Shown piece after piece: positions 1-64,000 of a stretch of DNA of 64,000 nucleotides. Made by a program: the position numbers and the translations under genes. The first letter of the stretch is position 1; the number at the start of each line of letters is the position of its first letter. The notes below the pieces were generated by a model, which saw only the letters and a program-made list of their open reading frames with translations, was not told the origin of the DNA and made no database searches. The stretch is from a bacterium (lineage in GTDB: Bacteria > Fidelibacterota > Marinisomatia > Marinisomatales > UBA1611), in NCBI GenBank assembly GCA_004321745.1, contig SGYO01000005.1, positions 1 to 64,000 of the forward strand, read 5' to 3'.

Positions 1-367
1 GAATGCCATCCAGTAGCAAATAAAATCCATTTAATTTGACTTATCATATATTAAAATTTAAAAGTTTTATTCAAACAATTGGCACTAAAAAATGTATGGG
101 CATATACATATATACCCCTTACCATCCTCAGGGATGGGGTAGGGGGTATGGATATTTAAGATAAAAGGTGTACCCGTCTACCTCACTAAGTACAAAAAAT
201 TAAAGTCCGAATAACTTATAATTCATTTTGTAAAATTTCTCCAAATGTAATCATATACTATATAGTATATTGATGCAACATAACCTACACAAAGTACTGC
301 TTTAAATAATTCAAATACAAATTCTCCTACCGCTATATATTCTGAAATAATCATAATTAGAAACTAC

Positions 368-641
368 AAAAAATTAATTCACAATGTGTGAGCGTCTTAT
401 ATACACATACCTACCCCCGTGCTTTATTGGTTGGTGGGGTTTGATTAGGTTGAGTTTATCAAATTGGATTTATAAGTGTGTACGATTTATTCGTGTACGA
501 TTTTTGATAACCAATGATTATAAATGTTTGGAATTGAAACTAAAAACCCCCCTAGGTTATCGAGGGGTTTGTAGAGAGAAGTGGTATTTTCTCGTCTAGT
601 GACTCGGGTGAGACTCGAACTCACGGCCAATGGCTTAAAAG
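368..641. repeat. Imperfect direct repeat copy 1: island end plus 3' fragment of tRNA-Lys
   Basis: Closely resembles 4797-5070; the last 54 bp (588-641, tttctcgtctagtgactcgggtgag...ggcttaaaag) are identical to 5017-5070. Confidence 0.9.
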
Positions 642-658
642 ACCATTGCCGTGGTTCT

Positions 659-1027
659 CTAAGTACCTACAATACTTGCACTTAGAGGTTTGACACTTGG
701 CTTGTGTACCTTAAATCCGTGTACCTTTTCCCGATTTTCACCTATTTTATTACTTTCTGTTAATGATGGAAAGTCCATCTCTAATCGTCTAAGACTAAAC
801 TTTGCATATATCTCAGTAGTAGTAACAGATGAATGACCCATCTCTTGCTTTACTAAGTATATGTCACGAGTCTGTAAATACCTTCTAACTGCGAAAGTAT
901 GTCTAAGACAATGAAAGTGAAACTTAGTTTTATCTCCATCAATCTCACGAACTGCTCTAAGAAAGACCTCTAAAAGATTTTCAAATATAACTTTAGCTTT
1001 CTCACTTGTTTTTTTATTCATAATCAA
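659..1027 (-). pseudogene. Tyrosine recombinase/integrase, C-terminal catalytic part only
   Basis: HCLRHTFAVRRYL...KQEMGHSSVTTTEIYAKF matches the H-x-L-R-H...GH...Y boxes; only 122 aa, so the N-terminal domains and first catalytic Arg are absent. Confidence 0.75.
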
Positions 1028-1156
1028 ATCTACAAAAATCTGATTAATTTGGCTTTTGGTCTTTTTGTATGTGTGGACACACTATATAGTACTAATCCAT
1101 ACACATCATAAGAGTACTTAATAGTAAACCCTACATCTGTGGGTGTGTAGGGCGTA

Positions 1157-1798
1157 CTATTTCAATAAACCTATAAGATATATTTTTAAATGGTTATGTA
1201 GTTCATTGTAAAAATCTGGGACAACATAATCTGCACCTGAAAGTTCTAAAGCTTTCCTTTGAATATCATCAGGATCTGCTACGGGAAGAATGCCAACAGA
1301 AAAATAATATTGTGCTTGTACGAAACTAATTACATCATTCTGCTCAAGATTAGGAAAAGCTTGTTTAATAATGTAAGGCATTGGTTCAAGATTTTTAAAA
1401 AACTTTGATTTAAATGCTGCGAGTTTCTCTAGACTGACATTTTTTTCAATTACAAATGGAAGAAGAGTAAATAATTGGATTAATCTCTTATGTTTATAAG
1501 TTGTTTTACACCAAAGTTCTAAAAAATCATCGATTTCCATATTAGTTGAGATTGTTTTTTGTAGATCATTAATCCATTTCTTGGAATCTCTAATTATTAT
1601 CTCTAGAAAAATTTCTTCCTTTGTAGAAATATATTTATAAATGTTTCCTCTAGTGAATGATGTTTTTTGTGCAATATCCTTAATGGTAATGTTTGCATAA
1701 GATGTCCTTTCAAAAAGAGAGAGCGTTGAGTTAACTATCTCATCCCATCTTTCTGCTTTGGCTTGTATGTTTCGTGCTCTTTGAAAATTCATGCCCAA
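1157..1798 (-). CDS. TetR/AcrR family transcriptional regulator
   Basis: N-terminal HTH (NITIKDIAQKTSFTRGNIYKYISTKEEIFLEII) typical of TetR. Confidence 0.85.
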   Translation of the reverse strand: MGMNFQRARNIQAKAERWDEIVNSTLSLFERTSYANITIKDIAQKTSFTRGNIYKYISTKEEIFLEIIIRDSKKWINDLQKTISTNMEIDDFLELWCKTTYKHKRLIQLFTLLPFVIEKNVSLEKLAAFKSKFFKNLEPMPYIIKQAFPNLEQNDVISFVQAQYYFSVGILPVADPDDIQRKALELSGADYVVPDFYNELHNHLKIYLIGLLK

Positions 1799-1833
1799 AA
1801 TATACTAAAACATAATAATAAAATATCTTGTTT

Positions 1834-1876
1834 AAGTAACACAGTGTTAATAACATAAGTAACACATCGTTACTTA
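1834..1876. promoter_or_regulatory. Tandem palindromic operators between tetR and the SDR gene
   Basis: TAACAC-A-GTGTTA (1837-1849) and AAGTAAC-acatc-GTTACTT (1857-1875); both contain AAGTAACACA and start 23 bp apart. Confidence 0.65.
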
Positions 1877-1893
1877 AATAGGATAAAATTAAA

Positions 1894-2931
1894 ATGAGAA
1901 ATAGTTATAATAAACCTGAATTAAAAAGTTTGTATTATGAGGAAGAAGTTGAAAAAATTCCATCACTTGATGGAAAAACCATTGCAATTACTGGTACAAC
2001 TTCAGGTACTGGATTCATTGCGGCTAAAACAATAGCTGAAAAAGGTGCGAGGACACTATTATTAAATAGAAGTACTAATCGATCAAATAAATCATATGAT
2101 TTATTGAAAGAGCATTCACCCAAAGCTAATTTTGTTGATATTGAGTGTGATTTGCAGAGTTTCAATTCAGTAAAAAAAGCTGCAAAAACAATTACTGATT
2201 TATGTAAAGACGGGCTTGATGTTATTTGTAATAATGCAGGGGTAATGGCTCTTAAAGACCAAGCAACAATAGATGGTTTTGATATACAAATGCAAACAAA
2301 TCATTTATCACATTTTTTGCTCACAAAAGAATTATTACCATTATTAGAAATAGCAGCAGAAAAAAGAGGTGAAGCTAGAATAGTAAATCATACTAGTATT
2401 TCACGGTATGGTGTCAAAAAACTTGAGTCTAAATATTTTGAAAAAAGAGGTGGTAGCTTAGGTGGGAATGGATCAAAAATATTTAATAAAATATTATTGG
2501 GTATGATTCTAACAAATGCTCGATGGTATAGATACTCTCAAACAAAACTAGCAAATGCGGCTTTTACAGCTTGTTTACATGAAAAATTGCAGGACAAAAA
2601 TTCAAAAATAAAAGCACTTATTGCCCACCCAGGTCTTGCTATGACAGACCTTCAAGATACTACAATTAAAGATGGAGGAATGGGAGCATTTATGACTGGA
2701 AAAATGATGGGTGGAGGTCAAACAATGGAAGATGGAGCGATAGGTATAATAAAATGTATTGGTGATTCTGATGCAATGTCTGGTGATTTTTATGGCCCAG
2801 GTTCTGGCAAGATGGATATGAAAGGACCTGTCGTAAAATTTGGACTAGAAGAATTTTATGATAATAGGGAGACCAAGGATCTATTGTGGACTAAAAGCTG
2901 TGATGCTATTGGAGAAGATTTTATAATATAA
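1894..2931 (+). CDS. Short-chain dehydrogenase/reductase (retinol dehydrogenase/protochlorophyllide reductase-like)
   Basis: KTIAITGTTSGTGFIAA Rossmann motif, NNAGVMA, YSQTKLAN active site. Confidence 0.85.
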   Translation: MRNSYNKPELKSLYYEEEVEKIPSLDGKTIAITGTTSGTGFIAAKTIAEKGARTLLLNRSTNRSNKSYDLLKEHSPKANFVDIECDLQSFNSVKKAAKTITDLCKDGLDVICNNAGVMALKDQATIDGFDIQMQTNHLSHFLLTKELLPLLEIAAEKRGEARIVNHTSISRYGVKKLESKYFEKRGGSLGGNGSKIFNKILLGMILTNARWYRYSQTKLANAAFTACLHEKLQDKNSKIKALIAHPGLAMTDLQDTTIKDGGMGAFMTGKMMGGGQTMEDGAIGIIKCIGDSDAMSGDFYGPGSGKMDMKGPVVKFGLEEFYDNRETKDLLWTKSCDAIGEDFII

Positions 2932-2952
2932 ATCTTCCCATCATACAGAAAC

Positions 2953-2978
2953 AAAAAACCCCACGAATGTGGGGCTTT
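2953..2978 (+). terminator. Rho-independent terminator after SDR gene
   Basis: aaaaaCCCCACgaatGTGGGGcttt. Confidence 0.75.
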
Positions 2979-2994
2979 ATGCATAGAGAAATTT

Positions 2995-4749
2995 CTACTT
3001 TAACAATATCATCTTTTTAGTTTGCCTAAAATCCTTTGTTTCAATACTGTAAAGATATACTCCTGCTGATATAGGTTGACCAAGATTGTCTGTTGCATTC
3101 CATTGAACTGATTTAAATCCAGATGATTGATTAGTGTTAACAAGATTATTTACCACATTACCAAGCATATCAAAAATGGTAAGACTAACATATGAATCTT
3201 TAGGTAAATCATACTTTAATTTTGTATAAGGATTAAATGGGTTAGGGTGATTTTGGTATAAATTAAATTCAATTGGTACTAAATCATTGTCTGCTGACAT
3301 TAATGAATTATTGACAATTAGAGAGTTTTGAAAACCATATTGTCCTAATTCGTCAGGACCTATATTAGTTTCATTATTATCCTCGTCAGTTAAAATGACT
3401 CTAACATTCCATTGCCCTTCACTAGAGCCAATTGGGAATAAAAATGTTCCACTTTTGGTGGCTTCAAAATTTCCTGTATTGAATACCCCTGAATCTTCCA
3501 ATAATTCACCTCCGTTAAGAGGCCCGCCATTTAGAATTAGCCTTATAGTATAACTCGAAAGATAATTATCATAAGCTGTAGCAGAAAAATTATAAATGAC
3601 CGCAACACCATTAATACTAGTATTTATAGTATCTGCTGATAAACCAAAGTTGTTTAATTCTGGTGGATTAGTAGTTTCCGCACAATCAATAGGGCAATTA
3701 TCTTCAGTCTCTGGACCTCCACAAATACCATCTCCGCAGCATGGATTTCCAGGTGGAACTTCATTACAATTGGGTACACCTCCTCCACCGCCACCACCAG
3801 CATTATCGAAATCGCCTTTGAGACATCTGGTGAAATAGGGGAAAGCATCTGTTACAACATAATAGTAAATACCTTCAGGGAATTCAGGAGTTACACCAAC
3901 TCTACCATTACACTCATCTAAATCTCCATAACCTTCTTCATATTCAAAGTCTTGGGTAAATGCTCCCATTGGTATTGGTGCATTTGGATTTGTATTACCT
4001 TGACCTGGACCCCCTATTAATAATGTTAAAGTACTTGGTCTTCCTTCATCAGGAGTTTCTTTCAATTTCCAACTAGGCTGCAATGATACTAATTCACTTG
4101 TAGAATCATTTGGGTCAGCGTAACCATATCTAGCGTAGACAGGGAATCCATCAGAGGCCCAACCAACTAATGTCATACCTTGATTATCACCTAAAAAGTC
4201 TATTAATAACTCAGGCATACCATGATAATGGTACTCACCAGTAGGCTGAACATGTGCGTGGTTCATATCATCTCCAAAGTCAAATGTTTCATGCCCTAGT
4301 GCCTCAATATTCCAATTACCTTGGCCTTGTGCTAAACTACACTCACCCTCATCATTACATCTCCCAGCAGTTGCAGGGTCAAATTTTACGCTATTTATAG
4401 CATAGGCTATTGCTCCAGCTGGCCCACCAGCAGGCTCGCCAGTTTCTGATACTAATGTAGGGCATAAAGTAAATGTTGCATTAACATTTTGTTCGCTAAT
4501 TGTATTTGGATTATCAGCATTTGGGAAGGTGCCAACTTCATGGTTTGGAATACCATTGCCAGAAAGTATTCTATTTAAATCATCGGATGTCCAAGAATAA
4601 ATACTGTAATCATTGACAGACTCATCGTCATTATAAATTTCTTCATTTATATTATCTAGAACACCAACTGTTGAATATTCACTATCAATACATTGTGCAA
4701 TAATCCAGTTTATAGAAGTTGATAATAGAATGATTAAAATTTTATACAT
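2995..4749 (-). CDS. Secreted YHYH-domain protein with C-terminal T9SS sorting domain
   Basis: Signal peptide; GEYHYHGMPELL...GWASDGFPVYARYGY; Cys-rich CCGDGICGGPETEDNCPIDC; C-terminal NLYQNHPNPFNPYTKLKYDLP...GVYLYSIETKDF. Confidence 0.8.
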   Translation of the reverse strand: MYKILIILLSTSINWIIAQCIDSEYSTVGVLDNINEEIYNDDESVNDYSIYSWTSDDLNRILSGNGIPNHEVGTFPNADNPNTISEQNVNATFTLCPTLVSETGEPAGGPAGAIAYAINSVKFDPATAGRCNDEGECSLAQGQGNWNIEALGHETFDFGDDMNHAHVQPTGEYHYHGMPELLIDFLGDNQGMTLVGWASDGFPVYARYGYADPNDSTSELVSLQPSWKLKETPDEGRPSTLTLLIGGPGQGNTNPNAPIPMGAFTQDFEYEEGYGDLDECNGRVGVTPEFPEGIYYYVVTDAFPYFTRCLKGDFDNAGGGGGGGVPNCNEVPPGNPCCGDGICGGPETEDNCPIDCAETTNPPELNNFGLSADTINTSINGVAVIYNFSATAYDNYLSSYTIRLILNGGPLNGGELLEDSGVFNTGNFEATKSGTFLFPIGSSEGQWNVRVILTDEDNNETNIGPDELGQYGFQNSLIVNNSLMSADNDLVPIEFNLYQNHPNPFNPYTKLKYDLPKDSYVSLTIFDMLGNVVNNLVNTNQSSGFKSVQWNATDNLGQPISAGVYLYSIETKDFRQTKKMILLK

Positions 4750-4796
4750 ATAACCTTTAGACTCTTTAAAGGTAGGTAAGTTAAAAAAGAAAGTAT

Positions 4797-5070
4797 AAAA
4801 AATTGCTCTACAATGTGTGTGCCTATTACAAGCACATACCTACCCCCGTGCTTTATTGGTTGGTGAGGTCTAATTAGGTTGAGTTTATCAAATTGGATTT
4901 ATAAGCGTGTACCTTAAAAGTGTGTACCTTTTTTGATAACCAATGATTATAAATGTTTGGAATTGAAACTAAAAACCCCCCGAAGTTATCGAGGGGTTTA
5001 TGAGACAAGTCTGGTATTTCTCGTCTAGTGACTCGGGTGAGACTCGAACTCACGGCCAATGGCTTAAAAG
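4797..5070. repeat. Imperfect direct repeat copy 2: island end plus 3' part of intact tRNA-Lys
   Basis: Counterpart of 368-641; includes a terminator-like hairpin and the tRNA 3' half. Confidence 0.9.
4971..5001 (-). terminator. Terminator downstream of tRNA-Lys
   Basis: Minus strand AACCCCTCGATAACTTCGGGGGGTTTTT; a similar hairpin occurs in the repeat copy at ~541-572. Confidence 0.6.
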
Positions 5071-5101
5071 GCCACTGCTCTACCAACTGAGCTACCGAGT
5101 C
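5029..5101 (-). tRNA. tRNA-Lys(TTT)
   Basis: GACTCGGTAGCTCAGTTGGTAGAGCAGTGGCCTTTTAAGCCATTGGCCGTGAGTTCGAGTCTCACCCGAGTC; loop CTTTTAA, acceptor stem pairs. Confidence 0.95.
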
Positions 5102-5152
5102 GAAATAGATGTGAAGTTTACAAAAAATAAAAAAATTATTTAATACAATTTT

Positions 5153-6229
5153 CTAAATATATTTATTTAAAAATACTTTTCTTTTTGAAAGATATTTTAA
5201 AATGAAATTAAATATTTTTTTATTATTGCTAACACTTTCAGGAGGGAAAACTCCTTTTTCTGTAAATAAACTTTCTAGAATTAAATTAATTGATGCAGTT
5301 GCTGTGTATCCAGTAGTTCTAGCCATAGATGTTATGTTATTTACATTATCATATTCGTCATATAATTCATAATTGATTGTTTTATCATTTGTATGAAGCT
5401 CGACTTTCAGTAAGGTAAATTCTATTTCCCCGGGTTCAAGTTTCCATTCTTTAAATAATTTTTTTATTGTTTCGTTATTTTGAAATGTACCTTTTTTGAT
5501 GAATGATTTTATAAGTTTTACATGTCCTGGATAACGCAACGTCTTCTCTGACATATTGTTAATGTGACTCATTGTATTAAGGAGCGAGCGAAGGCCGTCA
5601 GTATTGAATGCTTCAAGTATTAAAGAGTCTTTAAAATTTATATTTTCAATTCCGGAAAGGGCAGGTTTTGTCATTAGTTTTCCATTTATTATCATTCTTG
5701 CTGGTCTAGTATACTCTTCAATGACATCAATGGGGGAGAAGGGTGCTTTATAATTAAATGGTTGTTTTGGAAATTTAGGTAGTCCTCCAACATAATATTT
5801 AAAGGATTTTATATCTTCAAAGCTATTGTGATATCCAAAAATATAGTTAGGCAATCCTGGGGCTACTCCAGCATCAAAAATAGCAGTAACATTATTTTGT
5901 ATAGCAACATTATTCAGTTTCATAATGTTTTCTGGAGAGAAGGATATGTCTACTACATCTTTACCCGATGAAATTATAGTCTCTAATGCGTTGTAACCTA
6001 AATATCCAGGAACCGCCAAAAGGACAATGTCAGCTTTTTTAATGAATGATGATAGTTTTTGTTTATTTAAAACATCTAAATCATACGTAATTATCGCTGG
6101 GTGATCTTTTATTTCTTTTCTAACATTTTTGATATTTAAATCTGCTAAATGAATTTTATGGCTCTCTGCTAAATCAAGTGCCATTGCTTGACCGATCATT
6201 CCAGAACCGATTTGATAAATTTCAGCCAT
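5153..6229 (-). CDS. Saccharopine dehydrogenase-like / lysine 6-dehydrogenase-like oxidoreductase
   Basis: N-terminal IGSGMIGQAMALDLAE Rossmann motif; VDISFSPENIMKL, FDAGVAPGLPNYIFG pattern of the saccharopine dehydrogenase family. Confidence 0.75.
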   Translation of the reverse strand: MAEIYQIGSGMIGQAMALDLAESHKIHLADLNIKNVRKEIKDHPAIITYDLDVLNKQKLSSFIKKADIVLLAVPGYLGYNALETIISSGKDVVDISFSPENIMKLNNVAIQNNVTAIFDAGVAPGLPNYIFGYHNSFEDIKSFKYYVGGLPKFPKQPFNYKAPFSPIDVIEEYTRPARMIINGKLMTKPALSGIENINFKDSLILEAFNTDGLRSLLNTMSHINNMSEKTLRYPGHVKLIKSFIKKGTFQNNETIKKLFKEWKLEPGEIEFTLLKVELHTNDKTINYELYDEYDNVNNITSMARTTGYTATASINLILESLFTEKGVFPPESVSNNKKIFNFILKYLSKRKVFLNKYI

Positions 6230-7259
6230 TATTAATTTTATTTTCTATATAATCTTGAAAATGACTAACGCCAATTTCATACTCTTTTGAAAGAATGCCA
6301 GAATCAAATCCATTTGATTCTAAGCCAGCTTGTATTCTTTCACAAATGTCAATGTCCTCATTCTGAATTTCTTCGCTAAAATTTATGTCTTTTGATATTC
6401 GGTTAGGCTCAATATGATCAAAATAATAATCAAAATGGACATTACAGCTCGATGCATTTATTGGTTCTATTATGTTAGTTTGTAATCTTCCAGGAGCAAT
6501 ATTTAATAAAATATTAGGGAAAAGCGTAAAATAAAAAGCTTTTTGGTTACTACTTGATTTTTTGTAAGGAGAAGATTGTGATTTAATATGACACCATTGT
6601 AATGAAAAATTTTTAAATGTTTCTGTTTTATAACTTTTATAATTAATCGCATCATTTAATTTTGGGTGCACTAATGGTATATGAAACCCCTCTAAGTAAT
6701 TATCCATATATATTTTCCAATTACAATTTATTTTGTAAGAAACACGAGAATGATATGAGTATTGATCAAATCTAATAGGTGATATGATTTTTTCAATTTT
6801 GGCCAAAGTTTTTTTTATATCATGATGCTCATTCTGAAGTTTTACAAATATTAGGTTCATCCAAACATGGTGCTCAACAGGCTTCAAGCTAAAATTTTCA
6901 ATCTCAATTTTTTGTTTATCAAAGCCTCTAGTTGCTTTAAGATTTCCATTTAAATCATAGGCCCAGCCATGATAACCACATATTAAACTCTTTGCATTTC
7001 CATCATCATCTAATAATACACATCCTCTATGTTGACAGACATTGTAAAATGCATTTATAGAGCTATTCTTATCTTTTATAATGATGACAGGCTGATTATT
7101 TATCATCATTGTTTTGTAATCCCCGGGGTTAGAAATTTGATCAGTTGAGCAAAATAAGTGCCAAGATTTAGAAAAGATATTTCTTTTTTCAATTTTTAAA
7201 ATTTGCTCATCCATATACCACTTTGAAGGGATGGTCTTTCTTCTGATGTTATCAATCAC
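6222..7259 (-). CDS. Rieske [2Fe-2S] aromatic ring-hydroxylating / betaine-type oxygenase alpha subunit
   Basis: CQHRGCVLLDDDGNAKSLICGYHGWAYD Rieske motif and DNYLEGFHIPLVHP non-heme iron site. Confidence 0.85.
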   Translation of the reverse strand: MIDNIRRKTIPSKWYMDEQILKIEKRNIFSKSWHLFCSTDQISNPGDYKTMMINNQPVIIIKDKNSSINAFYNVCQHRGCVLLDDDGNAKSLICGYHGWAYDLNGNLKATRGFDKQKIEIENFSLKPVEHHVWMNLIFVKLQNEHHDIKKTLAKIEKIISPIRFDQYSYHSRVSYKINCNWKIYMDNYLEGFHIPLVHPKLNDAINYKSYKTETFKNFSLQWCHIKSQSSPYKKSSSNQKAFYFTLFPNILLNIAPGRLQTNIIEPINASSCNVHFDYYFDHIEPNRISKDINFSEEIQNEDIDICERIQAGLESNGFDSGILSKEYEIGVSHFQDYIENKINNG

Positions 7260-8166
7260 TTGGTAACGACCTTAATAATGGTTTAGTTAAGCATGTCGGT
7301 CCGCCAGATCCTTTCAATGATATTTCTGAGCCTTTGTAAGTATGTACTATAACATTTTGTTTTTCTAATAGTTTTTTTGTAATAGGGTTACCTTCAAGCA
7401 TAATTATTTCTCTTGGAGCTATAGCTAATACGTTACAAGCCATTGTTTCATATTCCTCGAAAGGTACTTCTATAAGTTCGATTTTACTTTCTTCTAAATA
7501 TTGAATGAATTGAACTGGAAGAAGTCTAGAATAAACTAAAAAAAGATTGGAGTCAATTGGACTCAAGTTGCTCATTAAATGCAAACAGTCGCTTGGGCCA
7601 TTCCAATGAGGCAATGGTACAGAGATTACGTTTTTAACAATACCAGAAAGAATTTCGCCAAGCTGTTTAGCGCCTTCAATATTACTGCGATAACCAATCC
7701 CAACTGCAATGTTATGCTTATCAATCCATACAATATCACCACCTTCAAGTTTTCCCGGAGCAGATATTTCTCCAAGTATTGGTATGTCATTATTTTTTAA
7801 AAATATTTTTATATTTTCTATTTCAGAGACTCTATTTTTTTTGCCCATATTGCAAATGATTGCGCCATCATTTGAAATTATAAAAGGATCATGCGCATAA
7901 ATAGAGTCGATTGTATTAGTATTCTTTCTGTCAAGAAAATACATTTCGATATTGTGAGATTTTAAAATATCAATAAATGCCTCATATTCATGTAATGATT
8001 CATTGTAATCAGGTGCATCAAAAAAATTTAGTTCTTTGAATTCACTATCAATTTTCTTCTGGTTAAAAAATGCATTTTTTGGATGGTTTAGGAGAATTTT
8101 TTTAATAGGGTCAACCATATTATTACAGTTGAAAATAGGTTGCATTCCTTTATGATTGTGAGTCAT
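7252..8166 (-). CDS. Dimethylarginine dimethylaminohydrolase / amidinotransferase-family protein
   Basis: LEGGDIVWID, SDCLHLMSNLSPID, C-terminal GSGGPTCLTKPL catalytic Cys context. Confidence 0.75.
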   Translation of the reverse strand: MTHNHKGMQPIFNCNNMVDPIKKILLNHPKNAFFNQKKIDSEFKELNFFDAPDYNESLHEYEAFIDILKSHNIEMYFLDRKNTNTIDSIYAHDPFIISNDGAIICNMGKKNRVSEIENIKIFLKNNDIPILGEISAPGKLEGGDIVWIDKHNIAVGIGYRSNIEGAKQLGEILSGIVKNVISVPLPHWNGPSDCLHLMSNLSPIDSNLFLVYSRLLPVQFIQYLEESKIELIEVPFEEYETMACNVLAIAPREIIMLEGNPITKKLLEKQNVIVHTYKGSEISLKGSGGPTCLTKPLLRSLPSD

Positions 8167-8199
8167 TGTATATTCAAAATATGATATCTATTTAATTTC

Positions 8200-9144
8200 T
8201 TACCAAGGGATTTGTTTTAAGTCATAGTTGCCACCGGTCAAGATAAGGCCTACTTTTTTGTTTAGAAATTTGTTTGAATTTAACATTAAAGCAGCGAGAA
8301 CAATTGAGCATGATGGTTCGATAATTATTTTTAACCTTTGCCAAATCATATACATAGAGCTGATAATCATTTCCTCTGAAACAAGTAATATTTTATCTAC
8401 ATTTTCTTTAATGATAGGGAATGTAACTGTACCTACTTGCGCCCTTAATCCATCAGCAATAGTATCTGTAGTTTCATTTGACATAATTTTATTATTTAAA
8501 ATAGATCTATATGTATCATCAGCATTTTCTGGCTCAGCTCCAAACACTTTTATACCAGGCTTTAAATTTTTAGCAGCTAACAAAGTACCTGATAGCAGGC
8601 CTCCTCCGCTAACAGGGCAAATGATTGCATCTAAATCAGGCACTTTTTCAATTAATTCTTTTGCTGCGGTTCCTTGCCCGGCAATGATTTTTTCATCATT
8701 ATAAGGGTGAATGATTGATCCCCCTGATTTCTGAACCATTTTTTCTAGAGTATCTTCTCTTGATTTGATATTGGGTTCACAATAGAAGATTTCTCCGCCA
8801 TACCTTTGTACATTTTCTATTTTATTTTTGGGTGTATTATTTGGCATGATAATTTTAGAGCTTGTTCCAATTTTATCGGCAATAAATGCAACTGCAGCGC
8901 CGTGATTTCCTGATGAAGTTGTAATAATGCCATTTTTTATTTCTGTGTCATTAAGCTGTAGAATAGAGTTTGTTGCACCTCTAATTTTAAAAGATCCTGT
9001 TTTTTGAAAATTTTCGCATTTAAAAAAAAGATTAGATCCCAGTTCATTATCGAGGCTATCAGAAGTTAAAATTGGAGTGTTATGAATGTGGTCTGAAATT
9101 ATCTGATGGGCTTTTTCTATGTCATTATATGTTACCATAGTCAA
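8200..9144 (-). CDS. PLP-dependent threonine/serine dehydratase family protein
   Basis: KCENFQKTGSFKIRGATN PLP-lysine motif; TSSGNHGAAVAF; PVSGGGLLSGT. Confidence 0.85.
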   Translation of the reverse strand: MTMVTYNDIEKAHQIISDHIHNTPILTSDSLDNELGSNLFFKCENFQKTGSFKIRGATNSILQLNDTEIKNGIITTSSGNHGAAVAFIADKIGTSSKIIMPNNTPKNKIENVQRYGGEIFYCEPNIKSREDTLEKMVQKSGGSIIHPYNDEKIIAGQGTAAKELIEKVPDLDAIICPVSGGGLLSGTLLAAKNLKPGIKVFGAEPENADDTYRSILNNKIMSNETTDTIADGLRAQVGTVTFPIIKENVDKILLVSEEMIISSMYMIWQRLKIIIEPSCSIVLAALMLNSNKFLNKKVGLILTGGNYDLKQIPW

Positions 9145-9155
9145 AGCTTAAAAAG

Positions 9156-9548
9156 TTAATTGTTTATGCTTCCTTCAATACATGTTGTCTTGAAACCACC
9201 TCTAATGTTATAAATTGTAGTTATTTGAATTTTTTTTGTTTCAAGTATTGAGCTTAGATCATCATAGATACGTTTTGTTGCACCTTCTTGATAGATACCA
9301 ACACTGCGGAAACTAGTAAAATAGTATTTTAAAGATTTTAGTTCTATGCATTTTCCCCCCGCAGGAAAATATTCAATCCTAACTTTTGCTAAGTCTGGGA
9401 GACCACTAAAAGGGCAAACTGCACTAAATTCATTTGTTTCTGTTTTTATATATTGGTCTAATGATTCAAAGGGGAATGTTTCAAGAAAGTCAGCATTAAT
9501 TTTAGATTCATCATCGTAGTTAAAAATTTTTCCTTCCGCTTTCGCCAT
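9156..9548 (-). CDS. queF: NADPH-dependent 7-cyano-7-deazaguanine reductase QueF
   Basis: [41 protein letters not shown] motif. Confidence 0.92.
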
Positions 9549-9549
9549 A

Positions 9550-9906
9550 CTAATCTCCTTTGTATATGCATCCAGTAGAATGCGTTTCCTTTATTTCAAT
9601 CTCTACTAAACCTAATATCTCAGGTTTAACTTTTTCCCATATGTACTTACACATATTTTCACTAGTTGGGTTTTCAAGGCCTTTGATATTATTTAGGTAA
9701 GCATGGTCTAATAATTTTCGGATTGGATCGAATGAATCTTCTATTTCTTGAAAGTCAATTATGAATCCAGTTTTCTCATTCAATTCTCCGCTAACCTTTA
9801 AAATTATTTCGAAAGAGTGTCCATGGACTTGAGAACATGGGTGTTCATTAGGCAGGTTCGGAAGAGATCTTGCGGATTCAATATGAAATTTTTTGTAAAC
9901 AATCAT
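9550..9906 (-). CDS. queD: 6-carboxytetrahydropterin synthase QueD
   Basis: [49 protein letters not shown]. Confidence 0.9.
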
Positions 9907-9914
9907 GCTTTAAA

Positions 9915-10550
9915 TTAAGGAAACCCCAATATTTTATGTGTTTGTAAACTTAGCTTCCAAAAGGGATTGTTTTTAACAAAATTTTCAGACATCATTTTAT
10001 TTTCATCATAATTGTTGTTATCCATTGGCTGAATAAAGAAAAAATTAAAATTAAGATTTTCAAATTGAAGTGGATCAAAACCACTTTGAGGATAAACAAA
10101 TTTTAATTCATCGCCTTTTATTAAAATAATTTTTGAATTTTTTTTAGGGCTTACACATATCCAATCTATATTTCTTGGAGGAATTTTAGTACCATTTGTT
10201 TCAATACCTATTTTAAAACCAGCAAGATGCACTTTATCAACAAAATCTTGATCTAATTGGAGCAGTGGTTCACCTCCTGTGCATACTATATATGGTTCCT
10301 CTTTGATTGTTGGCTCCCAAAGTTTTAGAATGATGTTAATAATTTTTTCTATATCGTAATGCCCACCATTAATTCCATTTGTCCCAACAAAGTCAGTATC
10401 ACACCAGTTACATATTGCCTTTTTCCTATCTTTTTCTAATCCACTCCATAGGTTACAACCGGAAAATCGAATGAATATTGCAGGCCTTCCAGTATGATGC
10501 CCCTCCCCTTGTTTAGTTAAATAAATTTCTTTAATGCTGTATCTAGTCAT
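9915..10550 (-). CDS. queE: 7-carboxy-7-deazaguanine synthase QueE (radical SAM)
   Basis: SIKEIYLTKQGEGHHTGRPAIFIRFSGCNLWSG...CNWCDTDFVG; adjacent to queC/D/F. Confidence 0.9.
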   Translation of the reverse strand: MTRYSIKEIYLTKQGEGHHTGRPAIFIRFSGCNLWSGLEKDRKKAICNWCDTDFVGTNGINGGHYDIEKIINIILKLWEPTIKEEPYIVCTGGEPLLQLDQDFVDKVHLAGFKIGIETNGTKIPPRNIDWICVSPKKNSKIILIKGDELKFVYPQSGFDPLQFENLNFNFFFIQPMDNNNYDENKMMSENFVKNNPFWKLSLQTHKILGFP

Positions 10551-10556
10551 TTAGGT

Positions 10557-11243
10557 TCAATTATAGTTTAATGGATCTTCAACTCCAATGTCAGAAAATC
10601 CTTTGAGGCGGAGTTTACAGGCATCACATTGACTACATGGCTTCCCTTTTTCCCTTGGAGAGTAGCATGAGGAGGTGAGATTATAGTCTACACCTAGATC
10701 TAAACCTTTCTTTATTATCTCTGCTTTAGTTAGTTCAATAAGAGGGGTATGTATTGTATATTTACCAATATGTTGCACTGCATCTTTAGTAGCAACATTC
10801 ATCATGTCTTCGAATTTCGATATGAATTCTGGTCTGCAGTCAGGGTAACCGCTGTAATCAATTGCATTCACTCCAATAAAAATATCAAAAGCTTTTATCG
10901 TTTCAGCTTTTGCTAATGCAATTGATAAAAAGACTGTGTTTCTCGCTGGTACATAAGTTGACGGTATGTCGTGAACATTTTCAATATCTCTATTTTTTGG
11001 GATTTCAATGTCATCTGACACTAAGGAGGATCCACCAAATGATGCTAGATCAATATCAATAATTGCATGACTTTTAAATTTCAGATGTTTTGCAACTTCC
11101 CTTGATGCCTCTAATTCGTAGTTATGTTTTTGTCCATAATTAATTGTAATCCCATGTAATTCATATTGAGCTTTATCAGCAATTGCAGCACATGTTGTAG
11201 AGTCTAATCCTCCAGATAATAATATGACTGCAACTTTATTCAT
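10557..11243 (-). CDS. queC: 7-cyano-7-deazaguanine synthase QueC
   Basis: VILLSGGLDSTTCAAIA PP-loop; SSCYSPREKGKPCSQCDACKLR zinc site. Confidence 0.93.
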   Translation of the reverse strand: MNKVAVILLSGGLDSTTCAAIADKAQYELHGITINYGQKHNYELEASREVAKHLKFKSHAIIDIDLASFGGSSLVSDDIEIPKNRDIENVHDIPSTYVPARNTVFLSIALAKAETIKAFDIFIGVNAIDYSGYPDCRPEFISKFEDMMNVATKDAVQHIGKYTIHTPLIELTKAEIIKKGLDLGVDYNLTSSCYSPREKGKPCSQCDACKLRLKGFSDIGVEDPLNYN

Positions 11244-11581
11244 TTAGCTTTTTATAGACGCGTTTAAAGGAATATTTTTTAGAAAAATATGTGCCGTAAA
11301 GTTAATTGTTGTAAGCTAATAATTTATAGTTTTTGTTTTCAATTAAGATCTAACAATGAAAAATATTTAAATTTTTTTAAAAAATATAACTTTAGTTGTT
11401 GCGATAAATTTTCAAGTAAGGTTATAATTGATGGTCTCTTTTGACAAAGTTTTTTTAAAAAAAGATTTTAAAGGAAGAGGCTGATAAATGAAACATACGA
11501 TAGTTTTTGTATGTGAAGAGAAGGCTTCGGGTTGGCGTTTGAAGCCTTTTCTTGTTTATAGACATTTTGTTTTTTGAAAAT

Positions 11582-11934
11582 GGGGGCGACCGGCATTCGA
11601 CGAGATATGTGAGATGCCAAATCGCATGCGGAGGATTTCAGTACCCTCCTTAATCATCTGATAAAAACAATATATGCCGATTATGGCTATATGGCTGCAG
11701 CTTAATTGAGGTAGCCCGCTTCTTAATCAATTTGCTTGTAGTTTTTTAAAGGAGCGTCATCAATACAAGCTAGTTTCAAATCCGCCTATGAATTTGAAAT
11801 GAAATATAATAGGCTGGCTCTTTTTGATTTGGGTCTCTAATAGAAAGAAGAGTAAGAAAATAATTAGAAGACTAAGCATGTAGAAGTTTTTCATTAAACT
11901 ATTTCGGACGGGAGTTCGATTCTCCCCGCCTCCA
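11582..11934 (+). ncRNA. ssrA: tmRNA
   Basis: 5' GGGGGCGACCGGCATTCGACGAG; 3' GACGGGAGTTCGATTCTCCCCGCCTCCA; 5'/3' acceptor pairing; internal reading frame ...ADYGYMAAA*. Confidence 0.93.
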
Positions 11935-11936
11935 CA

Positions 11937-14561
11937 TTAAATGTTAATTTCAAAAAATATCATTGGTGTTATTCCAAGCATCATAACATTAGATATAATT
12001 CTTCCCGATGAAAAAGGGTTGTACCTCTTATGACTAATATTTTTTCTGTTGTAAACGTTATAAATGGAAAGTCCTGAATTAATGTTAAAATATTTCAAAT
12101 TAAAATCTTTTGATATATTAATATCAAGATGATGTGAAGGTGGCAATCGTAATGTGTTTTTTTTGCCTTGAACAATATCTACCTTAAAATCAGTAGTAAT
12201 GTTAATATAGTCTTCGTTTGTGAATGACCTTCCAGAAGAGTAAGACCAGCTGGCGGTAAGATTCCAATCGAGTATAGAAGTAATTAAAACTGTTTTCAGT
12301 TCATGGGCAAAATCATGATCAGCTTTATAAAATTTTCCATTATTTATATTATTGAATGAGTAATTTGTTTTATTATAATGATAGGAGATCCATCCATTGA
12401 TTGATTTGTTTTTTCTCCTCATTAACAATTCTATTCCATTACTTTTTTCTCTGCCCTCGTTCTCAAGCAAGTAATCGCTATTTATGTCACTATCATCAGA
12501 TAATATATTCATTGGTGATAAATATTCTTCGAAGTTAAAATGTCCCTCACTTTTTCTAGTATACAACGAAAAGCTGCCCTCACTAAAATGGTTTTTCAAG
12601 TGCATACCTATCTGAGAATTAGACGAACGTACAATAGGAACTCTTTTCCCTGATATTATCCAAGTGCTCTTTGAGCTCCTCGTGCTGAATGAATTATTAA
12701 ATTGATGAATAAATTGATTATTTTTACCAGAGGCACCTTCAATAGTTAGATTAGGGGTTACGTTAAATGTGCCAGAAAGCCTAGGTTCTAAATAATTCAT
12801 TTTATTATCAGAAAAAAATGAATTTCTTAGTCCTAGAACTAAACGTAATTTTTTATTTGGAGTCCAAATATCTTCAAAAAATATTGAATGTAAAAGAGAT
12901 TGTTGAGAGGCATTGCTTTCTTCTAAAATTTCGCTCAAAGACCTTATATTATTCAAATTTATATTGTAATCTGATCTATTATATCCGGATTGAATCACAT
13001 GATTTTTTATCAATCTAATATTTTGGTAAATGTTGATTGATTCATCATTAAATGTATTACGTTCTTGTATGGATTGAGCTAGCTCATCTTTAGGTGAAGA
13101 GATGTCATATAGTTTTGAATAATGCTTGCTTGAGTATGTTGTATTTGCATAAGAAAATTTAATGTTCCACTTTGGGTTGGCATTATATGTCCATTTCACT
13201 ATTCCTCCAGAATTAGATAAATTTGTATCTTCCTCAATTTTTGAGGAGTCATAACGTAAAATATCTTCAAAACCATAAAATTCCCTTTTTTCATCAATGT
13301 TATCCTCACCTTGCATTAAAGTGAATGATATGCTGTTCATAGGGTTAATCATATATGTTGCTACAGCACTAATATCTTGAAAATTAAATTTAGGTGTATA
13401 ATTTGAAGATTGGCTTGAATTAGCTGAGAGACTTATGAGGTTAAAATTATCATCCCCAATTATAAAATCTTTAATTGAAGAATAGAGTTTGGTGGGCACG
13501 ATATCATTACATATTCTTCCTGTTAATATGAAGCTTCCATTTGATGAAATAGGCATTTCAAGCTGAGCGCTATTTGTAGTAAAGTTTGTGAAAACTTTTG
13601 CTTTAGTTCCATTATTACTACCAGTTTTATTTGTCATTTCTAACAATCCTGAAATCTTACCTCCATACCTTGCAGGATAAACACCTTTATAAACCTGTAC
13701 ATCCTTAATTGATGCTGCTTGAACGCTATTTAAAAAACCAAACATATGGGTGTCGTGATATAAAGACATACCATCAATTAAAATTAAATTTTGTTCAGGA
13801 CGTCCTCCGCGAATGTATAATTCTGCATTCCCTCCTAACCCTGCATTAATTCCAGGTAGTAATTGAAGGGATCTAAAAATATCAATTTCCCCTATTGTTG
13901 GTAGTGTTGATACATGCCTTGGAGAAAAAGATATTTTACCAGGATCTTTTGCTATGCTTAGAAATTCTCTAGCGACCCCCCTTATAAAGATATTTTTTGA
14001 TTTCAGTACTTTTTGGTTTAAAAATATATTTATGAAGATGTTTTCATTTTTTAATGTTGTTACCACTTGTTTGTGAGTTTCATAACCTATGTAAGAAATG
14101 AGTAAAGTACATATTTTTGAGTCAATGTTTGATAGCGAAAAAAATCCTTCATTGTCTGAAGCTGTTCCAATGTTTAAGTATGGGATATAGATATTTGCGT
14201 ATGGTATGGCCTCATTGGATTTCTTATCATGCACTCTGCCAGTTACATTAAACTTTACATCATCTATTTCAAATATTGTGTATTGATTCCCAATTTTTTT
14301 CCAATCATAATCTATTTTAGATAATATAATGTTTAATACTGTTTCCAGATCACAGTCATAACAGTCTATTGAAACATATTGATTAGCTATTTTTGATGGA
14401 TATATAATTGGCACTTCATAATCAGTCACTATTTTTTGAAGAGCTTTATCAATAGGAATATTATTGTAAGAAATTGAGACTTGCGGATTGTTACTCCTTA
14501 TATGAGAGAAAATTAATAGAGGGAGTATCGCTATATACTTAAAGTAGGATGTAAGAGTCAC
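11937..14561 (-). CDS. TonB-dependent receptor with N-terminal STN and carboxypeptidase-like domains (FecA-like)
   Basis: STN region VSISYNNIPIDKALQKIVTDYEVPIIY; CarbopepD region GRVHDKKSNEAIPYANIYIP; plug AELYIRGGRPEQNLILIDGMSLY. Confidence 0.88.
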   Translation of the reverse strand: MTLTSYFKYIAILPLLIFSHIRSNNPQVSISYNNIPIDKALQKIVTDYEVPIIYPSKIANQYVSIDCYDCDLETVLNIILSKIDYDWKKIGNQYTIFEIDDVKFNVTGRVHDKKSNEAIPYANIYIPYLNIGTASDNEGFFSLSNIDSKICTLLISYIGYETHKQVVTTLKNENIFINIFLNQKVLKSKNIFIRGVAREFLSIAKDPGKISFSPRHVSTLPTIGEIDIFRSLQLLPGINAGLGGNAELYIRGGRPEQNLILIDGMSLYHDTHMFGFLNSVQAASIKDVQVYKGVYPARYGGKISGLLEMTNKTGSNNGTKAKVFTNFTTNSAQLEMPISSNGSFILTGRICNDIVPTKLYSSIKDFIIGDDNFNLISLSANSSQSSNYTPKFNFQDISAVATYMINPMNSISFTLMQGEDNIDEKREFYGFEDILRYDSSKIEEDTNLSNSGGIVKWTYNANPKWNIKFSYANTTYSSKHYSKLYDISSPKDELAQSIQERNTFNDESINIYQNIRLIKNHVIQSGYNRSDYNINLNNIRSLSEILEESNASQQSLLHSIFFEDIWTPNKKLRLVLGLRNSFFSDNKMNYLEPRLSGTFNVTPNLTIEGASGKNNQFIHQFNNSFSTRSSKSTWIISGKRVPIVRSSNSQIGMHLKNHFSEGSFSLYTRKSEGHFNFEEYLSPMNILSDDSDINSDYLLENEGREKSNGIELLMRRKNKSINGWISYHYNKTNYSFNNINNGKFYKADHDFAHELKTVLITSILDWNLTASWSYSSGRSFTNEDYINITTDFKVDIVQGKKNTLRLPPSHHLDINISKDFNLKYFNINSGLSIYNVYNRKNISHKRYNPFSSGRIISNVMMLGITPMIFFEINI

Positions 14562-15411
14562 CCTGTAATTTAAACTTTCGCTTAGACAATAGCGATATAC
14601 TGCTAAGGACAGAATCTAAATTATTTGGGCTTAGATCAATAATACCTGAAATAGTTGTGTTTTTTTGTAGGTTATCTTGGAATACAATTTTAATAGCATA
14701 CCTGCGTTCAAGTTCTTTACAAATTTTTTCTAAAGAGCTGTTATCACAAATAAGTTTGTTATTTTTCCACCCTGGATAAAAATTTGAAACTTTAGAAACA
14801 GAGAGTATTTTTGGTTGGTTAATACTGATATCAACCTGTTCACCTTTTTTTAGATCTATAGATTTCGTTTTATTTTCAATTTTTACCTCACCTTCATTAA
14901 CTCCAATTTCAAACCCATCTTCTCTTGAACGCACATTGAATTTTGTTCCAAGCACTGTAACCTTTGCAAGGTTGGTTGAAATAATAAAAGGGCTAGAGCC
15001 TTTTTCAACTTCAAAATAAGCTTCTCCACTTAACGTTACTTCTCTGCTAGTTGAATTAAAATTCTTTGAATATGATAATGTAGTGCCAGCATTCAAATGA
15101 ACTTTTGTACCATCATTCAATGAAACAGTTTTTGTTTTATGACCATAACTTGAATGAATATTTACAGTATTAAGCATTTTTATAATTGGGATGGAAATTA
15201 ATATTGTAATAAAAAACGCAGTTATTAGCCTTGGGAGTAAAGTTCTTTTAAAGATCGGAATTTTATATGTCTTTATTTTTTGAGGTTGAGCTGAAATTTC
15301 AATTTGTTGCTCTAAACGCATCCAAACATCTTGCTTAGAAGGTGCTTTTTTGTGCTCGATCTTTGAGCACAAATCCCATATCAATTTCTCTTTTTTAGTA
15401 AGTTTTAACAT
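14539..15411 (-). CDS. FecR-family anti-sigma factor
   Basis: KTVSLNDGTKVHLNAGTTLSYSKNFNSTSREVTLSGEAYFEVEKGSSPFII; overlaps receptor gene. Confidence 0.9.
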   Translation of the reverse strand: MLKLTKKEKLIWDLCSKIEHKKAPSKQDVWMRLEQQIEISAQPQKIKTYKIPIFKRTLLPRLITAFFITILISIPIIKMLNTVNIHSSYGHKTKTVSLNDGTKVHLNAGTTLSYSKNFNSTSREVTLSGEAYFEVEKGSSPFIISTNLAKVTVLGTKFNVRSREDGFEIGVNEGEVKIENKTKSIDLKKGEQVDISINQPKILSVSKVSNFYPGWKNNKLICDNSSLEKICKELERRYAIKIVFQDNLQKNTTISGIIDLSPNNLDSVLSSISLLSKRKFKLQGDSYILL

Positions 15412-15447
15412 TTGTATAGTTATTAACGATAGTTAAGAGAGTTTTAC

Positions 15448-15993
15448 TCACATGTAATTTTTTAGTTTTTTTCTTAAGATTTTGATAGCCCTATAAATTT
15501 GATTTTCAACAGTTCGAATACTTATGCCTAATTTTTTTGAAATTGCGTTGTTTGACAAATTTTCAACTCTACTCAAAATAAAAACTTGTCTACATTTTTC
15601 TGGTAAGTCATGTTCTACAATTTTTTGAATTTCTTTTTCTAAGGAGTTGCCTAGAATTTCTTCTTCAGGTTTATTGGTATTTATATTTTGTTCTACGGGG
15701 ATTAGCGATTCATGCCTCTGTCTAACCTCAGCGTGCCTAAAGTGGTCATAGCATAAATTTGTACTTATTTTGGCAATTAAAGAAAAAAAAGCTTTATTAG
15801 GTTTAAGTTTATGCCTCGTATTCCAAACACGCAAAAAAGTTTCCTGAGTAATGTCTTCAGCAATGTCATCATCTTGTATCTTGTATAATACAAATCTGAA
15901 AAGCGTGTCATAATAACTAAAAAAAAGTTCTTTGAATGCATTTTTATCAGAATCTTTAACCTTTTTTAATAGAATTAAATCTTTTTGGGGCAT
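15448..15993 (-). CDS. ECF RNA polymerase sigma factor (FecI-like)
   Basis: Sigma-70 region 2 (AFKELFFSYYDTLFRFVLYKIQDDDIAEDITQETFLRVW) and region 4 (CRQVFILSRVENLSNNAISKKLGISIRTVENQIYRAIKILRKKL). Confidence 0.9.
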   Translation of the reverse strand: MPQKDLILLKKVKDSDKNAFKELFFSYYDTLFRFVLYKIQDDDIAEDITQETFLRVWNTRHKLKPNKAFFSLIAKISTNLCYDHFRHAEVRQRHESLIPVEQNINTNKPEEEILGNSLEKEIQKIVEHDLPEKCRQVFILSRVENLSNNAISKKLGISIRTVENQIYRAIKILRKKLKNYM

Positions 15994-16116
15994 GTGCTAC
16001 ATTTTAGGGGAGTTATAAATATTTCTAAAAATTATATATCATTAAATAGTAATTTAATATTATTTGTTATTTGTAATGTTGAATTAAAAAAGTCATCCAG
16101 GATTAAGGACCCATAA

Positions 16117-17382
16117 ATGAACGTAAATTTGAATAAATATGAGAGCCTGGTCATAACTGATCAAAATATAGAGGTCCCTCTAAATTATGATAGGCCCGAA
16201 GATAGAAAGATTAATGTTTTTATTAGAAAAGTTTCAAGGCAAGAAAGTCTTCAAAAAAGTTTACCGTATTTGATTTTTTTCCAGGGCGGTCCGGGATATG
16301 AATCTCCTAGGCCAATAAGTGATTCTGGATGGATAAAAAGAGCTACTGAGGATTATAATGTATTATTAATTGACCAGAGAGGAACTGGTCTAAGTTCGCC
16401 TATATGCTCAGACTCAATTAAAAACATGGAAGACAATTATTTAGCTGAATATTTATCATTTTTTAGGGCAGATAATATCATAAGAGATGCAGAGTACATT
16501 CGAGAAAATATTTTTAGTGTTAACAAATGGTCTGTTCTAGGTCAAAGTTTTGGGGGCTTTTGCGCTATGAATTATTTATCTTTTTTCCCTGGGCATCTAG
16601 ATAAAGTATTTATTACAGGAGGAATCCCGCCATTAAATGCCCATCCAGATGAAATATACCGTGCGACCTATAAAAGAGTATTGAAGAAGAATAAGCTATT
16701 TTTTGAAATTTTTCCTCAGGCGAAGATCAATGCTAAAAAAATTGCAGATTTTATTTTTGAAAATGATGTAAAACTTCCTAATGGAGATATTTTGTCTTTA
16801 AGGAGATTTCAACAACTTGGGCTTAACCTAGGTTTTAGTGATGGCATGGCGACACTTAATTTTTTATTTGAAAGAGCATTTGTCAATGAGAAATTATCTG
16901 AATACTTTTTGAAACAAATCTTTTGCTTACAAACTTTTGATACGAATCCTATTTTTACAGTTCTTCATGAAGCATGCTATGCTCAAGGCTTTTCAACTGA
17001 ATGGTCTGCACAACGTATATTAAAAGAATATCCAGAATTTATGTATGATAAAAATGGTGATTTCTTTTTTACAGGAGAAATGCTATACCCTTGGATGTTA
17101 GATGATTATAAATCTTTAAGGCCCTTTAAAAAGGCAGCTGATATACTTGCTAAAAAACAAAACTGGCCTTTATTATATGATGAAGAAAAACTAAAGAAAA
17201 ACCAAGTGCCTATTGCTGCTGCAGTCTATACAAATGATATGTATGTTGATAGAGGATTTTCGATGGAATTAGCTGATATCATACCAAATATGATTGTGTG
17301 GGAGACAGAATTTTTTGAACATAATGCTCTACGTAGCAATGGTAAAAAGGTATTAGATTCGCTTTTTGCGCGGATAAAATAA
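16117..17382 (+). CDS. Alpha/beta hydrolase, prolyl aminopeptidase-like (S33)
   Basis: FFQGGPGYESPRP, LLIDQRGTGLSSP, GQSFGGFCAMNYL. Confidence 0.85.
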   Translation: MNVNLNKYESLVITDQNIEVPLNYDRPEDRKINVFIRKVSRQESLQKSLPYLIFFQGGPGYESPRPISDSGWIKRATEDYNVLLIDQRGTGLSSPICSDSIKNMEDNYLAEYLSFFRADNIIRDAEYIRENIFSVNKWSVLGQSFGGFCAMNYLSFFPGHLDKVFITGGIPPLNAHPDEIYRATYKRVLKKNKLFFEIFPQAKINAKKIADFIFENDVKLPNGDILSLRRFQQLGLNLGFSDGMATLNFLFERAFVNEKLSEYFLKQIFCLQTFDTNPIFTVLHEACYAQGFSTEWSAQRILKEYPEFMYDKNGDFFFTGEMLYPWMLDDYKSLRPFKKAADILAKKQNWPLLYDEEKLKKNQVPIAAAVYTNDMYVDRGFSMELADIIPNMIVWETEFFEHNALRSNGKKVLDSLFARIK

Positions 17383-17440
17383 GTACAATTTAATTTACAA
17401 TCTGAGGTATAATATTATTTTTATTTTCTCTAAAAGAAAT

Positions 17441-18403
17441 TTGATTCTAATTAGTGTTGCCTTTATAATTTGGTTAACCGGATGTTCATCTATGAAGACA
17501 TCGAGCTATCCAGAGGTAATATATAATTATAGACAGCCAATGGTGTCCGTGTCATATGAATACGGGGAAATTGATATAAAAGCACCTCTAATATTCCCTG
17601 GAATAGTTCCGGAGGAATTATCATATCAAATTTTTGCTAATGGAGACAGTATAAATCCATTAATTACAATTAAAAGTAAAACCACTGAACTAGCAAGAGC
17701 TTTTTTACCTCAAGGAGTGCTAAGTACTGAGGGGAGAAAGAATTTTATCCTTATTATACCTCATCATCCTGATTTCAGTAGTAAAAAAGTAACATTTGAA
17801 GGAGTTGATTTTGGAGAAATTTTTCTCGACCCTATTCACATTGTGCAGCAGCCTCTAACTATTGCAGGTTTAGTCTCAAATACGCTTACTGATGAAATAT
17901 TAACGGATATAGATGTATCGATATTTTTAGAAAATGAACTACTGCAAAAAGTTTATTCAAAAAATAATGGAGAATATATTCTTACTATTTCGGGAGAATA
18001 CAAGGATGAAGAAGCTCTAAGGATCATCGCTGGCGAAAAATTAATTTTTGCTCCATTTCGTAGAGATATAAATTTTGAAAATACAAAAAACTTAAAGGTT
18101 GATATAGGCCTTGGCCCGAGCCAAGAGTTAGCAGATCTAGGAAACTTATACATAACCAATAAAGCTAATGTGCATTTTAGAGATAAACCTCATATTGGTG
18201 GATCTACACTTTTTTTATTGCCGAAAGGTGAGCCTATTGCCGTGGAACAAGTTTCAAAAAGTCTATACTTTGGAACAATAGAAATTTTAGTTTCATCTGG
18301 AAATAGAGTTAAAATGAGTGGTTGGTTAGAAAGAGAAGATACTGATCTATTATTTTTTGATAATATTTTTAAAGAACAAGAGCCCAACAATAATGCATTA
18401 TAA
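17441..18403 (+). CDS. Lipoprotein with carboxypeptidase-regulatory-like and SH3-like regions (TTG start)
   Basis: Lipobox LTGCSS; ANVHFRDKPHIGGSTLFLLPKGEPI resembles a bacterial SH3 repeat. Confidence 0.6.
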   Translation: MILISVAFIIWLTGCSSMKTSSYPEVIYNYRQPMVSVSYEYGEIDIKAPLIFPGIVPEELSYQIFANGDSINPLITIKSKTTELARAFLPQGVLSTEGRKNFILIIPHHPDFSSKKVTFEGVDFGEIFLDPIHIVQQPLTIAGLVSNTLTDEILTDIDVSIFLENELLQKVYSKNNGEYILTISGEYKDEEALRIIAGEKLIFAPFRRDINFENTKNLKVDIGLGPSQELADLGNLYITNKANVHFRDKPHIGGSTLFLLPKGEPIAVEQVSKSLYFGTIEILVSSGNRVKMSGWLEREDTDLLFFDNIFKEQEPNNNAL

Positions 18404-19070
18404 ACTGTTTTTTCTCGCTCTGGTAGGCTCATATACTTTTGGGCAAGGTGGGTTCATGTTTAAAAGACCTAAGCCTGAGCTTATTGAAAAAAAACCACCC
18501 TTAATTAATGAGGTTAATGTAGACTCAGTATCATTAAAAATTAATGATAATCTTAATTTAGTTTTAAAGAATGAGAGTGATCCTCTTACTATCAATGATA
18601 AAAAAGAGGAGAAGATAATGGGTAAGGGTTTTCCTAAAACTGAGGTTCTCTTAAATATAAATACCATCCCAGAAAGAGTTGAAGTATCTATTGATGGGAA
18701 GTTGATTGGTAAGACACCGATCTTAGGAAAGAAGATAATATCAGGATTTCATACTTTTGAAATTAATAAAGAGGGTTTTGCTCCTATTTCTTATGAACTA
18801 AATGTAAACCCTTCAAAATCTGTTAATTTAGATTTTTTTATGAACCCCGTTTATGATATAAAATTTAAAACTGATGAAGTAGGTTTAATCTTCGAACTCA
18901 ATGATGACCATAGATGGACAGAAGATGCTATAAAAATGAAACTTGAAGCAGGTGATCATAAGCTAAGAGTGTATAGACTAGGTGATATTATTGATGAACA
19001 AACTATTGTTGCAGACCAGCCGCTCACATTTCAGTACTATTTAAAAAGAGGCGTGATTATTCAGCCTTAG
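18357..19070 (+). CDS. PEGA-domain exported protein
   Basis: NTIPERVEVSIDGKLIGKTPILGKKIISGFHTFEINKEGF PEGA pattern; actual start probably the in-frame ATG at ~18393. Confidence 0.75.
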   Translation: MIIFLKNKSPTIMHYKLFFLALVGSYTFGQGGFMFKRPKPELIEKKPPLINEVNVDSVSLKINDNLNLVLKNESDPLTINDKKEEKIMGKGFPKTEVLLNINTIPERVEVSIDGKLIGKTPILGKKIISGFHTFEINKEGFAPISYELNVNPSKSVNLDFFMNPVYDIKFKTDEVGLIFELNDDHRWTEDAIKMKLEAGDHKLRVYRLGDIIDEQTIVADQPLTFQYYLKRGVIIQP

Positions 19071-19078
19071 GTAATGCA

Positions 19079-19972
19079 ATGAAATTTCTTTTTTTGATAT
19101 TTTTTTCTATTGAGGTTATATATGCAAATGTTGAGAAACCTTCGATTTTAATTTTTAATCAATATGATGAAGATTTAATTGGTACATCAGTAGCAAATCA
19201 TTTTCCAAGCAAAGATTTTGTAAAAGGGGAAAATATTAATCCTTTTTTGGGCTCATTAGACAGTTTAAAAAACCCTGCATCAGGACGAATGTTCTTAGTG
19301 AAAGACCTAGGTTCCGAGCTTGATGTTGATTATATACTTTTTCATCAAATTAGCGGAGATAGCAATAGATTTATGCTTGAAGGGCAAATGTTCAATACAA
19401 GATCAGGCGGATTAATAAAAAGAAGAATAGTAGAAATAACAAATTATTACAAAGGGCAAATGAATGAGTTAAAACTTTGGATTGGGGATGTTTTCAGAGA
19501 AGTAGATAAAGAATGGGTTAGTCAAAGGAAGCAGGTTTTATATAATGAGCCCTCTCAAATTATTCAAGATAAAACACCTGAAGGTGCTATGGCAAGGTCA
19601 TTATTATTACCAGGTTGGGGTCAGTTTTATTCTGATGCGTATAATTCAGGAATTGTTTTTTCTGGATTGGAGTCAGTTCTTTTAACTTCTGTTTTAGTCA
19701 GTTATTTGAATTATAATAAGTCTGTTCAAGAATTCAAAAAATACTCAAAATTATATGAGGAATCTTCTGAGCAAATCGAATTTGATAAATATAGAGTTTT
19801 ATCAAACAATGAGTGGGAAAAACACAAAAAATATAATTCAGCTTTAATTTATACTAGCATAGCATCCGGTTCGTTGTGGTTAATTAATGGTATACATGCA
19901 TATATTGTTGGTCCAAGACCTAAAAAAGATATTATTCAAAAATGGGATGTTGCGATCCCAAAACAAAAATAA
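19079..19972 (+). CDS. DUF5683-like membrane protein
   Basis: ARSLLLPGWGQFYSDAYNSGIVF...LWLINGIHAYIVGPRP. Confidence 0.65.
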   Translation: MKFLFLIFFSIEVIYANVEKPSILIFNQYDEDLIGTSVANHFPSKDFVKGENINPFLGSLDSLKNPASGRMFLVKDLGSELDVDYILFHQISGDSNRFMLEGQMFNTRSGGLIKRRIVEITNYYKGQMNELKLWIGDVFREVDKEWVSQRKQVLYNEPSQIIQDKTPEGAMARSLLLPGWGQFYSDAYNSGIVFSGLESVLLTSVLVSYLNYNKSVQEFKKYSKLYEESSEQIEFDKYRVLSNNEWEKHKKYNSALIYTSIASGSLWLINGIHAYIVGPRPKKDIIQKWDVAIPKQK

Positions 19973-20541
19973 CAGATCAGTTGCGTCTTTCTTTTTCAGT
20001 TATTTTAATTCTTAGTTTTTTAAGTTGCACTATCTATGATAATAACTTAGATAATCCAAATGACAACGAGGCAAATGAAGAATTAGGCGTTTATCCTCCA
20101 TCATTGGTATTTTTCCCAAAACAGCAAACTAAAACACTTACAGACACTATTAGAATAGGTGCGTATATAGTTTTTTCTGATACATCTATTATTTCTTTTT
20201 CAGGGGCACATTTAAACATACAATATGATAATTCTTTGCTAGAAATTGATTCCCTGGCTCCCGGATGGATTGGACCAGGAAGTATGACAGACTCAAATAG
20301 GACAACACCGCTTTTCACCTACACAGAAAATTCGGGTCAATTAGATATATATGCATACTATTTAAGTAATTCTGATGTATCAATAGATAGCGTAACTCAT
20401 ATTGCAGAAATTTGGTTCAAGCCAAAATTAACAGGTACTAGTACTGTTAACTATGATACCTCTTTATGTGAAATAGTCAAATTTGATGAAAATTTTGTAC
20501 CTATCAATGGTACTAGGGAAGCTTCTATAATTATTCAATGA
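19942..20541 (+). CDS. Cohesin-like domain lipoprotein
   Basis: Lipobox LSFLSCTIYD; IRIGAYIVFSDTSIISFSGAHLNIQYDNSLLEIDSLAPG and IAEIWFKPKLTGTS resemble cohesin strands. Confidence 0.6.
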   Translation: MGCCDPKTKITDQLRLSFSVILILSFLSCTIYDNNLDNPNDNEANEELGVYPPSLVFFPKQQTKTLTDTIRIGAYIVFSDTSIISFSGAHLNIQYDNSLLEIDSLAPGWIGPGSMTDSNRTTPLFTYTENSGQLDIYAYYLSNSDVSIDSVTHIAEIWFKPKLTGTSTVNYDTSLCEIVKFDENFVPINGTREASIIIQ

Positions 20542-23500
20542 TGAAAAAGCTCTTTGTTGCAGTTCTTTTTTGGAATTTTCTTTTACAAGCAGATGTATTA
20601 TTTACTGAAACGTTTGATGACTATGGAACTTGGCCATCTGGATGGACTTTTGACCAGTATATAGATCCTGAAACAGGGGAGGTCTATACTTCTTTCGGTC
20701 AAAATAATTGGAGAGTTGATAATTCTTTTCAATCAGACCCAGGGTTTACTCCACCAGCAGCAGTCTTTTACTACACGCCTAGGATTCCTCTTCCAAATAA
20801 TGTATATATTGGAGGTACTTATCCAGATGAGGCGGGTAATGATCCTCAATCTGCATTGGAGACCTCGTATGAATTAAGCCTGCAAAGCCCCGACATCAAT
20901 GTCGGTAATAATTCGGCTGTAATGGTGGAGTTCACATTCTCTTTAGATTACTGGGATAATCCTACGGCTCATATAAATGGTATGGTTATAGAAGCAGATG
21001 GTGGAAGTGGTTGGGTAGAGATGCTAAAATATGAGGTTGGAGGAGTTGGTGCTGGAGATGACTTTGATGCGACTTTAAGAACTGAAACTTTCGTAACAGA
21101 AACAGAATCTGGTGTTTTAAAACTCAGATGGAAAGCTTATGGAACGGACTCATGGTTTATAGATGCATGGATCATTGATAATGTTAAAGTTATTACTTTA
21201 CCCAAATTATCTTATGTTAACATCCAATCCAATAATTCAACAGATAATCAGTCTGCTGTTGAAGGAGATGAGGTCACACTTAGTTTTACAAGTGAGCAAG
21301 ACCTTCTTACACTGCCTTATGTACAAATTAACGGATCTGAGACAGTTGTTGTTCCGCAAGGGGGGAATGCATATTCCACTCAGTACATTGTAAATAGTCT
21401 TGATGATGATGGGCCTTTGACATTTTCCATAGATTTTACTGCTTTGGATGGTGCAATCGATGGTGCTACAGTTAAAAATACGAGTAATGATAGTAGAGTA
21501 ACAATTGATAGAACTCCCCCACCACCATTTGATGTTGCAGATATAATAACTACTCATGGAGGGAATGTTTTTTTAGGGAAGTGGAACAGTACAAATACTG
21601 GTTTAGATATTGATGTTACAGTACCTGAAGATTCTGCTGTGATTGATTTTAATTATTACCAGGGCAATTCAGTAGCCTTTGATGGAGTGAATGATCGAGT
21701 TGTGGTAAGTGGAAATTCAATTTATAAATTCTCAAATCAATTCACAGTAGAGGCTTGGATAAAGCCAAACAGTACAGGTTCAGATAATTATAGAGGTATA
21801 ATAAGTTTTGGTAAAGATGGGAGCAGCCAATACGGTTATGGTTTTGCTTATTATGCTACTGGCTGGAGATTCTTTATAAAAACTCAATCAAATTCAGTGT
21901 CTCAATGGACCAGCTTACCATATGCTTCAGCGCCCGCAGGGCAGTGGACGCATCTTGCAGCAACCTATAATGGATCAAAGCTCAGTTTATATAAGAATGG
22001 AGCCTTAGCAGAAGAAAAAAATATTTCTGGCTCAATTGTCTGGGCGGATAACTCTGGGGATCTACATATAGGATCATTTAATAAAGGGGAGACAGATTAT
22101 TACTTTAGTGGCAATATAGATGAAGTCAGGCTTTGGAACACGTCTCGCTCAGGCTCTCAGATCAAGGGGAATAAAGGTATTTCTCTTGGGGGCAATGAAA
22201 ACGGTTTGGTAGGTTATTGGAAGGCTGATGAATCATCAGGAATTAACCTTAGTGATGAAACAAGTAATCAGATAGATGGAACATTAAATAGCGCATCTTT
22301 TACAACTTTGAATTCTCCAATTAATTTTTCATCTCCTGTTTATGATAATACAGTTATCATTGGATCTAATTACAAACTAAGAGCAAAAATTGGCACAAGT
22401 GAATTTGAAATTTTTGATTCTTTTCAAGAGATAACATTGGCTGATTATAATGCGAATCAAAAAAATATTTCAGGGACATCAGATAATTTTTCCAATGTCG
22501 CTGGGTATCAACATGGAGAAAATGCAATGATATCTGCCATATTATACGATCATTCAGGTAATCAGTCTTTCGGCGATACCAGCGCTATGGTTTTAGAGAT
22601 AGATTTAATTGCAAATGAACCTACTTCAGTCAATATTGTTTCAAACAATTCCAATTCAATTTATGCAAAAACTGGTGATATTATTACTTTGACCATGTCT
22701 TATGATGAAGATATAATTTCTACTGAAAGTTTAATTGAAAGTAATGGTGCAATAGACTCTAATGTAGGAGGGGAGCAATTTAAATCAGAATACACTTTGA
22801 CAGGCTCAGAACCTGAAGGAGTTCTTGATTTTATAATAAATGCTACTGATTATATGGGGAATCCAGGTAGCTATGGTAGTACTACTGATGGTTCCCAGGT
22901 GACCTACGATAAAACTCCACCACAACTTACAAATGTAAATGCTGTTTCAAATAATACAGATATCGCTTGGGCAAAAGTTGGCGATTCAATAATAATATCT
23001 TTTACATCAAATGAACAGATTTTAACTCCAATGGTTTCTATTTTAAATCAAACTTCTACTGTTTCAAATCCTCAAGGCAATAATTATAAAGCTATTTATG
23101 TCCCTAATGATTCTGATATAGAAGGCGAAGCAAATTTTGAGATTCAATTTTCAGATCTTGCGGGTAACGAAGGCACTCCAATTACTGCTTCAACAAACAA
23201 CACAAAAGTTATCTTTGATAAAACGCCTCCTGCAGATTTTACCGTTGGTCTGCTAATACCTACGGGTGGTAATCAGGCAGATGGGATGTGGAATTTGACA
23301 AATACGGGAATGGATATTATTATCCCTGTTGCAAATGATACTACTTTAAAAAATGGAACTGTTCAGCTTTATGGTAAGGTTGGATCTAATAGCTTCGAAG
23401 TTCTTGGCTTTATCTCAACTATTCTTTCAAATGAAATAAATGCAAATAAAATAATTTCTGTTTCAGGTACACTCATTGAAGGCTTAACAGGTTTTTCAGA

Positions 23501-26500
23501 AGGCCAGAGAATTTATATAAAAGCGGCGATGAGTGACCGCCCTGGAAATATCACTGAAGGTTCACAAAGTATTACTGAAATCTTAATTGATGAGACTCCT
23601 GCGAGTATTACGCCGATATCAATTCTTTCAAGTAATAATAATACTGCTTTAGCTAAGGTAGGAGATACAGTATCGGTCTCATTTACGACCAGTGAAAATC
23701 TGATTGATACTACAGCAACTATATCTGGGCATAATGCAATAATTACAAGCTTAGGAGGTAATCAGTTCGAAGCAGTGTATGTGATGGATGAAGATGATTC
23801 TGAAGGTGTTATAGAGTTTGAAATTTCATTCATTGATGCACAAGGTAATCCATTAAATGATAATAACTCTACCACTGATGCCTCTCAAGTTGTTTTTGAT
23901 AAAACAAAACCAACACTTAGTCCTGTTACAATTATTTCAGATAATCTTTGCTCATCTGGATCGATAGCAAAGGCAGAAAACATTGTCACAATAAATTTTA
24001 CCAGCCTAGAGCCTTTGCTATCTACATTTGCTATTGTTATGAGTGATACTGTGTTAGTTATAAATGAGGGATCTGACAACTATAGAATCGATTATCAGTT
24101 AACATCAGAAGATATTGAGGGAGATGTGTCATTTTTAATTCAGGTTACAGATCTTACTGGAAATGTAAGTGATGATATTATAACTACAACAAATGGTTCT
24201 AGTGTAAATCTTGATCAGACTTTGCCTATACTTAATTATGTACATATAGAGTCAAACAATAGCTATTCATCAATAGCAGTATTAGGCGATATAGTAACAC
24301 TTACTTTTGAATCAGTTGAATCACTTTCATCTGCGGATGTAGTAATGTCAGGTACTCCTGTTTCAGTTACAGAAAGTGGAGGAGTGTACTCAGCTACTTA
24401 CACCATACAAGATTCAGATATGCTTACTGGAGGTTTTTTACCATTTACTATTGATTTCATTGACTGTCCAGGTAATGTAGGGTTGACCGATAGCACCACA
24501 TCGGATGAGAGTTTTGTAAGTATTGACATTGGTCCTCCAGAAATGGTCTCGGTGAAGATATTTTCATCTAATCAAGACTCTTCATGGGCGAAAGTTGGAG
24601 ATAGTGTATTTGTTTATTTAATAGTAAATGAGCCTTTAAAAATAGTTGGTTCACCTGCTGATGCTGTATCTCCATTTTCATCTTTAAAAATTGGAGAGAA
24701 TTCTGTTGAAGTCAGTAATGTTCCAAATACAACTACGTATACTGGGTTTTATATTATGGATCAATCTGATATTGAGGGCAGCGTGCCTCTAGAGATATTG
24801 TTTTATGACATTGGCAGCCAAGCTGGAAATAACGGTTCCCCCGTTCAAACAACTACGGATGGCAGCAATGTTATTTTTGATAAGACTAAACCGCGTATAA
24901 CGCAAGCCTCATTTTTATCAAATAATACTTATGGTGATTCTTTAGCAAAGGTGAATGATGTAGGTACAATTAGTTTTGCACTTAATGAAGAGCTTAGATC
25001 TATTTCAACCATAGTAGATGGAGATAGTATTATAATGAATGGGGCTGATCAAAATTTTTCATATAACTATTCATTTTCTAATTTGAATGATAATGGTAGA
25101 ATTTTATTAAGCATGGTTGCATTGGATTCTGCTAGTAATCAAGCTGATACTATTATTGATAGAATATATTTTGACAAGACAGCTCCACAGTTGTCTGCAA
25201 TTTTTGAAGGTTCAATAAACGAAGATAAAGTTTACTCAAAACACGGAGATTCTTTACAACTTTCCTGGCAGAAAGTTGAATTAGAATCTGGATTAAAAAG
25301 AGCATATATTGGTCTTGGTTCGGATTCTGGATTGGTTGATGTCGTTAATTGGACTATAGCTAGTGGAGATGATGAATCATCATTAACATCTATTAATTTG
25401 CAGAACAATTCAAAGTATTATGGATCAATTTATTTAGAGGATAATGTAGGGAACATATCTGATTCACTTTGGGGTAATGGAATAACTATAGATTTAGTAC
25501 CTCCGGTTGTTGGAGATGTATGGGATGGGTTTTTAGATGAAGATATTGACTATACCTCGGATTCTACGCAGCTGTTTATACGATGGAAAGATTTTACTGA
25601 TAATCAAGCAATTGATTATTATGAAACGTCAATTGGTACTAATAATGATACAATAAATATTGCAAATTGGCAAAGATCCAACTTTTCAGATAATATGCAA
25701 ATTCAGGGTTTAGACCTAGACCGAGATGTACGCTATTTTGCATATCTAAGAGCTGTAGACTCTGCTACAAATGTTTCAGCTGTAATTAATAGTGATGGTT
25801 TAGAGTTTGATAATACCGCACCAGACATAAAATCAATTTATCCTTTATTTGATTCGCTACAAGTTTTATCTGTATTGAATAATGATCAGATAAAAATTGG
25901 GTTTAACAAACCTATTTTAAAGTTTGGCTTTAGAGTAAGCGCATCTCAAGATACTAATCTTAACTACTCCTCAACAATCCAAGATTCTGGTATAATTATA
26001 TCAATACTCGACATCCTTCCTAGTTATGAAACTATTACTGTAAATATAGATACCGCTTTTGCTTTCAATTTATTGAATTACACTGATACTATTATATTTA
26101 AAACTAAACTTTGGGGAGACTTGAATGGGGATTATAAGATTTCAGTGGAAGATGTTTTAGCTTTTAATCAAGGTTGGTTACAATCTGAAACAGATTTAGG
26201 ACCAATAAGTGGCTCGCCACCATATTTGTTCCCTACCCCAGATAATAAGTTTGAGCTTAATGACCTGGTCGCGTTTGGGAAAATGTGGATATGGTATTAC
26301 CATGAATACCAAGCAGACTCAGTTTTTGCCTTTAATCATAGTCAAAATGATGATGTGAAAATAGATTGGGAACGCGATAAACTAAGCTTATCGATTCCTA
26401 ATAGTTCACATGGTGCAGAAATTATATTTTTTGAATCGAATTTTGATATCAATGACCTTGTTATTAGTAATGTAAAAAGTAGTACGTTTTCTTTCACTAC

Positions 26501-26969
26501 AATTGATTCTAATTATAATTCTACTAGTTTTATCATAGCTGATAAAAATAGTTTAGGACCTAAAATCAGTTTTAAGCTAAAAGATAGGTCACTTAAAACA
26601 ATCTCATCCTTAATGAAATACAAATTTATCGATTCAGTCTCAACTGAAATATCAAATGGTGTGGAAAAAATAAATGTGGAAGTATTGCCGCAAAAATTTT
26701 CTCTTATTCAAAATTACCCTAACCCTTTCAATAATGAAACCACCATAAAATATGAAATTCCTTTAACCAGCGATATTGTAATTAAAATTTATGATATTGT
26801 TGGAAGAGAAATTTTTTCTAAGTCATTTTACGATCAGAAACCAGGAGTAAAACATTTTAAGTGGGAAGGTCATGATAAAAAAAGTGAATTAGTTAGTTCA
26901 GGAGTTTATTTTTTCCAGATAAGCGATGGGGAGAATGTTAGAAGAATGAAAATGATATTATTAAAATAA
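20538..26969 (+). CDS. Giant (2143 aa) multidomain surface protein: Ig-like repeats, LamG domain, dockerin-like motif, T9SS-type C-terminal module
   Basis: ~8 repeats of 'V.I.SNN...AKVGD.V.ISFTSNE.L'; LamG VAFDGVNDRVVVSG...DEVRLWN; DLNGDYKISVEDVLAF; C-terminal NYPNPFNNETTIKYEIP. Confidence 0.85.
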   Translation: MMKKLFVAVLFWNFLLQADVLFTETFDDYGTWPSGWTFDQYIDPETGEVYTSFGQNNWRVDNSFQSDPGFTPPAAVFYYTPRIPLPNNVYIGGTYPDEAGNDPQSALETSYELSLQSPDINVGNNSAVMVEFTFSLDYWDNPTAHINGMVIEADGGSGWVEMLKYEVGGVGAGDDFDATLRTETFVTETESGVLKLRWKAYGTDSWFIDAWIIDNVKVITLPKLSYVNIQSNNSTDNQSAVEGDEVTLSFTSEQDLLTLPYVQINGSETVVVPQGGNAYSTQYIVNSLDDDGPLTFSIDFTALDGAIDGATVKNTSNDSRVTIDRTPPPPFDVADIITTHGGNVFLGKWNSTNTGLDIDVTVPEDSAVIDFNYYQGNSVAFDGVNDRVVVSGNSIYKFSNQFTVEAWIKPNSTGSDNYRGIISFGKDGSSQYGYGFAYYATGWRFFIKTQSNSVSQWTSLPYASAPAGQWTHLAATYNGSKLSLYKNGALAEEKNISGSIVWADNSGDLHIGSFNKGETDYYFSGNIDEVRLWNTSRSGSQIKGNKGISLGGNENGLVGYWKADESSGINLSDETSNQIDGTLNSASFTTLNSPINFSSPVYDNTVIIGSNYKLRAKIGTSEFEIFDSFQEITLADYNANQKNISGTSDNFSNVAGYQHGENAMISAILYDHSGNQSFGDTSAMVLEIDLIANEPTSVNIVSNNSNSIYAKTGDIITLTMSYDEDIISTESLIESNGAIDSNVGGEQFKSEYTLTGSEPEGVLDFIINATDYMGNPGSYGSTTDGSQVTYDKTPPQLTNVNAVSNNTDIAWAKVGDSIIISFTSNEQILTPMVSILNQTSTVSNPQGNNYKAIYVPNDSDIEGEANFEIQFSDLAGNEGTPITASTNNTKVIFDKTPPADFTVGLLIPTGGNQADGMWNLTNTGMDIIIPVANDTTLKNGTVQLYGKVGSNSFEVLGFISTILSNEINANKIISVSGTLIEGLTGFSEGQRIYIKAAMSDRPGNITEGSQSITEILIDETPASITPISILSSNNNTALAKVGDTVSVSFTTSENLIDTTATISGHNAIITSLGGNQFEAVYVMDEDDSEGVIEFEISFIDAQGNPLNDNNSTTDASQVVFDKTKPTLSPVTIISDNLCSSGSIAKAENIVTINFTSLEPLLSTFAIVMSDTVLVINEGSDNYRIDYQLTSEDIEGDVSFLIQVTDLTGNVSDDIITTTNGSSVNLDQTLPILNYVHIESNNSYSSIAVLGDIVTLTFESVESLSSADVVMSGTPVSVTESGGVYSATYTIQDSDMLTGGFLPFTIDFIDCPGNVGLTDSTTSDESFVSIDIGPPEMVSVKIFSSNQDSSWAKVGDSVFVYLIVNEPLKIVGSPADAVSPFSSLKIGENSVEVSNVPNTTTYTGFYIMDQSDIEGSVPLEILFYDIGSQAGNNGSPVQTTTDGSNVIFDKTKPRITQASFLSNNTYGDSLAKVNDVGTISFALNEELRSISTIVDGDSIIMNGADQNFSYNYSFSNLNDNGRILLSMVALDSASNQADTIIDRIYFDKTAPQLSAIFEGSINEDKVYSKHGDSLQLSWQKVELESGLKRAYIGLGSDSGLVDVVNWTIASGDDESSLTSINLQNNSKYYGSIYLEDNVGNISDSLWGNGITIDLVPPVVGDVWDGFLDEDIDYTSDSTQLFIRWKDFTDNQAIDYYETSIGTNNDTINIANWQRSNFSDNMQIQGLDLDRDVRYFAYLRAVDSATNVSAVINSDGLEFDNTAPDIKSIYPLFDSLQVLSVLNNDQIKIGFNKPILKFGFRVSASQDTNLNYSSTIQDSGIIISILDILPSYETITVNIDTAFAFNLLNYTDTIIFKTKLWGDLNGDYKISVEDVLAFNQGWLQSETDLGPISGSPPYLFPTPDNKFELNDLVAFGKMWIWYYHEYQADSVFAFNHSQNDDVKIDWERDKLSLSIPNSSHGAEIIFFESNFDINDLVISNVKSSTFSFTTIDSNYNSTSFIIADKNSLGPKISFKLKDRSLKTISSLMKYKFIDSVSTEISNGVEKINVEVLPQKFSLIQNYPNPFNNETTIKYEIPLTSDIVIKIYDIVGREIFSKSFYDQKPGVKHFKWEGHDKKSELVSSGVYFFQISDGENVRRMKMILLK

Positions 26970-26974
26970 AGTTT

Positions 26975-28642
26975 TTACATTTTTTCTGGAGTACTTATAC
27001 CAAGTAAAGTCAATCCGGTTGATAGAATTATTTTTGATCCATGTATTAATCCTAATCTAGCATGGGATAGTTTTTTATCTTCAGTAATAACTTTACAATT
27101 ACCATAAAACTTATGAAAGGAGGATGCAAGGTCTTGGAGGTAGTTTGCAACTGTTTGAGGCTCTAATGTTTTTAGTGTGGTTTTCATCATTACTGGAAAG
27201 TTGGCCATCAGTTTTAATAGTTTTATTTCACTAACCTCATTTAATAAAGACGAATCAAATTCTTCAGAAAATTCAAACCCTTGGTTTTCTCCATGACGAA
27301 TGACATTGCATATTCTTGCAAAAGCATATTGTAAATAAAAAACAGGATTTTTATCTGATTGGTCTTTGGCCAAGTTTAAATCAAAATCTAAGTGTGTATT
27401 CATACTTCTCATAATAAAAAAATACCTTACAATGTCTAAGCCCAATTCATCAATTAAATGATCTAATGTAATAAAGTCTGCTCTACGAGTGGACATTTTA
27501 ACTTTTTCACCATTTTTAATTAGAGTTACAAACTGATAGATCAATATTTTTATATGCTCAGTATTTATGTCTAAAGCATTAAGAGCTGATAGTACATCTG
27601 GATATGTATCAGTATGGTCTGCACCAAAAATATCAACAATAAGGTCAAATTTTCTGTCTACTTTATCTCTATGATATGCGGTATCAGGTAATCTATAAGT
27701 TGGTTCCCCAGAGCTTTTTATATAAACCTTATCTTGACTAGCTCCAACTGCTGTAGCTTTATACCAAGTAGCATTTTCTTTTTCATATATTAATTTTTTT
27801 TCTTCAAGGTCTAACAACAACTTTTTTATTGCACCAGATTCATAAAAAGATTTTTCATTAGCGAATGTATCAAATTGAATCCTTAATGAATTAAGACTAT
27901 TTTTTATTTGTTTAAAAATTATTTTCTCAGCATACGATAAAAACTTTTTATCTTCCTTTTCAAGTTCTTTGCCATAATGATTAATAATTGATTTAGCTAT
28001 TTCAATAATATAATCTCCTTGATATCCATCTTCTGGGAATTCAAATGGTTTATCAAGAAGTTCATAATAGCGAGCTTCTACTGATTTACCTAAAGTGCGC
28101 ATTTGCTTTCCTGCATCATTATAGTAGTACTCCTTTGTTACATCGTATCCGTGCCATTCCAATATGTTTGAAACAGTATCTCCGATAACTGCATTTCTTC
28201 CATGTCCTACTGTCAAAGGCCCAGTTGGATTTGCACTTACAAACTCGACATTTGCAGTTCTTTTTTTTACTGAAAGGTCTTTTCCAAACTCAACACCATT
28301 TTTTATGATCAATTTCAGATTATCTTGATAGAATTTTTTATCAATTAAAAAATTAATAAACCCTGGAGGAGTTACTGTTATATCATCAATATAATCGATA
28401 TTACTATTTATAAGATCTTGACATACTTTTTCAGCTATTTCTAGAGGATTTCTTTTAATTTGTTTTGCTAAGATCAGAGCTATGTTAGAAGACAGATCTC
28501 CAAATGATTCTTGCTTAGGCGGAGACAAGTTCAAAGCTTCTTTACTTAAGTTGATATCAAATTGCTCTAGAGAATTTTGAATACTTGCTTTTATATTTTT
28601 TGTAATTGTTTTAATAGTCATATTCTTTTTTTGGTGCGTCAT
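26975..28642 (-). CDS. argS: Arginyl-tRNA synthetase
   Basis: VEFVSANPTGPLTVGHGRNAVIGD; KMSTRRADFITLDHLIDE; real start probably the internal MTIKTI. Confidence 0.95.
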   Translation of the reverse strand: MTHQKKNMTIKTITKNIKASIQNSLEQFDINLSKEALNLSPPKQESFGDLSSNIALILAKQIKRNPLEIAEKVCQDLINSNIDYIDDITVTPPGFINFLIDKKFYQDNLKLIIKNGVEFGKDLSVKKRTANVEFVSANPTGPLTVGHGRNAVIGDTVSNILEWHGYDVTKEYYYNDAGKQMRTLGKSVEARYYELLDKPFEFPEDGYQGDYIIEIAKSIINHYGKELEKEDKKFLSYAEKIIFKQIKNSLNSLRIQFDTFANEKSFYESGAIKKLLLDLEEKKLIYEKENATWYKATAVGASQDKVYIKSSGEPTYRLPDTAYHRDKVDRKFDLIVDIFGADHTDTYPDVLSALNALDINTEHIKILIYQFVTLIKNGEKVKMSTRRADFITLDHLIDELGLDIVRYFFIMRSMNTHLDFDLNLAKDQSDKNPVFYLQYAFARICNVIRHGENQGFEFSEEFDSSLLNEVSEIKLLKLMANFPVMMKTTLKTLEPQTVANYLQDLASSFHKFYGNCKVITEDKKLSHARLGLIHGSKIILSTGLTLLGISTPEKM

Positions 28643-28970
28643 CCCACAGTTTTTCTAAGTTATAATATTCTCTTTCTTCTGTTCTAAAAACATGAACTAA
28701 AACATCAACATAGTCCAGTAAGACCCAAGATAGTTTTTCATAACCTTCAATATGCCAGGGTTTATGAGGAGTTCCTCTCCTTATGTTATCACATATTGCT
28801 TTTATTTGAGGCTCTGTATTTGCAGAGCAAATAATGAAGTAATCAGCAAGGGTAGTTAAATTATAAACATCTAATACAAGTAGCTTTTCTGCTTTTTTTT
28901 CGATCGCACAATCAACAATATTTTGAACTAGCTCCGAAGATTGTTTAGGTGTAATTGATTTATTGGACAA
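28611..28970 (-). CDS. rsfS: Ribosome silencing factor RsfS
   Basis: KAEKLLVLDVYNLTTLADYFIICSANTEPQIKAICDNI...WVLLDYVDVLVHVF. Confidence 0.93.
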   Translation of the reverse strand: MSNKSITPKQSSELVQNIVDCAIEKKAEKLLVLDVYNLTTLADYFIICSANTEPQIKAICDNIRRGTPHKPWHIEGYEKLSWVLLDYVDVLVHVFRTEEREYYNLEKLWDDAPKKEYDY

Positions 28971-28971
28971 A

Positions 28972-29502
28972 TTAATTATTTGCAGAAATATAATTATTCA
29001 ATTCTGCGAAAGATGTATAGTCTTTTCCTAAGATTATTGTAACATCAACTCCTAAGCTTTCATCAGGAAGTATTTTTATTCTAGTACTATCGCCTAAATA
29101 CATTCCAAAAGACTCAACTATTTTTTTCAAACTTTTTACGTTCTCATTTCTCTGAATGATTAAGGTATTTTTATAATTATGATTATCAGCATTATCTGAA
29201 TTGATAACATCTATTTGTTTTGTTCTTAAATATTCAGTTGTTTTTAAAGCAAGAGCAGATACTCCGCATCCATTTAGTACTTCAACTTTTATGTCTTCAA
29301 CCGGATTTTGAATATAGATATCTTTTGCAAGTATAGGCTGTGAAGTATTGTAGTTAACTGTTGGCTCTATTTCAATACCGTCATGCAATTGGTTTTGAGA
29401 AAATGAATATAAAAATCCTAATAGAATAACACCTGAGATCGCAATTGCAGAATTAAGGGCTATTTCTAGCCCATCTGATTTGTTTTTATTTTTTTTAGGC
29501 AA
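28972..29502 (-). CDS. LytR C-terminal domain protein
   Basis: TM segment followed by VEVLNGCGVSALALKTTEYLRTKQIDV...VTIILGKDY. Confidence 0.75.
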   Translation of the reverse strand: MPKKNKNKSDGLEIALNSAIAISGVILLGFLYSFSQNQLHDGIEIEPTVNYNTSQPILAKDIYIQNPVEDIKVEVLNGCGVSALALKTTEYLRTKQIDVINSDNADNHNYKNTLIIQRNENVKSLKKIVESFGMYLGDSTRIKILPDESLGVDVTIILGKDYTSFAELNNYISANN

Positions 29503-29506
29503 AATT

Positions 29507-29995
29507 CTAGTTTGGCAAAAAGTTACTATTATTAAAATGGTTATTCATGAGTACTCTATTATTTAAACCATTTACAATGCCAAGTTTTGGGAGTTTTTGA
29601 AAATTTAAATGTATATATGAATTTTTGGATGGTTTATAAGTAATTCCAGCATCATAAGCTAACTGAGGGCTAAAATTATTATTAATCTTATCAATACCTG
29701 TGGGTGCATAAAGTAAAATATTTGCATTTATTTTAAGATTGTTGCTTGCCCAGTAAGTGATATTGTTTGAATAGCTTGCGATAGAAGTAGGCTTTGATCC
29801 AGAAGACATCATGGACATAGAGAATCCTTGATTAAAATTAAATCTGTCAGGACTGAAAAGGGGCATATCACTATAATTCAATTGTCCGTGAATGTTATTC
29901 GGCACAGTTCTATCTATATGATCAGAAATGAATTGTGCTGAAACAATATTTATTGTAAAAAGTAAAACTAGTTTAATTGATAAAATTCTTGTCAT
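29507..29995 (-). CDS. Exported protein of unknown function
   Basis: Signal peptide ending VSA|QF; tightly spaced with neighbours. Confidence 0.55.
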   Translation of the reverse strand: MTRILSIKLVLLFTINIVSAQFISDHIDRTVPNNIHGQLNYSDMPLFSPDRFNFNQGFSMSMMSSGSKPTSIASYSNNITYWASNNLKINANILLYAPTGIDKINNNFSPQLAYDAGITYKPSKNSYIHLNFQKLPKLGIVNGLNNRVLMNNHFNNSNFLPN

Positions 29996-30050
29996 ATACT
30001 ATATTAATTTAACACAAGTATATTTGTTCCAAAAATAACTTCCTATTATT

Positions 30051-31142
30051 TTATGATATATTTTTATTAGACCTGGTTTCAATGTATCCGCCTCCAATAC
30101 ATGTGTCACCAGCATAAAAAACAATTGATTGCCCAGGGGCAATCGCAAATTTTGGATTTTCAAATTCAATAAAAGTATTTTTTGAATCATGCTCTAATTT
30201 GCATGGGGTATCATTTGACCTATATCTTATTTTAGCTGTAATACCAAAATCTTCATTCGGGGCATCGCCAGAGATCCAATTCACATTGGATGCTTTTACA
30301 TGCGTATGATATAAAGATGGGTGATCTTGACCTTGAACAACAACTAATCTATTTTCATCAATGATTTTATCAGAGACATACCAGGGTGCTTCTTTTTTGC
30401 CATGACCGCCACCAACTCCAAGACCTTGCCTCTGTCCATATGTATAATACATTAATCCATCATGTTCTCCAATAACCTCGCCATTTTCTTTAATGATTTC
30501 TCCTGGGTATACATCAAAAAATTTTCTCAGAAAGTTTTTATAATTCCTTTCTCCTATAAAGCATATGCCTGTACTATCTTTTTTATCATAGTTAAGAAGG
30601 TCTAAGTCTTTGGCTTTTTTCCTAACAATATCTTTGCTCAAATCTCCGATTGGGAATATGCTCTTTGAAATTTGAAATTGATCTAATCTATGTAGAAAAT
30701 AGCTTTGGTCTTTATTTATATCTTTTCCTTTTTTTAGCTGGTAGAGTTGATCTTTTTCCACTATCATTGAATAATGACCAGTAGCAATTTTATTTGCTCC
30801 TAATTCAAATGCAAAATCGAGGAAAGCTTTGAATTTGATTTCTTTATTACAGAGTATGTCAGGGTTCGGAGTTCGCCCAGCTTTGCATTCTTCTAAAAAT
30901 ATTTTAAATACTTTTTCCCAATAATCTTTAGTTAGGTCGACAGATCTTAAAGGGATGTTTAATGTATCACATGCCTGTAAAGCATCTTTATAATCTTGAG
31001 CAGCAGTACAAAATTCTGTATCATCCTCATCCCAATTTTTCATGAATACTGCTTCAACATTATGGCCCTGATCTTTAAGCACTGATGCAGCAACTGCGCT
31101 ATCGACTCCGCCACTCATTCCAATTATAACAGTTTCTTTCAA
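30051..31142 (-). CDS. mnmA: tRNA-specific 2-thiouridylase MnmA
   Basis: VIIGMSGGVDSAVAASVL; AGRTPNPDILCNKEIKF; YTYGQRQGLGVGG. Confidence 0.95.
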   Translation of the reverse strand: MKETVIIGMSGGVDSAVAASVLKDQGHNVEAVFMKNWDEDDTEFCTAAQDYKDALQACDTLNIPLRSVDLTKDYWEKVFKIFLEECKAGRTPNPDILCNKEIKFKAFLDFAFELGANKIATGHYSMIVEKDQLYQLKKGKDINKDQSYFLHRLDQFQISKSIFPIGDLSKDIVRKKAKDLDLLNYDKKDSTGICFIGERNYKNFLRKFFDVYPGEIIKENGEVIGEHDGLMYYTYGQRQGLGVGGGHGKKEAPWYVSDKIIDENRLVVVQGQDHPSLYHTHVKASNVNWISGDAPNEDFGITAKIRYRSNDTPCKLEHDSKNTFIEFENPKFAIAPGQSIVFYAGDTCIGGGYIETRSNKNIS

Positions 31143-32242
31143 ACTATTTCTTTTAGAGTTTTTATTAAATAGTCAACTTCCTCAATGGTATTATTTTTAC
31201 CAAAGCTTATTCTTAAAGTTGAAAGATTAACATCATCACTCAATCCAATAGCTTTGAGAACGCTAGAAGGTTGAATATTTCCAGAGCTACATGCAGGTCC
31301 ATTTGAAACTGCAATATTTGCCCTATCTAGTTTAGCCATTAAAATATTAGATTTTTTGCCAGGGAAAGAAATACTAATTAAACCAGGTAGATTATCTGTC
31401 TTGTGATGAATGGCATGTGGCAAATGGTGTTCTACTTTTTCTAAAAAATAGCCTTCTAATTCTTTTAAGTTTTTAATCCATTTATCTTGATTTTTTGTTA
31501 CCAATTCAGCAGCTAAACCCATTCCTATAATTCCAGAAATATTTTCGGTCCCTCCTCTTACACCACTTTCTTGATTTCCTCCAATAATTAATGAACCTAA
31601 GTCATCCTTGTCCTTAACATACAATGCTCCTATACCTTTCGGTCCGTAAAATTTGTGAGCTGATAAGCTTAAATAATCGACATCTAGTTCTTTAACGTCT
31701 ACTTTAATTTTTCCCAATGCTTGGACTGCATCAGTATGAAGAGGAATTTCATATTTTTTTAAAATTTGTTTAATTTTTTTGATCGGTTGGATTGCTCCAA
31801 TTTCATTGTTTGCCATCATAACACTAACCAAGGTAGTCTCATCCTTGATCAAATCAATCAGCTCTTCTATTTTGACTACTCCCTGATCATTAACTGAAAT
31901 TGTGGATACTTCGATTCCATATGTTTCAATTTCTTTTAATACTTTGCTAACCGCTGGGTGCTCAATCTCTGAGATTATGACATGTTTTTTTTCTTGTTTT
32001 ATAATTTGCCACAACACATGATTATTTGCTTCTGTACCTCCACTAGAAAAATATATTTGTTCGCTACTTGCGCCGATGGCATTAGCAACTTGAGTCCTAG
32101 CTTTTTCAACAAGTAATCTAGATTTTCTACCGGTTTTATAGATGCTTGAGGGGTTTGCAAAAAAATCACGGTTTACCTCATGGATTTTCTTTAACACATC
32201 AGGATGAATCGGGGTGGTCGCACTGTGATCAAAGTAGATCAT
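31139..32242 (-). CDS. Cysteine desulfurase (NifS/IscS family)
   Basis: IYFDHSATTPIHP; SLSAHKFYGPKGIGALYV; SNGPACSSGNIQPSSVL. Confidence 0.93.
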   Translation of the reverse strand: MIYFDHSATTPIHPDVLKKIHEVNRDFFANPSSIYKTGRKSRLLVEKARTQVANAIGASSEQIYFSSGGTEANNHVLWQIIKQEKKHVIISEIEHPAVSKVLKEIETYGIEVSTISVNDQGVVKIEELIDLIKDETTLVSVMMANNEIGAIQPIKKIKQILKKYEIPLHTDAVQALGKIKVDVKELDVDYLSLSAHKFYGPKGIGALYVKDKDDLGSLIIGGNQESGVRGGTENISGIIGMGLAAELVTKNQDKWIKNLKELEGYFLEKVEHHLPHAIHHKTDNLPGLISISFPGKKSNILMAKLDRANIAVSNGPACSSGNIQPSSVLKAIGLSDDVNLSTLRISFGKNNTIEEVDYLIKTLKEIV

Positions 32243-32263
32243 GTAATTTCTAGTAAAATACTT

Positions 32264-33034
32264 TTAATTATTGCCGATTGAAGCGTATTTAACAGTATTT
32301 TTTAAGTTTGAATAAAATGGAGTCTTACGCTCTTCTAAACGATTGATAATCAGCTCCTGGTCATAATCAAACCTTATGACTTCCCAATTCACATCTTCAC
32401 CAATGTCTAAAAAAGCAACAGACCCTCTAGTATCTTTATCAAAGGGTAGTCCTGTTGCTCCTTGGCAATAAATTGTCAAATTACCATTTTTTTCATTGCG
32501 AGGTACGTGTACATGTCCATGCACAAAAATGAATTTTTCAATGTTCTTAGTAGAAGCATCAACATGCTTTTTCCAATTAAGAGCCTCTTCAATTGAAGGT
32601 GGGTGGTCATCTCTTTGGTACCATGCATGAGTAAATTCTATTAAAGTCGAGTTTACTATTTCTCTGTGTGATATAACCATCTTTCTAATAAAATCAATTC
32701 CCTCATTACCAATTTTCTCCGCCGTCCACTTCTCGTTTTCTACTATGGCTTTACAAATCGGGTCATAGGGGTCCATCCCTTCAAGTGCAGGCAATTCTTC
32801 TTCCCATAATTTTTCAATTATATATCGGTCATGATTACCTCTAACAAAGATACAATTATTAATCTCTTTGAGTTTCTTTAACGTTTTTTCTGGTTCAGGG
32901 CCCAAAGAAAAACAATCTCCCAAGCAAATAATTTGATTAACGTTTTTTCTTGATTCAATTATAGAAAGTGCATTATCAAGGGCAGAGATATTTGAATGAA
33001 TATCAGTAATTATTGCAAATGTTTTAGATGTCAT
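32264..33034 (-). CDS. Metallophosphoesterase
   Basis: ITDIHSNISALDNAL; CLGDCFSLGPEPEKTL; RGNHDRYI; HGHVHVPRNE. Confidence 0.88.
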   Translation of the reverse strand: MTSKTFAIITDIHSNISALDNALSIIESRKNVNQIICLGDCFSLGPEPEKTLKKLKEINNCIFVRGNHDRYIIEKLWEEELPALEGMDPYDPICKAIVENEKWTAEKIGNEGIDFIRKMVISHREIVNSTLIEFTHAWYQRDDHPPSIEEALNWKKHVDASTKNIEKFIFVHGHVHVPRNEKNGNLTIYCQGATGLPFDKDTRGSVAFLDIGEDVNWEVIRFDYDQELIINRLEERKTPFYSNLKNTVKYASIGNN

Positions 33035-33163
33035 CGTAGAAAAAGTTATTTTAGAAGTACACTGCGTTACAAGTTATATTTAAAAATTGATTTTTAAATG
33101 ATTACATCACTTACGTGGTAATCCTGTTTGGTATATTACAAATAATTAACCAAAATAATTAAA

Positions 33164-34045
33164 ATGAAACTAATACATGAATCTTTAATACTTGGCTCAG
33201 TTGCATTAGACACAATAGAAACTAAATATGGTAAAGCTGAAAATCTTCTAGGTGGCTCTGCTACGTATGCTACTATTGCAGCAGGTTTGTATGGTGATGC
33301 AATTCCTGTTGGGATTGTTGGGGATGATTTTCCAAAAGATGGATTAGATATCTTTGAAAAGTTCTCAAAAAATTTGAAAGACCTTGATCAGCAACCTGGA
33401 GGCACATTTAAATGGGGGGGGAAATATCATGAGAATGGTGATGATAGGGATACTTTATTTACTGATCTAGGTGTATTTGAAAATTTTAATCCATCAATAC
33501 ATACTAGCAATAAAAATGCATCATGGCTTTTTCTGGCAAACATTCATCCTAGTTTACAATTAAGCGTTCTTGAACAATGTACCAACGCACCATTAGTTGT
33601 AACAGATACAATGAATCTTTGGATTGATTCAACCCCAGAAGAACTTAAAAAAATTATCTCCAAAACTAATATTTTACTCATTAATGAAAGCGAGCTTCAT
33701 TTGCTCACAAAAGAACAAAATATAGATAAATCTATAAAAGAAGTCTTGTCCATGGGGCCAGAAAAAGTAATAGTTAAATTTGGTAGTAAAGGTGCTAAAT
33801 GTTTTTCAGAAAATGAAAATATTGCAGTGGGCGTGTATCCTGTTAAAAAAGTAATTGACCCTACTGGAGCTGGCGACGTGTTTGGAGGCGGTTTTATATC
33901 TGGCTTGGTAGATGGTCTGTCTATAAAAGAAGCCATGCTTAGAGGATCTGCACTCGCGTCTTTCTGTATTGAAGATTTTGGATTAAAAAAATTATTGAAT
34001 GTAAGCGTTAATGAGGTTAATAATAGAATTCAACTTATTAACTAA
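33164..34045 (+). CDS. PfkB-family sugar/nucleoside kinase
   Basis: GGSATYATIAAGL; VIDPTGAGDVFGGGFISGLV. Confidence 0.88.
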   Translation: MKLIHESLILGSVALDTIETKYGKAENLLGGSATYATIAAGLYGDAIPVGIVGDDFPKDGLDIFEKFSKNLKDLDQQPGGTFKWGGKYHENGDDRDTLFTDLGVFENFNPSIHTSNKNASWLFLANIHPSLQLSVLEQCTNAPLVVTDTMNLWIDSTPEELKKIISKTNILLINESELHLLTKEQNIDKSIKEVLSMGPEKVIVKFGSKGAKCFSENENIAVGVYPVKKVIDPTGAGDVFGGGFISGLVDGLSIKEAMLRGSALASFCIEDFGLKKLLNVSVNEVNNRIQLIN

Positions 34046-34134
34046 TAGTAACTTATAATTTGAATTACTTTTTCCATTTTTATAATAATATTAAGTTTCA
34101 TGATAGACTTTAATAATTAAGAGGCTAATTACCG

Positions 34135-35253
34135 ATGATGAATCAATTTCAAAAAAATGTAAAATCTTTTTTCATTACCTTATTAGGGTTTTCGATTTTC
34201 GCTTGTTCTAGCCAAGAGTATACAACAGCGAAGCTAGCAATCCAACAATCTGATTGGTCAAAAGTTGAAGAATGGTTGCCAAAAGCCATGGAAGTTGAAC
34301 CTGACAATCCGGAGATACCAATTGTTTATGCAATCGAGGTTTATGCCAGAAATGAAAATTGGAAGAGCATGTATGACATGCTCCAAAAAGCACTTACAAT
34401 AGATGCAAATAAAAAAGTTGAAATAAGAGCTGTATTTCTTCCAGTATCAGAGCAAGTAAATAATTACACTCAATATTATTGGGCAGAACAGTTTAATAAA
34501 GGTGTTGAAAAGTTTAAAGAAATACAGTCCGATCCTGACAATAAAAAGAAATATTTAAATGATGCTATTGAATTTTTTATCAATGCATCAATTATTAACC
34601 CCAATGATCCACAAACTTATACAACTCTTTCTAAGTGTTACCTGGATATAGACGATAAAGATAATGCAATGAAATATATTAAAACTGCTGTGGAAAAAGA
34701 TCCTGAAGGTTTTAATTCTAATTTTTCAGCGGGGCAAATACTTTTGAGATGCGGTATGAGTAGTGAAGTAGTTATGCCATATTATGAAAAGGCTGTACAA
34801 ATTGAACCATCAAATAGTAATGCTCTAAGGGAATTAGCGTCTATGTATTACGACTCAGGGCAAAAGGGTAAATCTATCAGTGTATTTAATGATGCAATTG
34901 AAAATGAAAATGATAAAATAATAAAAGCTGATTTGTTCTTTAATCTTGGCGTAATTCATAATCAAATGCAGAATTATGAAGAGGCTGAGAAAGCTTTTGA
35001 TGAGGCTTATTATCTAAATGAAGATGATTATGAAGCTGCTCTGGGAATGGCCAGTGCTTATGAGGGTTTGGGAGATAAATATTTTAATGGATCTGATGGT
35101 TTTACCAAAGATTTTGATTTAGCAGCGCGTTGGTATAGAAAAGCAGAGAAAAAGATCAAAGATGTTAAAAGTATGGACCTAGATAATGAAGCAGAATATC
35201 AACGTCAATTAGAATTAATTAGGTATAAGCGAGATATTGCAGAACAAAACTAG
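34135..35253 (+). CDS. TPR-repeat lipoprotein
   Basis: Lipobox GFSIFACSSQ; multiple TPR helices. Confidence 0.8.
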   Translation: MMNQFQKNVKSFFITLLGFSIFACSSQEYTTAKLAIQQSDWSKVEEWLPKAMEVEPDNPEIPIVYAIEVYARNENWKSMYDMLQKALTIDANKKVEIRAVFLPVSEQVNNYTQYYWAEQFNKGVEKFKEIQSDPDNKKKYLNDAIEFFINASIINPNDPQTYTTLSKCYLDIDDKDNAMKYIKTAVEKDPEGFNSNFSAGQILLRCGMSSEVVMPYYEKAVQIEPSNSNALRELASMYYDSGQKGKSISVFNDAIENENDKIIKADLFFNLGVIHNQMQNYEEAEKAFDEAYYLNEDDYEAALGMASAYEGLGDKYFNGSDGFTKDFDLAARWYRKAEKKIKDVKSMDLDNEAEYQRQLELIRYKRDIAEQN

Positions 35254-35264
35254 TTTTTGATTGG

Positions 35265-36137
35265 TTAACCCAATTTTTTTCTTTTGTTGAAATATTCACT
35301 AAGTCCCTTATCTAGATTGTCATCTGTGAAAAGTGAAACATAGTCTATGTTATTATGCCTGCATTGACTTCTATAATATTTTTGTAAGTCCAATATCAAA
35401 TTTTTATAATCCGTTTTTATGTGCCAAGGATCTGTTGTTATTTCAGCGCCAGATTCCATATCAATAAATTTTGTCCTACTATCGAAATCAAACTCTAATT
35501 CATTTCTATCGAGTATATGAAACAGAATTACTTCTTGGTTTTTATGACGAAAATGTTTCAATCCATTTAAGATACTTTTGGGGTCATCTAATAGATCTGA
35601 AATAATTATAACTAAACCGCGTTTATTTATTCTTTCTGCCATTTCATGCAAGACTGTTTCTATTTTAGTATCATTACCTGGCTGTTTAACATCCAATGTG
35701 TTTAGTAATGTATTTAGATGACTGGGTGTAGATTTTGGTGGGATGAAAGATCGAATTCTTTCATCAAATAAAACAACTCCGGCTGCATCTTGTTGACTAA
35801 TCATTAGGTATGAAAGCGCAGCAAGTAGGTAGCTTCCGTAATCTAATTTTGTAACCTTGCCGCTAGCATATGTCATCGACTTGCTAGTATCAAGTATTAG
35901 ATGAGCCCGCAGATTTGTTTCCTCTTCAAAACGTTTTACATAAAGTCTATTTGTTTTCCCATAAAGCTTCCAATCTATATGTTTTACCTCATCTCCAGGT
36001 TCATAGCTTCTATGCTCAGCAAATTCAACACTGAATCCATGATAAGGACTTCGATGTTGACCGATTATATATCCCTCCACAACTAATTTTGCCTTCATTG
36101 AGATTGAATCAAGCATTGCAACCATCTCAGGTTGCAA
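35265..36137 (-). CDS. DUF58 domain protein
   Basis: HRSPYHGFSVEFAEHRSYEPGDEVKHIDWKLYGKTNRLYVKRFEEET. Confidence 0.9.
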   Translation of the reverse strand: MQPEMVAMLDSISMKAKLVVEGYIIGQHRSPYHGFSVEFAEHRSYEPGDEVKHIDWKLYGKTNRLYVKRFEEETNLRAHLILDTSKSMTYASGKVTKLDYGSYLLAALSYLMISQQDAAGVVLFDERIRSFIPPKSTPSHLNTLLNTLDVKQPGNDTKIETVLHEMAERINKRGLVIIISDLLDDPKSILNGLKHFRHKNQEVILFHILDRNELEFDFDSRTKFIDMESGAEITTDPWHIKTDYKNLILDLQKYYRSQCRHNNIDYVSLFTDDNLDKGLSEYFNKRKKLG

Positions 36138-36168
36138 ATATTTTTTCTTTTCACTTATTTGTGAAATA

Positions 36169-37164
36169 TTAGGCCTCTATACTTTTAATAAGGTGCTCAA
36201 CAATATCATCAACTTTTATACCTTCTGCTTCTGCATTAAAATTAGGAAGTACTCTATGTCTCAAAATATCTGGTGCAAGTAATTGCACATCTTCAATACT
36301 AGGCGTTGGTCTTCCATCTAAAAGAGCTTTCGCTTTGGCACCTAATGCTAGAAATTGAGATGCTCTAGGACCTGCTCCCCATTCTACCCATTGTTTAACA
36401 AAACTATCACTAGTTTCTTCATTAGGTCTAGTTGAGGATGCTAGCTTCACCGCATAGGTAACTACATTCTCAGATATTGGTACTCTTAGAGTAAGTTCTT
36501 GAAAATTTATAATGGATTTTTTTGTAAAGACTTTATTAACAATTTCTTGTTTACCAATCGTTGTTTTATTCACAATCGAAACCTCTTCCTCAATGGAAGG
36601 ATAATTGACATTTAAATGAAACATGAAACGGTCCAATTGTGCTTCAGGTAGAGGATAGGTTCCTTCTTGCTCAATAGGATTCTGAGTGGCTAAAACAAAA
36701 AATGGCTTATCTAGATCATGAGTATGCCCTCCAGCTGTTACTTTATTTTCTTGCATTGCCTCTAATAGAGCTGCTTGAGTTTTCGGAGGGGTTCTATTTA
36801 TTTCGTCAGCAAGAATTATGTTGCCAAATATTGGACCTTTAAAAAATCGAAAATTTCTTTGCTCAGTTTCAGGGTCGATATCTATAAGCTCGGTGCCAGT
36901 TATATCACTTGGCATCAAATCTGGAGTAAACTGTATTCTTTTAAATGAAAGGTCACAAATTTCTGCCATTGATTTGATTAATAATGTTTTTGCTAAACCT
37001 GGAACACCAACTAACAAGGTATGACCTCTTGTAAGAAGAGCAATTAACATTTGATTTAAAATATCTTTTTGACCAATTACAGTTTTACTGATTTCTTTAA
37101 TGAAATTAATTTTTGATTCTACAAGGTGCTCAAGTAATTCTGTATCATTTATGTTTTTTGACAT
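36169..37164 (-). CDS. MoxR-family AAA+ ATPase
   Basis: GHTLLVGVPGLAKTLLIKSMAE; ADEINRTPPKTQAALLEAMQE; FVLATQNPIEQEGTYPLPEAQLDRF. Confidence 0.95.
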   Translation of the reverse strand: MSKNINDTELLEHLVESKINFIKEISKTVIGQKDILNQMLIALLTRGHTLLVGVPGLAKTLLIKSMAEICDLSFKRIQFTPDLMPSDITGTELIDIDPETEQRNFRFFKGPIFGNIILADEINRTPPKTQAALLEAMQENKVTAGGHTHDLDKPFFVLATQNPIEQEGTYPLPEAQLDRFMFHLNVNYPSIEEEVSIVNKTTIGKQEIVNKVFTKKSIINFQELTLRVPISENVVTYAVKLASSTRPNEETSDSFVKQWVEWGAGPRASQFLALGAKAKALLDGRPTPSIEDVQLLAPDILRHRVLPNFNAEAEGIKVDDIVEHLIKSIEA

Positions 37165-37279
37165 TATTTCTTTATTTTTTTTATTAATAATTATTTGCGG
37201 GCAGAAACTTAACTTGATAAGTTAATTTCAGGAAGTGAAAAACATTTATATTTTTATTATTTAAAAATTTATAACTAAA

Positions 37280-38308
37280 ATGAAAAAGTCATTAATCGGA
37301 AAAAACTTAGATGAATTTTCAGACCTATGTATAGAATTAGGTTTAGAAAACTTTAGATCCAAACAATTATTTAATTGGATGTATCGAAATGAGGTAAATG
37401 ACTTAACTGAATTAAAAAATTTACCAAAGTCTTTAATTGAGGATTTAAAGATAGGTCATTGCATTCATCCCTTAGAATTGATTAACTCAACAAATTCAAG
37501 TAGTGAAAAAACAAATAAATTTTTATTTAAAACCCAGAGTGGAGCATTGATCGAGTCAGTATTAATGAACGAGAAAAATAGGGTTACCTTGTGCATCTCT
37601 ACCCAGGTTGGGTGTGCTTTGGATTGTAAATTTTGTGCAACTGCAAAAATGGGGTTCAAGGAAAATCTAAGTGTAGGTGAAATATTAGACCAATACTTAT
37701 TAGCTCGTCAAAAAATAAATAAGCCGATTACTAATATTGTTTTTATGGGTATGGGGGAGCCATTTTTAAATTATAAAAATGTTATTAAAGCTGCTAAGCT
37801 ATTGAATGACCCTAATGGTATTAACATGGGCTCCAAAAGAATAACTATTTCTACAGCGGGCGTTATAAGTAAAATTGAAGAATTCACAAAAAGTAAAGAA
37901 AAATTCAAATTAGCAATTAGCCTTAATGGAACAACCAATGAGCAAAGGACTTCGATAATGCCTATTAATATAAAAAACTCCCTTGATGAATTATTAAATG
38001 TGGCAAGAAGGTATACTGAAACCGTAAATAGGTGGTTAACATTTGAATATGTGTTGTTAAAAGAGATTAATGACTCGGTTGAAGATGCAAAAAGATTGTT
38101 GAGTATGCTTGCAGGAATGAAAAAATGTAAACTTAATATTATACCTTATAATGAAACTGATGGGGAATTTCGGAGGCCTGATAAGGATCAGATAGAAAAC
38201 TTTGTAATAGCATTGCGTCCGGCAAAATTTCCTATAACTGTAAGGTGGAGTAAAGGCACGGATATTGATGCTGGATGCGGGCAATTAGCAACTAGAAATC
38301 AAGTATAG
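37280..38308 (+). CDS. rlmN: 23S rRNA (A2503-C2) methyltransferase RlmN
   Basis: STQVGCALDCKFCATAKMGF; VFMGMGEPFLNY. Confidence 0.94.
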   Translation: MKKSLIGKNLDEFSDLCIELGLENFRSKQLFNWMYRNEVNDLTELKNLPKSLIEDLKIGHCIHPLELINSTNSSSEKTNKFLFKTQSGALIESVLMNEKNRVTLCISTQVGCALDCKFCATAKMGFKENLSVGEILDQYLLARQKINKPITNIVFMGMGEPFLNYKNVIKAAKLLNDPNGINMGSKRITISTAGVISKIEEFTKSKEKFKLAISLNGTTNEQRTSIMPINIKNSLDELLNVARRYTETVNRWLTFEYVLLKEINDSVEDAKRLLSMLAGMKKCKLNIIPYNETDGEFRRPDKDQIENFVIALRPAKFPITVRWSKGTDIDAGCGQLATRNQV

Positions 38309-38323
38309 TTATAATTAAATATT

Positions 38324-39106
38324 GTGCTAATTAATGAAATAAATACCATATTGAAATTTAATGGAAGTCTTGGTATTGTACTAGGCTCTGGATTAGATCA
38401 TATAGTTGATCTTTTAAATGATAAAATCATTTTACCATATAGTAAAATTGATTCTTTTCCTTCATCTACAGTAGATGGGCACAAAGGTGAGTTAATATCA
38501 GGATATTTTTTAGAAAAACAAATTTTGATAGCTAGAGGTAGGTTGCACCTTTATGAAGGAATTAAAAAAGAAGAAGTAATTATGCCTATTGAGCTGTTCC
38601 ATGAACTAGGAGTTAAAAATATCATTATCACCAATTCTTCTGGTAGCTTACTTTTAGATAATAAACCTGGGTCACTAATGTTAATTGATGGTCATTATGA
38701 TTGTACTTTTTTAGATAGCTCAAGGCTACCTGATTTAAAAAAGGGAGATAAATATTATAATGAAAATTTGGTTAAGCTTGCATTCATTGTAGCAAAGGAA
38801 AATAACGTAGAACTTTTAAAGGGGAAATATTGTTGGATGCATGGTCCAGCATATGAAACACCAGCAGAAATTCAATTTCTTCAAAAATTAGGTGGAGATA
38901 CTGTTGGAATGAGTACATTGCCTGAGGTTGAGGCTGCAAAAAAAAATAAAATGAGCACTTTAGTTTTATCTGTTTTAACTAATTATGCTGCAGGCTTGGA
39001 TAACAAAACTCTCAAGCACGAGGATGTCTTATTAAATGCAAAAAAAGCTCAGAAAAATTTTATTAAATTAGTAAAGAATATTATTTTAGGCATAGGAGCA
39101 GAATGA
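38324..39106 (+). CDS. Purine nucleoside phosphorylase (GTG start)
   Basis: GSLGIVLGSGLDHIVDLL; NSSGSLLLDNKPGSLMLI; GPAYETPAEIQFLQKLGGDTVGMSTLPE. Confidence 0.92.
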   Translation: MLINEINTILKFNGSLGIVLGSGLDHIVDLLNDKIILPYSKIDSFPSSTVDGHKGELISGYFLEKQILIARGRLHLYEGIKKEEVIMPIELFHELGVKNIIITNSSGSLLLDNKPGSLMLIDGHYDCTFLDSSRLPDLKKGDKYYNENLVKLAFIVAKENNVELLKGKYCWMHGPAYETPAEIQFLQKLGGDTVGMSTLPEVEAAKKNKMSTLVLSVLTNYAAGLDNKTLKHEDVLLNAKKAQKNFIKLVKNIILGIGAE

Positions 39107-40275
39107 GCGTAAAAATAAAAAAAGAAATACAAAAAATAGAAAATGATATAATTGGCTATAGAAGAAACTTCCACCAATATCCTGAATTAAGTTTTAAAGA
39201 ATTTAAAACGGCTGATACCATATGTAATCATTTGGATACATTTGGAATATCTTATGAAAAAGATGTTGGCAAAACCGGAGTTGTTGCTGAGCTAAAGTTT
39301 GGACCAGGTCCTACGATTGCTTTAAGAGCAGACATGGATGCTTTACCTATTCATGAAGATAGTAAATTATCTTTCAGATCACTAAATGATGGCGTGATGC
39401 ATGCATGTGGGCACGATGGACACATGGCCATATTGTTAGGCGTTGCACAAGCATTATCTACGAATATTAAATTAAAAAAAGGAACAGTAAGATTTATTTT
39501 TCAGCCTGCTGAAGAAGGTTTAGGCGGAGCGAGGTATATGATAAAAGATGGATGTTTAAAAGGTGTAGACGAAATCTATGGATTACATCTTTGGAATTAT
39601 CAACGCTATGGTGAAGTTGGAGTTAAAACTGGCCCTGTAATGGCATCGGCTGATTTGTTTGACATTGAGGTGATGGGAAAAGGGGGTCATGGTGCAACTC
39701 CGCAAGGGACTGTTGACCCGATTGTTGTGGCAAGTAATTTAATTACACAGTTACAAACAATAGTTAGTAGAAATACAAATCCTTTAGAAAGTACGGTCAT
39801 ATCAATTGGTAAAATTAGTGGAGGGCATAACTTCAATGTTATCTCAGACCATGTGAATATGTCAGGTACCACTAGATCCTATACAGAATCAAATCAAAAA
39901 ATGATAAAAAAGAGAATGAAAGAAATAATTGATGGTGTTTCAAAATCTTTCGGAGCAAAAATTACATTAAAATACAAAGATGGATATCCACCTACTGTAA
40001 ATGATGAATTTTCAACTAAAAAAGTATTAGATGCAGCAACCTCAATAGTAGGAGAAGGGGCAAAAAGTCCTTATTTATCCATGGGAGGGGAAGATTTTTC
40101 TTATTATCTGCAGAAAAGGCCAGGTTGTTTTTTCTTCATAGGATCTGCTCCAAACGAGAAAGAATTATTATCAACTCCTCATCATTGCTCTCATTTTAAT
40201 ATCGATGAAAGGTCACTACTTGTAGGGTCATCAGTTTTCTTAAAATTAGTTGAAAATTCATTTAGTTTGGGATGA
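39103..40275 (+). CDS. M20-family amidohydrolase/peptidase
   Basis: RRNFHQYPELSFKE; RADMDALPIHED; MHACGHDGHMAILLG; FQPAEEGLGGARYMI. Confidence 0.92.
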   Translation: MSVKIKKEIQKIENDIIGYRRNFHQYPELSFKEFKTADTICNHLDTFGISYEKDVGKTGVVAELKFGPGPTIALRADMDALPIHEDSKLSFRSLNDGVMHACGHDGHMAILLGVAQALSTNIKLKKGTVRFIFQPAEEGLGGARYMIKDGCLKGVDEIYGLHLWNYQRYGEVGVKTGPVMASADLFDIEVMGKGGHGATPQGTVDPIVVASNLITQLQTIVSRNTNPLESTVISIGKISGGHNFNVISDHVNMSGTTRSYTESNQKMIKKRMKEIIDGVSKSFGAKITLKYKDGYPPTVNDEFSTKKVLDAATSIVGEGAKSPYLSMGGEDFSYYLQKRPGCFFFIGSAPNEKELLSTPHHCSHFNIDERSLLVGSSVFLKLVENSFSLG

Positions 40276-41162
40276 TTTATTTACTCGTTTTCATGTCGCC
40301 TCTTTTAATCAATGCGCAGATATTGATTACGGATTTATCGGATGGGATCAATGATCAAGGTATATCAATAAAATACATTGATGGAGCTAAAGAATATTTC
40401 AAAGGTTTTGCTTTTAACTATTATCCAAATGGTAACAAAGAACTGAAAGGTAGTTATAATCGAGGTTTAAAAGATGGGAAGTGGGTTTGGTGGTATCCTA
40501 ATGGTGAGAAATATAAAGTCGGTTATTATGTAAAGTCTATGGAGGATAGTATATGGGAATGGTGGTTTTCAAATGGACAATTGATGAAACGAGGAAAATA
40601 CAAAAATGGTAAAAAAGAGGGAAGATGGAGTGAGTGGTATGAGAATGGGAAATTAGCCAGCTCTTTTGGATATATGGATGATAAGCCTAATGGGAAGTGT
40701 CTTAAAAAATACAAAAATGGTAATAAACAGATTGAGATAATGTATAATTATGGTATTAAGAGCGGTATTGAGAAAGAATGGAATGATTATGGCCTTCCTA
40801 AGTATGAATATAATTGGAAAGATGGACTGAAAGATGGAGTTCAGATATTATGGGGTAGTACTGGATTAATTTTAAAAAAGCAAAGATACTCAAAGGGAAT
40901 GCTTCATGGAGAATTTATAGATTATTATGTAGATGGCCAAAAATCTGTAATTGGTAATTATAGATTTGGTGAAAAACATGGCCAATGGACTTATAATTAT
41001 AAAGATGGTGTAATTGCATTAAGTGGCAATTACAGGAATGGAGTCCCAAATGGTTCATGGTTTTGGATAAGAGCCAACAAGTCAGAGATGGTAAATATAG
41101 ACTCGCCAGATACAGAGTGGGTAACAAAAAGAATTAAAGAGTGGGAAAGTATATATAATTAA
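40272..41162 (+). CDS. Exported MORN/YwqK-type repeat protein
   Basis: Repeated 'YPNG...G.Y.NGKK.G.W..WYENGK' units; signal peptide. Confidence 0.8.
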   Translation: MIYLLVFMSPLLINAQILITDLSDGINDQGISIKYIDGAKEYFKGFAFNYYPNGNKELKGSYNRGLKDGKWVWWYPNGEKYKVGYYVKSMEDSIWEWWFSNGQLMKRGKYKNGKKEGRWSEWYENGKLASSFGYMDDKPNGKCLKKYKNGNKQIEIMYNYGIKSGIEKEWNDYGLPKYEYNWKDGLKDGVQILWGSTGLILKKQRYSKGMLHGEFIDYYVDGQKSVIGNYRFGEKHGQWTYNYKDGVIALSGNYRNGVPNGSWFWIRANKSEMVNIDSPDTEWVTKRIKEWESIYN

Positions 41163-42844
41163 TAACCAATAGCTGATGTTTCATCTCTGCAATCTGTGCC
41201 ACCATATAATCCATCATCCTCGATAATAATTCCATTCGCGACACCCATATAGCCATAGGTTTTTATTGTGTGACCACGCGATTGTAAATTTTTAATGATA
41301 TCCTTTGAGATTCCATTTGGCTCAATGTACACTGTGTTTTCTGGTAGCCATTGATGGTGAATTCTAGGTGCACAAACTGCTTGTTTGATGTTCATATCAT
41401 GAATAAATACATTTAATATACATTGTAAAACAGTAGTAATTATTTTAGACCCGCCGGGTGAGCCAATTGTCATAATAGGGGCGCCATCATACATGATAAT
41501 AGTTGGAGTCATGGAACTTAGTGGTCTTTTGTTTGGTTCAATAGAATTTGCTTTGCTACCTACTAGACCCCAAAAGTTTGGAGTTCCAGGTTTGATAGAA
41601 AAATCATCCATTTCGTTATTTAGAAAAAATCCAGCTCCTGCTACGATATGTTTATTACCAAAATTTTGATTTAACGTACTTGTCACTGACACTGCGTTAC
41701 CATCGTTATCTACGATAGAATAATGAGTCGTTTCATCGCTTTCATTATCATTATAAATCCCTGAAAATACTTCTTTACTAGGAGTATGTGACTCCATAGA
41801 CAAGTTTGAAATCCTCTTTTCCGCATATTTTTTTGACAAGAATAAATCTCTAGGATTATTCCAAAAATCAGGATCCCCAAGATGCTCTGCCCTGTCGGCA
41901 TAGGCGCGTTTTGCAATTTCAGTTAATAGATGTATATAGTCAGTTGAATTCCAACCTAGAGTATCTATTGGAAAATTCTCTATAGCATTTAGCATATGAA
42001 TCAATAAAAGTCCCCCTGAACTAGGAGGCCCCATTGAAATCACTTCCAAACCTTTAAATGTCCCAATTACTGGTTCACGATAAACGGATTGATATGCCTT
42101 TAAATCATTATGAGAAATAAGCCCATTGCCTCGTTCCATTTCTTTTATAATTAGCTTAGCGGTTGTACCATTGTAAAATCCACTTATACCAAATTTTGAT
42201 ATTCGCTTAAGTGTCTTCGCTAAGTCTTTTTGCACGAAGACGTCTCCTTGTTTCCAAGGACTTTCATCATGTTTGATAAATATTTTTGCGGCGGCATCAT
42301 TCTTAGTAAATGCAGTTTTATAGTGGTTGTAAAGGTCTGCACGCCTTTTAGATAAAACATATCCTTTATCTGCTAATTTAATCGCTGGGGCTAATAATTG
42401 TTGCAAACGAATGTTTCCAGATCCATGATCTTTCCAGGCGGTTAACAAGCCATGCACTGTCCCTGGAACACCGCTAGAAGCTCTTGATGTTAATGACATT
42501 TGAGGAATTACCGAGCCTGCCTTATCTAAGAACATATTTTTGGTTGATCTAGTTGGTGCTTTTTCTCTATGATCTTGAGAAAATATTTGGCCTTTTGATG
42601 TAGCGCCAATCATAAAGCCACCACCGCCAAGGTTACCGTTTTCAGGGCAAGTTACTGCTAGAGCAAACCCAACAGCTACAGCAGCATCTATGGCATTCCC
42701 CCCCTTCTGAAGTATTTTAATACCAGCAGACGATGCCTCATGATGTAAAGAAACGACCATTCCACTTTCAGAATATACTGGATCAGGGTAAGCGGCATAG
42801 TTTAGAGACAAACTAAAAAAGGCTAGAAAAAAATATTTATACAT
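41159..42844 (-). CDS. ggt: Gamma-glutamyltransferase
   Basis: GNLGGGGFMIG; DETTHYSIVDNDGNAVSVTSTLN catalytic Thr; GSPGGSKIITTVLQ. Confidence 0.92.
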   Translation of the reverse strand: MYKYFFLAFFSLSLNYAAYPDPVYSESGMVVSLHHEASSAGIKILQKGGNAIDAAVAVGFALAVTCPENGNLGGGGFMIGATSKGQIFSQDHREKAPTRSTKNMFLDKAGSVIPQMSLTSRASSGVPGTVHGLLTAWKDHGSGNIRLQQLLAPAIKLADKGYVLSKRRADLYNHYKTAFTKNDAAAKIFIKHDESPWKQGDVFVQKDLAKTLKRISKFGISGFYNGTTAKLIIKEMERGNGLISHNDLKAYQSVYREPVIGTFKGLEVISMGPPSSGGLLLIHMLNAIENFPIDTLGWNSTDYIHLLTEIAKRAYADRAEHLGDPDFWNNPRDLFLSKKYAEKRISNLSMESHTPSKEVFSGIYNDNESDETTHYSIVDNDGNAVSVTSTLNQNFGNKHIVAGAGFFLNNEMDDFSIKPGTPNFWGLVGSKANSIEPNKRPLSSMTPTIIMYDGAPIMTIGSPGGSKIITTVLQCILNVFIHDMNIKQAVCAPRIHHQWLPENTVYIEPNGISKDIIKNLQSRGHTIKTYGYMGVANGIIIEDDGLYGGTDCRDETSAIGY

Positions 42845-42860
42845 TAAATTATGTATTTAA

Positions 42861-44186
42861 TTACAACAGACTATCTTGAATGATTTTTAATATATTTTCT
42901 ACAGAATATCGATCTTGTTTTTGAGTATCTCTATATCTTATAGTTACTGTGCCATCATCAATTGTTTGGTGGTCTACTGTTATGCCAAATGGAGTGCCGG
43001 CCTCATCTTGTCTGTAATATCTTTTCCCAATTGATCCCTGTTGATCGTATAACACATTAAAATGAGGTTTTAAAACTTCAATGATTGACCTAGCTTTCTC
43101 CGGTAAACCATCTTTCTTTACAAGAGGACAAATAACCGCTTTTGTAGGAGCAATTTTAGGGTCAAATTTCATTACAGTACGGTTATTTTCCGTGTCCTCC
43201 CAATATGAATCAGATAATACAGCTAATAGCATTCTATTCAAACCAGCAGAAGTTTCAATAATGTATGGTAAATACCTTTCATTATTTTCTTGATCAAAAT
43301 ATTTTAGGTTTTTACCTGAAAATTCTTCGTGATTTTTTAAGTCAAAGTCTGTCCTATTATGAATTCCCTCAACCTCAGACCAACCAAAAGGGAAATTATA
43401 TTCAATATCCCATGCTTCTTTTGCGTAGTGAGCGAGTTCATTATCACCATGCTGATGGAATCTTAATTTTTCAGGCGAAATTCCAAGAACATCATCATAA
43501 AAGTCTAAGCGTTTTTGCTTCCATTCAATTAAGGCATTATCATCTTTACCAGGTTGAGTAAAATATTGCATTTCCATTTGTTCAAATTCTCTGGTCCTAA
43601 AAATAAAATTTCTTGCGATGATTTCATTACGAAATGCTTTGCCAATTTGAGCTATTCCAAAAGGAATTTTCATGCGGGTTGAGCCTTGCACTAGTTGATA
43701 ATTAACATAGATACCTTGAGCTGTTTCAGGCCTTAAATATGCTGTAGAGCCAGATTCTTCTAGCGGTCCTACTTGAGTTTTAAACATTAAATTGAATTGT
43801 CTAGGTGATGTCATTTTTCCAGTAGTGCCACATTTCGGACATTTCATATTCTCCCAATCTGTATTATCAATGTCATCTGCTAGTTCATCTGCTCTGTATC
43901 TAGCACCGCAATGTTTACAATCAACTAAAGGATCATGAAATTCCCCTACATGCCCAGATGCTTCCCAAATTTTTGGATGCATAAGAATGCCGCTGTCTAA
44001 GCCAACGATATTCTCATGATTCCTTGTCATCTCCTTCCACCAAGCATTAGCAATATTATTTTTTAATTCTACACCAAGTGGACCATAGTCATAAACTGCT
44101 CCAAAACCTCCATATATATCTGAGCTTTGGTAAACAAATCCTCTTTGCTTGCATAGTGATACTATCTTTTCTATCGTTTTGTTCAT
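42861..44186 (-). CDS. glyS: Glycyl-tRNA synthetase (dimeric type)
   Basis: FGAVYDYGPLGVELKNN; RPETAQGIYVNYQLV; FRTREFEQMEMQYF. Confidence 0.94.
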   Translation of the reverse strand: MNKTIEKIVSLCKQRGFVYQSSDIYGGFGAVYDYGPLGVELKNNIANAWWKEMTRNHENIVGLDSGILMHPKIWEASGHVGEFHDPLVDCKHCGARYRADELADDIDNTDWENMKCPKCGTTGKMTSPRQFNLMFKTQVGPLEESGSTAYLRPETAQGIYVNYQLVQGSTRMKIPFGIAQIGKAFRNEIIARNFIFRTREFEQMEMQYFTQPGKDDNALIEWKQKRLDFYDDVLGISPEKLRFHQHGDNELAHYAKEAWDIEYNFPFGWSEVEGIHNRTDFDLKNHEEFSGKNLKYFDQENNERYLPYIIETSAGLNRMLLAVLSDSYWEDTENNRTVMKFDPKIAPTKAVICPLVKKDGLPEKARSIIEVLKPHFNVLYDQQGSIGKRYYRQDEAGTPFGITVDHQTIDDGTVTIRYRDTQKQDRYSVENILKIIQDSLL

Positions 44187-46699
44187 TTCTTTTTTCGTCT
44201 TTTTTTACGAGGTCTTTTTGGCGCTGCCCTCTTTAAATTTATCAATTCTGTTGCTTCTTCTAAAGTTATTGAATTAGGGTCATTATCTGACTTAAGTGCC
44301 GCATTTACTTTTCCATCTGAGATATATGGTCCATATCTACCCTCTTTTAACACCAATTCTTCGCCAGTATCAGGGTGTTTGCCAAGTGTTTTAAGTTCGC
44401 TTGAGCCTCTTTTTGATTTGCTTAAAATTTCTACTGCCTCATCTAAAGTAACGGTTAATGGAGTAGCAGGGCCTATAAGTCTTGCATTGGATTTATCCAT
44501 TTTTAAATAAGGGCCATACCTTCCGTAATCAGCAGTTATTGACACACCTGTTTCTGGGTGCTCACCAACTGTCCTTGGTAATGAAAGTAATTTTACTGCC
44601 AGATCTAGATCTACAGATTCAATATCAGTCCCTTTTGGAATTGCTTTTCTCTTTGTCGATTCGCCCAGTTGCACATAATGGCCGTAAGGTCCTTTCTTTA
44701 ACAAAATATCTTCTTTTGTTTTTGGGTCTTTTCCCATCGTAGCATCTTTTCTTTGATCTTTGAAAAGTGAATCAATAATATCGTCTGTAAGATCTCCTAC
44801 AAATATATCTTGTGGAATTGATCTGGTATCTTCCTCTTTACGAAGATAAGGACCAAATTTCCCTATTCTAGCCTCAACGGTATCATCGTAACCGATAGGT
44901 AACGGTATTGTACATGCTTTTCCTATATCTACTTTTTCTTCTAGCATTTTCTCCAAGCCTAAATGAGCGTCATTCCCAAAATAAAAATCATTCATAAAAG
45001 GTACTGGCTCTAGTTCACCTCTAGATATTGCATCCAGTTCATTTTCCATCTTAGCTGTAAAATCTCTATCAACTAGAGTTGAAAAGTGGTTTTCAAGTAA
45101 TTGGGTAATTGCTAAGCCTAAGTAAGTAGGTGAGAGGTTACTTTTTGTCTTTTCCACATACCCTCTTCTTACGATAGTATCTAAAATAGAAGCAAAAGTA
45201 GAAGGTCTGCCAATGCCATTATTTTCCATTTCTTTTACCAAAGATGCTTCAGTAAATCTAGCTGGAGGTTTTGTTTGATGACTTTGAGAGCTAATCTGGT
45301 TACACATTAAAATTTCATTTTCAGACATCTCTGGTAATATTTTTTCTTTATTAGCAAGCTCTGCTTCTGGGTTGTCTTTACCTTCAACGTATATTTTCAT
45401 GTAGCCAGGAAAAACAATAGTTTGTCCACTAGCCCTAAAATCTGTATCGGCATTTGAAATTATGACTGAGGTTTGTTTTAGTTTAGCTGGGAGCATTTGA
45501 CTGGCAATTGTTCTTTTCCATATAAGATCGTATAGGTTCCCTGCATCTTTTCCAAGTTTTTTAGATACAGTATCAATACTCTTAAATATTTTATGGGCTG
45601 GACGAATTGCTTCATGGGCTTCCTGAGCGTTTTTAACATTCGTCTCATAATTATTTGGACTTTTTGGCAAGAAATCATCCCCGAACAAGTCGGAAACAAT
45701 ATGTCTTGATCCTTTTACAGCTTCATCTGACAAATGGGTAGAGTCAGTCCTCATATATGTTATGAATCCATTTTCATATAGCTGCTGAGCAACTCTCATG
45801 GTATTTTTTGCAGAAAAACGTAGTTTTCTGGCAGCTTCTTGTTGGAGTGTACTTGTAGTAAAAGGAGGCTTAGGGTTTGAAGTCCTTGGTTTCTCATCAA
45901 TCTTTTTTACCACCCAATTTCCACTATCTAATTTTGACAAAAGATCTTTTGCTTCTTTTTCATTTAGGATGATTACATCTTTATTTTTTAATGATCCTGT
46001 ATTTGAGTCAAAGTCGTTGCTAGATACGATTTTTTTGTCACCTATTTTGTTTAAGCTAGCTTCGAAGGCTGAATCTGAATTTTCTTTTTTCAATTCAACC
46101 TTTAAGCTAAAGTATTCTGTTTTTTTGTATTTTTGTCTTTTTCTGTCTCTTTCTATTATCATTTTTACGCAGGCTGATTGTACTCTGCCGGCAGAAAGAG
46201 TAGTATTAACAAAATTCATATTTTTTTGTAAAGTAGCCCATAGAACCGGAGATACTTTGTACCCAACTAATCTGTCAATGATTCTTCTAGTTTTTTGTGC
46301 ATTGATCATATTACTATCAAGATCTCTACTATTATTCATCCCCTCAGTTACGCCTGCTTTTGTGATCTCAGTAAATTCCACACGTTGTAATTTTTCATCT
46401 GGGACTTCACTAGCAAGATGAGCTGCAATTGCCTCACCCTCACGGTCAGGATCACTAGCAATAAAAACTTTTTTAGCTGATTTACTTTTTTTTCTTAGCT
46501 CTTTTATAAAGTCTTTTCTGTTCGGTAATACATCTAGTGTCATTTCAAAATTATTTTCAATATCTATGCCTAATTTGCTTGATGGGAGGTCTTTTACATG
46601 ACCGACGCAAGCTACTACCTCAAACTCACCATCGAGATATTGTTCAATAGTTCTGGCTTTTGATGGTGACTCTACAATTATTAGTGATTTTTGATTCAT
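44183..46699 (-). CDS. topA: DNA topoisomerase I
   Basis: LIIVESPSKARTIEQYL; ASDPDREGEAIAAHL; YENGFITYMRTDSTHLSDEA; C-terminal GRYGPYIS-type repeats. Confidence 0.95.
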   Translation of the reverse strand: MNQKSLIIVESPSKARTIEQYLDGEFEVVACVGHVKDLPSSKLGIDIENNFEMTLDVLPNRKDFIKELRKKSKSAKKVFIASDPDREGEAIAAHLASEVPDEKLQRVEFTEITKAGVTEGMNNSRDLDSNMINAQKTRRIIDRLVGYKVSPVLWATLQKNMNFVNTTLSAGRVQSACVKMIIERDRKRQKYKKTEYFSLKVELKKENSDSAFEASLNKIGDKKIVSSNDFDSNTGSLKNKDVIILNEKEAKDLLSKLDSGNWVVKKIDEKPRTSNPKPPFTTSTLQQEAARKLRFSAKNTMRVAQQLYENGFITYMRTDSTHLSDEAVKGSRHIVSDLFGDDFLPKSPNNYETNVKNAQEAHEAIRPAHKIFKSIDTVSKKLGKDAGNLYDLIWKRTIASQMLPAKLKQTSVIISNADTDFRASGQTIVFPGYMKIYVEGKDNPEAELANKEKILPEMSENEILMCNQISSQSHQTKPPARFTEASLVKEMENNGIGRPSTFASILDTIVRRGYVEKTKSNLSPTYLGLAITQLLENHFSTLVDRDFTAKMENELDAISRGELEPVPFMNDFYFGNDAHLGLEKMLEEKVDIGKACTIPLPIGYDDTVEARIGKFGPYLRKEEDTRSIPQDIFVGDLTDDIIDSLFKDQRKDATMGKDPKTKEDILLKKGPYGHYVQLGESTKRKAIPKGTDIESVDLDLAVKLLSLPRTVGEHPETGVSITADYGRYGPYLKMDKSNARLIGPATPLTVTLDEAVEILSKSKRGSSELKTLGKHPDTGEELVLKEGRYGPYISDGKVNAALKSDNDPNSITLEEATELINLKRAAPKRPRKKRRKKK

Positions 46700-46769
46700 T
46701 ATATTATGTTTGTAATTCTAGTTGCTGTTTGGTTTCGAATTTTGAAGATGTAAAATGTAAAGTAAAATA

Positions 46770-48029
46770 TTAAAATGTCAAACTTTTGAAATAAGAAATT
46801 ATTTTCTCAAGGTCTACTTTTTCTTGTTTTCCATTTTTTAGGTCCTTTAATTGTATTGTCCTAGAATTAAATTCGTCGTCCCCGATGATCATTACATAGT
46901 CAGCATTAGATTTATTAGCATCACGCATTTGCGACCTCATACTTCTCCTAAGAGTTTCACAAATCACTTTATATCCAATACTTCTCAATTGTTTAGCACT
47001 GTTTTGTAAAATACCTATAGCTTCATCATTAGTACAAATAGCGTATATAGTAGGAATTTTTGGGCTAATCTTTTTTCTATTTTTAGCTGCAATTATTACT
47101 CTTTCCATCCCTGCAGCAAACCCCACTGCAGGTGCATCTTTTCCACCCAATGATCCTACAAGACCGTTATACCTGCCACCACCAAGCAAAGCATCTTGCG
47201 CGCCCAAATTTTCTGAACATATTTCAAAAGTCGTTTGAGTGTAATAATCTAAACCTCTTACAAGAAGCGGGTCAATCTTGAACGGGATTTCTAAATCATT
47301 TAAAAATTTTTGGACTGAAAAGAAGTAGTTCTGATCATCTTTCGTATAAAATTGTTCAATTTTTGGCGCTGATTTAACTATTTCTATCTCATCTTTATTT
47401 TTTGTATCTAAAATTCGCAAGGGATTTTTTTCAAGTCTTCTTTGACTAACTTCTGATAACTTTGGGATGAAAGGATTTAGATACTTTACTAATTCACTTT
47501 TAAAGTTTTCTCTACAGGATTTTGAGCCTATGCTTGATAATTTTAGTTCCAAAGATTTGATCCCAAATGACTTAAGAATGTCCCAGCCCAAAGATATAAC
47601 TTCAGCATCTTGTTCTGGATTAGCACTACCTATAGCTTCTACACCAAATTGGTGAAATTGTCGTTGTCTGCCTTTTTGTGGCCTCTCCCTTCTAAATGAT
47701 GGTCCGATATAGTATAATCTTTGCAAAGGAGATTGCCCACCTAAATTATGTTGGATGTAAGATCTAACAACAGGAGCTGTCAATTCTGGCCTTAATGATA
47801 TGATTGACTTGTCTTTATCTTCCCATAAATACATTTCTTTTGAGACAATATCAGTCTCTTCTCCGACCCCGCGATTAAAAAGAGATGCGGTTTCTATTAT
47901 CGGTGTCCTAATTTCACTGTACCCATAAAGATTTGAAGTTTTATGGACTTGCATTTCTAATTCTTGCCAATCTTTAGTCTGGTTTGGAAGAATATCATGT
48001 GTGCCTTTTATAGATTTAACTTGAGCCAT
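46770..48029 (-). CDS. hisS: Histidyl-tRNA synthetase
   Basis: KGTHDILP; LLVRGLDYYTQTTFEI; ALLGGGRYNGLV. Confidence 0.95.
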   Translation of the reverse strand: MAQVKSIKGTHDILPNQTKDWQELEMQVHKTSNLYGYSEIRTPIIETASLFNRGVGEETDIVSKEMYLWEDKDKSIISLRPELTAPVVRSYIQHNLGGQSPLQRLYYIGPSFRRERPQKGRQRQFHQFGVEAIGSANPEQDAEVISLGWDILKSFGIKSLELKLSSIGSKSCRENFKSELVKYLNPFIPKLSEVSQRRLEKNPLRILDTKNKDEIEIVKSAPKIEQFYTKDDQNYFFSVQKFLNDLEIPFKIDPLLVRGLDYYTQTTFEICSENLGAQDALLGGGRYNGLVGSLGGKDAPAVGFAAGMERVIIAAKNRKKISPKIPTIYAICTNDEAIGILQNSAKQLRSIGYKVICETLRRSMRSQMRDANKSNADYVMIIGDDEFNSRTIQLKDLKNGKQEKVDLEKIISYFKSLTF

Positions 48030-48032
48030 TTT

Positions 48033-48362
48033 TTAATAGTCAATTCCAATCAGAGCTTCAACAGCTTTTTTTTCATAAAGTTTTGGGATGAAAATTCTAA
48101 CTATGTTATCGATCAAAGAATTGCCGCTAGTATTTAATGCTGAGCTAGCCCAATCAGATTTTGCATAGTGAGGTATCTCTTCATTATTCAAAATTTCAGT
48201 TATCATATCTGCTGTTGTACTACTATAAATTGGTTTCAAGGCTACCCATTGCATGTCAGGTATTGGGATATCGATTGAACAAGCATCTATTAGTTCTAAA
48301 TTGCAATCACCACATTTTTCATTGTTTTCAAAATATTCAGCATGGCATTTAGGGCATATCAT
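48033..48362 (-). CDS. Zinc-ribbon / DUF2007-like protein
   Basis: MICPKCHAEYFENNEKCGDCNLEL, then SSTTADMITEILNNEEIPHYAKSD. Confidence 0.6.
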   Translation of the reverse strand: MICPKCHAEYFENNEKCGDCNLELIDACSIDIPIPDMQWVALKPIYSSTTADMITEILNNEEIPHYAKSDWASSALNTSGNSLIDNIVRIFIPKLYEKKAVEALIGIDY

Positions 48363-48427
48363 TTTTTAATTTTAATAAATTTTATGTGCATAATTTGATA
48401 CGATTATAAATTAGAACAAATAGTTGA

Positions 48428-51400
48428 TTAGAACGGAGAGCTTGAGTAAACACCGCCTTTCTTTTCAACTTTTAGATCTTTCAAGGTGGGAGATTTTACA
48501 TTTAACCTAAAATAAACTCCTTGCCCAATCCCTCCTGGAGTCCAATTCAGTGACAATTCCCAACAATGTAAATCTCGATTAATGGAAATGTTGTGACTCA
48601 CGAGATCTTTTTTTATCATATCAAATCTTGCTCTATATGCAACTTTCCAATGTTTAGATAAATTTATATTCGAAGAGGTATTGACCCAAAAGGTTTTGGT
48701 TTCATTCAATGGGCTATAGGCACTGTAATTATAACTTAAACTAATATTTGTACTCCAAAGACTGCCATTGTTGATTGAGTTTTTAAAGTTATTAATTGGG
48801 TTTTCTAATCCAGGTCCTCCTAAGTCGTTATCTATACTACTAGAATCAGCTCTAAAGGCAGAGTTATTATCTCTGGTAGATTTGATTTTACCATTCAATC
48901 TAAACCCAGTTGAAAAACGAGCATTTGTTAATCTTGGGCTGATGATTCCATATTCGTTCTTTCTAATTTTTTCAATTCGCATATTTGATTGTTTATCAAA
49001 ACTATACAAGTCATGAGTTGTTGAAAGGTCGAGATTTAACTTCCCAAATATTTTTGATCTAAGTGATGATCTCAGGTTAGAGAATTTATATTTTTCTGCA
49101 GAAAAGTTGTAACTGCTGCTCATTCTTAAACTAAATAAGTCAAATTTTTTCTCTTCCTCGTTAATTATGGATTTTGCCTGAAATATATTGTTCAAAGAGA
49201 AATTAATGTTTTTCTGTTCATTTGACGGTGTTGAACCTGCCATTGTACCTGCGAATTTATCATGCTTAATTATTTCGCCAGTAGATAGGTCTTCATAATT
49301 ATCTATATATCCAAGATCATAACCTAAAATTGGTTTGGAAAAGTCAGGCGTCCATGAAAAACCAATAGATGGTGAAGCTACATGACGAATTACTTTTATT
49401 GGTCCAACAGGAATAGCGAACAGGCCATATAACTTTGTGTTTGCATTCAAAGATATATTTCCAGTAGTTCTGGACTTAAAGCCAGTTCTTTCAATTTTTT
49501 GGTAACTACTTAAAGAATCCACCCATATATTATCATAATATCTATTTACCCAGTTAGATCTAAAGTTAATATTTGGGTTTATATTAATATGCTTCAAAAT
49601 TTTTATTGGAGCATTCAATGAAGCTGTATGTGTCCAGCCCGCATCTTGAAATAAGGTGTCAATTGCATTTCCATTTTCGTCCCTTTGCCAATCATAAGAG
49701 TTAAGTGAATCAGAAAAAACCGACTTGTAATAATTTTTATCTTTTTTAGTGAAGTTAAATCCGTAATTCCAATTAATATTATTATACCATTTTTTATTAA
49801 GAGCTGAGGAAGGGAATAAAGAGCTTTGACCATGTCTAAATGAAATTTTTGGTAAAGTTTTATTCGAAATATTTATTTGTGATCCAGAATTAGTGGGACT
49901 AACAAAGTAGTTGCTAGCTCTATCTACTTTTTTATCTACTAGTAGATCTCGATTTGAATATAAATTTATACTTAATGAGTTTTTTGAATCAGGCCATCTT
50001 TTTGAGTAAGTTACATTCGAGGTAGCTTTTTGGTCCATCCTCTGAGCCACATTTAATCCGTAATTTCTATTATAATCACCATTACTTGAATAGGTTGTAT
50101 TTGCATTGAAATTTTGATTGTTTCTTAATTTTTGAGTGTGGTTCCATCTAACATTAAAATTACTATTCCTGTTTTCTTTTAAAGAAATTATATCTTCACT
50201 ATTTGATAAAAATTGTTGATTTCTAACATATAAGCTCCCACTGTATTTATACCTCAATCTATATTGATTTTTTATATTAAAAACTGCTCCCTGTCTATCG
50301 CCAAAACTCAGTGTAAATTTTGAGTCCCAATAATCATTCGGTGCCCAATAAAATCCTAGTCCATCAATGTATTGCCCTCTAGACTTACTCTCTCCATAAG
50401 CAGGCATTATCCACCCTGAATGTCTTCGGCCTCCTTGGTGTGGGAAAATAGCAAGAGGAATTCCGAAGAGTGGTATTTCAGCAATTTTAAGGATAATTGG
50501 TTTAGCAATAACCACATCATCTTGAATTATTTTCATTTTATTTGATTCAAAATGAAAGTGAGGGGTATCTAGATCACAAGTAGTAAAAATAGAATTTTTA
50601 ATGTAAATAGTTTTATCACTTTCGTTTCTTATCTCTTTCCCTTTATAAAAGCCATCATCAGCTTTTGTTTTCCCGTAATTTATTTTCCCTTTTTTGGTAT
50701 CTAAATTATATGTCATTTTATTACCAACCATCGGGTCCCGACCTTTTTCAATAATTGTAGGTTTAATAAATTGATTTATGGAATCGTGAGGTTGTTTTGG
50801 AAAAGCATTAAGAATTCTAGTGGGCCAATTGACTTCGATAAAGCCTGCTTTAAGATCTGTGTTTTCATGTTTAGCTTTTGCATTACCAATTAATTTTGTG
50901 GTTTCTGTTTTTAGAAAATAATCAATTCTGTCTGCTGAATAAATTAAAGGAAAGTCTGAATCATTTGTTTTTTTGTTTGGGACATATTCACCCTGAGATC
51001 CGCCTTCAACTACTATATCGTCAAGATTTTTTTCATCAAATCTCATTATTATGGTATCTCCTGAGGTAAGATTCTTACCTTTGTAGAGCGAATCTTCAAA
51101 TAGATGATAAGTCGTAGAGGCCATTCCGATTAATCTGAGTGAATCAAGGCTGCCGTTAATAAAAAAACCATTCAGCACTTTGCTGCTCATTCTATCTTCA
51201 AAGCTTATTAACGTATTTGAGGAATCAATGTTTAATTGATTATATCCAACCGAGGCACTAGTTATAAAAGCATTTTTTGGAATAAAAATTCCTTCAAGTA
51301 CTTCATCACTGTAATTTAATTTTATTTGATCTCCCTTAATTATGCGATCTTCGTTTGTTATTCTAGGCTTATGATTGAGAATAATTTTTTCATTTTTCGC

Positions 51401-51955
51401 ATCATAAGATGCTATTCCACATATTGCTGTTCTAATGGAATCTATTATCTCTACATTTCCTATAGCTCGATATGAAACAGCTCTGGACTTTGAATCTTTT
51501 ACATATTCAAGCCTGTCAGCTTTAATTTTTTGTTTATTTTGCAATAGTGTTACGTCTCCTATAGCAATACCACTATCTAATTCAGTGAAGTATATCAATC
51601 TATCAGCATCTAATTGATAATCATTATCTTGAATAAGCGGATTGCCTGTGCTTTCAAGTCTATTCTCTTTGGAGAAAAAAGTTATGCTATCGCAACGAAG
51701 AGACAGCTCTTTTTTGTTCATAATTACATCATCATAAAGGTATGCAATATCTTTTTTTTCTTTGTAGGTGCTATTTTGGCATTTTAGTTCTATCTGACCT
51801 TTTTGGAATTCAATATTACCTTGGAGTAGCTTCACTGTTTCAAACCCAACCCTTTTTGACTCTAGCACATCTGCGCGTTTTAACCTGAGCTTCTCAGCAT
51901 TGACTAATGACATTAATACAAATGAATAAATTGAGATTTTAAAGCTGATTTTCAA
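48428..51955 (-). CDS. lptD: LPS-assembly LptD/OstA-like outer membrane protein
   Basis: N-terminal OstA/LptA-like repeats, GIPLAIFPHQGGRRHSGWIMPAYGESKSRGQYIDGLGFYWAPNDYWDSKF, long beta-barrel. Confidence 0.85.
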   Translation of the reverse strand: MKISFKISIYSFVLMSLVNAEKLRLKRADVLESKRVGFETVKLLQGNIEFQKGQIELKCQNSTYKEKKDIAYLYDDVIMNKKELSLRCDSITFFSKENRLESTGNPLIQDNDYQLDADRLIYFTELDSGIAIGDVTLLQNKQKIKADRLEYVKDSKSRAVSYRAIGNVEIIDSIRTAICGIASYDAKNEKIILNHKPRITNEDRIIKGDQIKLNYSDEVLEGIFIPKNAFITSASVGYNQLNIDSSNTLISFEDRMSSKVLNGFFINGSLDSLRLIGMASTTYHLFEDSLYKGKNLTSGDTIIMRFDEKNLDDIVVEGGSQGEYVPNKKTNDSDFPLIYSADRIDYFLKTETTKLIGNAKAKHENTDLKAGFIEVNWPTRILNAFPKQPHDSINQFIKPTIIEKGRDPMVGNKMTYNLDTKKGKINYGKTKADDGFYKGKEIRNESDKTIYIKNSIFTTCDLDTPHFHFESNKMKIIQDDVVIAKPIILKIAEIPLFGIPLAIFPHQGGRRHSGWIMPAYGESKSRGQYIDGLGFYWAPNDYWDSKFTLSFGDRQGAVFNIKNQYRLRYKYSGSLYVRNQQFLSNSEDIISLKENRNSNFNVRWNHTQKLRNNQNFNANTTYSSNGDYNRNYGLNVAQRMDQKATSNVTYSKRWPDSKNSLSINLYSNRDLLVDKKVDRASNYFVSPTNSGSQINISNKTLPKISFRHGQSSLFPSSALNKKWYNNINWNYGFNFTKKDKNYYKSVFSDSLNSYDWQRDENGNAIDTLFQDAGWTHTASLNAPIKILKHININPNINFRSNWVNRYYDNIWVDSLSSYQKIERTGFKSRTTGNISLNANTKLYGLFAIPVGPIKVIRHVASPSIGFSWTPDFSKPILGYDLGYIDNYEDLSTGEIIKHDKFAGTMAGSTPSNEQKNINFSLNNIFQAKSIINEEEKKFDLFSLRMSSSYNFSAEKYKFSNLRSSLRSKIFGKLNLDLSTTHDLYSFDKQSNMRIEKIRKNEYGIISPRLTNARFSTGFRLNGKIKSTRDNNSAFRADSSSIDNDLGGPGLENPINNFKNSINNGSLWSTNISLSYNYSAYSPLNETKTFWVNTSSNINLSKHWKVAYRARFDMIKKDLVSHNISINRDLHCWELSLNWTPGGIGQGVYFRLNVKSPTLKDLKVEKKGGVYSSSPF

Positions 51956-52131
51956 AGCAATTTCATGTGTAAAAGGTTTTTAATTAAACATATATCGATC
52001 ATGAAAGATCTTTGTTAAAAAAATTATGATTTAATTTCTTAGTCATTATTTGGTTTATAAATTTAACATTAATGTTTTATAATTATTGGTTATCAAAAAT
52101 TCAATTTATTAAAATTATTCTGTTATGATTT

Positions 52132-52205
52132 GCCGGTCTAGCTGAGTTGGTTCAAGCGTCTGATTCGTAATCAGAAGTAGGCGAGTTCGATTCTCGTGTC
52201 CGGCT
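52132..52205 (+). tRNA. tRNA-Thr(CGT)
   Basis: GCCGGTCTAGCTGAGTTGGTTCAAGCGTCTGATTCGTAATCAGAAGTAGGCGAGTTCGATTCTCGTGTCCGGC; anticodon loop TTCGTAA; one acceptor mismatch. Confidence 0.88.
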
Positions 52206-52237
52206 CTTAAATTCCAAATGGAATTTATCGTGTAAAG

Positions 52238-52267
52238 AAGTAGGGTGGTAATTTTTCCACCCTACTT
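52238..52267. terminator. Bidirectional hairpin between tRNA-Thr and convergent yidD
   Basis: AAGTAGGGTGG-taattttt-CCACCCTACTT, perfect 11 bp stem. Confidence 0.7.
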
Positions 52268-52282
52268 TGAGAACCCTTAGGC

Positions 52283-52918
52283 TTATTTTTCATGAGATTC
52301 TATCTTTTTTGGCTGGTAATACTTTGCAGCTCTCCAGGAACCATAAATGTCTGATATATAAAAAATCAGCGAGGTTGTACCAAAAGCATTCATCATTATT
52401 GTATTTTGATTTTCTTTGGCAAATGAATATGCTTTTAAGGAAGCAAATAAATTTAATGCGCCATACATACCATCATATACTCTGCCAGAATAGATTTTTC
52501 CCATTCCTGGGATTATAGCAAGCACAGTGCTTAGTACTGTCCATTTATGCCCTTTGTGGTAAAAGGTTGGGCTTACATAATCAATTAATCGGCCGTCTTC
52601 ATCTTTATATGAGCCATTTATTTTTTGATGATAGTAAAGTGCAGATGGATTACATCTAGTGATTCGATCTAATCCAATTATTGTACCATACAGAGAGCCG
52701 TATTCCTTAATCGCTAAACTACAGTAATTAGAACAGCTAGGGTAAAATTGACAATTAAATGCTTCTGATTTATAAGATATTTTTTGCCATTGGACTATTG
52801 GAAATATAAAAGCTTTTTGAAAAATAGAGGTTTTGTTTGATTTTAATAAAGAGTCAGCCGGGGTCTCAGGTTGAGCTGAAATTAGAGAAACTATAATTAT
52901 CGTTATAATTTTTTTCAT
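52283..52918 (-). CDS. yidD: YidD-family membrane protein insertion factor fused to a DUF5683/TM2-like C-terminus
   Basis: FNCQFYPSCSNYCSLAIKEYGSLYGTIIGLDRITRCNP (YidD); C-terminal IIPGMGKIYSGRVYDGMYGAL. Confidence 0.8.
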   Translation of the reverse strand: MKKIITIIIVSLISAQPETPADSLLKSNKTSIFQKAFIFPIVQWQKISYKSEAFNCQFYPSCSNYCSLAIKEYGSLYGTIIGLDRITRCNPSALYYHQKINGSYKDEDGRLIDYVSPTFYHKGHKWTVLSTVLAIIPGMGKIYSGRVYDGMYGALNLFASLKAYSFAKENQNTIMMNAFGTTSLIFYISDIYGSWRAAKYYQPKKIESHEK

Positions 52919-52990
52919 ATTGCCTGTAGTTTTATTGTGATAATTTAGGTTTCAATATAACTTATTAAATTGAAATGAAAGAATAAGTAG

Positions 52991-53296
52991 ATGGAAAATA
53001 TAATTGAAGCAATCACATCTAATCCAGTATATCTAGCAATTGCCGTTGTTTTAGCTGTAGTAATAGTATATGGTTTAGTAAAGAAAATTATAAAGTTAGC
53101 TCTTGTGACAGTATCTATATTTATACTGTATGTGGCGTATTTACATTATACAGGTAAAAACACAGCTGAAATTTCCAAACAAGTATCTAAATCAGCAGAA
53201 ATTTTGAAAGATGCTGTTTCAAAAACAGGCGAAAAGGTAAAAGACTCCGCTATTAAATCAATAGAAAAAAAAGTAGAAGAGGAATTATCTAATTAA
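52991..53296 (+). CDS. Small single-pass membrane protein with Lys-rich amphipathic tail
   Basis: N-terminal TM helices then repeated charged helix SKQVSKSAEILKDAVSKTGEKVKDSAIKSIEKKVEE. Confidence 0.55.
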   Translation: MENIIEAITSNPVYLAIAVVLAVVIVYGLVKKIIKLALVTVSIFILYVAYLHYTGKNTAEISKQVSKSAEILKDAVSKTGEKVKDSAIKSIEKKVEEELSN

Positions 53297-53346
53297 TTTT
53301 TTTTCTGGTTTTACATTTATTCTCCTTAAACATCTATAAAATAACC

Positions 53347-53982
53347 ATGAGATATAAACATATTGTTTGGGATTGGAATGGCACACTCCTCAATGATCTA
53401 TGGCTATGCATTGAATCAATTAATTTTGTTTTAAAGTCAAGGGGAATGTCACAGGTTGATAAGAAAAGCTACAAAAGCATATTTACCTTTCCTGTTATAA
53501 AGTATTACGAACACCTGGGCTTTGATTTTTCAAAAGAAAAATTCCCGATCCCAGGATTTTTAAATTATTACAGAAATTATTTTAAAAAATGCAATCTTCA
53601 TCAACATGTACATGAAGTTTTAAAAAAAAATAGAGATAACAGGCTTACCCAGTCTATTTTATCTGCCGGTAAGCAAGATTCATTAATTAATTGGGTAGCT
53701 CATCACAAAATTGATCATTATTTTAATGCAATAGTTGGGATTGAAAATGATGCAGCTGATGGTAAAACAGATGCTGGATTAAATTGGTTATCTAAAGGAG
53801 ACATTTCCAAAAAGGAAATATTGCTTATAGGCGATACAATTCACGATAGTGACGTCGCTGAAAAAATGGGTGTCCATTGCGTTTTGGTTGACATTGGCCA
53901 TGTTAGTCGCGAAAGATTATTAAAGACAGGGCGTAATGTTTTTGAATCTCTTGATTCATTAAATAAATATATAAATGGTTAA
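53347..53982 (+). CDS. HAD-family hydrolase, phosphoglycolate phosphatase-like
   Basis: VWDWNGTLLNDLWLCIESIN; LLIGDTIHDSDVAEKMGVHCVLV. Confidence 0.85.
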   Translation: MRYKHIVWDWNGTLLNDLWLCIESINFVLKSRGMSQVDKKSYKSIFTFPVIKYYEHLGFDFSKEKFPIPGFLNYYRNYFKKCNLHQHVHEVLKKNRDNRLTQSILSAGKQDSLINWVAHHKIDHYFNAIVGIENDAADGKTDAGLNWLSKGDISKKEILLIGDTIHDSDVAEKMGVHCVLVDIGHVSRERLLKTGRNVFESLDSLNKYING

Positions 53983-53984
53983 TT

Positions 53985-54013
53985 AAAAAACCCTCGGCTC
54001 GCGAGGGTTTTTT
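53985..54013. terminator. Bidirectional Rho-independent terminator
   Basis: aaaaaaCCCTCGgctcgCGAGGGtttttt. Confidence 0.9.
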
Positions 54014-54149
54014 AATACAAAGTGAACGCTGACCTCCTAAAAGGTTTCAACTCTTAGGTGTGTTACGCAGCTGATCCTTTGGAGGTCAGCGTTATTATAA
54101 AATTAGACAACTGATCACCTCCTTTCTTTAAATTAATTAAAAACACACA
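53985..54149 (-). ncRNA. Candidate small structured transcript with extended SD, leader ORF and long hairpin
   Basis: Minus strand: TTGATG-16-TATAAT promoter (54183-54156), AAAGGAGGTGATC (54125-54113), 15-codon TTG ORF (54110-54063), 13-bp perfect stem 54025-54037/54081-54093, then terminator. Confidence 0.55.
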
Positions 54150-54155
54150 ATAAAA

Positions 54156-54183
54156 ATTATATCCAAAAATAAATAAACATCAA
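54156..54183 (-). promoter_or_regulatory. Sigma70-like promoter for the candidate small transcript
   Basis: Minus strand TTGATG - 16 nt - TATAAT. Confidence 0.5.
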
Positions 54184-54240
54184 ATATTCTTTAAGTATTT
54201 ACCTTTTATTGTTTTTCAAAAGTTGAATTAAATTTTAACA

Positions 54241-54735
54241 ATGAAAAAATATATAAATATAATTTTAGTCATCACCCAAATTTCTTGTTCTTCTTATGAT
54301 TTTAATGTTGATACTGTAACTGCAGATCAACTGTTTAAAAATATTAGAAAAAATAACTCCTCAGAGTACATTTTGATTAATGTTTGGTCTACCTGGTGTT
54401 TACCATGCGTTGAAGAATTTCCATATATTGTTAATCTTGAAAATCAATATGATTCTAAGGACTTAGATGTTGTTTTTTTAAGTACTGATTGGGATGAAAA
54501 TTCATTGGAGGTAAAGCAGTTTTTAAAGGAACAAAATGTGGTGGGGCAGCATTACAGAAAAAAAGAGGGCGACGATGAAAACTTTATAAACGCCATAAGC
54601 CAATCATGGAGCGGCGTGCTACCATTTACGGGAATTTATGATAAGAATCTCAATCTTAAAGCCTATTGGGAGGGCAAAAGAGATGAAAATTTTTTTAAGT
54701 TTAAAATAGATTCATTACTAATAAAGAAAGGATAA
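54241..54735 (+). CDS. TlpA-like thioredoxin-fold lipoprotein
   Basis: Lipobox-like QISCSS; NVWSTWCLPCVEEFPYI redox motif. Confidence 0.85.
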   Translation: MKKYINIILVITQISCSSYDFNVDTVTADQLFKNIRKNNSSEYILINVWSTWCLPCVEEFPYIVNLENQYDSKDLDVVFLSTDWDENSLEVKQFLKEQNVVGQHYRKKEGDDENFINAISQSWSGVLPFTGIYDKNLNLKAYWEGKRDENFFKFKIDSLLIKKG

Positions 54736-55331
54736 TGTTCATGATTACAAGATTTATGCTTTTATTTGCAATTATAATCTTCAATGCTCAAGCTAGAGAT
54801 CTAGACATAAATGCTAAGTTGCCTGGAGGTGACTATGTTCTACAAAATATTGATGGCAAAAACACCTCTTTAGATAAATTAAAAAAAGCTAATGGTGTTT
54901 TAGTCATTTTTAGTTGTAACACATGTCCCTGGGTCATTCGTTGGCAGGATAGATATAATTTGATTTCTGCTTTGAGTAAAAAAAATGATATAGGTTTTGT
55001 AGCTGTTAATTCTAATGCCAGGCTTCATGAGAGTGTCGATAGCATGGATGAGATGATTTATCATGCTGCGTTAAATGAATATGACTTTCCTTACGTTATG
55101 GATGAAGATGCAAAATTGGCAAAAGCATTTGGAGCAATGAAAACTCCACATGTATATCTTTTTGATGCTAACGATAGGCTAGTTTACACAGGTGCAATAG
55201 ATGACAATGCAAAAAGTGCAAAAAGAGTTAAGAAAAATTATTTAATGGATGCTTTGAGTTCGCTTGGCAGTGGAAAAAATATTGCTACAAGAAAAACCAA
55301 AGCACTTGGCTGTTCAATTAAATTTAATTAA
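54735..55331 (+). CDS. Redoxin/thioredoxin-fold exported protein
   Basis: VLVIFSCNTCPWVIRWQDRYN; AFGAMKTPHVYLFD. Confidence 0.85.
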   Translation: MFMITRFMLLFAIIIFNAQARDLDINAKLPGGDYVLQNIDGKNTSLDKLKKANGVLVIFSCNTCPWVIRWQDRYNLISALSKKNDIGFVAVNSNARLHESVDSMDEMIYHAALNEYDFPYVMDEDAKLAKAFGAMKTPHVYLFDANDRLVYTGAIDDNAKSAKRVKKNYLMDALSSLGSGKNIATRKTKALGCSIKFN

Positions 55332-55353
55332 GGTAATAAAAAATTCTGCTGTG

Positions 55354-55426
55354 TGGCTCGGGCCGGAATCGAACCAGCGACACATGGATTTTCAGTCCAC
55401 TGCTCTACCAACTGAGCTACCGAGCC
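55354..55426 (-). tRNA. tRNA-Phe(GAA)
   Basis: GGCTCGGTAGCTCAGTTGGTAGAGCAGTGGACTGAAAATCCATGTGTCGCTGGTTCGATTCCGGCCCGAGCCA; anticodon loop CTGAAAA. Confidence 0.95.
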
Positions 55427-55615
55427 AACAACAAAATAAATCGCTTAACTGATAAAAGAATAAAGGTTTTAATTAATTAAGCTGCGAAAATTAATATATT
55501 TTATTGGTATTTCAACTTTTCTTATGAGTTGATTTTTGAAATATCTAATCATTTTTAATAAGATGTTCTAATATAAGCGCCTTTTAAATGAGCTAAATTC
55601 AAAAGATTACGGTAT

Positions 55616-56209
55616 ATGAAAGAGATAATTATAGCAACTCATAATAATGATAAAAAATCAGAGATGATGTATGCACTAAGGAATTTAAAAGTAAAAATAT
55701 TATCTCTTGATAATTTCCCAGAAATTGGTGAGATTGAAGAATCAGGTTCAACGTTACTTGAGAATTCTTTAATCAAGTCTAGAGAAGTTCAGCGTATTAC
55801 AGGCATTCCTACGATTGCTGATGACACTGGGCTTGAAGTGGAATTTTTAAATGGTGCTCCGGGGGTTTATTCAGCAAGATATGCGGGGAATAATGTTTCT
55901 TACCAAGATAATGTCAGAAAATTACTTTCTGATCTTAAAGGTGTAGAGCAAAAATTTAGGAACGCAAAGTTTAGTACATACATAAGTTTTTGTTCCTCAG
56001 AAAATGAGTTTTGGGTGGATGGCAGTATTGAAGGAGAGATAACGGAAAAACCTCTTGGTGAAAATGGATTTGGCTATGATTCTGTTTTCTTAGTCAAAGA
56101 AACTAGGTTAACGTTTGGGCAGATGGATAAAAAAGATAAAGATAAAATTAGTCATAGGGGACTTGCTTTGAAAAAGATGATAAGTCTTCTTGAGCAAAAT
56201 ATTAATTAA
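55616..56209 (+). CDS. rdgB: XTP/dITP diphosphatase (RdgB/HAM1)
   Basis: IIIATHNNDKKSEM; IADDTGLEVEFLNGAPGVYSARYAG; GFGYDSVFLV. Confidence 0.92.
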   Translation: MKEIIIATHNNDKKSEMMYALRNLKVKILSLDNFPEIGEIEESGSTLLENSLIKSREVQRITGIPTIADDTGLEVEFLNGAPGVYSARYAGNNVSYQDNVRKLLSDLKGVEQKFRNAKFSTYISFCSSENEFWVDGSIEGEITEKPLGENGFGYDSVFLVKETRLTFGQMDKKDKDKISHRGLALKKMISLLEQNIN

Positions 56210-56260
56210 GAAAGGATCTTATATCGACTAAAAAGTTATCAGTTAATTAATTACTGAACT

Positions 56261-59200
56261 GTGGTTATAAAATACATATATCTTTTTTTCTTAGGCATTT
56301 TATTATCAATGTCTAATGCGATATCTCCTTATCATTATTTGAGCGCGCAGGGAAGCGAATCTATTAGTTTGAATGACCAAGAGCAGTTTTCTCCTTTTTT
56401 ATATGTACCACATCCTGAATTTGTGGTCAATCCTTTTCCAAATTATACAAAGAACTTAATACAGCCCTTAGACTCAACGTCAACAGTTAAAGGTCTTTTT
56501 AACATAAAGTATGATTATTTTAAGACAAAAGTCACTCTAGCTAAAGATTGGAGCACAATAACTATTACTGAAAATATTGATGGATCTTCGTTTAAAATTC
56601 CATTTATAGCTGATGTTGAATGGTATTTGCAAAAGTATAATCAGAGGCAAAGTTATTTAAAGTTCATTGAGATAATGCAAAAATCAGCATCTGATGGGTC
56701 TAGTAAAAGAAAAGGTCAAATGATGGAGGTTGTCGGAGTAGACCTTGGTAACCTTGGCAGAGCATCATTGAGCCTTAATGGTAATGTTACAATTACAGGT
56801 AATATGATTTTTCAAGATCAAGAACTTGTTCGATCTTCATTGAACCAAACTCAAAATACCCATCTTGAATTTGATCAAAAACAACATCTTAACATTCAAG
56901 GTAAAATAGGCGATCGCATTACTGTAAATATGGACCAAGATTCAGAAAGGCAATTTGATTGGGAAAATAATATTCGCATTAATTATGAAGGGTTTGAGGA
57001 TGATATCATTCAAAAAATTGAAGCTGGTAACATATCATTATCGCTTCCTTCAACTAAGTATGTTACCTTTTCCGGGAAAAATCAAGGCCTCTTTGGTATC
57101 AAAGCCATATCAAAATTGGGCCCTATCGATATAACAACAATAGCTTCAATAGAAAAGGCTAAAAAAGAGCAAGAGGAATATAAAGGCGGATCTCAATCTA
57201 GCACTCAGCAGATTCGAGATGTTGATTGGATCAAAAATAGATACTTTTTCATTCACCCCTGGTTTCGGAATGGTGTTGATACTTTAATAGTAAATAATTT
57301 TGTAAATATACCATCATTCTATCCATTAAGAAATGGGCTCCACTACATTGGAAACTTGGTGGTGAAAAATTTTGAATTATATAAATCGATTAATACTAAT
57401 GATGCGGGTGCTGTAACAGGGACAGCATATATTGACCCTCTAAACCTTAATGATTCAACATATATTGATGATAATGAAACTGGAAATTTCATTCGGTTAG
57501 AGCCAGGTACTAATTACGAATTAAGCGCTGACTTGGGTTATATAAGGTTAAGAGATATGGTAATGAATGAGATACTTGGTTGTTCATTCATTCTAGAGGA
57601 TAGAAATACTGGGCAATTGGTAATGGAGGTCGGTTCACCAGCTGATTCACTTGGTACAAATCTATCGCTAATGATGCTAAAACCTAGAAACAGTCATCCA
57701 AATCACCCTAGTTGGCCTTTAATGTTTAAAAATGTGTATTACCTTGGAACCACACAGATAAATCAAGAAGGATTTGAAGTTAAAATAATTAATAAAAGAT
57801 CTACACCTGAAAGTGATCGAGATAAAGCAACTAGTCTTCCATATATTACTTTATTTGGTTTGGATAGTTTGGATGTTAATGGTTCTCGCCAATATGATGA
57901 AATAATTGATGTTCAATCAGGTAATATAATTAACATGCTCAATGGAGAATTATTAATCCCTATGTTACATCCATTTGCTGTTCATGATTCACTAGAAGGC
58001 GGAAATAGGGTAGCGGAATTAGAGGGGCAGCTTGGTACCGGGAAAATGTATACTTCATCTATTTCTTCAGAAATAAATAGCGATAATAGATTTGTAATAG
58101 AAACTAAATACAGCAATCAGAGTTCTACCATTAATTTAGGTTTCATGTTAGTTGAGGGTAGTGAAGAAGTTGTTCAAAATAATATAATTTTAAAAAGAGG
58201 TATTGATTATCAAATAGATTATTTTACTGGCACTATCGTATTGATGGGAAGCGCTGCAGACGATCCAAATGCTGATTTAAAAGTACGGTATGATAGACAT
58301 GAAATTGTTTCTTTTGATAAGAAAACAATCTTTGGTACTAGAGCTCAAATGGATTTAGGCGAAAAATCATTTATTGGAATCACTGCCCTTTACTACAACC
58401 AATCAATTATGAATCAAAAAATTGAAGTTGGTTATGAGCCAACCAGAAATTTCATTTGGGATTTGAATGGTAGGTACGAATGGGAGTTAGATGGAGTTAC
58501 TCGTTTTTTAGATCGATTGCCTGTAATTGAGACAGATAAAATGACTAATCTTTCCATTGAGGGAGAAATAGCTCAGGTATTACCAAATCCTAATTCGATA
58601 AATAATGCAGCTACAGGAGACCCTAATGGCGTAGCTTTTATCGACGATTTTGAAGGTTCAAAGCGAACAACATCACCGTCAATTCAAAGGAGATTTTGGA
58701 AACTCTCATCTGTACCAAATACTTTTGATACTGATTTAAATGTTTTTGGAGGTCAATACGCTCAAAAAAATAGAGGTGAGTTATTTTGGTATAATCCATA
58801 CATACCGGTAAGAACTAGAGAAATTTGGCCAAACCAATCCACCTCTGTTCAGGCTGGTAATGAAACGACGGATGTTTTGGTGCTAAAATATCGTAAAAGA
58901 TCTCATCAAAAAAACATTAGTAACGATTCAACCTGGGTTGGTGTAACTACTTCTTTATATTCAGGAGATTATGATCAAACTCAAAGTAAATTTTTTGAGA
59001 TATGGTTAAAAGGGAACAAAGGAAATCTTACAATTGATCTAGGTAAAATAAGTGAAGATTGGGATGGGAACGGAGCATTAAATACTGAGGATATTCCAGA
59101 AGCTGGATTAACGTTAGGGAACGGTTTTTTAGAAGATCAAGAAGATACTGGTTTAGATGGTTGTTTTGATGAATACGAAAATGGCTGGGGTGGCTGTTTA

Positions 59201-62200
59201 GAGCAAAATACGTATCAATTTTATGTTGATCAAAATGAAACTAATTTAATTAACACTGGTTATGATGTGGATCCTAGTGATCCTAATGGGGATAATTGGA
59301 ATTATGATCAAGGTAGTAATGACTATTCCAAGGCAAATGGTACTGAGGGAAATGGTACTGGTTCAAAAATTCAAGAGGGTGGTAAATATCCAGATACTGA
59401 AGATCTAGATCGTTCTGGATTTCTTGATAAGGTTAATGATTATTTTTCGACTAGTTTTGATTTGACTGATACAACCTATCTTGCTGGGCAGACTGAAAAA
59501 AATGGTATTCCAACTGGATGGAAATTATTTAGAATTCCTTTATCAGATTTCAAAAACTCCGGCTCTACTGAGTGGAATGAAATTCGTTACATTAGAATGT
59601 CGGTATCAGATTTTGATTCATTATATTCATCTTTGCAGGTAGCAAAAATTGAAATTGTAGGAAACGAATGGCAGGAGTTGGGCGTATTTGCTCCATCAAA
59701 TGATGGTGAGGATAACAATACTGTTAGTTTGAAAATGAAAAATAAGATTTCAACAAAGACCCAATCAATATTAACGAATGATGATTTTCCATCTTTTCAG
59801 ATTGCTGTAATAAATACGGAAGACAATGCTGAATACACTCCTCCTGATGGGGTAAAAGGGGAATATGACAGAATAAACCAAATAAGGTCAAAAGAACAAT
59901 CATTGGTAATGAAATTTAATAATTTACCTCCGCTATCTTCTGGTTCAGCTCAGAAAACATTATACACTTTGAATGATGATCAAAAAAGAAGTTTCATGAC
60001 ATACGATTTAATGAAGATGTATGTCTATGGTAAAAGTCAATGGATTACTCATTTAAACACAAATGTTGAAATTTTTCTTAGGTTCGGAATTGGTGAGGAT
60101 TATTATGAAGTAACTCAACCAGTATATAGCGGTTGGGATGAAGATAAAGGCAGAAACTCTATTGAACTTCAATTAGATTGGTTAGCTGAACTCAAATTAA
60201 AGGATTCGGTATCTGTAAAACGCTTTAAAGACACGGATGTTTTCATTGATTCTTCAGATGTGATAAGGTATTTATTCACTGATGATGACGGCCTGCAAAC
60301 AGGGAAGCAGATCTATATTAAAGGAAAACCTGCTTTAAATAGAATTCAATATTTTGTGATGGGTGTGAGGAACACCTCAGACCAAATTATTGATGGGGAG
60401 GTATGGGTAGATGAGTTACGTTTAAGTGGAGTAAAAAAAGATCGAGGAGTTGCAATGAGGCTGCAGTCGTCCCTGAAACTTGCAGACCTTGGGACTGCAA
60501 ATTTTACATACAGTAGGCAAGATGCGGATTTTCACCGGCTTCAGGAAAGGCTCTCTAGGGGAACTAGCACAGCTGAAAACTTTAACATTTCAGGCAGACT
60601 GGACCTCCACCGCTTTTTGCCTAGGTCTTGGGGTTTTAGTTTGCCAGTGAATGCATCCATAACTCAAGCTACAAACACCCCAAAATATTTTCCCGGTGAA
60701 GATATTTTAGTGGATCAAAATGCTGCTCCGGATACAATAATCTCTCAAAATCAATCTGTAAGTTTCAGTGCTTCTCTAGCTAAGGCTTCTAAGTCTGACA
60801 ATAAATTGATAAAGTACACAGTAGATAATATTAAAACAAATTTTAGTGCATCGCAGTCCAAGTCATCAGATATAACATATGATCAAAAATGGTCTGAGTC
60901 CTATTCAGGAAAGGTTAGTTATAGTTTCCCATTTGGGAGGGATAACTACATTAGCCCATTAAAATGGGCTAAAGATATGGCCTTTTTAGGGCCACTGAGT
61001 GATTGGCAGTTATATTATACACCATCAGGTTTTAACACTGCAATGAGCTTCACTGAGAAATTATCCTGGAATGAAACTAGGTCTTCGATAAGGTCTCCAG
61101 ATAGTTACAACTTTGGATTAAGTAGAAATATGAATTTAGATTATAAAGTAACAAATAATTTGTCTACAAAATATGCATGGACAGGATCTAGTAAGTTAAA
61201 TGATTATAGAGGATATGCATGGGTTGCATTAAAAAATCTTGACCCAGGTCTTGTGACAAATATTTCGGAAACAATGAATACTACATATAGTCCACGATAT
61301 TTAGAATGGTTGAAACCAAATTTTAGCTATTCTGCTAATTATCGCTGGACAAATGATTTATCTAGGGAGGGGCAAAACATCAGTTCAAATCTCAGGTTTA
61401 ACTCTAGTTTTACAGTAACACCTGTTCAAATATTTGAATTTTTTTATAAACCGCCTAGAAAAAATGCTAGAAGTAGCTCAAGGGCTAGAGGTGGCAGATC
61501 TAGAACAAGATCAAGAGCTAATCAACAAAACAATGCAACAAATAAGAAAAAAGAAACTAAAGAAATTAAATCGCTATCCTATGTTCATAGTATTATGGAT
61601 AAAGTAAATCCAATATCGTTAAGCTATACTGAGACTTTAAATCGTTCCTCAAATCAAGTCATTGGAGAGGTTCCGGCTGGTTACAAATTTGGTTGGATGC
61701 CAGATCATAATCTGGAACAGTCTGAGGAAGTTGGATCAAATCTCGGAAGTTGGGACCACAAAAGAGATGGCTCCATTCGGACTGGATTAAAACTTTCAAG
61801 GTTAGTGACGATTAACTTTAATTTTTCCCAGAACTTTTCAAGCGTAATTAGTGGAACTGGGGTTGAACAACGAACTATGACTAGAGACTATATAGCACTT
61901 GATGAATTATTTAAAGAAGGTCTTCCATTCCCGGGCTGGAGTTTTAGGTTGGCTGGCGTTGAAAAATGGCCGATAATTAAGTGGGTTGCCAAATCAGCTT
62001 CTATAGATCATAGTTATGCTGGAAAAGAAACTAGATCTTGGCAGTTTGAAGATATTGAACCTGAAAATATAGATTTCTTTAAATTAGCTAATTTTGTTGA
62101 AGATTATAAAGACTATGAGAGATCTTCAAGAATAAATATGAATTTCTCTCCTTTAATTGGATTTAATATGAGTTTGAAAAAGAATATTTCTTTTACATTT

Positions 62201-62593
62201 AGACACAATAGAAATTTAGCATTGGATGAATTACCAACTGGGCTTACAATAAGGAAAGATCATAGTTATACATCAACAGCATCATATACCCATAGGGGCG
62301 GGATGACCATTCCTATTCCATATTACGGAGATATCAAATTAAATAATAATATCAGTTTTACATTAAATTTTGATATGAATGATAGTAAAGAGTTTAAGTC
62401 TGGTGATAAAATTGATTTAGAAGAAGGTGCTTTTTCATCAAATTGGAAAACTGGATTAAGAATATCATATCAATTTTCAAACAAGATTTCAGGTGGCCTT
62501 AGGTACGAATACAGAGAAAGTGATAGTAGGACAATGGGAGAGAAAATTGATAGAGATTTTGGGTTTGACATTAACATAGCAATAACAGGATGA
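56261..62593 (+). CDS. sprA: SprA/Sov-type T9SS outer-membrane translocon
   Basis: 2110 aa; AFIDDFEGSKRTTSPSIQRRFWKLSS, RGELFWYNPYIPVRTREIW, IDGEVWVDELRLSGVKKDRGVAMRLQSSLKLADLGTANFTYSRQDADFHRL. Confidence 0.92.
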   Translation: MVIKYIYLFFLGILLSMSNAISPYHYLSAQGSESISLNDQEQFSPFLYVPHPEFVVNPFPNYTKNLIQPLDSTSTVKGLFNIKYDYFKTKVTLAKDWSTITITENIDGSSFKIPFIADVEWYLQKYNQRQSYLKFIEIMQKSASDGSSKRKGQMMEVVGVDLGNLGRASLSLNGNVTITGNMIFQDQELVRSSLNQTQNTHLEFDQKQHLNIQGKIGDRITVNMDQDSERQFDWENNIRINYEGFEDDIIQKIEAGNISLSLPSTKYVTFSGKNQGLFGIKAISKLGPIDITTIASIEKAKKEQEEYKGGSQSSTQQIRDVDWIKNRYFFIHPWFRNGVDTLIVNNFVNIPSFYPLRNGLHYIGNLVVKNFELYKSINTNDAGAVTGTAYIDPLNLNDSTYIDDNETGNFIRLEPGTNYELSADLGYIRLRDMVMNEILGCSFILEDRNTGQLVMEVGSPADSLGTNLSLMMLKPRNSHPNHPSWPLMFKNVYYLGTTQINQEGFEVKIINKRSTPESDRDKATSLPYITLFGLDSLDVNGSRQYDEIIDVQSGNIINMLNGELLIPMLHPFAVHDSLEGGNRVAELEGQLGTGKMYTSSISSEINSDNRFVIETKYSNQSSTINLGFMLVEGSEEVVQNNIILKRGIDYQIDYFTGTIVLMGSAADDPNADLKVRYDRHEIVSFDKKTIFGTRAQMDLGEKSFIGITALYYNQSIMNQKIEVGYEPTRNFIWDLNGRYEWELDGVTRFLDRLPVIETDKMTNLSIEGEIAQVLPNPNSINNAATGDPNGVAFIDDFEGSKRTTSPSIQRRFWKLSSVPNTFDTDLNVFGGQYAQKNRGELFWYNPYIPVRTREIWPNQSTSVQAGNETTDVLVLKYRKRSHQKNISNDSTWVGVTTSLYSGDYDQTQSKFFEIWLKGNKGNLTIDLGKISEDWDGNGALNTEDIPEAGLTLGNGFLEDQEDTGLDGCFDEYENGWGGCLEQNTYQFYVDQNETNLINTGYDVDPSDPNGDNWNYDQGSNDYSKANGTEGNGTGSKIQEGGKYPDTEDLDRSGFLDKVNDYFSTSFDLTDTTYLAGQTEKNGIPTGWKLFRIPLSDFKNSGSTEWNEIRYIRMSVSDFDSLYSSLQVAKIEIVGNEWQELGVFAPSNDGEDNNTVSLKMKNKISTKTQSILTNDDFPSFQIAVINTEDNAEYTPPDGVKGEYDRINQIRSKEQSLVMKFNNLPPLSSGSAQKTLYTLNDDQKRSFMTYDLMKMYVYGKSQWITHLNTNVEIFLRFGIGEDYYEVTQPVYSGWDEDKGRNSIELQLDWLAELKLKDSVSVKRFKDTDVFIDSSDVIRYLFTDDDGLQTGKQIYIKGKPALNRIQYFVMGVRNTSDQIIDGEVWVDELRLSGVKKDRGVAMRLQSSLKLADLGTANFTYSRQDADFHRLQERLSRGTSTAENFNISGRLDLHRFLPRSWGFSLPVNASITQATNTPKYFPGEDILVDQNAAPDTIISQNQSVSFSASLAKASKSDNKLIKYTVDNIKTNFSASQSKSSDITYDQKWSESYSGKVSYSFPFGRDNYISPLKWAKDMAFLGPLSDWQLYYTPSGFNTAMSFTEKLSWNETRSSIRSPDSYNFGLSRNMNLDYKVTNNLSTKYAWTGSSKLNDYRGYAWVALKNLDPGLVTNISETMNTTYSPRYLEWLKPNFSYSANYRWTNDLSREGQNISSNLRFNSSFTVTPVQIFEFFYKPPRKNARSSSRARGGRSRTRSRANQQNNATNKKKETKEIKSLSYVHSIMDKVNPISLSYTETLNRSSNQVIGEVPAGYKFGWMPDHNLEQSEEVGSNLGSWDHKRDGSIRTGLKLSRLVTINFNFSQNFSSVISGTGVEQRTMTRDYIALDELFKEGLPFPGWSFRLAGVEKWPIIKWVAKSASIDHSYAGKETRSWQFEDIEPENIDFFKLANFVEDYKDYERSSRINMNFSPLIGFNMSLKKNISFTFRHNRNLALDELPTGLTIRKDHSYTSTASYTHRGGMTIPIPYYGDIKLNNNISFTLNFDMNDSKEFKSGDKIDLEEGAFSSNWKTGLRISYQFSNKISGGLRYEYRESDSRTMGEKIDRDFGFDINIAITG

Positions 62594-63516
62594 TTCAAAT
62601 AGCAACATTATTTGTTTTTTCATTAGCCTATTTGAGCTGTGAAACCTCGGTGCCTCAATTTGATTCCCAGAGTGCATTTAAATACCTTATCGAGCAGTGT
62701 GATTTTGGACCTAGAAATCCAGGTTCTGAGGGGCACGAAAATACCAAAAATTATATTTTAGATATTACCAAAGCTTTTGCTGATTCTGTGATAGTGCAAA
62801 ATTTTTCATTTGAAAGTGCTCTAGAAAAAAAATCTCATCAAGGATTTAATATTGTTGCTAGATTTAATCCTTCAAGCGAAACCCAAATATTAATAGGAGC
62901 CCATTGGGATACAAGACCTTACGCAGATAGAGACTTAGAGAAGAAAAATTTTTACAAACCAATTCTTGGAGCAAATGATGGAGCCTCTGGAGTTGCGATT
63001 TTATTAGAGCTTGCTAAACTACTTAATAAAAATAAACCAACATTAGGCGTTAACCTTGTATTTTTCGATGCTGAAGACAGTGGTGTGTCAGAAGAAAATG
63101 AAAGTTATTGTAAAGGTTCAATTTTTTTTGCTAAAAACCTACCAATACCTAATATTAAAGAAGCAATTATTTTAGACATGGTTGGTGATAAGCAGCTGTC
63201 TCTTCCGATAGAAAGGAATTCATTAAATTTTAATCCCACCTTGGTTAGACAGTTATGGGATAGGGCAAAAAAATTAAATTTGAAAGCATTTAAAGGGGTA
63301 GTTGGCTTGGCTATTTATGATGACCATGTTCCTCTATTTCAATATGCTAATATACCCTCGATTGATATTATTGACTTTAGATATCCAAATTCATTCAAAA
63401 ATTATTGGCACACTGTAGAAGATACTCCTAAAAATTGTAGTCCTGAAAGTCTTGGCCAGGTTGGTACGTTAATGGTTGATTATATTTTTAATCGTAAATT
63501 TTATTCTACAAAATGA
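62590..63516 (+). CDS. M28-family peptidase / glutaminyl-peptide cyclotransferase
   Basis: RNPGSEGHENTKNYI; IGAHWDTRPYADRD; GANDGASGVAILLELA; VFFDAEDSG; overlaps sprA by 4 nt. Confidence 0.8.
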   Translation: MIQIATLFVFSLAYLSCETSVPQFDSQSAFKYLIEQCDFGPRNPGSEGHENTKNYILDITKAFADSVIVQNFSFESALEKKSHQGFNIVARFNPSSETQILIGAHWDTRPYADRDLEKKNFYKPILGANDGASGVAILLELAKLLNKNKPTLGVNLVFFDAEDSGVSEENESYCKGSIFFAKNLPIPNIKEAIILDMVGDKQLSLPIERNSLNFNPTLVRQLWDRAKKLNLKAFKGVVGLAIYDDHVPLFQYANIPSIDIIDFRYPNSFKNYWHTVEDTPKNCSPESLGQVGTLMVDYIFNRKFYSTK

Positions 63517-63532
63517 TATAGCAAAATTTGAT

Positions 63533-64000
63533 ATGGCTAAAAAAGTTCAATATATATTACTATTTTTTTTCATTAGTTGCGGTGTGAAAGATTCTGAAGA
63601 AGAATTTGCGGTTGCAATCTCTGATACACAGTTTAATTTTCACCAGAACACTAATCAGTTGTTTATTAGCACAAAAGTCCAACCAGATTTAGATGGGCGA
63701 ATTTTAGATAAGGTAATAGTTGAGTGGTTTGGCACTAGTTTGGAAAATATACCTGATAGTTTGACTTTATTTGATGATGGAACAAATGGGGATATTCTTT
63801 CAAATGATGATTACTATACTTTGAAAGTTAGAAATGACTCTCTTAATATTAAAAATACATTGGGTGATGATTCTGGCAGCGTGCACATTAATGTTTTAGC
63901 AATGTACATTGGTGAGACCGCAAACGAGCAATCGTCATTTAGAATTGGAAACATAATCCCGAGCATAATTAATGTTCAAGCGGATACATTGATTACAAGG
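63533..64000 (+). CDS. Lipoprotein of unknown function, truncated by window edge
   Basis: ATG at 63533, open to the window end (156 codons); MAKKVQYILLFFFISCGVKDSEEEF lipobox. Confidence 0.7.
   Translation, partial: MAKKVQYILLFFFISCGVKDSEEEFAVAISDTQFNFHQNTNQLFISTKVQPDLDGRILDKVIVEWFGTSLENIPDSLTLFDDGTNGDILSNDDYYTLKVRNDSLNIKNTLGDDSGSVHINVLAMYIGETANEQSSFRIGNIIPSIINVQADTLITR

Follow-up and report, generated by a model that had tools for sequence, protein, structure and literature searches.

What does a structured small RNA do when it carries a full-length Shine-Dalgarno (SD) sequence and its own short reading frame, and leads no gene? The question is raised by a locus in the window, by which we mean the whole stretch of 64,000 nucleotides analysed here. 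The minus-strand promoter, SD, TTG-initiated ORF, stem and terminator that an earlier note on this DNA had described were all found in place (Table 1), and the gene layout bore out its remark that no minus-strand gene follows and that the neighbouring HAD gene is convergent. With a convergent HAD gene on one flank and a divergent thioredoxin-like gene on the other, the RNA leads no gene.

Table 1. Features of the locus, in window positions
Feature	Position	Strand	Basis
Stand-alone transcription unit	~54149-53985	-	promoter, SD, TTG ORF, 13-bp hairpin and terminator read from sequence
Promoter TTGATG-16-TATAAT	54183-54156	-	sequence; relatives' alignment
Element a, GTGTGT, near RNA 5' end	54148-54143	-	complementary to a' ACACAC
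SD AAAGGAGGTGATC	54125-54113	-	sequence
S, full-tail SD AGAAAGGAGGTGATC	54127-54113	-	complementarity to 16S 3' end
Micro-ORF TTG TCT..., 15 codons, MSNFIITLTSKGSAA, stop TAA	54110-54063	-	relatives retain frame, length and stop
A, anti-SD-like arm AACGCTGACCTCC within ORF	54093-54081	-	pairs with S or S'
Inner stem TCAGCT/AGTTGA; loop contains stop codon and a'	54074-54047	-	predicted fold
a' ACACAC, in inner-stem loop	54063-54058	-	complementary to a
S', SD-like 3' arm GGAGGTCAGCGTT	54037-54025	-	partner of A
Intrinsic terminator AAAAAACCCTCG-CGAGC-CGAGGGTTTTTT	54013-53985	-	sequence, MFE fold
HAD-family hydrolase gene, convergent, adjoins RNA 3' end	53347..53982	+	neighbour, outside RNA

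The RNA folds at z = -4.85 relative to dinucleotide shuffles, none of the 200 shuffles being equally stable. The terminator reads CCCTCG-loop-CGAGGG-TTTTTT (54007-53985), and its hairpin is part of the MFE fold; a consensus terminator scanner gave no call at these positions, apparently because the T run pairs with an upstream A run. Being near-palindromic, the terminator probably works for the convergent HAD gene as well. At -35, the alignment of order relatives retains TTGAY in most of them. The exact SD core (AAGGAGGTGATC) occurs once in the 1.75-Mb genome, which rules out a repeat element. An antisense transcript of a 16S gene was likewise rejected, as the plus strand resembles the 16S end only across CTGATCACCTCCTTTC and the site contains no 16S gene.

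The 16S gene of a same-genus genome (G002) ends in GGCTGGATCACCTCCTTTCT, and S is complementary to its 3' end across 15 nt; the claim that the SD is an exact complement of the 16S tail is thereby confirmed and the match extended. Use of such sites elsewhere was assessed in a census of the 48 window genes, with the first ATG taken as the start. An SD match of at least 6 nt was found for a single gene (0.5 expected from shuffles) and one of at least 5 nt for five (about 2.4 expected); few genes are SD-led, in support, for the window, of the suggestion that the genome is SD-poor. A good SD (AAAGGAG) precedes just one window gene, a QueF-like gene at 9156-9548 on the minus strand. Other features seen in the window were an ordinary tmRNA (11582-11937, plus strand, tag ADYGYMAAA), a 211-aa protein with a YidD domain and an extra C-terminal part (52283-52918, minus strand), and a 2110-codon frame which by eye resembles the type IX secretion protein SprA (56261-62593, plus strand).

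What we take to be the target of the SAR406-97 probe is present exactly in the same-genus 16S gene, which places the host, a marine bacterium, in SAR406/Marinimicrobia. The rationale offered earlier, drawn from Bacteroidota and rpsU, therefore concerns the wrong phylum. In Bacteroidota, rpsU is a strong-SD exception in an SD-poor genome, and to that extent it resembles the window RNA; unlike the latter, it is protein-coding, belongs to another phylum and is not a stand-alone RNA.

A DNA search recovered the RNA from five of six same-genus genomes with E below 1e-42, and across the order with weaker matches. Of 245 genomes from the phylum, 42 matched a covariance model at E <= 0.01, usually with one copy each, the weakest matches including shorter, GC-richer versions from another family. 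The SD, the UUG start, the UCU codon and the CTGACCTCC arm are near-invariant among relatives, and ORF length and stop are kept. Flanking genes differ from genus to genus, the commonest downstream neighbours being convergent, and this variable context fits a free-standing RNA. The RNA is conserved in the order, with covariation detected; conservation and fold together uphold the view that it is a real, structured RNA that stands alone and carries a full-tail SD. In one relative of the same class (L068, family f16) both arms are wholly changed (ATTGATTAT/ATAATCAAT), as are the SD-proximal bases (GGAGGTAATCAATTG).

Across about 120 relatives, the SD/start region covaries with arm A, the internal anti-SD-like arm (permutation z = -6.0); after collapse to 19 SD types, which controls for relatedness in part, the figure was 3 of 20,000 permutations. 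For A and S', both-sided changes were observed in 3 of the 12 pairs examined. These data support the earlier proposal that the arm within the ORF can pair either with the SD or with the 3' arm. Read on the minus strand, the paired arms contain about 21 G-U pairs against one A-C mismatch, in counts that exclude a model-search alignment in which both strands were mixed; the G-U pairs would be A-C on the other strand, which rules against a plus-strand transcript. The a:a' pseudoknot gave a weak signal (permutation p ~0.065), and related genera have GTGGA:TCCAC. The order of the arms differs by clade, S-A-S' in the window RNA and S-S'-A in Rhodobacterales. At the level of pairing, sequence comparison thus supports a toggle, and a ribosome-sensing role is plausible.

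As for known families, no Rfam 15 family reaches its gathering score for the window RNA. CC2171 (RF01867), a Caulobacter sRNA whose function is listed as unknown in Rfam, matches below cut-off, at 24.5 bits against a gathering score of 75 bits, so under Rfam's threshold the window RNA falls outside the family; the top same-genus relative scores 33.9 bits. The SAR406 RNA itself is the best RF01867 match of the window genome and of most SAR406 genomes that match at all. In the cmscan alignment the 5' core of the family, GAAAGGAGGUGAUCC-NNUGUCU, finds an ungapped match in the window RNA, giving the two a common GAAAGGAGGUGAUC..NUGUCU, in addition to a short ORF, a terminator and a stand-alone position. 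They differ in phylum and in their hairpin arms, and the RF01867 helix AUUGUC/GACAAU (codons 3-5/pre-terminator region) is not found in the window RNA, its pairs being broken in that alignment and its sequence absent. An RNA-seq study of Mesorhizobium annotated a 215-nt unit as RF01867 (PMC5596092), which speaks indirectly for expression. In Brevundimonas and a Rhodobacter relative, three weak secondary RF01867 matches were noted, none of which contains the SD core. Judging by the common core and architecture, the window RNA probably works like the CC2171 family and is a distant relative of it.

The design is found well outside SAR406. The pattern AAAGGAGGTGRTCNNKTGTCT, derived from the ungapped core, occurs in at least 119 stretches of the genome collection; among the matches listed nearly all are from Alphaproteobacteria, the others being from Gemmatimonadota and Nitrospinota. 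A 21-nt core, AAAGGAGGTGRTC-NN-(A/G/T)TG-TCT, which a short ORF and a terminator follow, was compared with the reversed pattern as control, each group being named after the taxon of the genome whose relatives were sampled. It was present in 36 of 193 Alphaproteobacteria genomes (control 0), 67 of 151 for Gemmatimonadota (control 2) and 32 of 77 for Nitrospinota (control 2), at about one copy per carrier genome in all three. Start codons were GTG, TTG or ATG, and core matches with one mismatch had mostly ATG. Pattern loci of Brevundimonas and Bosea score as CC2171 members above cut-off, and so link the pattern with that Rfam family; for the RNAs scanned from Bradyrhizobium, Rhodobacter, Gemmatimonadota and Nitrospinota, no Rfam family reached its cut-off. 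By these sequence features, at least three bacterial groups beyond SAR406 have RNAs built in this way, and only the narrow CC2171 subset is catalogued. A literature search found no paper on the architecture of a full-tail SD with a micro-ORF in an RNA.

Gammaproteobacteria were dismissed as a stronghold, since 6 of 229 genomes against about 5 control matches is background by count. Four of the six appear genuine by eye. Two loci from Cellvibrionales/SAR92 (L168 and L130) are very short versions in which the SD core precedes GUG-UCU, the arm CACTGG complements CCAGTG, and about 60 nt past the SD comes a terminator, GGGAGCC/GGCTCCC, through which the ORF continues. In the Nitrospinota group (L259-L270) a CAGGGG/CCCCTG hairpin lies directly 5' of the SD, the arms are GGGAGCTTCC/GGAAGCTCCC, and the ORFs have 14-15 codons (for example MSSHSIKGASGVVAC). 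In an alphaproteobacterial MAG (L185), the SD/start core stands before a longer frame (MSKSMKTLVVASILMFGSAISSAAMAEC...) resembling an ordinary exported protein.

Could the SAR406 RNA and the alphaproteobacterial/CC2171 RNAs have arisen independently, their core being no more than the best possible fit to the universal 16S tail? The 16S sequence itself prescribes a full-tail SD, nothing aligns outside the core, the arm order differs, and the case for common origin is built on a short core and an architecture, with the Rfam model giving only its modest sub-threshold score. However, both sides have in common an identical start-codon spacing and the second codon UCU, the latter not dictated by 16S (the invariance of UCU is partly by construction, as it is in the search pattern), together with the short ORF, the SD-hiding arm and the terminator. 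Other SAR406 families, Nitrospinota and Gemmatimonadota also have versions of mixed features. Separate origin seems to us doubtful, though it keeps a real share of the probability, and distant relationship is the more probable.

How might such an RNA operate? We consider it about an even call that a translated, trans-acting riboregulator of ~165 nt is encoded here as a gene of its own, switched by 30S binding and translation of the micro-ORF. During transcription, S:A would pair first and hide the SD; synthesis of S' would then allow A:S' to form and release it. In prefixes of the SAR406 RNAs, predicted SD accessibility was 0.49 before A, 0.24 after A and 0.45 after S' (shuffles ~0.30), and Nitrospinota prefixes showed the same predicted behaviour. 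In Alphaproteobacteria the SD is predicted to stay closed at full length (~0.27, shuffles 0.31), indicating that the timed-release step is not universal. A mature 30S subunit could dock on the freed full-tail SD, and translation as far as the stop codon in the hairpin loop would unzip A:S', so that the shape of the RNA would depend on how available 30S subunits are or on initiation. Selection would favour the act of translation at that place and not the peptide. As no conserved gene lies downstream, the output must act in trans, perhaps through S' or another arm exposed for pairing, perhaps through an altered RNA lifetime while the ribosome is held.

A simpler role, in line with the earlier note's idea of titration, is that of a sponge or test mRNA which captures mature 30S subunits through its full-tail SD, the short ORF merely recycling them. 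An SD spanning the entire 16S tail in an RNA with no downstream gene agrees with such a role, as does the SD-poor host window; Caulobacter, which carries the Rfam member CC2171, is also reported as SD-poor (24.6% of genes, 19.2% being expected by chance; PMC4117421). A sponge, however, needs neither a conserved stop position nor an internal anti-SD that hides its SD, and both are conserved; titration would moreover require a very high copy number. We regard a decoy as unlikely.

The same stop position bears on the idea of a dual-function RNA, or plain mRNA, made for a bioactive micropeptide. Read in frame 0, all of the 133 non-redundant ORFs reach a stop after 10-35 codons; for the two other frames the shares are 41% and 27%. 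A short, unbroken ORF behind a very strong start signal is seen in all relatives but one. Within orders the peptides are similar (MSRVILERGVGT.., MSHCHQ.., MSNSSSLLTSK..), and translation of two earlier Caulobacter ncRNAs, not necessarily including CC2171, is reported in PMC4117421. Between orders, however, the peptides have little in common beyond Met-Ser, and conserved residues coincide with paired RNA. Among 27 distinct Rhodobacterales ORFs, selected for a length of 18 and a motif in common, the stop always falls at codon 19 (TAG/TGA/TAA = 11/8/8), and codon-position entropy is equal across positions (0.62/0.70/0.62), third positions being no more variable than first and second, which argues against protein-type constraint on the peptide there. 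On this sequence evidence, start, frame and stop of the micro-ORF are conserved, and in Rhodobacterales the peptide appears unconstrained as a protein; a micropeptide function is accordingly quite improbable. SgrS, SR1 and VcdRP, dual-function sRNAs which likewise have a small ORF and their own terminator, encode conserved small proteins, whereas the peptide of the window type is apparently unconstrained, as judged from one clade, Rhodobacterales.

That the RNA is a leader or attenuator acting on a neighbouring gene by terminator read-through, a reading already disfavoured, is very hard to credit: SD, micro-ORF, mutually exclusive arms and terminator are the architecture of leader-peptide attenuators, and His_leader and Leu_leader gave sub-threshold scores, but the gene that comes next in the window is convergent, as are the downstream neighbours that recur most often, which vary from genus to genus, and there is no run of regulatory codons. 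The likeness to such attenuators (the His, Leu and Phe leaders; trpL) extends to a conserved start and stop position; they differ from the window RNA, which has an extended SD and only those sub-threshold scores, no downstream gene and no regulatory codon run. In Sinorhizobium meliloti an attenuator RNA, rnTrpL/peTrpL, is reported to act in trans (PMC7298713). It resembles the window RNA as a short leader-ORF RNA existing as a free sRNA, and differs in being attenuator-derived with a downstream operon and in having no full-tail SD.

The observation that prompted this analysis is sound, and larger than the earlier note supposed. The window RNA has every feature of a proposed broad class, namely the core, a 10-35-codon ORF, an internal SD-complementary arm, a terminator and a stand-alone position. 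Put most broadly, this may be a multi-phylum class of stand-alone RNA that reads the mature 16S 3' tail, masks its own SD with an internal anti-SD mimic, senses free mature 30S subunits by translating a micro-ORF, the peptide itself playing no part, and passes its signal on in trans; we advance this full proposal only tentatively. The sequence evidence makes CC2171, a small orphan Rfam family, and the window RNA members of a single design shared by four or more bacterial groups. Selection acts there on the ribosome docking site, on where translation stops and on the switching arms, and seemingly not on the peptide. The finding bears on why lineages that hardly use SD sites retain one full-length SD, and cultured Alphaproteobacteria could show whether a dedicated RNA reports on free or mature 30S subunits.
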